Source: an uncultured Bacteroidales bacterium
Lineage (GTDB): Bacteria; Bacteroidota; Bacteroidia; Bacteroidales; F082
Direction of reading: 5' to 3'
Assembly (NCBI GenBank): GCA_946184615.1
Contig: CAMHFN010000006.1
Coordinates: forward strand, 1 to 64,000
Length of the DNA stretch: 64,000 nucleotides
The translations under genes were made by a program, and so were the position numbers. The notes below the pieces were generated by a model. The model had not been told where the DNA came from, did not search any database, and worked only from the letters and a program-made list of their open reading frames with translations. Shown in pieces: positions 1 to 64,000 of the stretch; within the stretch, counting starts at the first letter, position 1, and the number at the start of each line of letters is the position of its first letter.

Positions 1-2
1 CT

Positions 3-200
3 CGTCGCAGATTCCATGACGATGATGAAAAACCTCGTCGCAGATTCCATGACGATGATGAAAAACCTCGTCGCAGATTCCATGACGACGATGAAAAACC
101 TCATCGTCGTTTCCACGATGACGATGAAAAACCTCGTCGTCGTTTCCACGATGACGACGCAAGACCTCGTCGCAAATTCCATGACGACGACGAAAAACCT
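3..200 (+). repeat. Six tandem 33-bp units encoding RRRFHDDDEKP (in frame with the pseudouridine synthase)
   Basis: Direct reading: units at 3-35, 36-68, 69-101, 102-134, 135-167, 168-200 with a few substitutions (HRRF, DDDARP, RRKF). Confidence 0.95.
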
Positions 201-1022
201 CGTCGCCGTAGCTTTAAAGGTAAAGACCATGAGGAGGAAGAAGCTCCTAAAAGAGGACGCAAAGGCTATGTTCGTGAAAAAGACCCGATGTACGACCGTC
301 CTGCTGCCACAGGTGAGATCCGTTTGAACAAATATCTGGCAGACTGTGGTGTGTGCTCACGCCGCGAAGCCGATGAGCTCATCAAAGCGGGCTGTGTCAC
401 CGTGAATGGCGAAGTCATCACCACCATGGGATACCGTGTGAAGACCTCTGACAGAGTGATGTACGGCGGTCAGACCCTCAACCGCGAGAAGCTCCGTTAC
501 ATCCTGCTCAACAAGCCCAAAGGTTATATCACCACGGCCGATGATCCCGAGGGTCGCGAAACCGTGATGGAACTCGTCCGCAATGCCTGCTCCGAGCGCA
601 TTTTCCCTGTGGGCCGTCTCGACAAGAACACCACCGGCCTACTGTTGCTCACCAATGACGGTGATCTGGCCAAAAAACTCACCCATCCCAGCAGCGAGGT
701 GAGCAAACTCTATCACGTCATCCTCGACAAGCCGCTGACCAAGAACGACATGCTCCGCATTGCCGATGGCATTGAGCTCGACGACGGTTTCATTGCCGCT
801 GACGAGATTGCTTATGACGAAGACGACGAGTCCAAGAAGAGCATTGGCATCCGCCTGCATTCAGGCCGTAACCGCATCGTACGTCGTATTTTCGAGCATC
901 TCGGTTACGACATCGTCAAGCTCGACCGCGTCATGTTCGCCGGCCTCGACAAGTACAAACTGCCTCGCGGCGAATGGCGTTTCCTCAGCGATATGGAAGT
1001 ACGCATGCTCAAGAACCTCTAA
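3..1022 (+). CDS. rluB: RluB/RsuA-family 23S/16S rRNA pseudouridine synthase with N-terminal charged repeat extension (5' end lies upstream of window)
   Basis: The ORF 288-1022 (S4-like IRLNKYLADCGVCSRREADELI; catalytic PVGRLDKNTTGLLLLTNDG) is open upstream in the same frame to base 3, reading (RRRFHDDDEKP)n; no start codon context is visible in the window. Confidence 0.85.
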   Translation, partial: RRRFHDDDEKPRRRFHDDDEKPRRRFHDDDEKPHRRFHDDDEKPRRRFHDDDARPRRKFHDDDEKPRRRSFKGKDHEEEEAPKRGRKGYVREKDPMYDRPAATGEIRLNKYLADCGVCSRREADELIKAGCVTVNGEVITTMGYRVKTSDRVMYGGQTLNREKLRYILLNKPKGYITTADDPEGRETVMELVRNACSERIFPVGRLDKNTTGLLLLTNDGDLAKKLTHPSSEVSKLYHVILDKPLTKNDMLRIADGIELDDGFIAADEIAYDEDDESKKSIGIRLHSGRNRIVRRIFEHLGYDIVKLDRVMFAGLDKYKLPRGEWRFLSDMEVRMLKNL

Positions 1023-2194
1023 TGGACACAAAGCAATTCATAGCTGACCATCTCCATGATGACGTCCGCGAATTGGCTTTGAAATACCACAACGCCAAGG
1101 TCGACATGACCTTGGCGTTGCGTCAAATAGAGGCTCGCCAACTGCTCCAGAAAAAAGTGCCATCGTGGAGTGCCAACGACGAACTTCTCTTCCCTGCCCG
1201 CCTCTCTATCGAGCAATGCTCTTCCGAAGCCACCGCCGGCTATAAGGCTTCTTTAATGCACGGAGATTCTTATGCTGATCTCACTGGCGGATTGGGCATC
1301 GATTGCTTTTTCATTTCACAGAACTTCAAACATACCGACTATATAGAGGCCAATTCGGATCTTTGTGCTTTGGCAAAACATAATTTTAGCGTATTGTTGA
1401 CACCGCGTCTTTCCGAGACAACCGTGATCCACAACGAGTCTGCCGAAGACTTCCTTCGTCACTGCAAACCTTTTGACTGTCTTTTCATCGACCCAGCCCG
1501 ACGCGACAACCATGGACGAAAAACGGTCAGCATCGCCGACTGCACGCCCAATGTGGTCGAATTCCAAGACCTGATGCTTCAGAAAGCCCGCCGTGTGATG
1601 GTCAAGCTTTCCCCCATGCTCGACATCAGCCAAGCCCTGCTAGACCTGCGGCATGTCAAGGAGATCCATGTCGTGGCCGTGGAAAACGAATGCAAGGAAC
1701 TGCTCTTTATTATGGAATCTGGTTTTAATGATGCTCCTTCATTTTCCTGCGTAAACTTGGGAACCAAACAGCCCTCTGTGTCATTTACCACGGATGAAGA
1801 GCGGGAAACAATTCCGATTTATGCTACAGAAATATCGAAATATTTATACGAACCCAACGCAGCTGTGATGAAAGGCGGTTGCTATCGATTGCTGAGCCAA
1901 CGCTACAGGGTTCAAAAACTGCACTGCAACAGCCATCTCTACACTTCAGATCAACTGGTGTCCGACTTTCCCGGCCGCATTTTTGAAGTGGAGGGCTATG
2001 CTCCCTACCACAAAACACTCCTTAAAACCCTGTTGGCTAACGTGAAAAAAGCGAGCATCGCCACCCGCAATTTTCCTTTGAGCGTGGCTGAATTACGAAA
2101 AACCTTGAAGATTACCGATGGCGATCAGGTCTTCCTGTTTGCCACCACCTTGTCGGGAGAACAAAAAATAATTATCAAGACGATTAAAAAATAG
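1022..2194 (+). CDS. Class I SAM-dependent methyltransferase (THUMP-like/RsmD-like domain family of Bacteroidetes)
   Basis: ORF 974-2194; likely start ATG at 1022 overlapping the previous TAA (TAATG). SAM motif YADLTGGLGIDCFFIS; DCLFIDPARRD motif. Confidence 0.75.
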   Translation: MDTKQFIADHLHDDVRELALKYHNAKVDMTLALRQIEARQLLQKKVPSWSANDELLFPARLSIEQCSSEATAGYKASLMHGDSYADLTGGLGIDCFFISQNFKHTDYIEANSDLCALAKHNFSVLLTPRLSETTVIHNESAEDFLRHCKPFDCLFIDPARRDNHGRKTVSIADCTPNVVEFQDLMLQKARRVMVKLSPMLDISQALLDLRHVKEIHVVAVENECKELLFIMESGFNDAPSFSCVNLGTKQPSVSFTTDEERETIPIYATEISKYLYEPNAAVMKGGCYRLLSQRYRVQKLHCNSHLYTSDQLVSDFPGRIFEVEGYAPYHKTLLKTLLANVKKASIATRNFPLSVAELRKTLKITDGDQVFLFATTLSGEQKIIIKTIKK

Positions 2195-2271
2195 AAATAA
2201 TAAGAAGTTGTTTTGATTAAAAAGTCTTATTTTTGTCAAATACAACTTTTCTGCTTTTTATCATCCATTTT

Positions 2272-5200
2272 ATGAAACGCTATTATTCTCTGTTTCTTTT
2301 GCTTATCGCAATAGTGAGTGCAAAAGCCAATCCCGTTAACTCTGAGGTCGCCCGCGAGGTGGGTGCGAAATTCCTTCATGCCAGTGCCTTGATCAAGTCT
2401 GCCGATCCGGCCCAACTTCAGTTGGTCAGCACTTACCGCACGGTTAACAACGATGCAGCATTTTACGTTTTTAACACTTCCAAAGGCTTCGTCATTGTTT
2501 CAGCTGATGACTGCGCTACGCCTATTCTTGGCTATTCCAACGAAAGCGTTTTCACGGTAGATAATGTTCCCATTCAGATGGAAGAATACCTTCAGCGTTT
2601 TGTAGAACAGATACAATACGGCATCGACCATCACCTGACTGCCGATGAACCTACAGCCCGTCAATGGGAACTGGTGCGTACCACAGGTTTCATCTCAGAA
2701 GAAAGGGGCACCACGGCAGTAGCACCCTTATTGACCGACTTCTGGGGGCAAGGTTGTTACTATAACAGTCTTTGTCCTTCTGACGCGAACGGCCCTTGCG
2801 GTCACGTGGTAACGGGTTGTGTCGCCACATCCATGTCCCAGATCCTTCACTACTGGGGCTATCCCGCCCAAGGAACAGGATCACACACCTACACGCCTGA
2901 CGGCTATCCTCAACAAACAGCCAATTTCGGTGCGACAACATACCAATGGAACAACATGCCCAACAGTCTGTGGGATTCGTCGCCATCGGCACAGGTGAAC
3001 GCTATAGCCACTTTGGTATGGCATTGCGGTGTGGCTGTTGAAATGATGTATGGTGCCGGTGGTTCAGGTGCTTATTCCGAAAATGTTCTTCCTTCGTTGG
3101 TGAATTATTTCGGTTATTCCAATGACCTGACAGGTGTATACAAAAACAATTACAGCAATGCCCAATGGTTGACGATGATAAAGAGCAGTCTCAATTTGGG
3201 TCGTCCTGTGCATTACAGCGGCAACGACGGCACGGGGCAATCAGGGCACGCCTTCGTTTGCGACGGATACGACAACAACGATTACCTCCATTTCAACTGG
3301 GGGTGGTATGGCAATTGCAACAATTATTTTGCCTTGGATGCCCTAAACCCTGATGGTTACAACTTTAGCTCGGGAAACTATGCCATCATCAACATTCACC
3401 CGAACACCCCTGTTTATGAAATCAACATCTCGGCGAACCCTGCCAACGCAGGCACAGTGACATTCGGCAACAGGGACGACAAATCATCAACCACTTATGA
3501 CTTCGAGGATGGCACCATGATGGGATGGACCTCGCTCGACGCTGATGGCGACGGCTATGATTGGGTGTCAAGTGCAGATCCTGATCAATACCACAACAGC
3601 GGTGTCAACCTTGCAGGGACAGGACATTATTCTTCTCAAGGCTTTGTGATTTCCGGCTCCTGGAGTAATTCGGCCGGTATTGCTTTGACACCCGACAACT
3701 ATCTTATAGCACCCACCAAAGGTGAATACGGCCAAATCAAGTTTTGGGCCTGCGCCCAAGATGCCAACTATGCCGCTGAGCATTTCGGCGTGGCGGTATC
3801 AACAACAACGGCGACCGCCTCTGCATTCACCACAATACAAGAATGGACCCTGACCGCCAAGGGCGAAAGATACGCTGGACCCCGTGGCAGTCGTGACCAA
3901 GGAGTTTGGTATGAATTCACTGCCGACCTTAGTGCGTACACTGGCCAAGAAATATGGGTTGCCATACGCCACTTCAACTGCACTGACCAATTCATCCTCA
4001 ACGTGGACGATATCACCCTTACGACAGCGGGTAGTGCCTCATATTATCAAGGTGAGTCATGCACAGTGATGGCCACCGCCAACAGTGGCTATACCTTTAA
4101 TAGTTGGAAGGAAAATGGTGCCGTGGTTTCCACCTCAGCCAACTATACTTTCACCGTCAACGGCAACCGCACCTTGGTAGCTAACTTCTCTGTCGGACAG
4201 ACACAACAGTACACAGTCAACATCTCAGCCAACCCCACCAATGGTGGCACTGTGGCTTTCAACAACGGAAGCGGCGGTGAAGAAATCACCTACGATTTTG
4301 AAGATTTATCCATGATGAATTGGACCTCTCTCGATGCCGACAACGACGGTTACGATTGGGTGTCAAGCGCAAACCCATCACAATACCATAATTCGGGTGT
4401 CAACCTTGCGGGAACCGGCCATAACGCTTCTCAAGGTTACGTGATTTCCGGTTCATGGAGCAATCCAGCGGGCGTTGCCTTGACTCCTGACAACTATCTG
4501 GTTTCTCCTTCCAAAGGTAATTACAGCCATATCCGTTTTTATGCTTGTTCTCAAGATGCCCAGTATGCAGCTGAACACTTCGGCGTGGCAGTCTCCACAA
4601 CAACAGCAACTGCCTCGGCATTCACCACCATCCAAGAGTGGACCCTAACCGCCAAGGGCGAAAGATACGCTGGACCCCGTGGCAGTCGTGACCAGGGAAA
4701 CTGGTATGAATTCACTGCCGACCTTAGCGCGTACACTGGCCAAGAGATTTGGGTTGCCATACGCCATTTCAACTGCACAGACCAATTCATCCTCAACGTG
4801 GACGACATCACGCTTACCACCTACAATGGAGGTAGTGCCTCCAGCAGTGCCACGTTCGTCCAAGGCCAGTCCTGTACAGTGACAGCAATGCCCAGCAACG
4901 ACTACACTTTCAGCAACTGGACCGAAAACGGCAATGTGGTTTCCACCTCGGCCAACTATACTTTCACTGTCAACGGCAACCGCACCTTGGTAGCCAATTT
5001 CACTCCTTCCGCCCCACAACCGCAGCAATATACCGTCAGTATTTCAGCCAACCCCACCAATGGTGGCACTGTGGCTTTCAACAACGGAAGCGGCGGTGAA
5101 GAAATCACCTACGATTTTGAAGATTTATCCATGATGAATTGGACCTCTCTCGATGCCGACAACGACGGTTACGATTGGGTGTCAAGCGCAAACCCATCAC

Positions 5201-6750
5201 AATACCATAATTCGGGTGTCAACCTTGCGGGAACCGGCCATAACGCTTCTCAAGGTTACGTGATTTCCGGTTCATGGAGCAATCCAGCGGGCGTTGCCTT
5301 GACTCCTGACAACTATCTGGTTTCTCCTTCCAAAGGTAATTACAGCCATATCCGTTTTTATGCTTGTTCTCAAGATGCCCAGTATGCAGCTGAACACTTC
5401 GGCGTGGCAGTCTCCACAACAACAGCAACTGCCTCGGCATTCACCACCATCCAAGAGTGGACCCTAACCGCCAAGGGCGAAAGATACGCTGGACCCCGTG
5501 GCAGTCGTGACCAGGGAAACTGGTATGAATTCACTGCCGACCTTAGCGCGTACACTGGCCAAGAGATTTGGGTTGCCATACGCCATTTCAACTGCACAGA
5601 CCAATTCATCCTCAACGTGGACGACATCACGCTTACCACCTACAATGGAGGTAGTGCCTCCAGCAGTGCCACGTTCGTCCAAGGCCAGTCCTGTACAGTG
5701 ACAGCAATGCCCAGCAACGACTACACTTTCAGCAACTGGACCGAAAACGGCAATGTGGTTTCCACCTCGGCCAACTATACTTTCACTGTCAACGGCAACC
5801 GCACCTTGGTAGCCAATTTCACTCCTTCCGCCCCACAACCGCAGCAATATACCGTCAGTGTTTCGGCCAACCCTATTGAAGGCGGCATTGTTAGCGGCGG
5901 CGGATTGATTACCGCTGGTCAGTCATGCACCGTAACGGCTACACCCAACAACGACTACACTTTCAGCAACTGGACCGAAAACGGCAATGTGGTTTCCACC
6001 TCGGCCAGCTATACCTTCACGGTCAACGGTGACCGCACGTTAGTGGCCAACTTCACCGTGCAATCCTATACCATTACCGCAACTGCCGATCCCATTGAAG
6101 GAGGCCAAGTCTCTGGGGGTAACACCTATACCATGGGAGATGTTTGTACTCTTTCAGCCACACCGAACACTGGCTATGACTTCGTCAACTGGACTAAAAA
6201 CGGCAATGTGGTGTCAGCCAACAGCTCTTTCAGTTTCAATGTGACAGAAAACGCCGATTACGTGGCTCATTTTTTGCTGCAAACCTTTACCGTCATAGCA
6301 ACTGCTGACCCTGTTGAAGGAGGCGTTATCCAAATTGAAGGCGATACTTATTACGGGGCAACGGTCACTGTAACTGTTCTTCTCAATGAGGAATATTCGT
6401 TCTTGAACTGGACCGAAAACGGTGACATTGTCTCAGAGGATCAGACCTATGAGTTCACACTGCAAGACAACCACAATCTGGTGGCCAACTTGCTTAACAC
6501 AGTTGGAATAGATGAAAAAGCACTTGTTGTCAGGATGTATCCCAATCCTGCCAACGAAAAGCTGATTCTCGAAACCTCCGAGGATTTCAACAGCATTGAA
6601 ATCTATAATGCGATGGGTATTCTGGTTTACAGTCAAAAAGAGGGCTCTGGACGACTGGAAATCCAAACTGGCCAACTATCGTCGGGCACCTACCTCATCC
6701 AGGTGACGACTGACGATACCGTTATTGTAAAAAGGTTCGTAAAAGAGTGA
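2272..6750 (+). CDS. Secreted C10 (streptopain)-family cysteine peptidase with adhesin-like domains, InlB-type B repeats and T9SS C-terminal sorting domain
   Basis: Signal peptide MKRYYSLFLLLIAIVSAKA; GHVVTGCVATSMSQILHYWGYP (Cys) and SGHAFVCDGYDNNDYLHFNWGWYG (His); repeated YTFSNWTENGNVVSTSANYTFTVNGNRTLVANF; C-terminal VRMYPNPANEKLILE...GTYLIQVTTDDTVIVKRFVKE. Confidence 0.85.
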   Translation: MKRYYSLFLLLIAIVSAKANPVNSEVAREVGAKFLHASALIKSADPAQLQLVSTYRTVNNDAAFYVFNTSKGFVIVSADDCATPILGYSNESVFTVDNVPIQMEEYLQRFVEQIQYGIDHHLTADEPTARQWELVRTTGFISEERGTTAVAPLLTDFWGQGCYYNSLCPSDANGPCGHVVTGCVATSMSQILHYWGYPAQGTGSHTYTPDGYPQQTANFGATTYQWNNMPNSLWDSSPSAQVNAIATLVWHCGVAVEMMYGAGGSGAYSENVLPSLVNYFGYSNDLTGVYKNNYSNAQWLTMIKSSLNLGRPVHYSGNDGTGQSGHAFVCDGYDNNDYLHFNWGWYGNCNNYFALDALNPDGYNFSSGNYAIINIHPNTPVYEINISANPANAGTVTFGNRDDKSSTTYDFEDGTMMGWTSLDADGDGYDWVSSADPDQYHNSGVNLAGTGHYSSQGFVISGSWSNSAGIALTPDNYLIAPTKGEYGQIKFWACAQDANYAAEHFGVAVSTTTATASAFTTIQEWTLTAKGERYAGPRGSRDQGVWYEFTADLSAYTGQEIWVAIRHFNCTDQFILNVDDITLTTAGSASYYQGESCTVMATANSGYTFNSWKENGAVVSTSANYTFTVNGNRTLVANFSVGQTQQYTVNISANPTNGGTVAFNNGSGGEEITYDFEDLSMMNWTSLDADNDGYDWVSSANPSQYHNSGVNLAGTGHNASQGYVISGSWSNPAGVALTPDNYLVSPSKGNYSHIRFYACSQDAQYAAEHFGVAVSTTTATASAFTTIQEWTLTAKGERYAGPRGSRDQGNWYEFTADLSAYTGQEIWVAIRHFNCTDQFILNVDDITLTTYNGGSASSSATFVQGQSCTVTAMPSNDYTFSNWTENGNVVSTSANYTFTVNGNRTLVANFTPSAPQPQQYTVSISANPTNGGTVAFNNGSGGEEITYDFEDLSMMNWTSLDADNDGYDWVSSANPSQYHNSGVNLAGTGHNASQGYVISGSWSNPAGVALTPDNYLVSPSKGNYSHIRFYACSQDAQYAAEHFGVAVSTTTATASAFTTIQEWTLTAKGERYAGPRGSRDQGNWYEFTADLSAYTGQEIWVAIRHFNCTDQFILNVDDITLTTYNGGSASSSATFVQGQSCTVTAMPSNDYTFSNWTENGNVVSTSANYTFTVNGNRTLVANFTPSAPQPQQYTVSVSANPIEGGIVSGGGLITAGQSCTVTATPNNDYTFSNWTENGNVVSTSASYTFTVNGDRTLVANFTVQSYTITATADPIEGGQVSGGNTYTMGDVCTLSATPNTGYDFVNWTKNGNVVSANSSFSFNVTENADYVAHFLLQTFTVIATADPVEGGVIQIEGDTYYGATVTVTVLLNEEYSFLNWTENGDIVSEDQTYEFTLQDNHNLVANLLNTVGIDEKALVVRMYPNPANEKLILETSEDFNSIEIYNAMGILVYSQKEGSGRLEIQTGQLSSGTYLIQVTTDDTVIVKRFVKE
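4225..5859 (+). repeat. Near-perfect tandem duplication inside the C10 peptidase gene (816 bp identical copies, period 819 bp)
   Basis: 4225-5040 and 5044-5859 read identically by eye; antisense ORFs in the track also duplicate with an 819-bp offset. A more diverged third copy lies at about 3478-4040. Confidence 0.9.
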
Positions 6751-6772
6751 GTCGTCTGAACGACATTCTCTG

Positions 6773-9307
6773 TTAATGTGCCTCCAACCAATTGTCGCCC
6801 GTATTAATCTCAACGAGGACCGGCACGGAAAGCGGCATCGCATTGACCATCTTTTCGTTGACCATGGCTTTTAGTGTGTCCAGCTCATCGAGACGGGCAT
6901 CGAACACCAATTCGTCGTGGACTTGCAGAATCATCTTCGACTGCAAATGGAGCCGTTCGATCTCCCGTTGAATGCTAACCATAGCGATCTTGATCATATC
7001 GGCTGAGGAACCTTGGATGGGTGCGTTGATAGCATTACGTTCCGCAAAGTTACGCACTGTGGCATTAGTGGCGTTGATGTCGCGCAAATAGCGGCGCCGA
7101 CCCATAATGGTCTCGGCATAGCCTCTTTCTTTGGCAAGGGCGATACTGCGGTTCATGTATTCCTTGATGCCCGCATATTCCTCGAAATATTTCTTGATGA
7201 TGTCCGCCGCTTCGCCACGAGAGATCTCCATACGTTCAGCAAGGCCAAAAGCTGACATGCCGTAGATGATGCCGAAGTTGACCGCTTTGGCGCGGCTACG
7301 TTGCTCTTTGGTAACTTGGTCCATCGGCACATGGAACACCTTGGCAGCGGTGGCGGCATGGATGTCGTGACCAAGTTTAAAATCGTTGACCATGGCCGGA
7401 TCGCCACTAAGATGGGCGATGATACGTAACTCGATTTGTGAATAGTCGGCCGCCATTAAGGTGAACTCAGGTCCTCTGGGCACAAAGGCACGACGTATCT
7501 CACGACCCTTGGCGGTACGAACAGGGATGTTCTGCAAATTGGGGTTGTTGGAACTCAAACGCCCTGTAGCTGTCACGGCTTGGTTGAACGAGGTATGAAT
7601 CAACCCATCCTTAGGATTGATCAGGGCTGGCAGCGCATCGAGATAGGTCGACTTGAGCTTGGTGTAAGATCGGTATTCAAGAATAGTATGGATGATGGGG
7701 TGTTTCCCCGCCAACTTTTGTAGTACCTCCTCCCCTGTGGCATACTGTCCTGTCTTGGTTTTCTTGGCTTTGACATCCAGTTGCATTTTCTCAAAAAGCA
7801 CCTCGCCCAGCTGTTTCGGCGAAGCGATGTTGAACCGCACCCCCGCCATGCCATAAATATCTTCTTCAAGCTGATGGATGTGTTGACCAAACTCCTGACT
7901 GATGCCCTTCAGATTATCGCTGTCAATCTTTACACCGTTATTCTCCATCGTTCCAAGCACCTCTACCAACGGCATCTCCACATCGAAAAACAGGCGATCC
8001 ATCCCATTTTCCTGAAGCAAAGGGAGAAAAACTCTATAAAGCTCAAGGATGGCCTCATCGTTCTCATCGGGATTCCAAAGGTTGCCCATGGGTGAGAGGG
8101 TGCGTTGGAGGTACACCTCGGCGAGGTATTCCAAGGTATGGCGTTGCTCTGGGTCGATAAGGTAGTGAGCGATCATCACATCGAAGACGGGACCCTGAGG
8201 AGTGATACCCTTCCGGCGGAGACCACTGAGAATAGGTTTAAGGTTATAACCCACTTTGGTAAATTCGGGGCTCTCAATGTCAGCACGATGTTCCATCCAT
8301 TGGCTTTCGTCTTGAGAGAGAACGATGGTTAGGGAAGAGTTAGAAGTGTGAAGTGGAGCGTGGGAAGTAGAAAGTTTCCCATTTTCCACTTTCAACTCTT
8401 CTTTTTCCACGACTCCATAATCTCGAATAAAACGTTGTTTGAAGGTGCGGAACTCCAACTCGTCGAAAAGGGCCAGCAAGGCAGGGACATCGGGCGAATT
8501 GATTTCCAACTCTTCCGCATGGAACTCCACTGGAGCGTCAAGCATGATGGTAGCCAAATGTTTGGAAAGCAGACCTTGTTCCGCAAAATTCCTGACATTT
8601 TCAGCTTGTTTTCCTTTCAATTCGTCAACATGGGCGATGACGTTCTCCACACTGCCATATTTACCAATCAGCAGGGAAGCATTTTTCTCGCCGATGCCGG
8701 GGATACCAGGGATGTTGTCCGAGGCGTCGCCCCATAATCCGAGGATATCGATCAATTGCGTCGGAGTGCTGATGCCATAGCGTTCACAGACTTCTTTTGG
8801 ACCCCACACTTGTGCTGGTGCGCCGAATTTGGCCGGTTTGTAAATCAGCACATGGTCAGTAACCAGTTGTCCGAAATCCTTGTCTGGGGTCATCATATAA
8901 GTGATGAATCCTTCTTTTTCCGCTTTGCGTGACAACGTTCCGATGACGTCATCAGCTTCATAACCCTGTGCGGCATAAACCGGAATGTTAAAGCCTTCTA
9001 TTAATCTAATTATATAAGGTATAGAAGCGCGGAGGTCGTCGGGCATGGATTCTCGGTTGGCTTTATACTCGGTATATTCTTGCGTCCTCATGGTAGGCCC
9101 ATGAAGATCGAAGGCCACGCCGATATGGGTCGGTTTCTCATTTCGAAGCACGTCGTATAGGGTGTTCAGGAAGCCCATGACGGCGGAAGTGTTGAGGCCT
9201 TTTGAATTCATAGCTGGACGTCTGTTCATCGCAAAGAACGCCCTGTATATCAAGGCGTATGCATCAAGTAGAAACAGCTTTTTGACAGGTTGATCCATGG
9301 GTAACAA
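6773..9307 (-). CDS. polA: DNA polymerase I (5'-3' exonuclease + polymerase; degenerate 3'-5' exonuclease region)
   Basis: KKLFLLDAYALIYRAFFAMN; TATGRLSSNNPNLQNIPVR; MAADYSQIELRIIAHLSGD; LQVHDELVFD. Confidence 0.95.
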   Translation of the reverse strand: MLPMDQPVKKLFLLDAYALIYRAFFAMNRRPAMNSKGLNTSAVMGFLNTLYDVLRNEKPTHIGVAFDLHGPTMRTQEYTEYKANRESMPDDLRASIPYIIRLIEGFNIPVYAAQGYEADDVIGTLSRKAEKEGFITYMMTPDKDFGQLVTDHVLIYKPAKFGAPAQVWGPKEVCERYGISTPTQLIDILGLWGDASDNIPGIPGIGEKNASLLIGKYGSVENVIAHVDELKGKQAENVRNFAEQGLLSKHLATIMLDAPVEFHAEELEINSPDVPALLALFDELEFRTFKQRFIRDYGVVEKEELKVENGKLSTSHAPLHTSNSSLTIVLSQDESQWMEHRADIESPEFTKVGYNLKPILSGLRRKGITPQGPVFDVMIAHYLIDPEQRHTLEYLAEVYLQRTLSPMGNLWNPDENDEAILELYRVFLPLLQENGMDRLFFDVEMPLVEVLGTMENNGVKIDSDNLKGISQEFGQHIHQLEEDIYGMAGVRFNIASPKQLGEVLFEKMQLDVKAKKTKTGQYATGEEVLQKLAGKHPIIHTILEYRSYTKLKSTYLDALPALINPKDGLIHTSFNQAVTATGRLSSNNPNLQNIPVRTAKGREIRRAFVPRGPEFTLMAADYSQIELRIIAHLSGDPAMVNDFKLGHDIHAATAAKVFHVPMDQVTKEQRSRAKAVNFGIIYGMSAFGLAERMEISRGEAADIIKKYFEEYAGIKEYMNRSIALAKERGYAETIMGRRRYLRDINATNATVRNFAERNAINAPIQGSSADMIKIAMVSIQREIERLHLQSKMILQVHDELVFDARLDELDTLKAMVNEKMVNAMPLSVPVLVEINTGDNWLEAH

Positions 9308-9364
9308 TTTTGGTGTAAAAATAATAAAAAACTTAAAAATTTGGAGTGAATAGAAAAATTTCCT

Positions 9365-9372
9365 TATCTTTG
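9365..9372 (+). promoter_or_regulatory. Bacteroidetes-type -7 box TATCTTTG upstream of acpP
   Basis: TAnnTTTG consensus match about 55 bp upstream of the acpP ATG. Confidence 0.5.
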
Positions 9373-9426
9373 CAGGATATTTTGAAAACGAGAGAATTTT
9401 TATTTTTTAATCAAAAATTGGAAACT

Positions 9427-9672
9427 ATGTCAGAAATTGCAGAAATGATTGTGCCCATGATTGCCGAAAAATTAGGCGTCAACCCATCAGAAGTTACTAT
9501 GGATGCCAGCTTCACCAACGACCTTGGTGCTGACTCCCTCGACACCGTAGAACTGATGCTCGACTTCGAGAAAAAATTCGGTATCGCCATTCCCGATGAT
9601 CAGCAAGAGAACATCGTCACTGTCGGTGACGTGGTCAAACTGATCGAGGAACAACAAAAGCAGAACCATTAA
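9427..9672 (+). CDS. acpP: Acyl carrier protein
   Basis: [18 protein letters not shown]...[24 protein letters not shown] (phosphopantetheine DSL). Start placed at the internal ATG 9427. Confidence 0.95.
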
Positions 9673-9684
9673 TTTTGAAATTTA

Positions 9685-9736
9685 GAATTAAGAATTTAGA
9701 ATTTTGAGAGTTCTCTTAATTCTAAATTCTTAATTC
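9685..9736. repeat. Inverted repeat/hairpin between acpP and fabF (19-bp perfect arms GAATTAAGAATTTAGAATT / AATTCTAAATTCTTAATTC)
   Basis: Arms 9685-9703 and 9718-9736 are exact reverse complements. Confidence 0.9.
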
Positions 9737-9750
9737 ATAATTCCACCATT

Positions 9751-10998
9751 ATGAAACGAGTAGTCGTCACCGGCCTTGGGGCCATTACACCCATCGGAAA
9801 TACTGTCAAAGATTTCTGGGAAGGATTAATCAATGGCCGCAATGGAGTCGGTCCGATTACCCATTTCGATTGCACCAATTACAAGACTCATTTCGCCGCT
9901 GAAGTCAAGGATTACGATCCATTGAATTATTTTGACCGCAAAGACGTGCGCAAGCACGATTTGTATTCGCAGTACGACATTGTAGCTGCTACAGAGGCGG
10001 TAGAAAGTTCCCATCTCACGCCGGTGAACACCGATTTCGACGAGGTGGGCGTGGTGCTCACGGCTGGCATTGGCGGTGTCACCCATTTTTACAACGAGGT
10101 GATGGAGCATTCCAAGGGCGATGGCGTGCCTCGTTTCAGTCCCTATTACATTCCTAAGATGATTTTGAACATCCCTTCTGGGGTGATTTCGATCAAATAT
10201 GGTTTTAGGGGACCTAATTTCGCCACCGTATCAGCCTGTGCCTCATCCTCACATGCCATCGTAGCAGGTTTCGACTTGATCCGTTACGGAAAGGCCACTG
10301 CGGTGGTCGCTGGCGGTGCTGAAGCGGGCATCTGCGAGGCTGGCATCGGTGGTTTCAATGCCATGCACGCCCTGTCGTTACGCAACGACGACCCCACGAC
10401 GGCTTCGAGACCTTTCGACAAGAACCGCGACGGCTTTGTCATGGGCGAAGGTGGCGGCTGTATCGTTCTCGAGGAGTTAGAACATGCCTTGAAACGTGGT
10501 GCCGACATCTACGCTGAACTTGTCGGTGTAGGGATGTCGGGCGACGCCTATCACATCACCGCCCCGCACCCCGAAGGTTATGGCGCGGCACTCAGCATGG
10601 AACGTGCCTTGAAAGACGCTGGCATTGACCGAACGGAAATCGACCATATCAACACCCATGGCACCTCCACCCCACAAGGCGACTTGGCTGAAGTCGTTGC
10701 CATCAAGAAAGTCTTTGGCGATCACGCCCGCAACATCAGCCTAAACTCCACCAAGTCCATGACGGGACACCTCCTCGGAGGTACCGGCGCCGTGGAAGCC
10801 ATCGCCACCATCATGGCCCTCCACGAAGGCATCGTCCCCCCCACCATCAACCACTTCGAAGACGATCCGCAAATCGACCCGGAACTTGATTTCACCTTCA
10901 ACCAAGCCCGTAAGCGTGACCTCCACTATGCCATTAGCAATGCCTTTGGGTTTGGTGGACAAAATACATCGATTTTATTTAAAAAATTCACACTTTAA
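9751..10998 (+). CDS. fabF: Beta-ketoacyl-ACP synthase II
   Basis: MKRVVVTGLGAITPIGN; TVSACASSSHAI; NTHGTSTPQGD; SMTGHLLGGTGAVEA. Confidence 0.95.
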   Translation: MKRVVVTGLGAITPIGNTVKDFWEGLINGRNGVGPITHFDCTNYKTHFAAEVKDYDPLNYFDRKDVRKHDLYSQYDIVAATEAVESSHLTPVNTDFDEVGVVLTAGIGGVTHFYNEVMEHSKGDGVPRFSPYYIPKMILNIPSGVISIKYGFRGPNFATVSACASSSHAIVAGFDLIRYGKATAVVAGGAEAGICEAGIGGFNAMHALSLRNDDPTTASRPFDKNRDGFVMGEGGGCIVLEELEHALKRGADIYAELVGVGMSGDAYHITAPHPEGYGAALSMERALKDAGIDRTEIDHINTHGTSTPQGDLAEVVAIKKVFGDHARNISLNSTKSMTGHLLGGTGAVEAIATIMALHEGIVPPTINHFEDDPQIDPELDFTFNQARKRDLHYAISNAFGFGGQNTSILFKKFTL

Positions 10999-11010
10999 TT
11001 TTCGTAAACA

Positions 11011-11763
11011 ATGGCATTAAGGGATTTTTTTGCACATTGTTTCATGAAAAAAAAGCCTTTGTCGCAATTCATCAAAAACGACTTTGGCTTCTACCCTCGT
11101 AACCTAGCTCTCTATGAGTTGGCCTTCACCCACAAGTCGGCTGCCGACAACATTGGAGGCTTCAAGTTGAGCAACGAGCGGCTTGAATATCTTGGCGATG
11201 CCATTCTCAGTGCTGTGGTCGCCGACTACCTCTTCAGGATTTTCCCCACCCGACCGGAAGGGTTCCTCACCGAGATGCGTTCCAAGATTGTCAGCCGAGC
11301 TTCACTTAACAAGTTGTCGCAAAAACTAGGCTTCGAGCAGATGATCCATTACTCGCACGACAGTCATTCCAACTTCAAGTCGATGACGGGAAACGCCTTT
11401 GAAGCTTTTGTGGGGGCGCTTTATCTCGACCGCGGATACAACTTCACCAAACACATCCTTATCGACCGTATCGTTAGGATACACATCGATTTGGAACAGC
11501 TGGAGATTACCGATGTCAACTTCAAGAGCAAATTGCTGGAGTGGTCGCAAAAGGAAAAACATCACCTTGTCTTTAAGATGGTTGCCAGAAAGGACAACCC
11601 ACATGAGAAACTGTATCATGTCATGGTGGTCATCGATGGTGAAGACTACGCTGAAGGAGCCGACTTTTCAATCAAAGGAGCCGAACAGCTTGCTGCTGAA
11701 AAGACATGGAACATGCTTGTGGAGCAAAAAAAGGTCACTATCGAACACCACGAAAAGGAATAA
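11011..11763 (+). CDS. rnc: Ribonuclease III
   Basis: NERLEYLGDAILSAVVADYLF signature; dsRBD at C-terminus; acpP-fabF-rnc order. Confidence 0.93.
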   Translation: MALRDFFAHCFMKKKPLSQFIKNDFGFYPRNLALYELAFTHKSAADNIGGFKLSNERLEYLGDAILSAVVADYLFRIFPTRPEGFLTEMRSKIVSRASLNKLSQKLGFEQMIHYSHDSHSNFKSMTGNAFEAFVGALYLDRGYNFTKHILIDRIVRIHIDLEQLEITDVNFKSKLLEWSQKEKHHLVFKMVARKDNPHEKLYHVMVVIDGEDYAEGADFSIKGAEQLAAEKTWNMLVEQKKVTIEHHEKE

Positions 11764-11766
11764 GCC

Positions 11767-12198
11767 ATGAAAAAAAACAAACTGACCATCGCCCCCTTCG
11801 ATGACATCCATATCATCGGCATCAACTCCACCTTGGCCGATTACAAGTTGGCTTATTTCTTCAACACGCAACTAAATTATAAATTCAGTCGACTGAAAGA
11901 CATCCTGTTGGACAATGAGCATCCGTATGCGTTTTTTTACTACAATGCAGGAGAAAATCGCAACGTCTACAATTTAGTATCGCTTAGATACAACGGCCAG
12001 CCTTGTTTGAAGCTCAATCCACAAATGGATTACCTCCTTATCGTGCGCAATCCCATTACAGACGACAAGGCGGAACAACTCATAAAAAACATCCGCTCCA
12101 TCAAGCAGGTGTCTTACGCCTATACCATGGATTTAAGCAAAACGCCTGCCATGGATGTGCTGCTGGAGCGGATTGAAATGCACGAAACACAAATGTAG
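11767..12198 (+). CDS. IPExxxVDY-family small protein of unknown function
   Basis: IIGINSTLADYKLAYFFNTQLNYKFSR typical of this Bacteroidetes family. Confidence 0.6.
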   Translation: MKKNKLTIAPFDDIHIIGINSTLADYKLAYFFNTQLNYKFSRLKDILLDNEHPYAFFYYNAGENRNVYNLVSLRYNGQPCLKLNPQMDYLLIVRNPITDDKAEQLIKNIRSIKQVSYAYTMDLSKTPAMDVLLERIEMHETQM

Positions 12199-12199
12199 A

Positions 12200-12218
12200 G
12201 ACGTTTCACAAAACGTCC
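12200..12218. terminator. Likely bidirectional terminator hairpin (GACGTTT cacA AAACGTC) between convergent genes
   Basis: Short stem followed by a T-rich tract on + (gttttttatcc), between the 11767 gene (+) and glnA (-). Confidence 0.5.
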
Positions 12219-12230
12219 CTACATTGTTTT

Positions 12231-13742
12231 TTATCCTACGTGGATATTTTCGTTCACCAGTTTCATGATTTTCTCAGTATCGTTGCCGAGTTCCTTGCGG
12301 AGGTTAGCATCCTTGAAGTCACTCAAGAACTGGATCATGTAGTCGATAATGGCATCGGAGAACACACCCTTGTCGGTATAGATCTTGCGGTCCTTCTTAA
12401 GTTCCTTGGCGGCGGCCACGCAGCTGTCGGGCAGCTGTTCAAGGGCTTCCTGCACCTTCTTGTTTTTGGCGTCGTGGATGTTCACGCCGAGGCCGACGTA
12501 GGTCTTTTCGGCCACCTCGAGGGCGTTGGGCATTTCGAAACCGTGACGGGCGGCGGCACAGAGGGCAGCCATCAGTAGGTACATGTCGGCGCAGCCGTCG
12601 GAGGCACGCCATTCAAAGGTCTGCTTGTCGCTGAAGTCGCGGTTCGACTTCTTCTCCATCGGGTTGCAGTCGGCCACCATGTCCTTGCCATTGTTGATCC
12701 AGCCCAGCGGCACGCGCACCAAGGCGCTGCGGTTGCTGTAAGACCAGCACAATGAAGTCGGGGCTTCCTGATGGGGCACCAGACGGAGGAACGACAGCGG
12801 ATTCGGGTTACCGAAGGCAGGCAGCGAGGTGCCAGCATCCATGTAACCGGCGATGGCACGCTTGCCATAGTCGCTGAGTTCGCCTTTTTCCACCATCACG
12901 CTCTTGCCGTTTCTCGTGAACTTGCAGTGGACGTGCATACCAGAACCGGCCTTGCCCACAGTGATCTTCGGGGCGAAGGTCAGCACCACGCCGTATTGGT
13001 AAGCCAGTTGGCGCATGATCCACTTGGCCACCACCAGCTGGTCGGCGGCATCCTCGATGTTGGTGGGCAGGAACTCGATTTCATTCTGTTCGTAGATCTT
13101 GCCTTCGTGGGTAAAGTTACCCACCTCGGAGTGACCATACTTGATCAAGCCACCGGCTTGGGCGATGAGGCGCATGGCCTCCACGCGGTATTCGGTGAAC
13201 TTGTTGAATGGAGCACTCTCGTGATAACCACGCTGGTCCGGCACTTCGTAGATTTGTTCGTCATCGGCGATGATGTAATATTCCAGCTCACCCATGGTCT
13301 GCATCTCGAGACCTGTGGTCTTCTTGAAGACTTGGTGAGCCTTGCGGAGGATGTACTCCGGTGAGCTCTCGAAGGGCTCGCCGTCGCGGTTGTAGAACGA
13401 GCAGAGGATGTCGAGGGTGGGGACTTCCGAGAAGGGGTTACGGAAGGCGGTCTTGTACTTCGGCACCACATAGAGGTCGCTCTTTCCTGCTTCGATGAAG
13501 GGGAAGAGGCTGGAGCCATCGACGCGCTCGCCAGCGGAGAGGATGTTCTCCAGGTGCTCGGCGCTATGGATGACGAAATTCAAGGTTTTGAGTTTGCCGT
13601 CCCATCCACAGTAGTGGAAATTCACGAATTCGATTTCGTTTTCCTCGCAGTAGCGGATGATGTCGGCGCGAGTAAATTCAGCTGCTGGTTTCTGCAGATA
13701 CTGCACCAGCAGGTTGGGGTTCATTGCAATGCGTTGATCCAT
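12231..13742 (-). CDS. glnA: Glutamine synthetase (type I-like)
   Basis: VNFHYCGWDGKLKTLNF; ELEYYIIADDEQ; KAGSGMHVHCKF; RLVPHQEAPTSLCWSYSNRSALVRVP. Confidence 0.88.
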   Translation of the reverse strand: MDQRIAMNPNLLVQYLQKPAAEFTRADIIRYCEENEIEFVNFHYCGWDGKLKTLNFVIHSAEHLENILSAGERVDGSSLFPFIEAGKSDLYVVPKYKTAFRNPFSEVPTLDILCSFYNRDGEPFESSPEYILRKAHQVFKKTTGLEMQTMGELEYYIIADDEQIYEVPDQRGYHESAPFNKFTEYRVEAMRLIAQAGGLIKYGHSEVGNFTHEGKIYEQNEIEFLPTNIEDAADQLVVAKWIMRQLAYQYGVVLTFAPKITVGKAGSGMHVHCKFTRNGKSVMVEKGELSDYGKRAIAGYMDAGTSLPAFGNPNPLSFLRLVPHQEAPTSLCWSYSNRSALVRVPLGWINNGKDMVADCNPMEKKSNRDFSDKQTFEWRASDGCADMYLLMAALCAAARHGFEMPNALEVAEKTYVGLGVNIHDAKNKKVQEALEQLPDSCVAAAKELKKDRKIYTDKGVFSDAIIDYMIQFLSDFKDANLRKELGNDTEKIMKLVNENIHVG

Positions 13743-13785
13743 TACGATATTTTTTAAATTTAGATGTTCCTTCGGATTGGGGAGG

Positions 13786-13793
13786 CAAAGATA
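13786..13793 (-). promoter_or_regulatory. -7 box TATCTTTG (reverse complement) upstream of glnA
   Basis: CAAAGATA on +, matching TAnnTTTG on -, about 45 bp upstream of the glnA start. Confidence 0.45.
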
Positions 13794-13823
13794 AGGATTA
13801 TTCTGGGATTTCCCAATCTTTTC

Positions 13824-14939
13824 CTATCTTTTCAACATATTGAAATACACATCCAGCAGTTTTTGGGCGCCGATGTAGGCGCTCATGCGTTGGTTGCGGA
13901 CGTCGTTTTCGATCAAGGGAAGCAAGTCGGTAACCAGTTGGTTCTGGTAGAAATCCGATTTCAGGGCAGACTCCATGGTGTCGATCATCATCTGGACGTC
14001 CTGCTGAGAGCGTTTCTGCTGGAGGAAGCCATTCTCCCGTATGGCCTGAACGTGGTCATACACCATCTGCCACACGGTTTCGACGTTGTAGCCTGTCAAA
14101 GAAGAGCAGGTGAGCACTTTGGTTTCCTGGCCTGATTCCGGCATGGGGAAGAGATGCAGGGCGGTCCGGCATTCGGCGGCGGCGCGTTCGGCTCGCAGCA
14201 CGTTGTCGCCATCGGCTTTGTTGACGGCGATGCCATCAGCCATCTCCATGATGCCGCGTTTGATGCCTTGGAGCTCGTCGCCCGCACCACTGATGAGGAT
14301 TAACAGGAAGAAATCAACCATGGAATGCACCGCAGTTTCGGATTGACCAACACCGACCGTCTCAATGAAAATAGTGTCGTAGCCCGCGGCTTCACAGAGG
14401 ATCACCGTCTCACGCGTCTTACGGGCCACGCCACCTAACGTTCCTGCGGAAGCAGAAGGACGGATGAAGGCGTTGGGATGGACGGAAAGTTCCTCCATAC
14501 GGGTCTTGTCGCCCAAAATAGAACCTTTGGAACGTTGGCTGGAAGGATCGATGGCCAGCACCGCCAGCTTGTGGTCGTTGCGGCAGAGGTACATGCCCAA
14601 GGCTTCGATGAAGGTACTCTTGCCCGCTCCGGGGACGCCCGTGATACCCAATCGCAGCGCCTTGCCTGAATGCGGAAGACAAGCGGCAATGATGGCCTGG
14701 GCAATCTCCTGGTGTTTGGGCAGGGCGCTCTCCACCAAAGTGATGGCCTTGCTCAACGCCACCCGGTCTCCCTTCAGGATGCCATCGACATACCATTCAA
14801 GGGGCATCAGCTGTTGTTGGTTGCGACGCAAACGCTCCAACGCCAGCGGGTTCACCTGCACCGGCTGGTCGACACCTTCGGCCACCTTAAGGTTCGAATC
14901 CCACTCATGCTCTTGATTTTCAAAGTGTTCAATTTCCAT
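13824..14939 (-). CDS. meaB: Methylmalonyl-CoA mutase-associated GTPase MeaB (ArgK family)
   Basis: LGITGVPGAGKSTFIEALG (P-loop); AIDPSSQRSKGSILGDKTRM; FIETVGVGQSE. Confidence 0.92.
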   Translation of the reverse strand: MEIEHFENQEHEWDSNLKVAEGVDQPVQVNPLALERLRRNQQQLMPLEWYVDGILKGDRVALSKAITLVESALPKHQEIAQAIIAACLPHSGKALRLGITGVPGAGKSTFIEALGMYLCRNDHKLAVLAIDPSSQRSKGSILGDKTRMEELSVHPNAFIRPSASAGTLGGVARKTRETVILCEAAGYDTIFIETVGVGQSETAVHSMVDFFLLILISGAGDELQGIKRGIMEMADGIAVNKADGDNVLRAERAAAECRTALHLFPMPESGQETKVLTCSSLTGYNVETVWQMVYDHVQAIRENGFLQQKRSQQDVQMMIDTMESALKSDFYQNQLVTDLLPLIENDVRNQRMSAYIGAQKLLDVYFNMLKR

Positions 14940-14961
14940 GTCCTACATCGGTTTGAGAAAG

Positions 14962-14969
14962 CAAAGATA
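14962..14969 (-). promoter_or_regulatory. -7 box TATCTTTG (reverse complement) upstream of meaB
   Basis: CAAAGATA on + about 25 bp upstream of the meaB ATG. Confidence 0.45.
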
Positions 14970-15011
14970 TGATTTTTAAAAGTTTTTTTCTCGTAATTCG
15001 GATTTTTTTTG

Positions 15012-15019
15012 TAACTTTG
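15012..15019 (+). promoter_or_regulatory. -7 box TAACTTTG upstream of the GT5-like gene
   Basis: TAnnTTTG match 25 bp upstream of ATG 15044. Confidence 0.45.
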
Positions 15020-15043
15020 CAATTTAACAGTTAACTGTATACC

Positions 15044-15859
15044 ATGACGAACAAACATCGGGTACTTTTTGTACATCAGGAAATCTCTCCCTACTTGCCG
15101 GAAAACCCGGTTAGTTTGCTCGGGAGAAACCTGCCCCAAGCCACTCAGGAAAAAGGAAAAGAAATTAGGATCTTCATGCCCCGCTACGGTAACATCAACG
15201 AGCGTCGCAACCAACTCCACGAAGTGATTCGTCTGTCGGGCATGAACCTCATTATCAATGACACCGACCACCCTCTCATCATCAGAGTGGCCTCCATCCA
15301 GAAAGCCCGAATGCAAATCTATTTCATCGACAACGACGACTTCTTCACGAAGAAAAAATACACCGTCTACGACAACAATGGGAAGTTCTGCGAAGACAAC
15401 GATTACCGTATCGTGTTTTTCAACCGAGGCGTTATCGAGACTGTAAAGAAGCAAAGCTGGTCGCCCGACATTATCCACTGTCATGGGTGGATGTCGGCCT
15501 TGATGCCGCTGTTCATCAAGCGAGCTTATAAGGACAACCCCCTGTTCAACGAATCGAAAATCATTTACTCCATTTACGACGACAGCTTCAAAGAGACCCT
15601 TCGCGAAGGCTTTGAAAAAAAAGTAAAACTCCCAGGGATGTCGGCCAAAGACCTTAAATATTTCAAGGAACCCAATTATGTCAACCTCACCAAATCCGCC
15701 ATCGACCTCTCCGATGGCATCATCCTAGGCAGCAAAAAAATTCATCCGGAAATTGCTGAATACCTCAAGAGTTACGACAGACCCATCTTGGAATACCAAC
15801 CAGAAGAAAACTACGCCGACACCTACAACGACTTTTACGACACCATATTAAACAAGTGA
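15044..15859 (+). CDS. Glycogen/starch synthase N-terminal-domain (GT5-like) protein
   Basis: VLFVHQEISPYLPENPVSLLGRNLPQATQEKGKEIRIFMPRYGNINERRNQLHEV; PDIIHCHGWMSALMPLFIK. Confidence 0.75.
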   Translation: MTNKHRVLFVHQEISPYLPENPVSLLGRNLPQATQEKGKEIRIFMPRYGNINERRNQLHEVIRLSGMNLIINDTDHPLIIRVASIQKARMQIYFIDNDDFFTKKKYTVYDNNGKFCEDNDYRIVFFNRGVIETVKKQSWSPDIIHCHGWMSALMPLFIKRAYKDNPLFNESKIIYSIYDDSFKETLREGFEKKVKLPGMSAKDLKYFKEPNYVNLTKSAIDLSDGIILGSKKIHPEIAEYLKSYDRPILEYQPEENYADTYNDFYDTILNK

Positions 15860-17217
15860 TTCCCATGGTGAAAAGATATTGTAAAAACTTATTTAAAACA
15901 CTGATTATCAGTGTTTTAGTTGTTTTATATACCTCATGTAGCAAGACCACCGAATCCATCGGAAACGGTCTTCTTTCAGAAAACGACCACATCGGAGCCT
16001 TTTATACCGACACCCTTCATCTCAACTGCCACTCGGAACGAATCGACTCTTTGTACACCAAAGGCATGAACTCGGTACTTTTGGGCTCAATGATGGATCC
16101 CGTGATGGGCTTGACCAATGCCAACCTCTTCACCCAACTCCACCTTTCGTCGACCAATCATTATTTCGGGGACAACCCGGTAATTGACTCGGTGGTCCTC
16201 CAACTGGTTTATTCTGGCTACTATGGCGACACCACAACCCTGCAAACGGTACACGTCTACGAGTTGGCCGAAACCATGATTGACAGTCTTGACTATTATC
16301 AATTCTCCGATTTTGAGACAAAAGGGGCCGACTTGGCCAACAGTTACCAATTCCAGCCTCACCCCAAAACAGCGAACCAAATCGTTGGCAACGACACCCT
16401 ATCCCTGGCGGTGCTGCGCATCCCCTTGGACAACAGCTTCGGAGAACAACTGGCCTCGGCAGACAGTTCGATATTCAGCACCCCCGACGCCTTCAAAGAC
16501 TATTTTCACGGATTGAAAATCAGTTTCGAGGAGGTCAGCCAAGGAGGTGCCATTTGTTACTTCGACCCGAAAAACAACACCATTACACAGTTGCAAGTCT
16601 ACTATCGGGAAAATCCCAGCGCCAACCCCATGCGATATGACTTCTACATCACGTCTGATGATGTGTATTTCAACCAATACCTTCACGACTACACTCTAGG
16701 TACAACGGCCTTCACACAACAGGTGATGGAGGGTGACACCTCTTTGGGACAGACCCAACTCTACCTCCAATCGATGGGAGGCATCCGTAGTTTCATCAGC
16801 TTCCCCGACTTGATCAACTGGGCCGATGCGCTTCAGGACGAAGGAACTCACCTTATCATCAATGAAGCCAAACTCGTCATCCCTGCTGCCGAGACTTCTG
16901 ACTCCACCCTGCTCCCCCCTCCACCTTCGATGGCCTTGGTCAGCCTCAAAGCCACAGGAGGTACCGCTCTGCTTCCTGACTATATGGAAGGGACCAGTTA
17001 CTTTGGAGGCACCTATTCTACTACCAAGAAAAATGTCAGTTTCCGCATCTCGGAATATCTTCAAGAGATCATCTTGGGCAACAACACTAGCCTTGGCTTG
17101 TATCTCTCCATCACAGGAGCCTCATACAACGCACAACGTTGGGTCGTAGCCGGCCCCGAAGCCTTACAAGACCATTCCATGAAATGTGAGATAAAATATT
17201 CATTAGTAAAAGAATAA
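15856..17217 (+). CDS. DUF4270-type lipoprotein
   Basis: Lipoprotein signal ISVLVVLYTSC; SIGNGLL...; downstream of the GT5-like gene as commonly seen in Bacteroidetes. Confidence 0.7.
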   Translation: MIPMVKRYCKNLFKTLIISVLVVLYTSCSKTTESIGNGLLSENDHIGAFYTDTLHLNCHSERIDSLYTKGMNSVLLGSMMDPVMGLTNANLFTQLHLSSTNHYFGDNPVIDSVVLQLVYSGYYGDTTTLQTVHVYELAETMIDSLDYYQFSDFETKGADLANSYQFQPHPKTANQIVGNDTLSLAVLRIPLDNSFGEQLASADSSIFSTPDAFKDYFHGLKISFEEVSQGGAICYFDPKNNTITQLQVYYRENPSANPMRYDFYITSDDVYFNQYLHDYTLGTTAFTQQVMEGDTSLGQTQLYLQSMGGIRSFISFPDLINWADALQDEGTHLIINEAKLVIPAAETSDSTLLPPPPSMALVSLKATGGTALLPDYMEGTSYFGGTYSTTKKNVSFRISEYLQEIILGNNTSLGLYLSITGASYNAQRWVVAGPEALQDHSMKCEIKYSLVKE

Positions 17218-17246
17218 TACATAAAAGAATAGATTTTATTACCAAT

Positions 17247-17897
17247 ATGAAAAAATTAATTCTAATGACATTGATTTTTGCCGCATTGAGTTGCCAGGCA
17301 CAACAGAAAGAAACCGTTGTGGTCATCGAGACCAACTATGGCACTATTAAAGCCAAATTGTATAACGACACACCGCTACACCGCGACAATTTCATCAAGT
17401 TGGTGAACGAAGGCTGGTATAAGGGATCGCCTTTCCACCGTGTCATCAACAATTTCATGATTCAAGGAGGACAGAATGCTGACGGCCGTGTAGACCCCGG
17501 CTACACCGTTCCCGCCGAATTCCGCGACAACCACTTCCATCAAAAAGGCGCACTCTGCGCTGCACGCCAAGGCGACCAAGTCAACCCCAAGAAGGCTTCC
17601 AGCGGCTCGCAGTTTTACATCGTTCAAGGTCAAGTTTATGACGACAAAACCCTGGATCTGTATGAAGAACGCTTAGGTAAGATTTTCAGTGCCAGACAAC
17701 GTCAAGCCTACAAGACCGTAGGCGGCACCCCTCATCTTGACGGCGACTATACCGTTTTTGGTGAAGTCATAGATGGCCTCGATATCGTTGATAAAATCGC
17801 AAGGGTAAAGACCGGCTACATGGATGTGCCTGTTGAACCCGTGATCATCAATACAATTACGATTGAAAAAAACGCTGAGAAAGATTGCTGTAAGTAA
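17247..17897 (+). CDS. Cyclophilin-type peptidyl-prolyl cis-trans isomerase (secreted/lipoprotein)
   Basis: FIKLVNEGWYKGSPFHRVINNFMIQGG; ASSGSQFYIVQG; signal peptide MKKLILMTLIFAALSC. Confidence 0.92.
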   Translation: MKKLILMTLIFAALSCQAQQKETVVVIETNYGTIKAKLYNDTPLHRDNFIKLVNEGWYKGSPFHRVINNFMIQGGQNADGRVDPGYTVPAEFRDNHFHQKGALCAARQGDQVNPKKASSGSQFYIVQGQVYDDKTLDLYEERLGKIFSARQRQAYKTVGGTPHLDGDYTVFGEVIDGLDIVDKIARVKTGYMDVPVEPVIINTITIEKNAEKDCCK

Positions 17898-17905
17898 TTA
17901 TTCCC

Positions 17906-18937
17906 ATGAAAGAAAAAATTGAACAACTATTAAACGAAGTCCAAAACTTCCAGGCGGAGAGCAAAGAGGCACTGGAAGAGTTTCGTATCACTTATCTGAG
18001 CAAAAAAGGCATCATTCCCGCCTTATTTGCTGATTTTAAAACGGTCGCTCCCGAGCTTCGCAAGGAGATGGGCATGAAACTGAATGAGTTGAAAAATGTC
18101 GTCACCGCCAAAATCGAAGAACAACTGGAGCACTTTGAGACCCAAAACACGTCGGATGCCGGCTTCGACATGACCATGCCCGCCGCTGAAATGAAAGGCT
18201 CTCGTCATCCTCTTTCGGTGGTGCGCCGCGACATCAACGAGATTTTTTCCCACCTCGGCTTTACCATCGTGGAAGGTCCAGAGATCGAGGACGACTATCA
18301 TGTCTTCTCTGCATTGAACTTCCCTCTTGACCATCCCGCCCGCGACATGCAGGACACCTTCTTCATTCATAAAGAACCCAACGTAAATAAGGTTACTGAC
18401 ATCTTGCTGCGCACCCACACCTCTAGCGTTCAAGTACGCGCCATGGAGAAGCAACAGCCTCCAATCCGCATCATCGCCCCAGGCCGAGTGTTCCGCAATG
18501 AGGCCATCTCTGCTCGCGCCCACTGCATCTTCCATCAAATCGAAGGTCTTTACATTGACGAAAACGTTTCGTTTGCCGATTTGAAACAGACCCTCTACCA
18601 TTTCGTGCAAGAGTTTTTCGGCGAAGGTACTAAAGTGCGTTTTCGTCCCTCCTACTTCCCCTTCACGGAGACTTCGGCAGAGATGGACATCTCTTGCAAC
18701 ATCTGCGGGGGCAAAGGTTGCAACATCTGCAAACATACTGGTTGGGTGGAGATTTTGGGATGCGGCATGTGCGACCCCAACATCCTCATCGCTAGCGGCA
18801 TCGATCCTGAAAAATATACGGGATTCGCTTTCGGCATGGGCGTAGAACGTATCGCTATGCTGAAATACGGTATCAACGACCTAAGGTTGTTCTTTGAAAA
18901 CGACCTGAAGTTCTTGGAACAGTTCGAGTTAAGTTAA
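17906..18937 (+). CDS. pheS: Phenylalanyl-tRNA synthetase alpha subunit
   Basis: SRHPLSVVRRDINEIFSHLGFTIVEGPEIEDDYH; GFAFGMGVERIAMLKYGINDLR. Confidence 0.96.
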   Translation: MKEKIEQLLNEVQNFQAESKEALEEFRITYLSKKGIIPALFADFKTVAPELRKEMGMKLNELKNVVTAKIEEQLEHFETQNTSDAGFDMTMPAAEMKGSRHPLSVVRRDINEIFSHLGFTIVEGPEIEDDYHVFSALNFPLDHPARDMQDTFFIHKEPNVNKVTDILLRTHTSSVQVRAMEKQQPPIRIIAPGRVFRNEAISARAHCIFHQIEGLYIDENVSFADLKQTLYHFVQEFFGEGTKVRFRPSYFPFTETSAEMDISCNICGGKGCNICKHTGWVEILGCGMCDPNILIASGIDPEKYTGFAFGMGVERIAMLKYGINDLRLFFENDLKFLEQFELS

Positions 18938-18939
18938 AG

Positions 18940-19125
18940 TTAGTTTTCCTTTTTTCGTTCTCCGTTCTCCGTTTCTTCGTCCTTGCCATTCACGCCATCT
19001 TTGAAACTCTTGACGCCCTTACCTAGGCCACGCATGAGCTCGGGTATTTTTCTGCCGCCGAAAATCAGCAGTACAATCAATGCGATGAGAAGGATTTCCT
19101 GGTAGCCAATGAATAATAATGCCAT
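18940..19125 (-). CDS. tatA: Sec-independent protein translocase TatA/E-like
   Basis: EILLIALIVLLIFGGRKIPELMRGLGKGVKSFKDGVN. Confidence 0.9.
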   Translation of the reverse strand: MALLFIGYQEILLIALIVLLIFGGRKIPELMRGLGKGVKSFKDGVNGKDEETENGERKKEN

Positions 19126-19164
19126 AAGTTTTAATTGTTAATTTTCTGCAAAAATAACAAATAT

Positions 19165-21159
19165 ATGAAAAACACGGTCTTATTTCTTTTATTTCTTGTG
19201 CTGACCTGCACGGGTCTCCAAGCCCAAAAACAATACACCCTTCTGTCACCCAACCAAAAAATCACCGTGACAGTGAAAACAGGAGACCATCTGAGCTATG
19301 CCGTGACCCATGAAAACACCGTTGTGCTAGCCGATTCGCCTATTGCCATGACCCTCGACAATGGTACCGTATTAGGAGCTCCTGCCAAAGTTAGCGATGT
19401 GGAGACCGAAAAGACCTATCAGACGATCAAAACCCCTTTCTATAAAAGGAATACAATCAAAGAAGAATATAACGAGTTGGATATCCGTTTCAAAGGAAAC
19501 TATAGCGTGATTTTCCGAGCCTATAATGAAGGAGTGGCCTATCGTTTTGAGACCCGTTTCAGCAAGCCCCTCACCATTGAAAGTGAGACCGCTGACTTCC
19601 AATTCGATGCAGATTACCAAAATTTGATTCCGTATGTGCTCCGACGTGCCGGACAAGAAGGCGACATCATCCAACAGCAGTTCTACAACTCGTTTGAAAA
19701 CACCTACACCACCACGACGTTAAGCCAGATGGATCCCGACAAACTGGCCTTCCTTCCTGTGTTGGTGGAACTCAAAGACGGCAAAAAAGTGGTTATAACC
19801 GAGGCTGATTTGGAAGACTTTCCCGGCTTATATATACGCAACGCGAAGGGCCAAACAGGTTTTACTGCCGTCCATGCTGGATATCCAAAAGTCCGTGAAC
19901 AAGGAGGCCACAACAATCTGCAATATCTCGTGAAGGAACGTGAAAACTATATCGCTAAGGTCCAAGGCAAACGCAGCTTCCCCTGGCGTTGCATTGTGAT
20001 TTCGGAACATGATAAAGACTTGGCTGACAACGACATGGTCTATAAGCTCGCCTCGCCCAGCCGCATTCAAGATGTAAGTTGGATCAAGCCAGGGAAGGTA
20101 GCTTGGGACTGGTGGAATGCTTGGAACATCTATGGGGTGGATTTCAAAGCTGGCATCAACAACGAGACCTATAAATACTATATCGACTTCGCCTCAAAAT
20201 ACGGCATCGAATACGTTATCTTGGATGAAGGATGGGCGGTCAACAAACAGGCCGACCTCTTCCAAGTGGTGCCCGAGATCGACATTCAGGAACTGGTAAA
20301 CTATGGTGCAGAACGCCATGTAGGCATCGTATTATGGGTCGGTTATGCTGCCATTGACAAAGACATGGAACGGGTGTGTCAACATTATGCCTTGATGGGG
20401 GTGAAAGGCTTTAAGGTGGACTTCATGGATGGTGACGATCAGATGATTGTTGACTTTTACTACCGCATGGCGGAGACTGCCGCTAAATATCATCTCTTTG
20501 TGGATTTCCACGGGGCATATAAACCTACAGGATTGAACCGCACTTGGCCCAACGTGCTCAACCATGAAGGCGTTTACGGTTTAGAACAGGCCAAGTGGGA
20601 CGACAACAGCGACTTGGTCACAAACGAAGTCACCATTCCTTTCATTCGCATGGTGGCGGGTCCGATGGACTACACCCAGGGGGCGATGAAGAACGCCAAC
20701 AAGAACAACTTCAAGGCGATTTACACCGAGCCGATGAGTCAAGGTACACGTTGCAGACAATTGGCAGAATACGTGATCTTTGAGTCGCCATTCAACATGC
20801 TTTGCGATAGTCCGAGCAACTATCTGAACGAGGATGAGTGCACACAGTTCATCGCCAGTGTGCCCACCACTTGGGACGAGACCATGGTGTTGGATGGTGC
20901 TGTCGGCGAATATTTAGTGATAGCACGAAAGAAAGACTATCATTGGTACATCGGTGCCATTACCAACTGGGAGGAACGCGATTTGACGATCGACCTCTCT
21001 GTCTTACCTGGTTTTGGAGCCAAATCGGGAAAAATCTTCCGCGATGGTCCCAATGCCAACCGCGTGGCCAAAGATTATGTCTCTGAGCAAGTCCAAGTAT
21101 GGGGCAACACGGTCAAGGTTCATCTCGCCAAAGGCGGTGGAGCGGTGATTCTATTTTAA
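19165..21159 (+). CDS. Glycoside hydrolase family 97 (alpha-glucosidase/galactosidase-like)
   Basis: Signal peptide MKNTVLFLLFLVLTCTGLQAQ; VAWDWWNAWNIYGVDFKAGINNETYKYYIDFASKYGIEYVILDEGW; FHGAYKPTGLNRTWPNVLNHEGVYGLEQAKW. Confidence 0.9.
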   Translation: MKNTVLFLLFLVLTCTGLQAQKQYTLLSPNQKITVTVKTGDHLSYAVTHENTVVLADSPIAMTLDNGTVLGAPAKVSDVETEKTYQTIKTPFYKRNTIKEEYNELDIRFKGNYSVIFRAYNEGVAYRFETRFSKPLTIESETADFQFDADYQNLIPYVLRRAGQEGDIIQQQFYNSFENTYTTTTLSQMDPDKLAFLPVLVELKDGKKVVITEADLEDFPGLYIRNAKGQTGFTAVHAGYPKVREQGGHNNLQYLVKERENYIAKVQGKRSFPWRCIVISEHDKDLADNDMVYKLASPSRIQDVSWIKPGKVAWDWWNAWNIYGVDFKAGINNETYKYYIDFASKYGIEYVILDEGWAVNKQADLFQVVPEIDIQELVNYGAERHVGIVLWVGYAAIDKDMERVCQHYALMGVKGFKVDFMDGDDQMIVDFYYRMAETAAKYHLFVDFHGAYKPTGLNRTWPNVLNHEGVYGLEQAKWDDNSDLVTNEVTIPFIRMVAGPMDYTQGAMKNANKNNFKAIYTEPMSQGTRCRQLAEYVIFESPFNMLCDSPSNYLNEDECTQFIASVPTTWDETMVLDGAVGEYLVIARKKDYHWYIGAITNWEERDLTIDLSVLPGFGAKSGKIFRDGPNANRVAKDYVSEQVQVWGNTVKVHLAKGGGAVILF

Positions 21160-21181
21160 AAGACAGAAGCAAGAAGCAAGA

Positions 21182-21856
21182 ATGATTGACGATAGGATTT
21201 TATATGAAGACAATCACCTCATTGTGGTGAACAAGCTTCCTTCGGAAATCGTACAGGGCGACAAAACTGGCGATGTATGCCTACTTGACGATGTTAAGGC
21301 TTACATTAAAGAGAAATATGACAAACCTGGCAATGTGTTCGCCGGCCTTGTTCACCGTATCGACCGCCCTGTGAGCGGAGCTGTGGTGTTTGCCAAGACC
21401 AGCAAAGCCCTTTCGAGAATGACCGTCAAAGTGAAGGACCGCGACTTCCATAAGGTGTACTGGGCCATCGTAAAAAACCGTCCCCCGAAAGAAGCTGACG
21501 TGCTGGAGGATTACCTTGTTAAAAACGAGAAGCAAAACAAATCGTATGTGGTACCCGAAGGCACCAAAGAGGCCAAGTTGGCACGGCTGAGTTACCGTTT
21601 AATAGGAAAATCCGACAATTACTATCTATTGGAAGTAGAGCTTTTCACGGGCCGACATCATCAGATTCGTTGCCAATTGGCTCATATTGGCTGTCCCATC
21701 AAAGGCGATTTGAAATACGGCTATCCACGAAGCAATCCTGATGCCTCCATTTGCCTTCATGCCTATCGCATCTCATTCGAGCATCCCGTACAGAAAACAC
21801 AAGTTGACATCACAGCTCCCCTACCCAAGACCCAACCCTGGCCGTTTTTTAGTTGA
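21182..21856 (+). CDS. RluA-family RNA pseudouridine synthase
   Basis: GLVHRIDRPVSGAVVFAKTSKA; ELFTGRHHQIRCQLAHIGCPIKGDLKYG. Confidence 0.9.
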   Translation: MIDDRILYEDNHLIVVNKLPSEIVQGDKTGDVCLLDDVKAYIKEKYDKPGNVFAGLVHRIDRPVSGAVVFAKTSKALSRMTVKVKDRDFHKVYWAIVKNRPPKEADVLEDYLVKNEKQNKSYVVPEGTKEAKLARLSYRLIGKSDNYYLLEVELFTGRHHQIRCQLAHIGCPIKGDLKYGYPRSNPDASICLHAYRISFEHPVQKTQVDITAPLPKTQPWPFFS

Positions 21857-21865
21857 AAGTTATTT

Positions 21866-22957
21866 TCACTTTCCATTTTCCACGATCACCCCACTCCCCA
21901 GAACGTATGGTTCCGTATCGTGATAGAGAACACCAAACTGTCCCGGGGCGATTCCAGAGACAGCTACATCCGAGATGATGTCAGCCCCCTGCTCAGTAAG
22001 ATGGATGGTGCCTAGGGTAAACTCCGGCTGGTGACGGATTTTATAACGGACCCTCATGCCTTCGACAAGATGAAGGGTTGGATTCATCATCTGTATGTCG
22101 CCCAACGGGATGATCTCCGTATATTGCGCCACGGGGTCGTAGCCTTGCGACACATATATAATATTATTAGGGATATCCTTTTTGACCACGAACCAAGGAC
22201 CGCCACCGAGGCCGAGGCCTTTGCGTTGTCCGATGGTATGAAACCAGAAGCCCTTGTGGCGCCCCAGTTTCTTGCCCGTCTCCAGCTCCACGATGTCGCC
22301 TGGCATCTCACCAACATATTCACGGATATAGTCGTTATAGTTGATTTTTCCCAGGAAACAAATCCCTTGGCTATCATGGCGTTCGGCCGATGGCAGCTTG
22401 TATTGGGCGGCCAATTCACGCACCTTAGGCTTGGGCAGATCGCCAATGGGGAAGATCACCTTGCTCAGCTGGGCGTAGGTGATGCGCCCAAGGAAATAGG
22501 TCTGATCCTTGAAGGTATCCGCCGCGGTACCCAACCAAAAGATACCTTTCTCGTCCTCCCACGAACGCGCGTAGTGTCCTGTGGCTATTTTGTCGAAGTG
22601 ATGGCCTTCTTTCTCTTCGAAGGCGCCCAGTTTGATCCATCGGTTGCACATCACATCGGGGTTGGGTGTGAGGCCTTTGCGCACCATTTCCATGGTATAA
22701 CGGCCGACGGTCTCGAAGTACTCGTGTTGCAAATCGACAATGTCGAAGGGACAGCCGTATTTCTTGGCGATATAGGTGGTGATCTCGATATCTTCTTCAG
22801 AGGGGCAGGACGAGAGGTCTTCCTTTCCTTCCATACCTATTTTGATGTAAAAAATATGTGGTGTGAAGCCTTGTTCTTTGAGCAGGGGCACCACCACGGA
22901 GCTATCGACTCCACCCGAAACTAGTGCGGCGATGTTCATGGGTGATTTTTTCGGCAA
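21866..22957 (-). CDS. mnmA: tRNA-specific 2-thiouridylase MnmA
   Basis: ALVSGGVDSSVVVPLL (PP-loop); GHYAR; DSQGICFLGK; PW.V.... MnmA C-terminal barrel. Confidence 0.93.
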   Translation of the reverse strand: MPKKSPMNIAALVSGGVDSSVVVPLLKEQGFTPHIFYIKIGMEGKEDLSSCPSEEDIEITTYIAKKYGCPFDIVDLQHEYFETVGRYTMEMVRKGLTPNPDVMCNRWIKLGAFEEKEGHHFDKIATGHYARSWEDEKGIFWLGTAADTFKDQTYFLGRITYAQLSKVIFPIGDLPKPKVRELAAQYKLPSAERHDSQGICFLGKINYNDYIREYVGEMPGDIVELETGKKLGRHKGFWFHTIGQRKGLGLGGGPWFVVKKDIPNNIIYVSQGYDPVAQYTEIIPLGDIQMMNPTLHLVEGMRVRYKIRHQPEFTLGTIHLTEQGADIISDVAVSGIAPGQFGVLYHDTEPYVLGSGVIVENGK

Positions 22958-23067
22958 AAATACACTTTTTCAAATACTTTTTTTATTCCTTTTATTCTTA
23001 TTTGCACCAATAAATAGGGTGTTCAAATTTATTTTTTGCCCTATGTCGGACATTGGGATTTTTTTTC

Positions 23068-23075
23068 TAATTTTG
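23068..23075 (+). promoter_or_regulatory. -7 box TAATTTTG upstream of the large secreted protein gene
   Basis: TAnnTTTG with a TTGG element about 15 bp upstream; about 95 bp before ATG 23171. Confidence 0.45.
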
Positions 23076-23170
23076 CAGCCGATTTGGAAGAATCCTTTAG
23101 ATTACACTAACAAGCTGAAAAACAATAGATAACATAATTCATTAATCATTAAAAAACAAAGTAAAAAGAA

Positions 23171-26100
23171 ATGAAAAGGAGATTTACAATCCTTACTGCA
23201 GCCTTCGCGCTGCTCGCATTCCTCGCCATCCCGATGGGGATGATGGGACAAACCGCCTCGTTCGCTCCTAGTGACTTTAATGGTCAAGGAACAACTGGAA
23301 CGGGTAGTGCAATTTCAGCAACCGTTGATGGTGTTACTTTTGCCTGTGACAAGGGCTATGGCACAACTCAAATTCGTTGCTATAGTGGTGGTGTCATCAC
23401 TATTTCTTCTTCAAACACAATTACTGCAATTTCTTTCACTTTCTCTGGCAGTTACACTGGAGGAATGGAAACATCTTACACAAGTCTGTCTACTACTTCA
23501 TGGACTAAAACTCTGAGTAGCCAAGCTCGTATTACGGCATGTAGTGTTTCTTACACTGGTGGTGATACTCCTCAACCTACCACTTACACTGTTACCTTCG
23601 ATGCTGGTGAGGGTACATTTGTTGCCAGCAATGATTTACCGTACGAAAGCAACACGGTTGAGGCTGGCACTTACATCCTGCCTAGCGCAACCCGAGATGG
23701 CTACACTTTTAATGGTTGGGCTTTGGGCGAAAGCACTTACGAAGGTGGTGCAACCTATACGGTAAATGACGATGCTGAATTTGTGGCAACGTACACTGAA
23801 AATAGCGGTAATGACGACGAAATAACCGCAACATTAAATATTCAAGCCTATGCCCAAGCCAACAGTTGGGTTAATGGTACAAAATATACTACAGCCACAG
23901 TTGCCCCTGTTACTTTCACTGCAAATGGTGGTGGCAATACAGGAAAGTATTATACTAATGGCCAAGATTGGAGATTCTATCAAAACGAAAGTGCCAGTAT
24001 TACGATTTCTTTGGCAGATGGATATACGCTTGTTAGCGTTAAACCCACATATAGTGTTAGTAATGGTGGTGTCCTGAAAAACGGGAATACCACTATCGCA
24101 AGTGGAACGACTGTGAGTGTTTCTGGAACCTCTGTTACCTTTACTGTTGGCAATAGTGGGTCAGCCACTAATGGCCAAGTGAGATTCACGAACATTGATG
24201 TTGTTTATGTTTCTGATGGAAGCACTCAAACTGCAAGCGACCTCGCTATCGCCAGCCCTACAGGCGACCTCACTTTCGACCTCTACAACAACACGACAGC
24301 TCAAGTGATTAGCTACACCACTTCCAGCACGGGTGCCATTACGATCACCCCAGCTGAAAGCATCTATTTCAGCTATGTTCATGACGCTACAGCAAAAACG
24401 ATCACCGTCACTCCTTTGGCTGTGACCCCAAGCGCACAAACCGTCACCATCGACCAAGAAGCCGATGATAATTACTATGGTGGAACCGCTACCTTTACGG
24501 TTTCCGTTGTCAATAGCGATCCTAACCTTCCTGGCACTGAGAACAATCCTTACACCGTTGCCCAAGCTCGCGCCGCCATTGATGCCAATATGGGCACTCA
24601 AAACGTGTATGCCACGGGTATCGTTTCCGCTATCCCGACGGCTTATAACTCCACTTATGGTAACATTACCTTCAATATGGTGGATGAAACCGGTGATGAG
24701 GTCTTCCTGCAAGCCTACCGCTGTGGTGGCGATGAAGCTGCCAATGTTACCGTTGGCGATGTTGCCGTGGTTTATGGTGATCTGACCAAATATGGTTCGA
24801 CATACGAGTTTGGCCAAGGTTGCCAGGTGGTTTCTTTGACGCATCCTGTCATCACCGAGCCCACCATCACTGTCAATCCCGATGTGGTTGATGTAGATGC
24901 ACTACTGCATGCCGTACAATTGCCTATTACTTACAGTAACATCGTTGTTGAAAACTATCAATCTTTCGGTGTTCAATTCTATGATGCCGAAGGCGAAGAA
25001 ACAGAAATGCCTGATTGGCTTGTTGTTATGGTAACTGGAGTAATAGAAGGCAATGATGATGAGTACGTAGTGACTTGCGCTATACCTGCCAACCAAGGCG
25101 AAGCCCACTCAACCTATCTCAAAGTGTATGCTTATGATGCCGAACAAAACGTAGTTTATTCCAACCTCATCACCATCAGCCAAGCGGCTCCCACCTATGC
25201 TGAACTGCCCTTCGCATTTAATGGCGGTAAGGCTGACATCGAAGGCACTGATGGCCTCTACCAAGAAGGTCTTGATGATTATAGTGCAAGTACTAATCCT
25301 ACCACCAAACTGAAATTCGACAACACTGGCGACTGGTTGCTGCTCCAATTCAACGAGCGCCCCGGCACCCTCACTTTCGATATCAAGAACAACAGCTTCT
25401 CTGGAGGTACTTTTAAAGTGCAGACGTCAGAAAATGGTGTTACTTTCACTGATTTGAAGACTTACACTGAAATAAGCGGAACCCAAAACGAAGAGTTCAC
25501 CAACTTGGGCGAAAACGTTCGTTATATCAAGTGGATCTATACTGAAAAGGTCAGTGGCAATGTCGGTTTGGGCAACATCGCTCTTGCTGAATACACTGAA
25601 CCTCAGCAGTACACCCTGACGGTTGAGCCTTTCGAGAACCTCGAACTCATCACCTTCGTGAATGAGGAGATGGTCATGGAAGGCGATGGCGAGATCACAG
25701 TGACTGAAGGCGACGAAATCATGCTGAGCGTTGTCGCACTTGAAGGTTATGAAATGGAAACCTTGATGGTGAACGGCGAGAACCATGTCGATGACATTGC
25801 CGAAGACTACATTTACACCTTTGTAATGCCTGCCGAGAATGTTACCATCAGCGCTACTGCTGTGGAGGATGTTCCTGTTACTCCTAGCACTTGGGTGCTG
25901 ACCGACCTCGCAGACCTTACCGAGAATGACGTGTTCGTCATCGTGGGTGACAACGGCAACACTTACGCCATGTCGAATGACAAAGGTACTTCAGCCGCTC
26001 CTGCTGCTGTTGCTGTTACTGTGGTTGAAGGCACGCTGTCGGGCGAACCTGCTGCCAACCTCCAGTGGAACATCAGCATTACTGAAGATGGTTATACCTT

Positions 26101-27454
26101 CTATCCAAATGGTGAAACTGAGACTTGGTTGTATTGCACTAACACCAACAATGGCGTTCGCGTGGGAACCAATACCAACAATGTTTTCGTTCTTGATAAT
26201 GAAAGCGGTTATCTTAAGAATGTCGCCACTTCTCGTTATATTGGTATCTACGACTCACAAGACTGGAGATGCTACACTAACACTACAGGTAACATTGCCA
26301 ACCAGACCTTTGCTTTCTACAAGAAAGTTGCTGCCGCCACTGAGACCTACACCCTCGACATCATTGGTTACGAGGCTGGCAGCGACGGCGGTTATTACCT
26401 CATCGCTTCGCCTGTTACCGTGGATCCTTCTACCATTGGCATGACCGCCGGTGAATACGACCTCTATTCCTTCGACCAAGCTGAAGCTGATGAATGGCGC
26501 AACTACAAACAAAATGCCTTCAACCTCGAACCTGGCAAGGGCTACCTCTACGCCAAGCAAGCTACCGAACCAGACCAAGTATTCCATTTCGAGCTCACCG
26601 GCACGCCTTACAACGGCAACGGAGTTATCGAACTGACTTATGACGACAACGCCGTCGACTTCCAAGGCTGGAACCTCGTGGGTAACCCCTGGGGCGTGAA
26701 AGCTTACCCCGACCACGCTTTCTATACCATGAACAGCGATGGTTCTGGCATCGATGTTACACCTAATGTGGCTGGCACCGAAGTCGATCGCATGACGGGT
26801 ATCTTTGTGGTGGCCGAAAGTGAAGACGAAACCGTGACCTTTGCAACCGAGAATCCGAACAGCAAGAACGCCAACCTCGCCTTGAACCTCACCAACAGCG
26901 ACAAGCTCGTCGACCGCGCCATCGTCCGCTTCGGCGAAGGCCGTCAGCTGCCCAAGTTCCAACTCAACCCGAACCACACCAAGATCTATATGCCTGTGGA
27001 TGGCAAGGACTACGCTATTGTCAACTCGGATGAGATGGGCGAAATGCCTGTCAGCTTCAAGGCCGAAAACGATGGCACCTACACCTTCAGCGTCAATGCC
27101 GAGGAAGTGAGCTTCGTCTACCTCCACCTCATCGACAACATGACGGGCAACGACATCGACCTGCTCAGCACGCCTAGCTACAGCTTCGAGGCTCGCACCA
27201 CCGACTACGCCAACCGTTTCCGCCTAGTGTTCAGCGCCAATGATATCGATAGCGACATCTTCGCTTTCGTCAGCAACGGCCAGATCATCGTCAACGGCAA
27301 CGGCATGCTCCAGATGTTCGATATGACAGGCCGCATGATCAGCAGCTACAATGTCAACGAACCTATCACCACCGAGGGCATGGCCGCCGGCGTTTATATG
27401 ATCCGCCTCATCAACGGCAACGATGTCAAGACACAGAAGATTGTCGTGAAATAA
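23171..27454 (+). CDS. Large secreted multi-domain protein (InlB-type/Flg_new-like repeat, OB-fold-like region, T9SS C-terminal sorting domain)
   Basis: Signal peptide MKRRFTILTAAFALLAFLAIPMGMMGQ; TYTVTFDAGEGTF...GYTFNGWALGESTYEGGATYTVNDDAEFVATY; GTENNPYTVAQARAAID...; C-terminal GQIIVNGNGMLQMFDMTGRMISSYNV...GVYMIRLINGNDVKTQKIVVK. Confidence 0.8.
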   Translation: MKRRFTILTAAFALLAFLAIPMGMMGQTASFAPSDFNGQGTTGTGSAISATVDGVTFACDKGYGTTQIRCYSGGVITISSSNTITAISFTFSGSYTGGMETSYTSLSTTSWTKTLSSQARITACSVSYTGGDTPQPTTYTVTFDAGEGTFVASNDLPYESNTVEAGTYILPSATRDGYTFNGWALGESTYEGGATYTVNDDAEFVATYTENSGNDDEITATLNIQAYAQANSWVNGTKYTTATVAPVTFTANGGGNTGKYYTNGQDWRFYQNESASITISLADGYTLVSVKPTYSVSNGGVLKNGNTTIASGTTVSVSGTSVTFTVGNSGSATNGQVRFTNIDVVYVSDGSTQTASDLAIASPTGDLTFDLYNNTTAQVISYTTSSTGAITITPAESIYFSYVHDATAKTITVTPLAVTPSAQTVTIDQEADDNYYGGTATFTVSVVNSDPNLPGTENNPYTVAQARAAIDANMGTQNVYATGIVSAIPTAYNSTYGNITFNMVDETGDEVFLQAYRCGGDEAANVTVGDVAVVYGDLTKYGSTYEFGQGCQVVSLTHPVITEPTITVNPDVVDVDALLHAVQLPITYSNIVVENYQSFGVQFYDAEGEETEMPDWLVVMVTGVIEGNDDEYVVTCAIPANQGEAHSTYLKVYAYDAEQNVVYSNLITISQAAPTYAELPFAFNGGKADIEGTDGLYQEGLDDYSASTNPTTKLKFDNTGDWLLLQFNERPGTLTFDIKNNSFSGGTFKVQTSENGVTFTDLKTYTEISGTQNEEFTNLGENVRYIKWIYTEKVSGNVGLGNIALAEYTEPQQYTLTVEPFENLELITFVNEEMVMEGDGEITVTEGDEIMLSVVALEGYEMETLMVNGENHVDDIAEDYIYTFVMPAENVTISATAVEDVPVTPSTWVLTDLADLTENDVFVIVGDNGNTYAMSNDKGTSAAPAAVAVTVVEGTLSGEPAANLQWNISITEDGYTFYPNGETETWLYCTNTNNGVRVGTNTNNVFVLDNESGYLKNVATSRYIGIYDSQDWRCYTNTTGNIANQTFAFYKKVAAATETYTLDIIGYEAGSDGGYYLIASPVTVDPSTIGMTAGEYDLYSFDQAEADEWRNYKQNAFNLEPGKGYLYAKQATEPDQVFHFELTGTPYNGNGVIELTYDDNAVDFQGWNLVGNPWGVKAYPDHAFYTMNSDGSGIDVTPNVAGTEVDRMTGIFVVAESEDETVTFATENPNSKNANLALNLTNSDKLVDRAIVRFGEGRQLPKFQLNPNHTKIYMPVDGKDYAIVNSDEMGEMPVSFKAENDGTYTFSVNAEEVSFVYLHLIDNMTGNDIDLLSTPSYSFEARTTDYANRFRLVFSANDIDSDIFAFVSNGQIIVNGNGMLQMFDMTGRMISSYNVNEPITTEGMAAGVYMIRLINGNDVKTQKIVVK

Positions 27455-27480
27455 GAAGTCAGAAGTCAGAAGACGAAAGA

Positions 27481-27516
27481 AAAGTCGGCATTGCAGTTGC
27501 AGTGCCGACTTTTTTA
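27481..27516 (+). terminator. Rho-independent terminator (AGTCGGCA...TGCCGACTTTTTT)
   Basis: aaaagtcggcattgcagttgcagtgccgactttttt downstream of the 23171 gene. Confidence 0.85.
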
Positions 27517-27545
27517 TTTGTATCTTTGTCGGAAAAACACTATTG

Positions 27546-27908
27546 ATGCAAAATAATCTAGACTTCGGAAAGCGCGGTGAGGACCTCGCCGTCAATTATT
27601 TAATCGATAAAGGCTACCAAATCCTTGAACGTAATTGGCGCTCGGGGCATAAGGAAATTGACATCATCGCCTTGGATGGCAACACCCTGGTGGCGGTGGA
27701 GGTAAAGACGCGCCAATCCAACACCTATGGCGAACCGGATATCGCCGTAGATGTGATGAAACAAAAGATGCTCATCTGGGCCGCCGAGGCCTATGTGCGA
27801 TATAAAAATCTAGATGTGGAAATCCGTTTCGACATCATCTCCATTGTGATGACCAACACAGAAATACATCTCGAACACCTCGAGGATGCCTTTATACCCA
27901 CAATTTAA
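27546..27908 (+). CDS. YraN/UPF0102 family nuclease-fold protein
   Basis: NLDFGKRGEDLAVNYLIDKGYQILERNWRSGHKEIDIIALDGNTLVAVEVKTR. Confidence 0.9.
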   Translation: MQNNLDFGKRGEDLAVNYLIDKGYQILERNWRSGHKEIDIIALDGNTLVAVEVKTRQSNTYGEPDIAVDVMKQKMLIWAAEAYVRYKNLDVEIRFDIISIVMTNTEIHLEHLEDAFIPTI

Positions 27909-29969
27909 CTACCCCACTGAACAACCCGGTGCCACCAAATCGCTTGGGGTGAGTAGGACCAAACGTCCGTCCTTGTCTTCTGCGGAGAGAATCATGCCCT
28001 CGCTCACCACACCTTTCAACTTACGAGGCTCAAAGTTGGCGACGAAACAAACCTGCTTGCCAACTAATTTCTCGGGCTCGGTGTAATATTTGGCGATACC
28101 GCTCACAATCGTACGTTTGTTCATGCCGTCGTCAATGAGGAACTGTAACAGCTTGTCGGCCTTCGGCACCTTTTGGCACTCAAGTATGGTGCCCACGCGA
28201 ACATCCACCTTCAAATAATCATCAAAACTGACCACAGGCTTCACTTCAGCAGGCTTCCAGGCATTCAGCTGATTTGCTTTCTTGATTTCGTCCAAACGTT
28301 TCAGTTGGGCCTCTACCACACTATCTTCTACCTTTTCGAAGAGCAGTTCAGGTTGATTGATGACATGACCTTCCGGAAGCAGGACGGTGTTCTCAGCATC
28401 GTTCCAGCCCTTTACTTCAAGACCGATCATCTGCTGGAGCTTCTTCGCACTAAAGGGCAGGAAAGGCTCGCTGAGGATGGCAAGATGCGCCACGATTTGC
28501 AGCGACACTGCCATCACCGTCTTCACACGCTCAGGGTCGGTCTTGATCTGCTTCCAAGGCTCGTTGTCGGTGAGATATTTGTTGCCCAAACGGGCAAGGT
28601 TCATCAGCTCGGAGAGTCCCTCACGGAACTTGTAATTTTCAATGAGTCGTCCTATTTTTTGCGGATAGGAATTCATCTCTTCAATAGCGGCCTTATCCGC
28701 TTCGTTGAGGTTATCCAAAACAGGAACAGCGCCCTCATAATACTTATGGGTCAGCACAAGGGTGCGATTGACGAAGTTACCAAAGATGGCCAACAGTTCG
28801 TTGTTGTTGCGGTCCTGATAATCCTTCCAAGTGAAGTTGTTGTCCTTGGTCTCAGGCGCATTGGCGGTCAACACATAACGCAGCACATCCTGTTTGCCAG
28901 GGAACTCCTGCAAGTATTCATGGAGCCAGATGGCCCAGTTGCGTGAAGTTGAGATTTTATCATTTTCGAGGTTGAGGAATTCGTTGGCGGGCACGTTTTC
29001 GGGGACGATATAGTCGCCATAAGCTTTCAACATGCAAGGGAAGATGATGCAGTGGAACACGATATTGTCCTTGCCGATGAAATGCACCAGCTTGGTCTCT
29101 GGATCTTTCCACCATTTTTCCCAGTTGTCGCCACGTTGTTCGCAGATCTCCTTGGTGTTGCTGATGTAACCGATAGGAGCATCAAACCAGACATACAACA
29201 CTTTGCCATCGGCACCTTCGAGCGGGACAGGCACACCCCAGTCCAAGTCACGGGTGACGGCACGAGGTTGCAGACCGCCGTCGAGCCAGCTCTTCACTTG
29301 ACCATATACGTTGACTTTCCACTCCTTATGGCCTTCGAGAATCCACTCACGGAGCCAGGATTCATATTGGTCGAGAGGAAGATACCAGTGTTTGGTCGGT
29401 TTTTTCACCAAGGCCGCACCGCTGAGTTGCGAATGCGGATTGATAAGTTCATCGGGGCTCAAGGATGAACCGCATTTTTCACATTGGTCGCCGTATGCAC
29501 CTTCGGCACCACATTTGGGGCAGGTGCCCACGATATATCTGTCCGAAAGGAACTTCTGGCGTTCAGGATCGAAGTATTGTTCGGTCTCTTTCTCAATGAA
29601 CTTCCCTTCGTCATAGAGTTTCTTGAAGAACTCTTGGGCGGTGGCGCGGTGCATCTTCGAAGAGGTTCTTGAATAGATGTCGTAGCTAATGCCCAACTCC
29701 TCAAACGACTTCTTGATAATGGCGTGGTAGCGGTCCACAATGTCTTGTGGCGTACAGCCTTCTTTTTCAGCCTTGATGGTAATGGGCACACCATGTTCGT
29801 CGGAACCACCGACAAACAGCACTTCCTCGCCTCGCATTCGCAGATAGCGGACGTAGGTATCGGCGGGGATATAGACGCCGGCTAAATGACCGATATGGAC
29901 GGGGCCGTTGGCGTAAGGCAAGGCCGTGGTTACAGTGTAACGCTTGAAATGTTTGTTCGTTGATTCCAT
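27909..29969 (-). CDS. metG: Methionyl-tRNA synthetase (with C-terminal tRNA-binding domain)
   Basis: [30 protein letters not shown]-terminal [30 protein letters not shown]. Start likely at MESTNKHF (29969). Confidence 0.95.
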
Positions 29970-30023
29970 AATGATTATTTTAAAAACAGAATGCAAAAAT
30001 AATGCTTTTCAAACAAAAAAATA

Positions 30024-30031
30024 TATCTTTG
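30024..30031 (+). promoter_or_regulatory. -7 box TATCTTTG upstream of the DUF937 gene
   Basis: TAnnTTTG 27 bp upstream of ATG 30058. Confidence 0.5.
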
Positions 30032-30057
30032 CACTTCAACCCATAAAAAAACTTAAC

Positions 30058-30609
30058 ATGGACTTAAACAGTATTATCGGAGCGTTGACCGCTGGTAGCG
30101 CCGTCAACGACATGGGCAAACAATTCAACATGAACGGCAACCAGGTGAACTCGGTTATCAACGCCGCTCTTCCAACCCTCATCGGTGCCATGCAGAAAAA
30201 TGCAGCCACTGAAAGTGGGGCTTCCTCACTGGCTGGTGCCTTGGCAAGCCATCTGGGCGATGGCATCAATCTGAGCAGTGCTGGCCTTACCGACGGAGGT
30301 AAGATATTAAACCATATCTTGGGAAATGATTCCGGCGCTGTCTTTTCCGCTTTGGCCAAGAAGACAGGTACCAACAGCAACCAAGTTGGTGGTATTTTAT
30401 CTGCCATTGCCCCGATGTTACTTGGCTTGTTGGGTCAAGGACAAAAGAGCACAAACACAGGTATCGGTGGATTAGGTGGATTGCTTGGCGGTCTTCTCGG
30501 CGGCAGTGGCAAATCCTCTGGCGGTGGCCTCGGCAGTCTCCTTGGTGGTGCCATGGGTGACAACAACAACAATGGCATCCCCGATATCATCGAGGGATTC
30601 ATGAAATAA
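30058..30609 (+). CDS. DUF937-family protein
   Basis: VNSVINAALPTLIGAMQKNAATESGASSLAGALASH...; Gly/Leu-rich C-terminus (GGLLGGLLGGSGKSSGGGLGSLLGGAMGD). Confidence 0.75.
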   Translation: MDLNSIIGALTAGSAVNDMGKQFNMNGNQVNSVINAALPTLIGAMQKNAATESGASSLAGALASHLGDGINLSSAGLTDGGKILNHILGNDSGAVFSALAKKTGTNSNQVGGILSAIAPMLLGLLGQGQKSTNTGIGGLGGLLGGLLGGSGKSSGGGLGSLLGGAMGDNNNNGIPDIIEGFMK

Positions 30610-30644
30610 CGGAGAACGGAAAACTGTAAACGATAAACTGATAA

Positions 30645-31985
30645 ATGGATATTGTCATTGCTGGAGATGGTGAAGTGGGACTGCATCTGGCGGAAGCCTT
30701 GGTGCGCGACAACCATAACATTACTATCGTGGACCCCCACGAGGAATTACTGAAAATGGTGGAGTCGCACAGCGATGTGATGACCATCACAGGCGACTCC
30801 ACCTCCACTTCGGTTCTGCAACGCGCCAACGTAGCAAAATCCGACTTGGTCATTGCTGTGCTACACGATGAGCATATCAACCTGCTCACGGGCATCGTCG
30901 CCAAAAAACTCGGAGCCAAAAAGGTCATCGCACGTGTCAACACCATGGAGAACCTGAGTCCCGAAGTATGGCGCATGTATCAAGATTTGGGCATTGACGG
31001 ACTGCTGTCACCTGAAGATATCGCAGCACAGGAAATCATCTCACTGTTGAAACAGAATGCCTCTCTTGAGACCTACGACTTCTCCGGCGGCAAGCTGAAA
31101 CTCTTCATGGTGAAACTGGAACAAGGCGCTGAAATCATCGGAAAGAGCGTGAGTGAAGTCATCGAAAAGTATCAGCACATCGATTTCCGAGTCGCAGTGA
31201 TACACCGTCGGCAAAACACCTTTATCCCTCAAGATGACACCGTGTTTCAAGTGGCCGACATGGTGTATGTAGTCACGAAACCCCATGCCGTTAAAGACAT
31301 CATCCGTTTGAGTGGCAAGAAGCAGGTCAACATCCATAACGTGATGATTGTGGGTGGAGGACGTGTAGGTCGCATCACCGCCAAAAGGCTCGAAAACGAG
31401 TTGAACATCAAGATTTTGGAGATCAGCAAGGAACGTTGCACCGAACTCACCAACAGCCTTTCCAACGCCTTGGTCGTCAATGGCGATGCCCGCAACCTCG
31501 ACACACTCGAAGATGAAGACATCTCCAGCATGGACGCTTTCATCGCCGTCACCGAAAACACGGAGACCAACATCTTGACGTGCCTACAAGCCAAGGCCTT
31601 CGGAGTGAAAAAGACCATCGCCTTGGTGGAGAACATCGACTACATCGATATCTCACAAAACATCGGCATAGACAGCATCATCAACAAAAAGCTCATTGCC
31701 GCCAGCTACATGGTGCGTTACACCCTGGGTGCCAAGGTCTCCACGATGAAATGTCTCAGCGGCATTGATGCCGACATTGTGGAATTCGAAGTGCGTCAAG
31801 GATCTGGCGTGACCCGCAAGATGATCGGCAAATTGCCCATGCCTTCAGATGCCATCATCTGCGGCATCGTACGCGACGGTGAGAGTTACATCGCCACCGA
31901 CGATTTCGAAATCCAAGCCGAAGATCAGGTGGTGGTATTAGCCTTGCCCAATGCCATCCCCGCCGTTGAACGACTGTTCCATTAA
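30645..31985 (+). CDS. trkA: Trk system potassium uptake protein TrkA
   Basis: IVIAGDGEVGLHLAEALVRDNHNITIVD; duplicated RCK/NAD-binding domain VMIVGGGRVGRITAKRL. Confidence 0.93.
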   Translation: MDIVIAGDGEVGLHLAEALVRDNHNITIVDPHEELLKMVESHSDVMTITGDSTSTSVLQRANVAKSDLVIAVLHDEHINLLTGIVAKKLGAKKVIARVNTMENLSPEVWRMYQDLGIDGLLSPEDIAAQEIISLLKQNASLETYDFSGGKLKLFMVKLEQGAEIIGKSVSEVIEKYQHIDFRVAVIHRRQNTFIPQDDTVFQVADMVYVVTKPHAVKDIIRLSGKKQVNIHNVMIVGGGRVGRITAKRLENELNIKILEISKERCTELTNSLSNALVVNGDARNLDTLEDEDISSMDAFIAVTENTETNILTCLQAKAFGVKKTIALVENIDYIDISQNIGIDSIINKKLIAASYMVRYTLGAKVSTMKCLSGIDADIVEFEVRQGSGVTRKMIGKLPMPSDAIICGIVRDGESYIATDDFEIQAEDQVVVLALPNAIPAVERLFH

Positions 31986-31997
31986 TTCCCCTCCCCC

Positions 31998-33458
31998 ATG
32001 AGTGCCACCGGAAAAACCAGTCTTCCCGTATTACTGCGTGTACAAGGGTTTTTAGTGCTCATTGAGGGGTTCTTTATGCTTACCGTCCTTCCTGTCACCT
32101 ATTTCCATCACGGCATCAACGCTTTCAGCATGCCGTTTGCTGCCCTCATCACGGTGCTTACAGGATTTATTCTATGTTTTTCGACCCGACGGCATAAAAA
32201 AACGCAACTCAACCACCGCGAGGGGGTTATCACCATCTGCCTATCCTGGCTTGTACTCTCGTTGTTCGGCGGACTGCCTTTCCTGCTCAGCAAGAGCGTC
32301 CCTAATTTCACAGACGCTTTCTTCGAGGCCCTATCGGGTTTCACCACCACAGGAGCCACCATCCTCACCCACATCGAAACGGTGCCCAAGGACATCTTGT
32401 TATGGCGAAGCATGACCCAATGGATGGGAGGTTTGGCCATCATCGTCTTTGGGGTGGCTTTGATGCCCCTGCTCGGCATTGGCGGGATGCAACTGTTTAT
32501 GATTGAGATGAATGGCATCAACTATGACAAGCTGCATCCCCGTACCATGCACACAGCGAAAAGGCTGTGGGGACTTTATATCTTCTTCACCTTGCTGGAG
32601 ACCTTATTGCTCCATTTCGGCGACATGGATTGGTTCGATGCCCTCTGCCATTCCTTGACTACGATCTCATCGGGCGGGTTCTCCACCCGTACCAGCAGCT
32701 TGGCCGGCTTTTCCAACTATTCACAGATTGTGGTGATGTGCTTCATGATTCTGTCGGGGTGTAATTTCACGCTGTTGCTCATCGCCCTAGTGCGACGACC
32801 CAAGGCTTTATTGAACAATGAAGAGTTCAAAAACTTTATCTTTAGCATCCTGGGATTTAGTACCGTACTTGCTATCGCCCTGATTTTCATGGTAAAACAA
32901 CCCATTAATAGCGCACTACGCTCCTCCTTCTTCAGCGTGACCTCACTCCTCACCACGACTGGGTTTTTTGTCAGCGACTACACCCTATGGCCTGTGGGGC
33001 TATGGGGCTTACTCCTGCTATTGATGTTTATTGGAGCTTGTTCCGGTTCTACCGCAGGAGGCATTAAAATCATACGGCATCTTATTTTTATCAAGAACGC
33101 ACTTTTGGAGCTAAAGCGCATCCTTCATCCCAGTGCTGTCATTCCTGTGAAAATCAACAGGAAATCCGTGTCCAAAAGTGTGATTATTAAGACGATGACC
33201 TTTGTCTTCCTCTACTTCTTCCTCTTTATCGGAGGCATTGTCATCCTGCTCTCGCTAGGCATTGACTTCAACACCTCCGTAGGTGCCTCCATTGCTTCGC
33301 TGAGCAACCTCGGCACAGGCATCGGACAAGTGGGACCTTGGGGCACCTACGCCTTCTTACCCCAAGTAGCCAAATGGGTACTGATGGTATTTATGTTGCT
33401 CGGACGAGTAGAGATCTTTACTCTTATTTCGATCTTCTCGAAGAGTTTTTGGAAGTAG
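31998..33458 (+). CDS. trkH: Trk-type potassium transporter TrkH
   Basis: DAFFEALSGFTTTGATILTHIE; SWRSMTQWMGGLAIIVFGVALMPLLGIGGMQL; TTISSGGFSTR; GACSGSTAGGIKIIR. Confidence 0.93.
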   Translation: MSATGKTSLPVLLRVQGFLVLIEGFFMLTVLPVTYFHHGINAFSMPFAALITVLTGFILCFSTRRHKKTQLNHREGVITICLSWLVLSLFGGLPFLLSKSVPNFTDAFFEALSGFTTTGATILTHIETVPKDILLWRSMTQWMGGLAIIVFGVALMPLLGIGGMQLFMIEMNGINYDKLHPRTMHTAKRLWGLYIFFTLLETLLLHFGDMDWFDALCHSLTTISSGGFSTRTSSLAGFSNYSQIVVMCFMILSGCNFTLLLIALVRRPKALLNNEEFKNFIFSILGFSTVLAIALIFMVKQPINSALRSSFFSVTSLLTTTGFFVSDYTLWPVGLWGLLLLLMFIGACSGSTAGGIKIIRHLIFIKNALLELKRILHPSAVIPVKINRKSVSKSVIIKTMTFVFLYFFLFIGGIVILLSLGIDFNTSVGASIASLSNLGTGIGQVGPWGTYAFLPQVAKWVLMVFMLLGRVEIFTLISIFSKSFWK

Positions 33459-33459
33459 G

Positions 33460-35544
33460 TTATTTCACTACCTTAAAGACGACGGGCAGTGCTTCATTGC
33501 CATTCTCGAAGTGATACATGACATCACTCTCTCCATAGACGTTGGTACTCAGCGTCATCACGTAAGTCTTTCCAGAAGAGAACACCTTGAAGAACTTCGT
33601 ATCTTCTTCAGAGATTTCAGTGGCATCGGTCACGGTACGGGAGACCAACGCTTCATTCTCCGAAACCGCTTCTTCCAAAGTTTGTCCAGCCTTCACCTCA
33701 TACACATTCACTTCATACTCCACATAATCCCCTTGGGCAACATCCTGGACAGGAGTCCAAGAGACAGGGAACGACTTGGCTTTCTTTACTTCAGGCACTG
33801 TTACGGGAATCTGGCAATTTGCCGGGTCATAGATATCATCGCCTGTGCGGTTCAGCGGGGCTTTCCATTGCGGTGTAGTGCAAGCTGGAGCCTCCGGATC
33901 GTCACCCCATTGGAAGAAGACTCCGTTGGAATACATATAGTGTTCCTCCACGAAGTCACGCGAGACGGTGTCGTGGACGTGTTCAGCAACCATTTCGTTG
34001 ACGTAAAAAACGGTATCGGCAATCTGGTATTGCCAATATTCAGCTGTGTAGAAACTCGACAATTGCAAATAGTAGAGGTTACCTTGTTCCAGCTTGGAGC
34101 CCCACCCTTTAAGCGTACGGTTGACCAACTCATGACTATCCATTTTGTTGTAGCGCTCCGGCAGTTCTTCCACGGTCTCACTGAGTATCGGTTCGTACGA
34201 GGTGATGCTATCAATGTCGCCATCAATATAATCATACACTTCAATGGCATAGGAAACATCTTTCAATGCTTCGTGTCGCAAAGGCATGAAGCTCATTTCT
34301 AAATCATCTGTCATCGGGACGGTATAGTAGCCGTCGCTTTCCACATAACGGCGTTTTGGCGTAGGCACATACTGTCTTTCCTCAGGATAGGCTTCTACGA
34401 GACTGGCCACGGTGGCTGCGTCTTGGATAAAACCAGCGAGGTATTGCTCTTTCATCTCCTCAATAATGGTTGCCAAATCCGATTCTTCTTCGACACCGCC
34501 TTCCCACAAGGTCATGCCCTCCACGCCTTCACTTTCGTCATCTTCATCGCTTTCATCGTCCACCGTATAACCATACGTTCTGGTTGTGTAGACTGAAGAG
34601 TTCATCATTCCACTATAGGCATTGTCGGCATAACCCCAGAAGAAGGGCATGGGCTGGCTTTTACCATCATTGGCGATGATGTAGTCGTCCGTTGACCTGC
34701 TGGACATGATTTTCTCAGCCTGCACCTGGGCCACATAGAGGGCTCCTCTTTCCAACTGCACCTTGACATCACGCAAGGTATCGAGTACGATAAAGGTGTT
34801 GTTGCGCACCTCTGCCGAGAAGACGGTTGGGTTATACTTGATGGCATCCTGATAGTTCTGGCCATACAACACTTTCACTACCTTAAACATATATTTAAAG
34901 CGGCTTCTATTGGTAGCACAGTTGGAAATGACAGGCGTCCACAAGAAATTGATTTTCCGAGCAGGGGTCACCACCATCGTTCCATTCAAAGCCATCTGTG
35001 CACCGGCCAAAGGAGACACCAATTCGGGGGCGGAGCCTGAATAGCAGAGGTCGAATGTAGGACACGGTCCGATGGTAAGGTTGTTCGACCGCTCCCGGTC
35101 TTCCCAAAGGTAGATGTCCATGCAGAGTTGATAGGTACCTTCAGGCATCTGTTGTGCACCGATAGGATTATCCAGGACATTGGTTTGCAAACGTTTGTTC
35201 CGTAATTGTGTAATCAATTCATCCCTACCCATCATGTTGACTCCGTTTTGAAGATGAATTTTCTCCGTTGGAAACGAGCCCGGTTTGGTGTGGAAATAGT
35301 ATTCTTGTTTGGTTGTGACTGAGAAGTCCATATCATAAAAGATGTCTATACCTTCGCTTCCAGCACCGTTCACAACAAACTGTACGTTGAAGTAGCGGAA
35401 CGGATCATCCAAATAGTTGGTCGCTGCCGTTGGCAGGTTGGACACCCTTTGGGTTACTATCACCTGAACGGTCTGTGCCGATACGGTCGTAAGTCCCGTA
35501 ACTAGAGTAACCACCAAAACTAAAATTCGAAGAATGCGTTTCAT
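33460..35544 (-). CDS. Secreted protein of unknown function (TANFOR-like N-terminal domain)
   Basis: Signal peptide MKRILRILVLVVTLVTGLTTVSAQ; VQVIVTQRVSNLPTAATNYLDDPFRYFNVQF; acidic stretch DDESDEDDESEGVEG. Confidence 0.5.
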   Translation of the reverse strand: MKRILRILVLVVTLVTGLTTVSAQTVQVIVTQRVSNLPTAATNYLDDPFRYFNVQFVVNGAGSEGIDIFYDMDFSVTTKQEYYFHTKPGSFPTEKIHLQNGVNMMGRDELITQLRNKRLQTNVLDNPIGAQQMPEGTYQLCMDIYLWEDRERSNNLTIGPCPTFDLCYSGSAPELVSPLAGAQMALNGTMVVTPARKINFLWTPVISNCATNRSRFKYMFKVVKVLYGQNYQDAIKYNPTVFSAEVRNNTFIVLDTLRDVKVQLERGALYVAQVQAEKIMSSRSTDDYIIANDGKSQPMPFFWGYADNAYSGMMNSSVYTTRTYGYTVDDESDEDDESEGVEGMTLWEGGVEEESDLATIIEEMKEQYLAGFIQDAATVASLVEAYPEERQYVPTPKRRYVESDGYYTVPMTDDLEMSFMPLRHEALKDVSYAIEVYDYIDGDIDSITSYEPILSETVEELPERYNKMDSHELVNRTLKGWGSKLEQGNLYYLQLSSFYTAEYWQYQIADTVFYVNEMVAEHVHDTVSRDFVEEHYMYSNGVFFQWGDDPEAPACTTPQWKAPLNRTGDDIYDPANCQIPVTVPEVKKAKSFPVSWTPVQDVAQGDYVEYEVNVYEVKAGQTLEEAVSENEALVSRTVTDATEISEEDTKFFKVFSSGKTYVMTLSTNVYGESDVMYHFENGNEALPVVFKVVK

Positions 35545-35577
35545 ATCAAGATTTGTTTTTATAATTCTGAATTGTTG

Positions 35578-37521
35578 TTATCTTTTGTGAGTCTTAATCA
35601 GACGGGAAGCGAAACTATAGCTGTACTCCAGCATGAAGCGCACATCGGTATTGACAGCTACGTGTTGGCCTATGATGATATTGTCGCTATAATTACTCAC
35701 AGCGAGGTAAAGGGACGCATTATGGCGATCCTTGTAGTTCAGCGAAGCGCCCACGCGAGCTGCAACAGAGAGGTCGCGCGTCATTTCGGTACTTGCTTCT
35801 CTGCCGATACGGCGGGCGAGATAGCTCAAGACATGTTTTTCTGCATCCGACAAATCTTCTTCCTCTTTATCAATGCTATAAGCCATCACCAACCTGGCAT
35901 AACCCGAAAGCGTCATGTCTTCCTTTTCAACAAAGTTATACCGCGCACCCCCTGAGAGGCAGTGGGAATTATAGCTATTGCCTATAGAGCGTGACAGGGA
36001 GTAGTCGTAATTGGCATCCAGCGAGAGTCTCGAACTGGCAAGATACACTTCATAGCCGAGACCATAACTCGTGGTAGTGACATCGAAACTCATCCCTTCC
36101 ATCAGTTTGTTCAGGTTCTTGTTCTGCAATAAATTGAAATTCAAGCTGAAGGTATGGTCGTTATCAAGTGACAACGTGTAGCTGGGTGTGACATCCAAAG
36201 AATGGGTGATTTGGTTAATGCGAACCTCTTCTGGAATCTCCATCACTCCGTCAAACTGATTCTGCGTCACGGCATTGTACAAGACATCCAAGCCCACATT
36301 TTCACCAAAGAAGTTGCTCCAACTAACGGTATAGGAACCCACTTGATTGGTGAATAGCTGTTTCTTATCCAAATTGTCACGTTGCAGATAGCCATTCAAA
36401 CTCAGGAAGGCGGTATTGCTAAACATGGAGGCAGAAATATTGCCACCGAACGTCTGGGCATTTTGGTTAAATCCGTTGGCGCCTAAGGACGTATAGTCGG
36501 GTTGCACAAAACGATAAGTGAGTGTGGCGGAGACGGGCTTGAAGTTCAAATTCAACAAAGCATCACCCGCAAAACGGAGCTCACTGCCATAACGGGGATT
36601 GTACAACTTGGGCTTTCTCAACATACCCATAAGTTTGTTGGCTACGGCTGCTCCACTTCCTCCTTTCATCTCCATCTCCGCACGTGCAACATCAGGGGTA
36701 AACAAACTGGCTCCCAGGTTGGCCTCAAACAACACGTTTTTACCAATGGTGAAATGTCCTTTCATACCCAAGGCCAGATTCTCTTTTCCTTTAACTGTTG
36801 AGTCACGCACAAACAAGGTAGTGTCCATCATATCGTACATATACCACTGGGCAGGCAAGCTAGCGGTGTCGTCAACAGCATGTAGAAAGCTGAAATCCAC
36901 ATAGTTACGTAGACTACCGATAGCCATGTGAGCTGCATAGGCTTTACGTTCGAAATGCGGGAACGTAGTGTATGCCACATTGTTCAAGCCGAGCAACGAG
37001 TCGGAAAGGTATTGAATGGCATCGCGGTCATCGAGTTTCGTACGGAAGGTCGTGGCATGGTTGAAATTACCGTAGAAGCCTCCAAAACGGAACTTGTCAC
37101 CTTTATATTCCATACCTACACCATCGAAAGAAATGCCGTTATACGTGTAGTTGGAAAAATTCATACAGGCCGTACCGAAATAAAAGGTGAACTTTTTCCA
37201 TGTAGGTCTGAAATTTAACGTGAATGTCGGATTGGAAAAACTGAACTGTTCGGCACTCACATTAATCAAATTGAGACTCATCGGAATGCTGATACCATAA
37301 AGGTTAAAGGTCATATCAGCATAGGCTACGGCCGAAAACGGTGAGTTGTAATGCAAATCGGCGTTATTCCACGATGAGGTAATTTGGGTTCCAACCGTAC
37401 CCGAAACCGTCAACGGGTCAACGATGGTGTGACGTTCTGATTCCTGTGCCATCGAAGTCAACGGAAGGCCGAGCAACAACGAAAAACAAAGGAAATTCAA
37501 GAGAAGTATACAACGTTTCAT
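35578..37521 (-). CDS. Putative outer-membrane beta-barrel protein
   Basis: Signal peptide MKRCILLLNFLCFSLLLGLPLTSMAQ; alternating aromatic beta-strand pattern; adjacent to and co-directional with 33460-35544. Confidence 0.5.
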   Translation of the reverse strand: MKRCILLLNFLCFSLLLGLPLTSMAQESERHTIVDPLTVSGTVGTQITSSWNNADLHYNSPFSAVAYADMTFNLYGISIPMSLNLINVSAEQFSFSNPTFTLNFRPTWKKFTFYFGTACMNFSNYTYNGISFDGVGMEYKGDKFRFGGFYGNFNHATTFRTKLDDRDAIQYLSDSLLGLNNVAYTTFPHFERKAYAAHMAIGSLRNYVDFSFLHAVDDTASLPAQWYMYDMMDTTLFVRDSTVKGKENLALGMKGHFTIGKNVLFEANLGASLFTPDVARAEMEMKGGSGAAVANKLMGMLRKPKLYNPRYGSELRFAGDALLNLNFKPVSATLTYRFVQPDYTSLGANGFNQNAQTFGGNISASMFSNTAFLSLNGYLQRDNLDKKQLFTNQVGSYTVSWSNFFGENVGLDVLYNAVTQNQFDGVMEIPEEVRINQITHSLDVTPSYTLSLDNDHTFSLNFNLLQNKNLNKLMEGMSFDVTTTSYGLGYEVYLASSRLSLDANYDYSLSRSIGNSYNSHCLSGGARYNFVEKEDMTLSGYARLVMAYSIDKEEEDLSDAEKHVLSYLARRIGREASTEMTRDLSVAARVGASLNYKDRHNASLYLAVSNYSDNIIIGQHVAVNTDVRFMLEYSYSFASRLIKTHKR

Positions 37522-37641
37522 GGCAAGAATTTTTTGTTATCAATTGTAATCTTTCTGCAATAATACAAATTAAAAGGATTCATTTTGTATTTTTTCAAAA
37601 AAAATGTATTTTTGTATTCTGTTTTATTTGAAAAAACAACC

Positions 37642-38403
37642 ATGATATTCTATTTCTCCGGTTGTGGCAACAGCCGCCACATAGCCGAAACGCTGTCCAA
37701 CAAGCTCAACGATACTCTGGTCTTCATTCCCGAAGCCGCACGTAACAACCATTACAACTATACTTTGGCTGAAGGCGAACTATTGGGGTTTGTGTTTCCT
37801 GTCTATTCTTGGGCTCCTCCTCGATTGGTACTCGATTTTGTGAAGCAACTCCAACTATCACCCAAACCCGAATATGTGTATTTCGCCTGCACTTGTGGTG
37901 ACGAGTGCGGTCAAACAGAGAAGATCTTCCGCAAAGCCTTACAAGAAAAGGACTGGGGGCTGTCAGCCTGTTTCAGTCTCCAGATGCCCGAGACCTATAT
38001 TGCCATGGGCAGCTTCAAGCTCGACACCGAAGAAAACGCCCGGAAAAAAATCGTGGCTGCCGATACTACCTTGACCCAAGCCCTTCCACGTTTGCTCAAC
38101 AGGGAACATTTTTCAGAAGTCCATGTAGGTGGTTTTGCTTGGTTGAAAAGTCATCTAATCAATTCGGGATTCAACAAATACGCCACCGATGACCGCAAAT
38201 ACCACGCTACCGAAAAATGTATCGGTTGTGGCAAGTGCGTGGAAGTCTGTCCCTTGAAGAACATCACTCTGGAGGACGGCCATCCGAAATGGAACGGCCA
38301 CTGCACGATGTGTATGGCCTGCTACCACTATTGTCCTACCAACGCCATCCAATACGGAAAGGAGACAGAGGGAAAGGGACAATACTACTTTGGGATGATA
38401 TGA
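37642..38403 (+). CDS. EFR1-type flavodoxin-ferredoxin protein
   Basis: MIFYFSGCGNSRHIAETLSNKL; two 4Fe-4S motifs CIGCGKCVEVCPLKNI and CTMCMACYHYCPTNAI. Confidence 0.88.
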   Translation: MIFYFSGCGNSRHIAETLSNKLNDTLVFIPEAARNNHYNYTLAEGELLGFVFPVYSWAPPRLVLDFVKQLQLSPKPEYVYFACTCGDECGQTEKIFRKALQEKDWGLSACFSLQMPETYIAMGSFKLDTEENARKKIVAADTTLTQALPRLLNREHFSEVHVGGFAWLKSHLINSGFNKYATDDRKYHATEKCIGCGKCVEVCPLKNITLEDGHPKWNGHCTMCMACYHYCPTNAIQYGKETEGKGQYYFGMI

Positions 38404-38446
38404 ATTTTGTTGGTTATCAATAATATAACCACACAAAACCCCTGCC

Positions 38447-38659
38447 ATGAAAAAGTTCGTTCTTTATTTTCTGTTGCTGTTGGTTATTCCAGCAACCGCC
38501 CAGTCTAGTCTTTTCGGGAAACGCTCCCACCATCGTTCACCAGCCCCAACCGAACAGTATCATCCTAGACCGATGATTCAAACCGGACATCATAAACATC
38601 ATGCTCCTCGTCACCAAGAAATCGGGATACTTCCTGATCGACGAAGTCTTTACTTTTGA
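38447..38659 (+). CDS. Small His-rich secreted protein, possibly frameshifted
   Basis: Signal peptide MKKFVLYFLLLLVIPATAQ; HHRSPAPTEQYHPRPMIQTGHHKHHAPRHQE; another frame continues with coding-like sequence to 38702. Confidence 0.4.
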   Translation: MKKFVLYFLLLLVIPATAQSSLFGKRSHHRSPAPTEQYHPRPMIQTGHHKHHAPRHQEIGILPDRRSLYF

Positions 38660-38761
38660 TGCTTCGAAAAAAGAGCTTTATAATTTCATCCGAAATCGGT
38701 GATTTGTTGAAGATTATTTTTATTTTTGTAGCGTAATCTATTCAAAAACAAGAATAAAAAC

Positions 38762-40255
38762 ATGAAAAACGAGCTTTTTAAAACACTCGCTTTACTATTG
38801 GTATTTAGTACCACCGCTTGGGCACAGACCGTAATCCCGATGGTTGACGGACAATCCTATATTGAAGATTTTGATTCTGGCACGATGGAAGGGTGGACCG
38901 TGGAGGCTACGGGGGCAGGGACATGGGCCATTATGAATGGCGGTACTTCGAATTCCATGGCTTTCCAAAATGCTGAAACAGGCGACGAGGCCAGGCTTAT
39001 CTCTCCCATTTTTGACATGTCGAGCATTGGCAGCGCCACTTTCAGCTTCAGATACACCATGATGGCGCTTTACCCGCCCTACGATGTACTTACCGTGAGC
39101 TATCGCAGCTCGGAGACCGACCCCTGGCACACCCTCGATAGTTATAGTGTAAGCGACTGGGCGAATGTCTTCGATGCAACCTTCGACTTGCCTGATATTT
39201 CAGCTACGTATCAGATTTCCTTTTTGGGACACAGCAACGGGGGATACTATATTTTTATTGATGACATCGAGATTGCCCCCGCAGGTGGCTGTGCCCGTCC
39301 GATGAATTTGGAAGCCATTGAAGTCACTGCCTTTTCAACCCTGCTTGGATGGTCGACCACTGGCAACGAAGAACGCTGGACTCTTGAGATGAATGGACAT
39401 TCAAGAACCATCGAAACTCAGCCGTTTTTGGTGGAGGGACTGGAACCGCAGACCGAATACACCTTCCGTGTGAAAGCCCAGTGCAATAATGACCTGGAAT
39501 CGGAATGGTCATTCCCTCTAACCATCAAAACGCTCTGCGATGTGATTCTAGTCACCAACGACGAGCCCTATTTTGACGACTTCGAAGGCTCTGAGGAGTT
39601 CGTGTGTTGGCAAGATGAAATCTCTTCCGGTGATGGTGGATGGACGGTCGACCCGGGGTACACTATCCTGAACAACACCGCGTTTTTCATTTGGCTGAAC
39701 GAAGAGGCCCTCCTCTATTCGGCACCGCTGGACATCACCACCGTCACCAACCCGATACTGGAGTTCAAGCACAAACAACCCTTGGAACAAGGTCGCGTGG
39801 ATCAATTGATGGTTGCGTATCGCACCTCACCCAATGAAAACTGGATGGTCTTGGCAAATTACGAAAACGCCACCAATGGTTGGGAGACGGAACGCTTCGT
39901 GCTCCCCAATGCTTCAGCCGAATATCAGATTGGCTTCAACGGAATTTCACACAATGCCAACGGCGTATATGTTGACGATGTGTGGGTTGGCAACCTGGTC
40001 AACGACGGCATCGATGAAACAGCCTCTCTTGTCACCACTGTCAGTCCCAACCCTGCTACCGACAAAGTCCTTCTTCTTGCCAACACGGCAGAAGGCGAAG
40101 TCGTTATTTTTGACTTGTTCGGAAGGATTCTGTCATCAACCAAACTTCACGAAGGCCATGCCGAAGTGAACTTGGATGGATTTGCCCATGGCGTTTACAT
40201 GGCTCGCATTACAAGTGATTTTGGCTCAACTACTATCAAGTTGGTGAAAGAATAA
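38762..40255 (+). CDS. Secreted adhesin-type protein (cleaved-adhesin/MAM-like, FnIII-like) with T9SS C-terminal sorting domain
   Basis: MKNELFKTLALLLVFSTTAWAQ; YIEDFDSGTMEGWTVEATGAGTW; ATYQISFLGHSNGGYYIFIDDIEI; C-terminal VSPNPATDKVLL...HGVYMARITSDFGSTTIKLVKE. Confidence 0.8.
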   Translation: MKNELFKTLALLLVFSTTAWAQTVIPMVDGQSYIEDFDSGTMEGWTVEATGAGTWAIMNGGTSNSMAFQNAETGDEARLISPIFDMSSIGSATFSFRYTMMALYPPYDVLTVSYRSSETDPWHTLDSYSVSDWANVFDATFDLPDISATYQISFLGHSNGGYYIFIDDIEIAPAGGCARPMNLEAIEVTAFSTLLGWSTTGNEERWTLEMNGHSRTIETQPFLVEGLEPQTEYTFRVKAQCNNDLESEWSFPLTIKTLCDVILVTNDEPYFDDFEGSEEFVCWQDEISSGDGGWTVDPGYTILNNTAFFIWLNEEALLYSAPLDITTVTNPILEFKHKQPLEQGRVDQLMVAYRTSPNENWMVLANYENATNGWETERFVLPNASAEYQIGFNGISHNANGVYVDDVWVGNLVNDGIDETASLVTTVSPNPATDKVLLLANTAEGEVVIFDLFGRILSSTKLHEGHAEVNLDGFAHGVYMARITSDFGSTTIKLVKE

Positions 40256-40258
40256 ATT

Positions 40259-42490
40259 ATGAAACATTCCATTTTTTTGGCAGTTCTATTTCTGTTGCCA
40301 TTGTTTTTGGGCGGACAGGAAATAGAGGATTACACTCCATTTGTGAATCCCTTTATCGGAACCCAAACCGATGAAACCGGAGCCCTAAGCGGCAGCACTT
40401 TCCCTGGGGCCACGATGCCGCAGGGTATGGTGCAGCTGAGTCCCGAGACGGAACAGATGGTGACTTGGGACCCCTGTTCGGGCTACGATTACAACAAAGA
40501 CGTGATCTACGGCTTCACCCACACCCACCTCAGTGGCACGGGCTGCACCGACCTCATCGACGTAAGCCTGATGCCTTTGACCCGCAGACCTACTCCCGAG
40601 CGGCTGAAAACCGCTGACTTTGGTCAACATTACAGCCACGATGCTGAATCGGCCCGCCCAGGATACTACCAGGTGTCGCTGCAGGAAAGCAAGGTGAATG
40701 TGGAGCTATCTACTACCGTCAGGACGGGCATCCATCGCTACACCTTCCAAAGAGGCAATCCCCAATTCGTGGTACTGGATCTCGACCGGGGCACCTTCCG
40801 TGGCGAGGCCTATTACTCGAAGCGCCGCAGCTACGACGTGATACAAGCCCAGATCCGCATCGTCGATGACCACACCATCGAAGGCTATCGCGTCATCACG
40901 GGTTGGGCCAAACTGCGCAAAGTGTATTTCAGGGCCGAGTTCTCCAAGCCGATCCAAGAACACCTGCTCATGAATGGCGACCTCAACATCGGCAAAAATA
41001 GCAACGTGGTGAACGGCCGGACGCTTCGTGCCGCACTTCGCTTTGACCAATCTGGGGGACAGGAACTGATGGTGAAAGTGGCTATTTCACCCGTGGACAT
41101 CGAAGGTGCCAGGAAGAACATGGCGGCCGAAGCCAGCAGCTGGGACTTCGATGAATACGTGAAGGCCGCCCACGATGCTTGGCAGAAAGAACTCAGCCGT
41201 ATCGACATCGAAGGCACTGACGAGCAAAAGACCATCTTCTACACGGGCTTGTACCACGTGTTGATGCAGCCCAACACGATGAGTGATGTAGATGGCCGTT
41301 ACATGGACACCAACTTCGAGATCAAGCAGATGCCTGAGGGACAGACCTATCATAGCACTTTCAGCTTGTGGGACACCTTCCGCGCCGCCCATCCCCTCTA
41401 CACCCTCATCGCACCCGACATCGCCGCACAGTTTGTGAGGGATATGGTGCTTCACCACAAAACCTATGGCTACCTGCCCATTTGGGACCTCTGGGGACAG
41501 GACAACTACTGCATGATTGGCAACCACGCCATCCCCGTGCTCGCTGATGCCATCCTCGCCGAGCTTCCCGGTATCGATGTCGAGGAGGCTTATCAAGCCA
41601 TGGTCGAGAGCAGCACCAGGAGCCACTTCAACTCACCTTTCGAGATCTGGGAACAATACGGTTACCTGCCTCAGACCTTGCAAGACGAGAGTGTGAGCAT
41701 CACCATGGAGCAGGCTTTTGACGATGCCTGTGTGGCGTTGGTAGCAAAGAAATTGGGCAAGACCGAAGACTACGAGCGTTTCTATCGCCGCAGCATGTTC
41801 TACAAGAACCTCTTTGACCCTGAGACAGGCTTCTTCCGTCCGAAGGACGAGAACGGAAACTGGCTCGACGGCTTCGATCCGCTTTCGTACGAGCAGCCTT
41901 GTTTCGTGGAAGGCAACGCCTGGCAATATATGTGGTTCGTGCCACAGGATCCACAAGGCCTCATCGACCTTTTCGGTGGCAAGAAAGGCTTTTTGAAGAA
42001 ACTCGACGAGAACTTCAGCCTCAACGCTACTTCGGGTGAGGTCAACGGCAACGCCAGCGGCTTTATCGGGCAATATGCTCACGGCAACGAGCCCAGCCAT
42101 CACACCGTGTATCTCTATAACTTCGCTGGCAAGCCCGAACGCACCCAGGAGTTGGTGGAGCAGGTACGCAACGAGTTCTATCGTGCCACGCCTTGCGGCT
42201 ATGCCGGCAACGATGACTGCGGCCAGATGTCGGCTTGGTACATCTTTTCCAGTCTCGGCTTCTATCCTTTCCATGCCGGAAGCGCTGAGTATGTCATCGG
42301 AACACCTTTATTCAAAAAGGCTACCCTGCATTTAGAAAACGGGAAAGACTTCGTGATTTCAGCACCCAACAAGACACCTGAACGCATTCACGTCAAGAGT
42401 GTGAAGCTGAATGGGAAAGCGATAAAGGATTACAAGCTCAGCCACCAGCAGATCATGGATGGCGGCGTGTTGGAATTTAAAATGAAATAA
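40259..42490 (+). CDS. Glycoside hydrolase family 92 (alpha-mannosidase)
   Basis: YTPFVNPFIGTQ...FPGATMPQGMVQLSPET; YGFTHTHLSGTGCTD; TFSLWDTFRAAHPLYTLIAPD; GYAGNDDCGQMSAWYIFSSLGFYPFHAGSAEYVIGTP. Confidence 0.95.
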   Translation: MKHSIFLAVLFLLPLFLGGQEIEDYTPFVNPFIGTQTDETGALSGSTFPGATMPQGMVQLSPETEQMVTWDPCSGYDYNKDVIYGFTHTHLSGTGCTDLIDVSLMPLTRRPTPERLKTADFGQHYSHDAESARPGYYQVSLQESKVNVELSTTVRTGIHRYTFQRGNPQFVVLDLDRGTFRGEAYYSKRRSYDVIQAQIRIVDDHTIEGYRVITGWAKLRKVYFRAEFSKPIQEHLLMNGDLNIGKNSNVVNGRTLRAALRFDQSGGQELMVKVAISPVDIEGARKNMAAEASSWDFDEYVKAAHDAWQKELSRIDIEGTDEQKTIFYTGLYHVLMQPNTMSDVDGRYMDTNFEIKQMPEGQTYHSTFSLWDTFRAAHPLYTLIAPDIAAQFVRDMVLHHKTYGYLPIWDLWGQDNYCMIGNHAIPVLADAILAELPGIDVEEAYQAMVESSTRSHFNSPFEIWEQYGYLPQTLQDESVSITMEQAFDDACVALVAKKLGKTEDYERFYRRSMFYKNLFDPETGFFRPKDENGNWLDGFDPLSYEQPCFVEGNAWQYMWFVPQDPQGLIDLFGGKKGFLKKLDENFSLNATSGEVNGNASGFIGQYAHGNEPSHHTVYLYNFAGKPERTQELVEQVRNEFYRATPCGYAGNDDCGQMSAWYIFSSLGFYPFHAGSAEYVIGTPLFKKATLHLENGKDFVISAPNKTPERIHVKSVKLNGKAIKDYKLSHQQIMDGGVLEFKMK

Positions 42491-42493
42491 TCC

Positions 42494-43657
42494 TCAGTGC
42501 GGTTGTTTGACAAACTGCTTGTCCTTCCACTGGAATATCATTTGCTGGTCCTCTTTCTCGCTGACGAAAACCAGGTCTTCGTTGTCGGGACTGAGGAGGC
42601 AACGCCATTCATTGCCATTCAAGTTGGGAAGCCCTTTACCTACGACTTTCGCAAACATCGGCGATGTGGGGTCCAAATAGCGAGCCATCCCATCCTGACA
42701 ATAGTAGAAACACAAGCTCACCTCATCGCCAGGACCCAGTTTGTGAGGTGACTTAGGGGCACATTCCGTATAGATTCCCACCAACAGGGCACCGTCAGGG
42801 CACTCCCAGCCTCTAGCTTGGAAATAATAAAAACCCTCCATGGCAGCGGCAGCTTCAAAACGACCGTTCGACCTCTTGTCGTGAATCGCCACACAAATGG
42901 GGAGAGCGTTAAAGCTACCCCCTACTTTATTGGTATCGTCGCTGGATTCTTTCGGATCACGCAACTCCATTTCATATCTCATCAAGAACTCCCAAAACAC
43001 CGCGACGACGCTCTTTTGGTTCACCACAAGATCCTCCCAAGCGAGGTCTTTATATACCAATTTACCTTGGTCCCAAGTCAGGTGACTTTGCAGGCTACAG
43101 CGTCCCCAGGTATGATGCATCATGGCTTCATTACGGTCTCTCTCGGGGAAGAACTGCGTCATGCGCTTTACGATGCCTCCGGTAAACTCACTGCCCATTG
43201 TCATGGGAATCAGTTCATGCGTGGCAGGATTGTAACGATAGTAGTAGACATCTTGCAAAGAGGTGGTGATGGCCTTATGGCAACACACTCCAAGGGCAAC
43301 AGGTTGGTCCTCTTCAAAGAAGACACGCATCGAAAAGCTTTCGTTTTCCAAAAAACACGAATCTTTGTCTATCTCGATATACGGTCTATGATGGCAAAAC
43401 AACACTTCTGTGTCACCGTCCATAGCTGCCAAAAGCAGGTCATGGTATTCACAAGGGTAAGTTTTGGCAAAGGCGCGAAAGAAATCCACCACATTGGGAG
43501 TCCCATTGCCAGGAACAACGATGGCTTTCTGTTTCCAATGGTCATCCAGAGTCACATCGACAGAATGAGTCCAAAGATCTTTGGGATTTTTTTCGGCGGT
43601 CTGTGCCCCCACCGTTAACACGCTCAAAACAAAGGAGTACATCAGAAGTTTTTTCAT
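42494..43657 (-). CDS. Secreted protein of unknown function
   Basis: Signal peptide MKKLLMYSFVLSVLTVGAQ; no family recognised. Confidence 0.5.
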   Translation of the reverse strand: MKKLLMYSFVLSVLTVGAQTAEKNPKDLWTHSVDVTLDDHWKQKAIVVPGNGTPNVVDFFRAFAKTYPCEYHDLLLAAMDGDTEVLFCHHRPYIEIDKDSCFLENESFSMRVFFEEDQPVALGVCCHKAITTSLQDVYYYRYNPATHELIPMTMGSEFTGGIVKRMTQFFPERDRNEAMMHHTWGRCSLQSHLTWDQGKLVYKDLAWEDLVVNQKSVVAVFWEFLMRYEMELRDPKESSDDTNKVGGSFNALPICVAIHDKRSNGRFEAAAAMEGFYYFQARGWECPDGALLVGIYTECAPKSPHKLGPGDEVSLCFYYCQDGMARYLDPTSPMFAKVVGKGLPNLNGNEWRCLLSPDNEDLVFVSEKEDQQMIFQWKDKQFVKQPH

Positions 43658-43693
43658 TTCATTACTTTTTTGGTTTTATCTTCGGCCTCTTGG

Positions 43694-44797
43694 TTATTTC
43701 TTTACAAACTCCACCCGACGGTTCTTGGCGCGACCTTCTGCAGTATCATTAGGAGCAATGGGGTTATGCGACCCTTTGCCTACGGGGGTGAGGCGTGACT
43801 GGGCGATACCTTGCTGCACAAGGGCGGTCACAATCACCTCGGCTCGCTGTTGGCTCAGCGGGTCGTTCACGGCATCGGTACCGGTGTTGTCGCAATGACC
43901 CTGTACTTCGAATTCAAGTTCGGGATGCTCTTGCATTAGTTGGGCCACACGGTTGATTTCGACGATGGATTCCGGCTTCAGGTCGGCCTTTCCCGTTTCG
44001 AAGGTGATGGCATAAGAGACAATTTTGCCGTCGTTAGTCAGGCGGTCGTAGAGCGGCACGGCACCTTGGGCGATACGCACGTTGCTCAACCCCGTGTAGC
44101 GATAGAACGCTCCGCTGGCAAAGAACAGGTAGCCCGGGGCTTTCATGGCCGGCACGTTGATCATACGCACGCCGTTCACATAGCCCTTGAACGCCCGCTG
44201 ATTAAACGAGAAAGCGAAATGGTTCCACTCGCCGGCAACCACTGGGTTGTCTTTCTCCAAATAATCATTGTTGCCTGGACTCAGCCCCAGCATCTTTTCT
44301 CCACTCGATTGGCTTTCCCCATCTGGTTTCAGCAAGTCCCACGTCAGGTTGCACGACCCGTCTTCCCTGTACCAGAATTTCACATAGCTGGAAGCATTGT
44401 AATAGCTGTCGTCGCCGCGTTCACCGAAATAAATACTCATGTCGAGTGATGAATCCTCCGAGTCTCCCGTATTCATAGGAGCCACGTAGAGGTCGAACTC
44501 CACCGTGAATACCTCCGGGAGCCAATTCCATTTCTGTTTCATCAGCGGCATCACCTGTCCCAGACCGTTGTCAGTGAAGGCAATCACCTTGCGTCCCTGT
44601 TGCTGGGCCGTCTCCGCATAGCCGTCCAGCAAATCCCAGTTCATCGGGAATTCGCCGATTTTCTCCCCTTCAAAGTTGTCGTCGAAAATGATTTCATCGC
44701 CAGGGACAAAGTCGGTTTTATTATACGTGCTCTCTTGAGCCTTAGCCGTCATTCCAGCAAACAAAAACAATACAATTGCAATAAAAGACTTCTTCAT
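43694..44797 (-). CDS. OmpA-family outer-membrane protein
   Basis: C-terminal ELEFEVQGHCDNTGTDAVNDPLSQQRAEVIVTALVQQGIAQSRLTPVGKGSHNPIAPNDTAEGRAKNRRVEFV. Confidence 0.9.
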   Translation of the reverse strand: MKKSFIAIVLFLFAGMTAKAQESTYNKTDFVPGDEIIFDDNFEGEKIGEFPMNWDLLDGYAETAQQQGRKVIAFTDNGLGQVMPLMKQKWNWLPEVFTVEFDLYVAPMNTGDSEDSSLDMSIYFGERGDDSYYNASSYVKFWYREDGSCNLTWDLLKPDGESQSSGEKMLGLSPGNNDYLEKDNPVVAGEWNHFAFSFNQRAFKGYVNGVRMINVPAMKAPGYLFFASGAFYRYTGLSNVRIAQGAVPLYDRLTNDGKIVSYAITFETGKADLKPESIVEINRVAQLMQEHPELEFEVQGHCDNTGTDAVNDPLSQQRAEVIVTALVQQGIAQSRLTPVGKGSHNPIAPNDTAEGRAKNRRVEFVKK

Positions 44798-44826
44798 TTT
44801 TGATTCTTTTAATGGATTTAAGAATG

Positions 44827-44834
44827 CAAAGATA
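44827..44834 (-). promoter_or_regulatory. -7 box TATCTTTG (reverse complement) for the OmpA-family gene
   Basis: CAAAGATA on +, 30 bp upstream of ATG 44797 (minus). Confidence 0.5.
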
Positions 44835-44846
44835 GGTTTTTTCCGT

Positions 44847-44854
44847 TACTTTTG
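44847..44854 (+). promoter_or_regulatory. -7 box TACTTTTG immediately upstream of the AlbA_2 gene
   Basis: TAnnTTTG match ending 9 nt before ATG 44863. Confidence 0.4.
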
Positions 44855-44862
44855 CAACCCAA

Positions 44863-45489
44863 ATGGACGACAAAAAGTACCTTCTCAGCCTCATCAGCGA
44901 GGGCGAGCATCAGCAGCAAGATTTCAAATATCGTGTCGATGACGCCCGCAAGCTGGCACGATCGGTTTCTGCCTTTGCCAATACCGATGGTGGGCGGCTG
45001 CTCATCGGTGTGCGTGACGATGGCCGTATCGCAGGTGTTCGTACCGAAGGCGAGATTTATGTGATGCATCAAGCCGCTTACAAATACTGTCAACCCGAAG
45101 CAAGCATCCAGTTCGACACCTATCATGCCGAAGGAAACGCCGTTGTCATCGCTACGGTGCCTCCTTCCAATAAAAGACCCATTTGTGCACCAGATGAGGA
45201 TGGCCGAATGCGTGCCTATATCCGCATCAAGGACGAGAACATTGTGGCTTCACCTGTGTTATTTACCCTTCTGAAGGAATCCCAGCAACCCCAAGGAGCC
45301 ATGATTACCTACAACGATGATATCCGTCGGCTGCTTGGTATCATGGAGGGGCAGCTCTCCTTGAAACAAATTGTCCGTTTGGCTCGACTTCCCCGACACA
45401 AGGTGGTGACGCTGTTGGCGCATCTGATCCGATTTGGAACCGTAAGATGGGAGTACAAAGAGCAAGAGTTTTTCTTTAGTTTGGTATAA
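44863..45489 (+). CDS. AlbA_2/Schlafen-like (divergent AAA-4) domain DNA-binding protein
   Basis: EGEHQQQDFKYRVDDARKLARSVSAFANTDGGRLLIGVRDDGRIAGV. Confidence 0.85.
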   Translation: MDDKKYLLSLISEGEHQQQDFKYRVDDARKLARSVSAFANTDGGRLLIGVRDDGRIAGVRTEGEIYVMHQAAYKYCQPEASIQFDTYHAEGNAVVIATVPPSNKRPICAPDEDGRMRAYIRIKDENIVASPVLFTLLKESQQPQGAMITYNDDIRRLLGIMEGQLSLKQIVRLARLPRHKVVTLLAHLIRFGTVRWEYKEQEFFFSLV

Positions 45490-45513
45490 GTGTGACGGGT
45501 TTCCCTTACCCCA

Positions 45514-45966
45514 TTAGAGGGATCCTTTTTCCAATTGCAACAGCTGTTGTTTGAGGTCGATGCCCGAGGCATAGCCCGTGAGCGAACCGTCGGCACCGAT
45601 GACGCGATGGCAAGGGATGATGATGGAGATGGGGTTACGGTGTACGGCTTGACCGATGGCTTGAGCTGAACGGCAGTTGATGCGTCGGGCCATTTCGCCA
45701 TAGCTCACCGTAGCACCGTAAGGGATGTTTAGCAACTCATGCCACACCTTTTGTTGAAAAGGGGTGCCTTGTGGTTTCAATGGAGGGGTGAAATCGGGTT
45801 TTTTGCCACTGAAATAAAGGTCGAGCCAGCGACGGGTTTCAACAAAGATGGGGAGGTCTTGCTGGTCTTTCACATCCTGAGATTGTCCAAAATCCAGCGC
45901 TGTCAACGACGTGCCGTCGCTGACCAAGATGATGGTTCCAACAGGAGAGTTATAGAGCGCTTTCAT
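45514..45966 (-). CDS. ogt: Methylated-DNA--[protein]-cysteine S-methyltransferase
   Basis: GTPFQQKVWHELLNIPYGATVSYGEMARRI; NPISIIIPCHRVIGADGSLTGYASGI (PCHR active site). Confidence 0.95.
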   Translation of the reverse strand: MKALYNSPVGTIILVSDGTSLTALDFGQSQDVKDQQDLPIFVETRRWLDLYFSGKKPDFTPPLKPQGTPFQQKVWHELLNIPYGATVSYGEMARRINCRSAQAIGQAVHRNPISIIIPCHRVIGADGSLTGYASGIDLKQQLLQLEKGSL

Positions 45967-45975
45967 CGTTAGCCG

Positions 45976-46605
45976 TTATCGTTTCCAGGCGCCAATTACC
46001 TCACCGATATAGACGGTATGAATCCCTGCTTCGAAACCGTCGTACCACTCCTTAGGGGTGTTGTTTCGGAAGTCGTTCTCTGTCTGATGCCAAGCCGTCA
46101 TGATCTCGCATTCGATAACCGTTTTGGCCTCCTCATAATACGGCGTTCCATGTTCAGTGTAGGCTACATGCAAGCCGAGCGCGGCGGCTTTATCACCATC
46201 ACGACCGCTGTATCGACCCATATATTGCCACACCTCGTCGTTGTCGAACTCCATGATGGTGAAACGGGGATGACGCTCCATGAATTCGTAGGTGTAGCGT
46301 GCCGGGGCCACATACACCGTCACGGCAGGACGGTCGTGTCCGAGGTAGTTGCCGATGCCGCCCCAGCCAATGGTCATGGCGTTGCTTTCGGTGGTGTCAC
46401 CTGAGCAAAGGATGAGGTTTTTGGTAAAAAAGGTGAAGCCATTGTCGGCGAAGTCCTTCTGCACGTCAAAGGGTTTCAATTCAGTATTCATGTTGGTTTC
46501 TTGTTTTTCTTGTTGGTCGTTGTTTTGACTTGGTTGGTTGCCGCAGCCCGTCATGACAGCTAGCAGCAAGGCTGTAATAACTAATTGGTGCATTGATTTT
46601 TTCAT
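45976..46605 (-). CDS. Flavin reductase-like (FMN-binding split-barrel) protein with lipoprotein signal
   Basis: Lipobox-like ALLLAVMTGCGN, then LILCSGDTTESNAMTIGWGGIGNYLGHDRPAVTVYVAPARYTYEFME. Confidence 0.7.
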   Translation of the reverse strand: MKKSMHQLVITALLLAVMTGCGNQPSQNNDQQEKQETNMNTELKPFDVQKDFADNGFTFFTKNLILCSGDTTESNAMTIGWGGIGNYLGHDRPAVTVYVAPARYTYEFMERHPRFTIMEFDNDEVWQYMGRYSGRDGDKAAALGLHVAYTEHGTPYYEEAKTVIECEIMTAWHQTENDFRNNTPKEWYDGFEAGIHTVYIGEVIGAWKR

Positions 46606-46625
46606 ATTGTGATAGTTTAGTCTTT

Positions 46626-47186
46626 TTAAGAAGATCCTTGAGAATATTGGGGTTCTTCTGCCGCCACGGGCACTTCGCCTTCTTGATGATAGCTGAAAGG
46701 AATGTGCTTGTGGCTATGAAGCTTAAGGAAATAGTCGTTGAGTTGGAGTTCCACTTGCGTCATGGTCTCCTCGATACGTTTCGGCTTGAGTTCGCATTCC
46801 CAGATAACGATTACTTGCCAGCCATTATCTCGAAGCACTTGATAGTTCTTTTGGTCCCGTTCTTGGTTTCTCTTGATTTTGTTCACCCAGAACGTCTGGT
46901 TGGTCTCTGGAATCTTACAACACGTTGAATTGGTTACTCCTCCCTCCTCACTCCTAACTCCCCACTCCACTTGGTGTCCATGCCAGAAGCAACCGTTCAC
47001 GAAGATCGCCGTATGGTATTTCCGCATCACGATATCCGGCTTGCCCGGCACCGACTTCACATTGAGGCGGTAACGGTAGCCGTGATGCCACAGCCATTGC
47101 CGTACCTTCAGCTCGGGCTTGGTACCTTTGCCGTGGATGTGCGACATCACGAGGTGACGCTGTTCAGGAGTGAGGCGGTCGGTCAT
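46626..47186 (-). CDS. vsr: Very short patch repair endonuclease (Vsr)
   Basis: LTPEQRHLVMSHIHGKGTKPELKVRQWLWHHGYRYRLNVKSVPGKPDIVMRKYHTAIFVNGCFWHGHQ...QTFWVNKIKRNQERDQKNYQVLRDNGWQVIVIWECEL. Confidence 0.95.
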   Translation of the reverse strand: MTDRLTPEQRHLVMSHIHGKGTKPELKVRQWLWHHGYRYRLNVKSVPGKPDIVMRKYHTAIFVNGCFWHGHQVEWGVRSEEGGVTNSTCCKIPETNQTFWVNKIKRNQERDQKNYQVLRDNGWQVIVIWECELKPKRIEETMTQVELQLNDYFLKLHSHKHIPFSYHQEGEVPVAAEEPQYSQGSS

Positions 47187-47190
47187 AACA

Positions 47191-47883
47191 TTACCAGATA
47201 AAAGGCAAAACCTTGTATTTTACCCGTTGTTTGTATTCGCTGTAGCCCTCTAAACCTTGTTCCAAGACTGCTTCTTCGTTACGGATGCGTTTGGCGATGA
47301 GAGGGATATAGAGCAGCATGATGGTGAAAGAGATGGGCGAGGCCAGCACCAAGGGCATCATCAGAAAGAGGATGGTGGTAGCCATGTACATCGGATGACG
47401 GACCACCCCATAGAGGCCCGTGTCGATCACTTTCTGGTGTTCCTGCACCTCGATGGTCCGTGAGAGGTAGGTGTTTTCGCGGAGCACCTCGGCATAAAGG
47501 CCATAACATAGCAGGAAGAGCACTGCAGCCACCCATACCGCCCAGTCAGGCAACACCAGCCACTGGAAGCGCCAGTTGAGGCCAGCCACAACGAAAGCTG
47601 CCACAAACAGCAAGCCAGACAAGGCCACAACGGTCTTTTGTTCTTTCTCCTGTTCTTTGGCGTTCAACCGTTTTTGGAGCAACTCAGGATTCTTGACCAT
47701 CAAGACAAGTCCCGCGATGAACATCGGAGCGAAGAGGACCCCCATCAGCAGCCAGCCTTGCCAATAATGGAACGAGCCGGCAGGAAGGAAGATGAGGAGA
47801 CCGAGGAGAATGACCCCGAGAAAAAACTTGGTTAACGCTTGAAAGAATAAATTTGATTTCATTACGATGATAATTGATGACAC
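47191..47883 (-). CDS. Isoprenylcysteine/phospholipid methyltransferase-family integral membrane protein
   Basis: Multi-TM; VIDTGLYGVVRHPMYMATTILFLMMPLVL...RIRNEEAVLEQGLEGYSEYKQRVKYKVLPFIW. Confidence 0.8.
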   Translation of the reverse strand: MSSIIIVMKSNLFFQALTKFFLGVILLGLLIFLPAGSFHYWQGWLLMGVLFAPMFIAGLVLMVKNPELLQKRLNAKEQEKEQKTVVALSGLLFVAAFVVAGLNWRFQWLVLPDWAVWVAAVLFLLCYGLYAEVLRENTYLSRTIEVQEHQKVIDTGLYGVVRHPMYMATTILFLMMPLVLASPISFTIMLLYIPLIAKRIRNEEAVLEQGLEGYSEYKQRVKYKVLPFIW

Positions 47884-47956
47884 AAATTTATAAAATAAAC
47901 CATCATCGACACGCTTTTACCGTACAATAAAGTACTGTGATTCTCGTTATCTTCTT

Positions 47957-48799
47957 ATGAAACAATTCTTTACCTCTTTATTCTTGGCCCTGTTAGGATT
48001 GATGTTCCTGTCGGGTTGCCGCACACAAAACTACCCCATTTTAGGTCCTGAAGGCGAGCTTGCCTACAAAATCACCTTACCTGAAGGGTTTGACACGACG
48101 AAAGATCATTGTCCGATGGTGATTTTAATGCACGGCATCTTTTCCAGCAAGGACTACGGTCCCATGCCGCAATTGGCGAAAGGACTTGCCCAAGCCGGCA
48201 TCGCTTCCATCCGTTTCGATTTCAACGGACACGGCAAGAGTGATGGCCGCAAGCAAGACATGACCATTGAGAAGGAAATTGCCGATGCGAAGGCCATCTG
48301 GAACTATGTTCAGGGTTTACCGTATGTGAGCAGCGTAGGCTTGTTGGGCCACTCCCAAGGGGGTGTCATCGCCTCAATGGTCGCTGGACGGCTGGCCGCT
48401 GAAGGCACCCTGCCCGCTGGCGTGGTGTTGATTGCCCCTGGCTCGGTCATCAAGGAAGCCTGTCAGGGTGGCAAGTTTTTCAACGCGACTTTCGATCCTA
48501 AGGATCCACCAGAGTACATCCGTTGTTGGGGTATCTATAAACTGGGCCGCGAATACCTCGTCACCACCCAGCAACTCGACATCTTTGGCACTTCCGCCGC
48601 TTACGATGGCCCTGTGCTCCTCCTCCACGGCGACCGCGACGGCATCGTGCCGATGTGGTGCAGCGAGCGATACTTGGAGACCTACGGTTCCCCTGCCACC
48701 CTTAAGGTGGTCGAAGGTGAGAACCACACCATCACCCGACGCAGGAAAAAGGTCATTGAGGAGACGGTGGAGTTCTTCAAGAAGGTGTTTAGGGATTGA
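47957..48799 (+). CDS. Alpha/beta hydrolase (lipoprotein signal)
   Basis: PMVILMHGIFSSKD; SVGLLGHSQGGVIASMVA; LLLHGDRDGIVP; VEGENHTITRR. Confidence 0.88.
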   Translation: MKQFFTSLFLALLGLMFLSGCRTQNYPILGPEGELAYKITLPEGFDTTKDHCPMVILMHGIFSSKDYGPMPQLAKGLAQAGIASIRFDFNGHGKSDGRKQDMTIEKEIADAKAIWNYVQGLPYVSSVGLLGHSQGGVIASMVAGRLAAEGTLPAGVVLIAPGSVIKEACQGGKFFNATFDPKDPPEYIRCWGIYKLGREYLVTTQQLDIFGTSAAYDGPVLLLHGDRDGIVPMWCSERYLETYGSPATLKVVEGENHTITRRRKKVIEETVEFFKKVFRD

Positions 48800-48812
48800 T
48801 TATTGTCAAGAA

Positions 48813-49319
48813 TTAGAGAACGGCAAAGCCCTCACCATCGAGATAAGCATTCAAAAACTGTTCAGCGAGGCTGTTCGGACGGATGTTTTGCCGTGCTTCA
48901 TTCGGAGAAAACCATTGGTAGGAGTCGATCTCCCTGTTGGGTGAAAGCTCGATGGCGTCTTTCACGAAGGCCGTGAAGTTGCACATCAACGTGTTCGACG
49001 GCTCGAAGAAGCTGGTACGGTTGAACTTGATATGGCTCACTGTCATCCCCGTCTCTTCCTTGATCTCGCGACCCACGGCATGTTCTAGTTGTTCGCCACG
49101 GTTCACGTAGCCCGCCACGAGGATGAAGAAGGGGCGGCCATATTGTTTGATCAGCAGGATCTCCCCATTCTGTTCGTTGATAACGATCATGCTGACCGCC
49201 ACGTTGTACATGGGGAAGCGGTACTCCTGGCATTGCGTGCAATAAGGCACGATGCCCTCCCCTTCCAGGGGCTTTTCGATGAGCGGGGCGCCGCATTCGA
49301 AGCAATGTTTTTGGATCAT
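48813..49319 (-). CDS. NUDIX hydrolase with N-terminal zinc-ribbon
   Basis: KHCFECGAPL...YCTQCQEYRFP; GYVNRGEQLEHAVGREIKEETGM (Nudix box). Confidence 0.9.
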   Translation of the reverse strand: MIQKHCFECGAPLIEKPLEGEGIVPYCTQCQEYRFPMYNVAVSMIVINEQNGEILLIKQYGRPFFILVAGYVNRGEQLEHAVGREIKEETGMTVSHIKFNRTSFFEPSNTLMCNFTAFVKDAIELSPNREIDSYQWFSPNEARQNIRPNSLAEQFLNAYLDGEGFAVL

Positions 49320-50311
49320 AGTGTTCTCTTCTGATTGTGAATCGATGTGACCAATTCGTCGCTGATGTTATTGCCTAGCTGCCGACAGACGTCTTGGCTC
49401 CATCGCTGAGCCACCGATATAAGTGGAAAGTGCAAAGTGGAACGGCGTAAGCCCTCACCGACCGAAGGGAGGTAAAGTGGAAAGTTAGGATGCATCGATG
49501 ACGAGGATGTGATTTTGGCGTAGATATAGCCGGCGTTGAAGTTGTCACCGGCACCGACGGTACTAACTGTTTCAATGGGCTGCACGGGATATGTCTCGCA
49601 GCCATCGGGAGTATAGACCCGAATGGGGCGTGCGCCATCCGTCAGTATCAACGTGGTGCAATAGCGACTCACTTGTGCGTAGATGGCATTCCCGTCATTC
49701 AGGCCATACAGATAGTTGAAATCCTCCATCGAGCCGCGCACCACATCCGCCAGGCTCATGTTCTCTTCGACATTAGGCTTCAGGATAGGGATATCGGCAA
49801 TATAGTTTTTGCGGAAGTTGACATCATAATAAAGCCAAGCCCCCGCTTCGTGTGCTTTACGCAGCAAACCGCCCACTATTTGACGTATGGCTGGATTGAT
49901 GGCGAAGTATGACCCGAAAAGCACCACGTCGTCGCTGTTAAACTCCGGCAGCTTTCCACTGAGTGCAACGGGCGATGGATCCTTATAGAACAAGTATTGC
50001 GCATCGTTATGCTCATTGAGAAACGCCAGCGAAATGGGTGATTTGGCCTGTTCACGACGAAAGACGTATTCCGAAGACACGCCATTCTCTTTCAGATAGT
50101 TGCATATCAGGTCGCCCACGTGGTCGTTCCCCACTTCCGTCACCATGGCACAGGGAATGCCAGCCCGTCCGAGCGACACGATGCTGTTGAATGTCGAGCC
50201 ACCAGGGACCGCTTTTAGTGGTTGGTCATCCTTGAACAGGATGTCGAGGACGGTTTCTCCAATGCCGAGGACGCGAGGGGTAGGCAATTTCCTGCAATTA
50301 AAGTTAATCAA
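49316..50311 (-). CDS. PfkB-family carbohydrate kinase
   Basis: VLGIGETVLDILFKD; VPGGSTFNSIVSLGRAG; VSTVGAGDNFNAGYIY. Confidence 0.92.
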   Translation of the reverse strand: MINFNCRKLPTPRVLGIGETVLDILFKDDQPLKAVPGGSTFNSIVSLGRAGIPCAMVTEVGNDHVGDLICNYLKENGVSSEYVFRREQAKSPISLAFLNEHNDAQYLFYKDPSPVALSGKLPEFNSDDVVLFGSYFAINPAIRQIVGGLLRKAHEAGAWLYYDVNFRKNYIADIPILKPNVEENMSLADVVRGSMEDFNYLYGLNDGNAIYAQVSRYCTTLILTDGARPIRVYTPDGCETYPVQPIETVSTVGAGDNFNAGYIYAKITSSSSMHPNFPLYLPSVGEGLRRSTLHFPLISVAQRWSQDVCRQLGNNISDELVTSIHNQKRTL

Positions 50312-50323
50312 ATAAAATTATTG

Positions 50324-51772
50324 TCATACTTTTGAAAATAAATCCACCATATTAGTATCTGTAAACGATCTCCAAATCTCAAGCGTGATCATCTGATAAT
50401 CAGGGAAAAGTTCTCCTATATAGTCTATCTCAAAAACCAATCTAAAATCATTTGGATCGTTGACTGCCTGACCTTCTTTACGTGTTCCTACCCTAGCTAC
50501 TTTTATATAATACAAATCACGAATTCCCTTCCCCTTAAAATATGGCATAAAATAATAAAGTTTATTAAGGGCAACGGTTGCTGGAAATCTTTTCCCTGTA
50601 TAGTATATTTTCGCCGATCTATCAAGATACTGATCAATATTATCAGATTTGACATAACTGATAAGGACATTTTTTGTTTTGTCGTATTTCAAGCTATCAC
50701 CTGCATGCGACTTATTATCTTCAATAAGAGATTCATTTACCACAATTTCCTTAGGATACTGTTCTAGAACAGAATATAGGTCAAGTTGATGTATTGTCGC
50801 TTGTTTTTGGATAGCTTTAAGCAAAGCATTGGTAATACGCCACATCATTACCGGAGGAACAGCATTCCCAATGGCTTTATACTGTCTGATTTGAGAGACT
50901 GTATCAAGCTTGAATGTGTCAGGAAACGATTGAATTCGCGCCGCTTCACGAGGAGAAAAACGACGATATCGCCCATCAACAATAAAAACAGGGTCTGTAC
51001 TATTAAGGCTAACCTTAGCAAGGTGAGCGCTGATTGTATTGCAGGGTTCATCCAGTTGCATGGCTCGTCCTTTATTCATTTTTTCTTTTACTGCCAGCAT
51101 TCCCGTCACTGCTTTTTCGCTAAAAAATAATTTTTCGTTTTTGTTTTCATCTTCAATAATAACATTCCCAAGCACTTTTCTATCACGGGCTTTTACTGCT
51201 ATTGGAAAAACGAAACGAGAATAATCCTCGGCATTACGAAACCCAATTATAAAAACACGTTCTCTTTTTTGAGGTACACCATGTTCCCATGAGTTCAAGA
51301 GTTTATAGGTAACAAAGTACCCGGCATCTTTAAACTCTTTTAGTATCATCGGAAAAGCCTTTCCTTTATTTGCTGAAAGCAATCCTTTAACATTTTCTGC
51401 AATAAAGAAACGTGGTCGTCTTTCTTTTAAGATTTTAACCATTTCAAAAAACAGCTTTCCCCTTTCGTCTTTATAGCCCAAACGTGGAGGATTTTGCGCA
51501 GAAATAGAAAACGATTGGCAGGGAAATCCGCCTATTAACATATCAAACTCTGGAATGCTTGCTATGTCTATTTCACGCACATCTTTAACTAAACATTTAT
51601 GGTCGAAATTGTCGTTGTATATTTGAGAACAATAGGGGTCATTATCTACCGCAAAAACGATTTCAAAAGGTGTTGTTTTATACTCTTTCCCAAGATAAGA
51701 AAAGCCTCCGAGAACACCTAAATCCATACCCCCACAACCACAAAACAGAGAAGCGACTTTTATTTTTTCCAT
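50324..51772 (-). CDS. DNA (cytosine-5-)-methyltransferase with about 170-aa C-terminal extension (Dcm-1)
   Basis: VASLFCGCGGMDLGVLGG; MLIGGFPCQSFSIS; FFIAENVKGLL; QKRERVFIIGFRN; YKAIGNAVPPVMM, followed by a non-MTase C-terminal region. Confidence 0.93.
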   Translation of the reverse strand: MEKIKVASLFCGCGGMDLGVLGGFSYLGKEYKTTPFEIVFAVDNDPYCSQIYNDNFDHKCLVKDVREIDIASIPEFDMLIGGFPCQSFSISAQNPPRLGYKDERGKLFFEMVKILKERRPRFFIAENVKGLLSANKGKAFPMILKEFKDAGYFVTYKLLNSWEHGVPQKRERVFIIGFRNAEDYSRFVFPIAVKARDRKVLGNVIIEDENKNEKLFFSEKAVTGMLAVKEKMNKGRAMQLDEPCNTISAHLAKVSLNSTDPVFIVDGRYRRFSPREAARIQSFPDTFKLDTVSQIRQYKAIGNAVPPVMMWRITNALLKAIQKQATIHQLDLYSVLEQYPKEIVVNESLIEDNKSHAGDSLKYDKTKNVLISYVKSDNIDQYLDRSAKIYYTGKRFPATVALNKLYYFMPYFKGKGIRDLYYIKVARVGTRKEGQAVNDPNDFRLVFEIDYIGELFPDYQMITLEIWRSFTDTNMVDLFSKV

Positions 51773-53238
51773 ACCAATAATTCCGTGGGTTTGAAATTTT
51801 TATCTGTAAAGGATATTTCCATGCCATCGCGCAGTTCAGCTTCAATTTGGTCGGTCTTGTAAAGTGAAACTGGGTTTCGTAGTATAAACAGTATCTTGTC
51901 TTTTTCGCTTAACATAAGCCGATAAACACAATAGTGCTCTTTGATAGTATCGGCGACGCGCCATTCATTCGCAGACATGTGAAAACCATACATTTGGATT
52001 TTTTTCTTGCTTATTGTCGTTTTTACTTCAATGTAGCGATGGTGTTCGGTGCCGTCAGCTTCAAAACTGTCAATATCGTATCCTGGATGATATGATGGAT
52101 TATCAACAATTTGGATAAGATGCATAAACTCTTCATAGCCATTAATCTTAAGGCGCATTTTTTCATGACTACAAACAATGGCTTCTCCAATATTGCCAAT
52201 ATCTTTTGTTGTAGTTGTTTCGGAAGATACAACATCTTTGATTCTACTATCGAAAACAACTTCTATTTCTTCATCGGGTTTAAGAATGGAACGTAGATCC
52301 GTTTTAAACAATTCGGGTTTCATTGACTGATTAATATAATCAAACCACAGTGGTTCAATTAACGAAAGTTCCGAAGTATCAATATCATGTTTACCATAAA
52401 AACGGTCATAACCCTTAAAGAATGATTTATCCTCATTAAAAACATTGATAGATTGTATTTGATTCTCTTTTAGAGAATAATAGCCATAATGAACACTAAG
52501 CAGATTGGCTATCTCCATGTAATCAAGAATGTCACCAGCATACCGAGTTACATCACCCTTTGTTCTTGGTTTGCCTGTTAAAGACTGCACCTTTTTGTCT
52601 CTAGGATTGTAGTACTTTATCTTTCGCCTTCGGTTATTTAATATGATTTGCGCCACTTTCTTGGGCGCAATCTTACCAGCGGTAACCCGAATGTCATTAA
52701 ATATGCAATAAGTAGCCTCTTCCGCTGATATAGACATTTCTTTAACATTATTGTTCTCTGAAAGAAGCTTGTTGCCTTCAAGAAGCACTTGTATAATAAG
52801 ACGAGCTGGCTTGAAGCGAATTTTATTCGCTATAATGTCTTTCGTGTCCTGTGGTTTCATATGTCCACCGGGAAACTGAAATGAAAGTAAAAAAAGGCGT
52901 AGGAATTGTGTTAAATCTTGTTTCTCATGAAGGAATTTTGCCATGTTGGAAGTCTCTGTAACATCCGATGTCTTATCCTCGTTATAGAATCCAAAAAGAG
53001 CCGGAATTTCAGTACGCCAATTATGAAGTGTCTTGTCAGCCATTCCAATATTCCCCGGAAACAAACGAATGGCATTAAAATACCTATCACTGTACTCTTG
53101 ACAGGAACAACGAGGAATTTTGCAACATTCATTTGCCATATAAAGCAATACGTTCTCAATATTGCTTTTAAATCGTGGCCTCACAAAATGTATTCTATAC
53201 CAATACTTGTCGGGAACTTCATAAAACCTTTTTTTCAT
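51760..53238 (-). CDS. Putative restriction endonuclease with C-terminal DUF3883/PD-(D/E)XK-like domain
   Basis: GNIGEAIVCSHEKMRLKINGYEEFMHLIQIVDNPSYHPGYDIDSFEADGTEHHRYIEVKTTISKK (GYDI...EVKTT); located between two C5-MTase genes, 4-bp overlap with 53235-54275. Confidence 0.65.
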   Translation of the reverse strand: MKKRFYEVPDKYWYRIHFVRPRFKSNIENVLLYMANECCKIPRCSCQEYSDRYFNAIRLFPGNIGMADKTLHNWRTEIPALFGFYNEDKTSDVTETSNMAKFLHEKQDLTQFLRLFLLSFQFPGGHMKPQDTKDIIANKIRFKPARLIIQVLLEGNKLLSENNNVKEMSISAEEATYCIFNDIRVTAGKIAPKKVAQIILNNRRRKIKYYNPRDKKVQSLTGKPRTKGDVTRYAGDILDYMEIANLLSVHYGYYSLKENQIQSINVFNEDKSFFKGYDRFYGKHDIDTSELSLIEPLWFDYINQSMKPELFKTDLRSILKPDEEIEVVFDSRIKDVVSSETTTTKDIGNIGEAIVCSHEKMRLKINGYEEFMHLIQIVDNPSYHPGYDIDSFEADGTEHHRYIEVKTTISKKKIQMYGFHMSANEWRVADTIKEHYCVYRLMLSEKDKILFILRNPVSLYKTDQIEAELRDGMEISFTDKNFKPTELLVWKK

Positions 53239-54275
53239 AGCTGTTTCAATAATTGTTCAGCAATCGCCTTTGCCATAAGTGGAGGTACGGCATTGCCAAC
53301 TTGTTTATACTGGCTTGTTTTTGAACCGAAAAAAACAATCGAATCTGAAAAAGATTGGATTCTAGCACTTTCACGAACTGTGGGTATGCGATTATACTTA
53401 TAATGGAAGTGGTGGCGGTGTCCTGTGTCTATTGTAAAACTCGGCGTTTGGCTATTTAGTCTTGTCCAAGCAATATGAACTTTTCGTGTGTTTTGCAGGT
53501 CAAGCGGCAGGTCTTTATAATTGCCACCATCAGGAACCATAGAAATAATTCTTTGAGTTTGTTCTGTATGGATAGTAATGTCATGATTATAAACTCCTTT
53601 ACTACCCTGACGAATTGTCTTTTGGTATTCTGACATTGCTGGGGATGGATATTCTGCGCCATTTGGTAAACTTGTTTCTGGCAAATCAGAAAGAGCTTGC
53701 TCTGATGTAACCTTACTCTCAATCGTTGGTTTGGGATATACAAATTCTTTACTGTTTAGTAATCCCACGAATACTGCACGACGGCGATTTTGAGGCACCC
53801 CGAAATCTGAAGCAAGTAAAACCTTACTGACAACCTTGTACCCTAATACCTCAAAATCTCTTATAATAGATTGTTTTATTATTCCATTCCCTATAGTTAA
53901 AATATTTGGAACGTTTTCGAGAACAAACGCTTTGGGCTTGAAATACTCAACCATTCGAACAAAGGACTTATAAAGCTTGTTGCGATCATCGTCAATAATT
54001 CGTTTACCAGCAACAGAAAACCCCTGACACGGTGGCCCTCCTATTATCACATCAACATTTTTATTATGTATCTTTTTTTTAACTTCCTTTGGTTCCAAGC
54101 TCATAAGATCAGCACATATTGTCTCGCTTCCATGATGATTTTGACGGAATGTTTCAAGGCAATCATTCCAATTATCTATTCCCACCAATACATCGTAGCC
54201 AGACTGTTCGAAACCCAGTGAGAGACCACCACAGCCACAAAAAAGATCTATAACGTTATATTTTTTCTTTGACAT
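53235..54275 (-). CDS. DNA (cytosine-5-)-methyltransferase (Dcm-2)
   Basis: NVIDLFCGCGGLSLGFEQSGYDVLVGIDN; VIIGGPPCQGFSVAGKR; FVLENVPNIL; QNRRRAVFVGL; QVGNAVPPLMA. Confidence 0.95.
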   Translation of the reverse strand: MSKKKYNVIDLFCGCGGLSLGFEQSGYDVLVGIDNWNDCLETFRQNHHGSETICADLMSLEPKEVKKKIHNKNVDVIIGGPPCQGFSVAGKRIIDDDRNKLYKSFVRMVEYFKPKAFVLENVPNILTIGNGIIKQSIIRDFEVLGYKVVSKVLLASDFGVPQNRRRAVFVGLLNSKEFVYPKPTIESKVTSEQALSDLPETSLPNGAEYPSPAMSEYQKTIRQGSKGVYNHDITIHTEQTQRIISMVPDGGNYKDLPLDLQNTRKVHIAWTRLNSQTPSFTIDTGHRHHFHYKYNRIPTVRESARIQSFSDSIVFFGSKTSQYKQVGNAVPPLMAKAIAEQLLKQL

Positions 54276-54278
54276 AAT

Positions 54279-55043
54279 TTATATTTTATTAAACACACAA
54301 TCCCGATGCCACTCAAGGAACATAGGGTTAGGCAAATGCTCTTCTGGCAAACGAATAGGCTGGTTCTTAATGCTTGCAAAATGTCTCGCATAGTAATCCT
54401 CAGTTTCGTAATGCCTTAATTTATCTGCCAAAATGATTCTATTATTCTTGTCAACACTTATGAAGCCTTGGTCGAAAGCCTTATCATACAATGCAGAAAG
54501 ACAAATGCCGTTTTCTGGATTCAACCTTTCCTTTTCATTCACCGACCACGGGATAATATGACTGGCCACCAACAGTTCAGGTATGTTAATACCTGTGATG
54601 GCGCAGTGGCTTTCATAATTGTTCAATATCATGGCACGGAAAGCATTTTGGTTTACCCGTTGTTTTACATACGCCATCCTGTCCATTCCTTTCAACAGGG
54701 AATCTTCTATTTTCAAAGATTGTTCAAAGGTCTGTTTCTGTAACCGATTCTTAATCTTCTCCGCTTCCAAAAACAAGTCTTCCTTGTTGTCGGCAAACTC
54801 ATCCCAATATGGCATGCACACACTTAATCCACCGGGCATCCCTGTGCGTCCACTATTGATAATATACGGGTCGCAGGCGGCATAATTCACCAAACGCAAG
54901 GCAACGGCATTCTCTGTCCTGTTCATCAACTTGGCTAATTCTCTAACCTCAGGAGTCGTATGGTTCAACCGACCAAATGGCAGCTGAAAATACAATGCCA
55001 ATGTCAGAATCATTTCGTCCCGTGTCCAAAGTCGTTTCGGCAT
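54279..55043 (-). CDS. HNH endonuclease
   Basis: FRAMILNNYESHCAITGINIPELLVASHIIPWSVNEKERLNPENGICLSALYDKAFDQGFISVD; N-terminal wHTH-like TRDEMILTLALYFQLPFGRLN. Confidence 0.88.
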   Translation of the reverse strand: MPKRLWTRDEMILTLALYFQLPFGRLNHTTPEVRELAKLMNRTENAVALRLVNYAACDPYIINSGRTGMPGGLSVCMPYWDEFADNKEDLFLEAEKIKNRLQKQTFEQSLKIEDSLLKGMDRMAYVKQRVNQNAFRAMILNNYESHCAITGINIPELLVASHIIPWSVNEKERLNPENGICLSALYDKAFDQGFISVDKNNRIILADKLRHYETEDYYARHFASIKNQPIRLPEEHLPNPMFLEWHRDCVFNKI

Positions 55044-55045
55044 AA

Positions 55046-55936
55046 TTATCGCAATAGCGCGTTGAAAACATTTGAATAATTTAAGATATTCTGGCGGATT
55101 TCTTTAAAGAATTTGTCATCAAAACATTTATCTCCATTTCTTGTCAAAAGAATTTCTTTTCCATCTCGCAACTCACTTTTACAGTGTGCCAATTCATTCC
55201 GTGGGATAATGATTGCTTTTTTATAATCCTCGAAGAAATTGCCATTTTTATATAAATCAGGTCTACTTTGTTCAATAATGATTTTTAACGCATGGGCTTT
55301 TTGATACGAGTCTAAATGTAAGATAATCTCCTGAATATTCTTGCCTCGCCAAACAAGTTGGCATTTATTATTGCAACTTAATGATTTTTGAAGAGTCGTT
55401 TCCCGATTTGCTGTAATGTGCTCATGGAACATCTCTAATCTTTTTTCAGTGTTGAAGTATGACTGAATTATGTTATCCATCATCGAGTCAAGTTCACTCA
55501 CCTCTGCCATCACTAATCCACGTAGGTTGTTTAAATCCTGTACCTTTTTTATTGTGGAATCAATAACGGCTTTTACTCTTTTCACAAATTCGGTGTCTGG
55601 AGTACGTCCACTATAAAAAACTCCTTCAAGTTCTTTTTCCCTACCTTTTGTTCTTAGTTCTTCAATTCCCATGGCAGAGTAGAAAACCACATCCGTAAAT
55701 ACACCCAAATCTCTGATCTTTGAGATCAATACTGCACCATTGGGTTGGTCAGAGAGATTTAGGTCCATCAGAATTAAATCGTAATCGTTATAATTAATGT
55801 CTCTCTCTTCTTTGGCTATTAACGTTTTCTCATATATAAAACCAAAATCTTCAAGATAATCTTGAAGTTGGTCTTCGATGCTCTCCACCCAATCTGCTTC
55901 ATTTTCAATCCACAATATCTTGTATTTTAGTTTCAT
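55046..55936 (-). CDS. Receiver-domain protein with C-terminal HEPN-like region (RNELAH)
   Basis: YKILWIENEADWVESIEDQL...YDLILMDLNLSDQPNGAVLISKIRDLG...DVVFYSA (receiver fold); C-terminal AIIIPRNELAHCKSE matching R-x4-H. Confidence 0.65.
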   Translation of the reverse strand: MKLKYKILWIENEADWVESIEDQLQDYLEDFGFIYEKTLIAKEERDINYNDYDLILMDLNLSDQPNGAVLISKIRDLGVFTDVVFYSAMGIEELRTKGREKELEGVFYSGRTPDTEFVKRVKAVIDSTIKKVQDLNNLRGLVMAEVSELDSMMDNIIQSYFNTEKRLEMFHEHITANRETTLQKSLSCNNKCQLVWRGKNIQEIILHLDSYQKAHALKIIIEQSRPDLYKNGNFFEDYKKAIIIPRNELAHCKSELRDGKEILLTRNGDKCFDDKFFKEIRQNILNYSNVFNALLR

Positions 55937-55940
55937 GATA

Positions 55941-58304
55941 TCAGAATTTTACTATTAGTTTGAAACCGGGTACTTCTTGTTTTTTTTCAATAGAAATTGT
56001 TCCTTTCAGAACGGTTTTGACAAAAGATGCAACATTATATAGTCCTAATCCAGAACCATTGGTAGTTGTGTACCCTTTTTCTAAAATGCTCTCAGCGTCT
56101 GCAATTTTAGGTGATAGGCCATCTCCATCATCGGAAATGGTCATGCAAATACGATCACAGTCCTTTTCAAAAACAACGTCAAAATGCTTTGCATTTGCCT
56201 TAACGGTATTTGACACCAAATTGTCTATAAAAATGCAGGCTTCCAAGGGGGCAAATTCTAAAATCTTATAGCAAGACTTATTGGAACAATGCAATTTTAA
56301 GTCCCCATAAAACTCTGGTAATACATTGTTGATGTATTCGTCTATGTAATTGACAATATCTGCTTTTATTATATCTGCATTGATACTATAGTTCGCTTTG
56401 GTGGCAAACTGAGCTATAGATGTTATTTTATCATTTGCACGAGAAATCCTCTCAACCAACTTGACCGTTTCTTCTGTGGAAAGAGACCCCCCGTTTGCTT
56501 TCCTTAAGATTTGTCCAATAGTATTATGGATAGTAGCTGCGTGAATTCGGATGTCGTGATGGTATTTTAATATGCGGTCTGTATCGAGATTGCCAACAGA
56601 AAGAAGAAATAGATTTTGTTTTGATTTCTGCTCTAACTCCATTTCGGCTTTTTCTCTTTTTTCCTTCTCTTCTTGAGCTTTCTTTTTTGCCTCTTCCGCT
56701 TTTTTCTCTTCCTCCTTCGCTTTTCGTTCAGCCTCTTCTTTCTGGCGGCGCATTTCGTCCATTTGCTTCTCAAACTCAGCGACCCTATCCAATAGATACG
56801 AGTCGTTGGTTTTTTCTACTAGTTTGCGCATGTCGTCTACCATTTGAGCTTGAAGCACTTCCGTTTCCGTTGGGTCGGCGACGATATTTGCTAAGTCTTC
56901 ATTATATTGCAGAACCGTTATCGACTTATCGTTGACCAATGACTTTATAAGTTGCAAGAAATCAACTTTACTACCAATATTTGTATACAAATGCTTGGCA
57001 GAATCTGAATCTTTATCCCCCGCCAACTGTTTTCGTGCTGTCAACGCTAAACTTTGATTAACAAAATAGTCTTTTCTCAAGAATCCTTCACCCCATAAAA
57101 CACCAACGACATAACGTTCTAATCGTCTATGGATTAGCGTAAAGTAATTTATTAATTGTCGAGATGCTTCTGTTTCGATTAAACCACCATCACGACTGGA
57201 TACCTCCTTAATAAGGTTAACATCGTCAGTCTCAACATCAACTCGACCAAACAAATCACGTGTGCCAAGAAAGCGATTGTATCCTTGCTGTTGGCGTTGA
57301 TTTAAGCCCCAGCTATCATCATTCCATTCACCATATGGCAAAATACGAAAACCATTTCTGAAAAGAAAAATGTTGCCATAACTAACCGGTTGAACCCCCA
57401 TCATTCTAGTAAATGAAGTCTTGGCGGCGTGATTCAAAAAGAAAAGACTCACTGATGCGGAATCTATTTGTGAAAAATCCTGATTTGATTCCTCAATTTC
57501 ATACATCTTAATACCACGATCAGACAGTGTTGTGTGTATTGTGTCGTTTTCAATGCGGCTTTCTATCTGTGTGGTTTTTAGTTTCAGTACATCAGCAATA
57601 GAGTTCTCAATAACTCCATTCACTTTCTTGTGAGCAGATTCGGTGTTTTTATCATTTTCCTTCATTCTGGGAGCGATTATCTCTATCTGAAAATCATCAT
57701 CAGTCCCAGAAAAAGGATTGATCATTTTTTCCAATGATTTCTTCAAACGAAGAATGTCATCCCGAGACCAATTATCACGAAGGTTTCTGAATTCTAAAAT
57801 CGTACCTGTTGAATAATTTTGAGGAAAAGTCGGGATGGAGTCTAGACTCTCATGAGGGATATCAATAGTATTAAACTCTGTCTTCTTGTTGCTTTCGAAA
57901 GACGACCAATCCACATAAAGTACTTCTGTTTTATTACTCTCTTCGCTTCTTGTTGTAAGGATGAGGTTGTTTGCTAAACGATCACACGACAATCGACCAA
58001 TACCTTTTGCCCCAGCATAGTGACGAGTAAATTTATCACGATAGGATAAATCTTCCGTTCCATCGCTTTTGGCCGAATATGCCACAAACAGCCATTTGTC
58101 TATCAAATCTTGTTTTGACATGCCTTTGCCGTTGTCGGCAATGCACAAATAGTCGTTATCAAAAGTAATCTCCACTTTTGAGGCATGAGCGTCATACGAG
58201 TTTTTCACCAACTCCAAAATGGCAATATCAGGACTTGTAATCAAATCCCTTCCCAAGATGTTTTTCAGTTCGGCACTAACTCTGAAATTCAAACTGTCTT
58301 TCAT
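55941..58304 (-). CDS. Dual-GHKL ATPase: N-terminal Hsp90/MORC/MutL-like ATPase, coiled coil, C-terminal histidine-kinase-like HATPase_c
   Basis: N-terminal AILELVKNSYDAHASKVEI / IADNGKGMSKQDL / HYAGAKGIGRLSCDRLANN; coiled coil EEAERKAKEEEKKAEEAKKKAQEEKEKREKAEMELEQ; HHDIRIHAATIHN; C-terminal FIDNLVSNTVKANAKHF / ISDDGDGL / GSGLGLYNVASFV. Start placed at internal ATG 58304, which overlaps the upstream TGA (ATGA). Confidence 0.8.
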   Translation of the reverse strand: MKDSLNFRVSAELKNILGRDLITSPDIAILELVKNSYDAHASKVEITFDNDYLCIADNGKGMSKQDLIDKWLFVAYSAKSDGTEDLSYRDKFTRHYAGAKGIGRLSCDRLANNLILTTRSEESNKTEVLYVDWSSFESNKKTEFNTIDIPHESLDSIPTFPQNYSTGTILEFRNLRDNWSRDDILRLKKSLEKMINPFSGTDDDFQIEIIAPRMKENDKNTESAHKKVNGVIENSIADVLKLKTTQIESRIENDTIHTTLSDRGIKMYEIEESNQDFSQIDSASVSLFFLNHAAKTSFTRMMGVQPVSYGNIFLFRNGFRILPYGEWNDDSWGLNQRQQQGYNRFLGTRDLFGRVDVETDDVNLIKEVSSRDGGLIETEASRQLINYFTLIHRRLERYVVGVLWGEGFLRKDYFVNQSLALTARKQLAGDKDSDSAKHLYTNIGSKVDFLQLIKSLVNDKSITVLQYNEDLANIVADPTETEVLQAQMVDDMRKLVEKTNDSYLLDRVAEFEKQMDEMRRQKEEAERKAKEEEKKAEEAKKKAQEEKEKREKAEMELEQKSKQNLFLLSVGNLDTDRILKYHHDIRIHAATIHNTIGQILRKANGGSLSTEETVKLVERISRANDKITSIAQFATKANYSINADIIKADIVNYIDEYINNVLPEFYGDLKLHCSNKSCYKILEFAPLEACIFIDNLVSNTVKANAKHFDVVFEKDCDRICMTISDDGDGLSPKIADAESILEKGYTTTNGSGLGLYNVASFVKTVLKGTISIEKKQEVPGFKLIVKF

Positions 58305-64000: not shown

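What the first reader, a model, noticed from the sequence alone, without database searches (positions are those of the whole stretch)
55046..55936. Receiver domain fused to a HEPN-like RNELAH region as a candidate RNase effector
The N-terminal half reads as a CheY-like receiver (ILWIENEADW...LILMDLNLSD...VFYSA) with an Asp in the phospho-acceptor position (LMDLNLSD). The C-terminal half carries IIIPRNELAHCKSE, matching the R-x4-6-H motif of HEPN RNases. A receiver controlling a HEPN toxin inside an R-M operon would be an unusual regulatory design. The acidic pocket (ENE) and the usual C-terminal Lys look atypical, so phosphorylation may be lost or altered.
Basis: partly seen in the sequence, partly recalled or inferred. 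Interest (0 to 1): 0.75.

Follow-up and report, generated by a model that had tools for sequence, protein, structure and literature searches.

The report
Kinase-switched RNase in DNA-methylation operon
A bacterial gene next to a DNA-methylating enzyme and a DNA-sensing histidine kinase encodes a phosphorylation-type switch joined to a probable RNA-cutting toxin domain; the three genes travel together across distant bacteria, which suggests an undescribed immune circuit that answers foreign DNA by destroying RNA.

Summary
The ORF at 55046-55936 (-) encodes 296 aa: an N-terminal CheY-like receiver (REC) and a C-terminal helical domain with R246-N-E-L-A-H251. I collected 24 family members (Bacteroidota, Firmicutes; C-terminal identity down to 15%). 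R and H are invariant in all 24, and only five C-terminal columns are invariant. The predicted topology (C-terminal pLDDT 90) puts the motif at the end of helix 3, the published HEPN arrangement, and weak Pfam and PADLOC hits are led by HEPN families. Foldseek against the PDB found no significant match, so the assignment is strong but not proved by fold. Acceptor Asp58 is invariant. The partner is a full histidine kinase with an N-terminal paraMORC ATPase and an invariant acceptor His. C5-methyltransferase, paraMORC-kinase and REC-HEPN sit together in 23/23 readable loci, and the 8 genomes of 396 with the full-length kinase are the 8 with REC-HEPN. Downstream restriction genes vary or are missing. 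Three sister loci keep methyltransferase and sensor but carry a REC-like protein plus a caspase-like protease candidate. Best reading: a methylation-guided two-component immune module with an RNase output; a new variant of a known kind, untested experimentally.

The parts
55046..55936 (-). REC-HEPN protein, 296 aa
   Evidence: 24 family members
55562..55936 (-). receiver domain (residues 1-125): E11, N12, acceptor D58, S87, R111
   Evidence: PF00072 E=4e-5; AlphaFold plus Foldseek; invariants
55046..55549 (-). C-terminal HEPN-like domain (residues 130-296)
   Evidence: Model pLDDT 90.4, pTM 0.85; sub-threshold HEPN hits; profile comparison
55184..55201 (-). RNELAH motif (R246 to H251), predicted RNase active site
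   Evidence: R and H invariant in 24 of 24
55941..58304 (-). paraMORC-histidine kinase, 787 aa from the ATG at 58304: MutL/MORC-like ATPase, coiled coil, DHp-like segment (H583), HATPase_c
58301..59686 (-). C5-cytosine DNA methyltransferase M3, third member of the conserved triad; stop overlaps kinase start (ATGA)
   Evidence: PF00145 E=3.7e-57; linked in 23 of 23 loci; true start codon uncertain
54279..55043 (-). HNH endonuclease, optional neighbour (also in L008, L056, L057, L063)
   Evidence: PF13391
53235..54275 (-). second C5 methyltransferase M2, variable part of the operon
51760..53238 (-). BpuJI-type restriction endonuclease with NOV_C domain, variable part of the operon
   Evidence: PF11564 E=1.7e-119, PF13020
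50324..51772 (-). third C5 methyltransferase M1, variable part of the operon
   Evidence: PF00145

Best explanation
The gene encodes the output arm of a DNA-surveillance two-component system. The C5 methyltransferase marks the host's own sites. The neighbouring protein senses foreign or unmodified DNA with its paraMORC ATPase, which activates its histidine-kinase half; H583 then passes phosphate to D58 of the receiver. Phosphorylation releases or dimerises the C-terminal HEPN domain, whose R246/N247/H251 site cleaves RNA, stopping growth and phage production. The downstream restriction genes are separate or auxiliary layers. Shown by sequence: the architecture, the conservation, the operon and the linkage. 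Inferred: DNA as the signal, methylation as the self mark, phosphotransfer, RNase activity and abortive infection.
For: R and H of R-[N/D]-x-x-x-H are invariant in 24 of 24 members, two of only five invariant columns in a domain down to 15% identity. Helix order, the insert between helices 2 and 3 and the motif at the end of helix 3 match the HEPN description in PMC3710099. HEPN families lead the sub-threshold lists: Pfam HEPN_MAE_28990, RiboL-PSP, Swt1; PADLOC CARF_HEPN, Csx1, Cas13a. Profile-profile score with HEPN proteins 23.9 against at most 15.5 in ten shuffles. D58 and the acid at position 11 are invariant in 23 of 23; kinase H583 invariant in 20 of 20, with intact ATP-site motifs in both ATPase domains. 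Methyltransferase, kinase and REC-HEPN adjacent in 23 of 23 loci. In 396 genomes the 8 with full-length kinase are the same 8 with REC-HEPN. Several loci show no restriction enzyme directly downstream. Sister loci replace REC-HEPN with a REC-like protein plus a His-Cys protease candidate, as expected if this slot holds a toxic effector.
Against: Foldseek of the C-terminal model found no significant match to any solved structure. Each HEPN profile hit is individually weak (E 0.003-0.06) and comes from other family members, not the window protein. The profile comparison covers only 25 columns around the motif. The usual beta-5 Lys of receivers is missing in most members and N replaces the second acid in the window's clade. 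No experiment on any member was found.
Confidence: 0.6

Rival explanations
1. The C-terminal helical domain is an adaptor: phosphorylated REC binds and switches on the restriction nucleases of the operon (HNH, BpuJI-like), with no RNase activity of its own.
For: Restriction genes lie downstream in the window and in some loci; HNH directly follows in L008, L056, L057 and L063; no significant HEPN fold match.
Against: The nuclease partner is of unrelated types (HNH, NgoFVII, AspBHI/Mrr, LlaJI-like, MTES_1575, GmrSD) or absent, yet R and H stay invariant, which fits a catalytic site better than a shared docking surface.
Confidence: 0.2
2. The protein is a timing regulator of the R-M operon: it cleaves or binds the operon's mRNA, or otherwise sets methyltransferase before nuclease, rather than killing the cell.
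For: It sits inside the operon between methyltransferase and nuclease genes with gaps of a few bases.
Against: No DNA-binding output domain was found; the module persists in loci with no restriction gene nearby; the protease-bearing sister loci fit an effector better.
Confidence: 0.1
3. The receiver is a degenerate pseudo-receiver that controls HEPN by binding the kinase or a ligand without phosphotransfer.
For: E-N instead of D-D and no usual beta-5 Lys; one homologue weakly matches the inactive-receiver family iREC.
Against: D58 and the acid at 11 invariant in 23 of 23, kinase His invariant in 20 of 20, position 12 is D in 14 of 23.
Confidence: 0.1

Closest known systems
R-M-linked two-component systems Response_reg_2 (PF19192) / HEF_HK (PF19191), with paraMORC-type ATPases (PMC8011034)
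   Same: Soluble histidine kinase, many with an extra HATPase_c_3 domain, paired with a receiver protein beside C5 methyltransferases and type II R-M genes.
   Different: Window proteins do not match PF19191 or PF19192 even at E=1. Sampled PF19192 proteins are longer (about 545 aa) without a recognised HEPN output, and the paper never mentions HEPN.
paraMORC-HEPN (Ymh) fusions in R-M loci (PMC3710099)
   Same: GHKL/paraMORC ATPase coupled to a HEPN domain in an R-M setting.
   Different: There HEPN is fused directly to the ATPase; here a histidine kinase and a receiver stand between sensor and HEPN.
Detocs defensive two-component system (PMC11249213)
   Same: Defence by a two-component design with a toxic output.
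   Different: Detocs is a three-gene system whose best-described effector is an ATP-cleaving PNP; here the core is methyltransferase, paraMORC-kinase and REC-HEPN.
BbrUII/HgiDII-type restriction enzymes (NF050001)
   Same: The N-terminal ATPase matches this family (E=3.5e-26, residues 55-268 of the ORF).
   Different: The rest of the protein is a histidine kinase, not a nuclease; the score is far below the family cut-off.

Membership tests
HEPN superfamily RNase | Rx4-6H motif with polar residue after R | tested here: met
   R and H invariant in 24 of 24, N or D after R
HEPN superfamily RNase | Four-helix core, insert between helix 2 and 3, motif at end of helix 3 | tested here: met
   Predicted helices 135-160, 164-185, insert, 234-251, then hairpin and 274-295 against the description in PMC3710099; read from secondary structure order, not from superposition
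HEPN superfamily RNase | Significant structural match to a solved HEPN domain | tested here: inconclusive
   No significant match of any kind in PDB
HEPN superfamily RNase | Significant profile match | tested here: inconclusive
   HEPN families lead sub-threshold lists but NCBIfam gives none; hhalign score above shuffles, E=0.008, probability 5%
HEPN superfamily RNase | RNA cleavage dependent on the conserved His | not testable with these tools
   Needs a biochemical assay
Receiver (REC) domain | (beta-alpha)5 fold with acceptor Asp after beta-3 | tested here: met
Receiver (REC) domain | Acid pair, Ser/Thr and Lys around the acceptor | tested here: inconclusive
   First acid and Ser/Thr conserved; second acid N or D; Lys mostly replaced, Arg or Lys one position later
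Response_reg_2 / HEF_HK system | Match to PF19192 and PF19191 | tested here: not met
   No match at E up to 1
Histidine kinase | DHp His plus HATPase_c with N, G1 and G2 boxes | tested here: met
   PF02518 E=3.4e-19; H583 in 20 of 20; motifs in alignment
paraMORC/MutL-like GHKL ATPase | N-terminal GHKL domain with intact motifs, R-M context | tested here: met
   PF13589 E=4.3e-22; ELVKNSYDA, DNGKGM, GAKGIGR; S5 domain not tested
Detocs | Match to known defence models in PADLOC | tested here: inconclusive
   No PADLOC match for the window REC-HEPN; kinase matches only other models; PADLOC 2.0.0 may not hold Detocs models

The most novel reading that the evidence does not exclude
A methylation-guided immune platform in which a restriction-enzyme-like DNA sensor has exchanged DNA cutting for two-component signalling, and passes the alarm to interchangeable toxins: a HEPN RNase fused to the receiver, or, in sister loci, a caspase-like protease beside a separate receiver.
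Probability: 0.45. Interest if true: 0.82.

Novelty: new variant of a known kind. Interest (0 to 1): 0.63.

Why it matters
R-M-linked two-component genes have been reported with no known output. If REC-HEPN is the output, the question of what such systems do becomes directly testable: a phosphate switch on an RNase, set off by a MORC-like DNA sensor and held off by DNA methylation. It would join restriction, phosphorelay signalling and abortive infection in one circuit and suggest why MORC-type ATPases sit beside DNA methyltransferases.

Tried and rejected
Foldseek with the full-length model against PDB and viral libraries returned mainly receiver-domain matches. Foldseek with the C-terminal model: nothing significant. 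Sequence search of PDB with the C-terminal profile: no convincing match. NCBIfam on the C-terminal family: no HEPN hit. Plasmid and viral collections: no relatives. Membership in PF19192/PF19191 tested and rejected. Rfam: nothing in 48000-64000. The promoter scan found sites at chance level. One A1 member hit PADLOC PDC-M01B (E=6.5e-4); it was not among the eight A1 members rescanned singly and was not pursued. A genome search centred on Firmicutes was not accepted by the tool.

Full report
Observation. The ORF 55046-55936 (-) is real and encodes 296 aa in a tightly packed seven-gene minus-strand operon: C5 methyltransferase M3, GHKL kinase, this gene, HNH, M2, BpuJI-type nuclease with NOV_C, M1. 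M3 and the kinase overlap by ATGA at 58301-58304; the kinase's likely ATG is at 58304, giving 787 aa.

Receiver. PF00072 matches at E=4e-5, below its gathering score. AlphaFold with a 17-sequence alignment gives a (beta-alpha)5 N-terminal domain that matches solved receivers with TMt about 0.7. D58, an acid at 11 and S/T at 87 are conserved in 23 of 23; position 12 is N in the window's clade but D in 14 of 23; R (K once) at 111 is constant where the usual beta-5 Lys is mostly gone. I therefore favour retained phosphorylation, with an unusual pocket.

C-terminal domain. No single-protein search finds a family for the window protein's C-terminal half. Across 24 members only five columns are invariant; in full-length numbering they are R139, G140, R246, H251 and R281. 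The motif reads RNELAH, RNQLAH, RNNLAH, RDLLAH, RNLLGH, RNALGH, RNKFAH, RNTYAH, the same style as bona fide HEPN proteins collected here with PF18735 and PF18737 (RHKIAH, RNNILH, RNSLVH, RNDIAH). By chance R[NDH]x3H occurs in 5% of shuffles, so conservation, not presence, carries the weight. The C-terminal model (pLDDT 90.4, pTM 0.85) has a long helix, a second helical segment, an insert, a helix ending in the motif, a beta-hairpin and a last helix. [quoted passage not shown] In Pfam the three families at the head of the list are HEPN families (E 0.006-0.03, two members each); in PADLOC, CARF_HEPN, Csx1 and Cas13a appear (E 0.003-0.06). These are weak singly but consistent. Against this, Foldseek found no significant structural neighbour at all, and NCBIfam gave no HEPN hit. 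I rate HEPN identity at about 0.8.

Partner. The GHKL protein has two ATPase domains: an N-terminal HATPase_c_3 (MutL/MORC-like, related to the BbrUII/HgiDII restriction enzymes) and a C-terminal HATPase_c. Between them lie a coiled coil (my reading of the sequence) and a DHp-like segment; H583 is invariant in 20 of 20 aligned kinases and ATP-site motifs are intact in both ATPase domains.

Linkage. M3 homologue, kinase and REC-HEPN lie together in the window and in all 22 other loci where the neighbourhood could be read; in L060 and L061 the methyltransferase is on the opposite strand but adjacent. L014 starts at the contig edge and is not counted. Conversely, of 396 Bacteroidota genomes, those with the full-length kinase are the same 8 as those with REC-HEPN. 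The next genes vary: HNH, NgoFVII-type, AspBHI/Mrr, LlaJI-like, MTES_1575, GmrSD, an integrase, a transposase, or nothing recognisable. The triad is thus the unit and the nuclease genes are accessories.

Effector exchange. Three loci (L099, L100, L101) keep M3 (54-76% identity) and the paraMORC half (58% and 53% in L099 and L101), but their kinase half is only 20-26% identical, in L100 it is a separate ORF, and instead of REC-HEPN they carry a REC-like protein and a 217-240 aa protein with invariant GHG and SC. The latter resembles caspase-like proteases only weakly (Pfam C25 E=0.12; PDB caspase-2 E=1.8 aligned on both residues). L062 and L012 show M3 at 85-87% identity with paraMORC at 46-56%, so parts of the module appear to recombine.

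Comparison. PMC8011034 described R-M-linked two-component genes (PF19191/PF19192) and the paraMORC link; the window proteins match neither profile, the sampled PF19192 proteins have a different architecture, and the paper does not mention HEPN. PMC3710099 reports HEPN fused directly to paraMORCs. Detocs is a defence two-component system with a PNP effector (PMC11249213). My searches found no report of a receiver-HEPN fusion as the output of such a system; the library is open-access only. I therefore file it as a new variant of a known kind.

Noticed in passing
L099:7639-9049, L100:3043-4411, L101:8980-10354: Sister modules with the same methyltransferase and paraMORC-kinase but a separate REC-like protein and a small protein with invariant GHG...SC, a candidate caspase-like protease effector.
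   Followed up: partly
L102:3053-8249, L103:3793-8762: More distant modules: paraMORC-kinase followed by a 362-390 aa receiver-like protein (with a methyltransferase and a Vsr endonuclease in L103); output unknown.
   Followed up: no
window 62726-62800: Tandem array of a 7-bp unit (AGAAGAC, 10.7 copies) where an oxidoreductase-like reading frame appears split between ORFs 62352-62978 and 62854-63978; possible phase-variable or disrupted gene.
   Followed up: partly
window 54279-55043: HNH protein related to phosphorothioate-DNA restriction endonucleases (NF045808 E=2e-18, below cut-off), directly downstream of REC-HEPN here and in four other loci.
   Followed up: no
L060:8101-9414: Methyltransferase homologue of this locus, convergent with REC-HEPN, lacks the usual GPPCQ and GN motif patterns found in the others; possibly divergent or inactive.
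   Followed up: no
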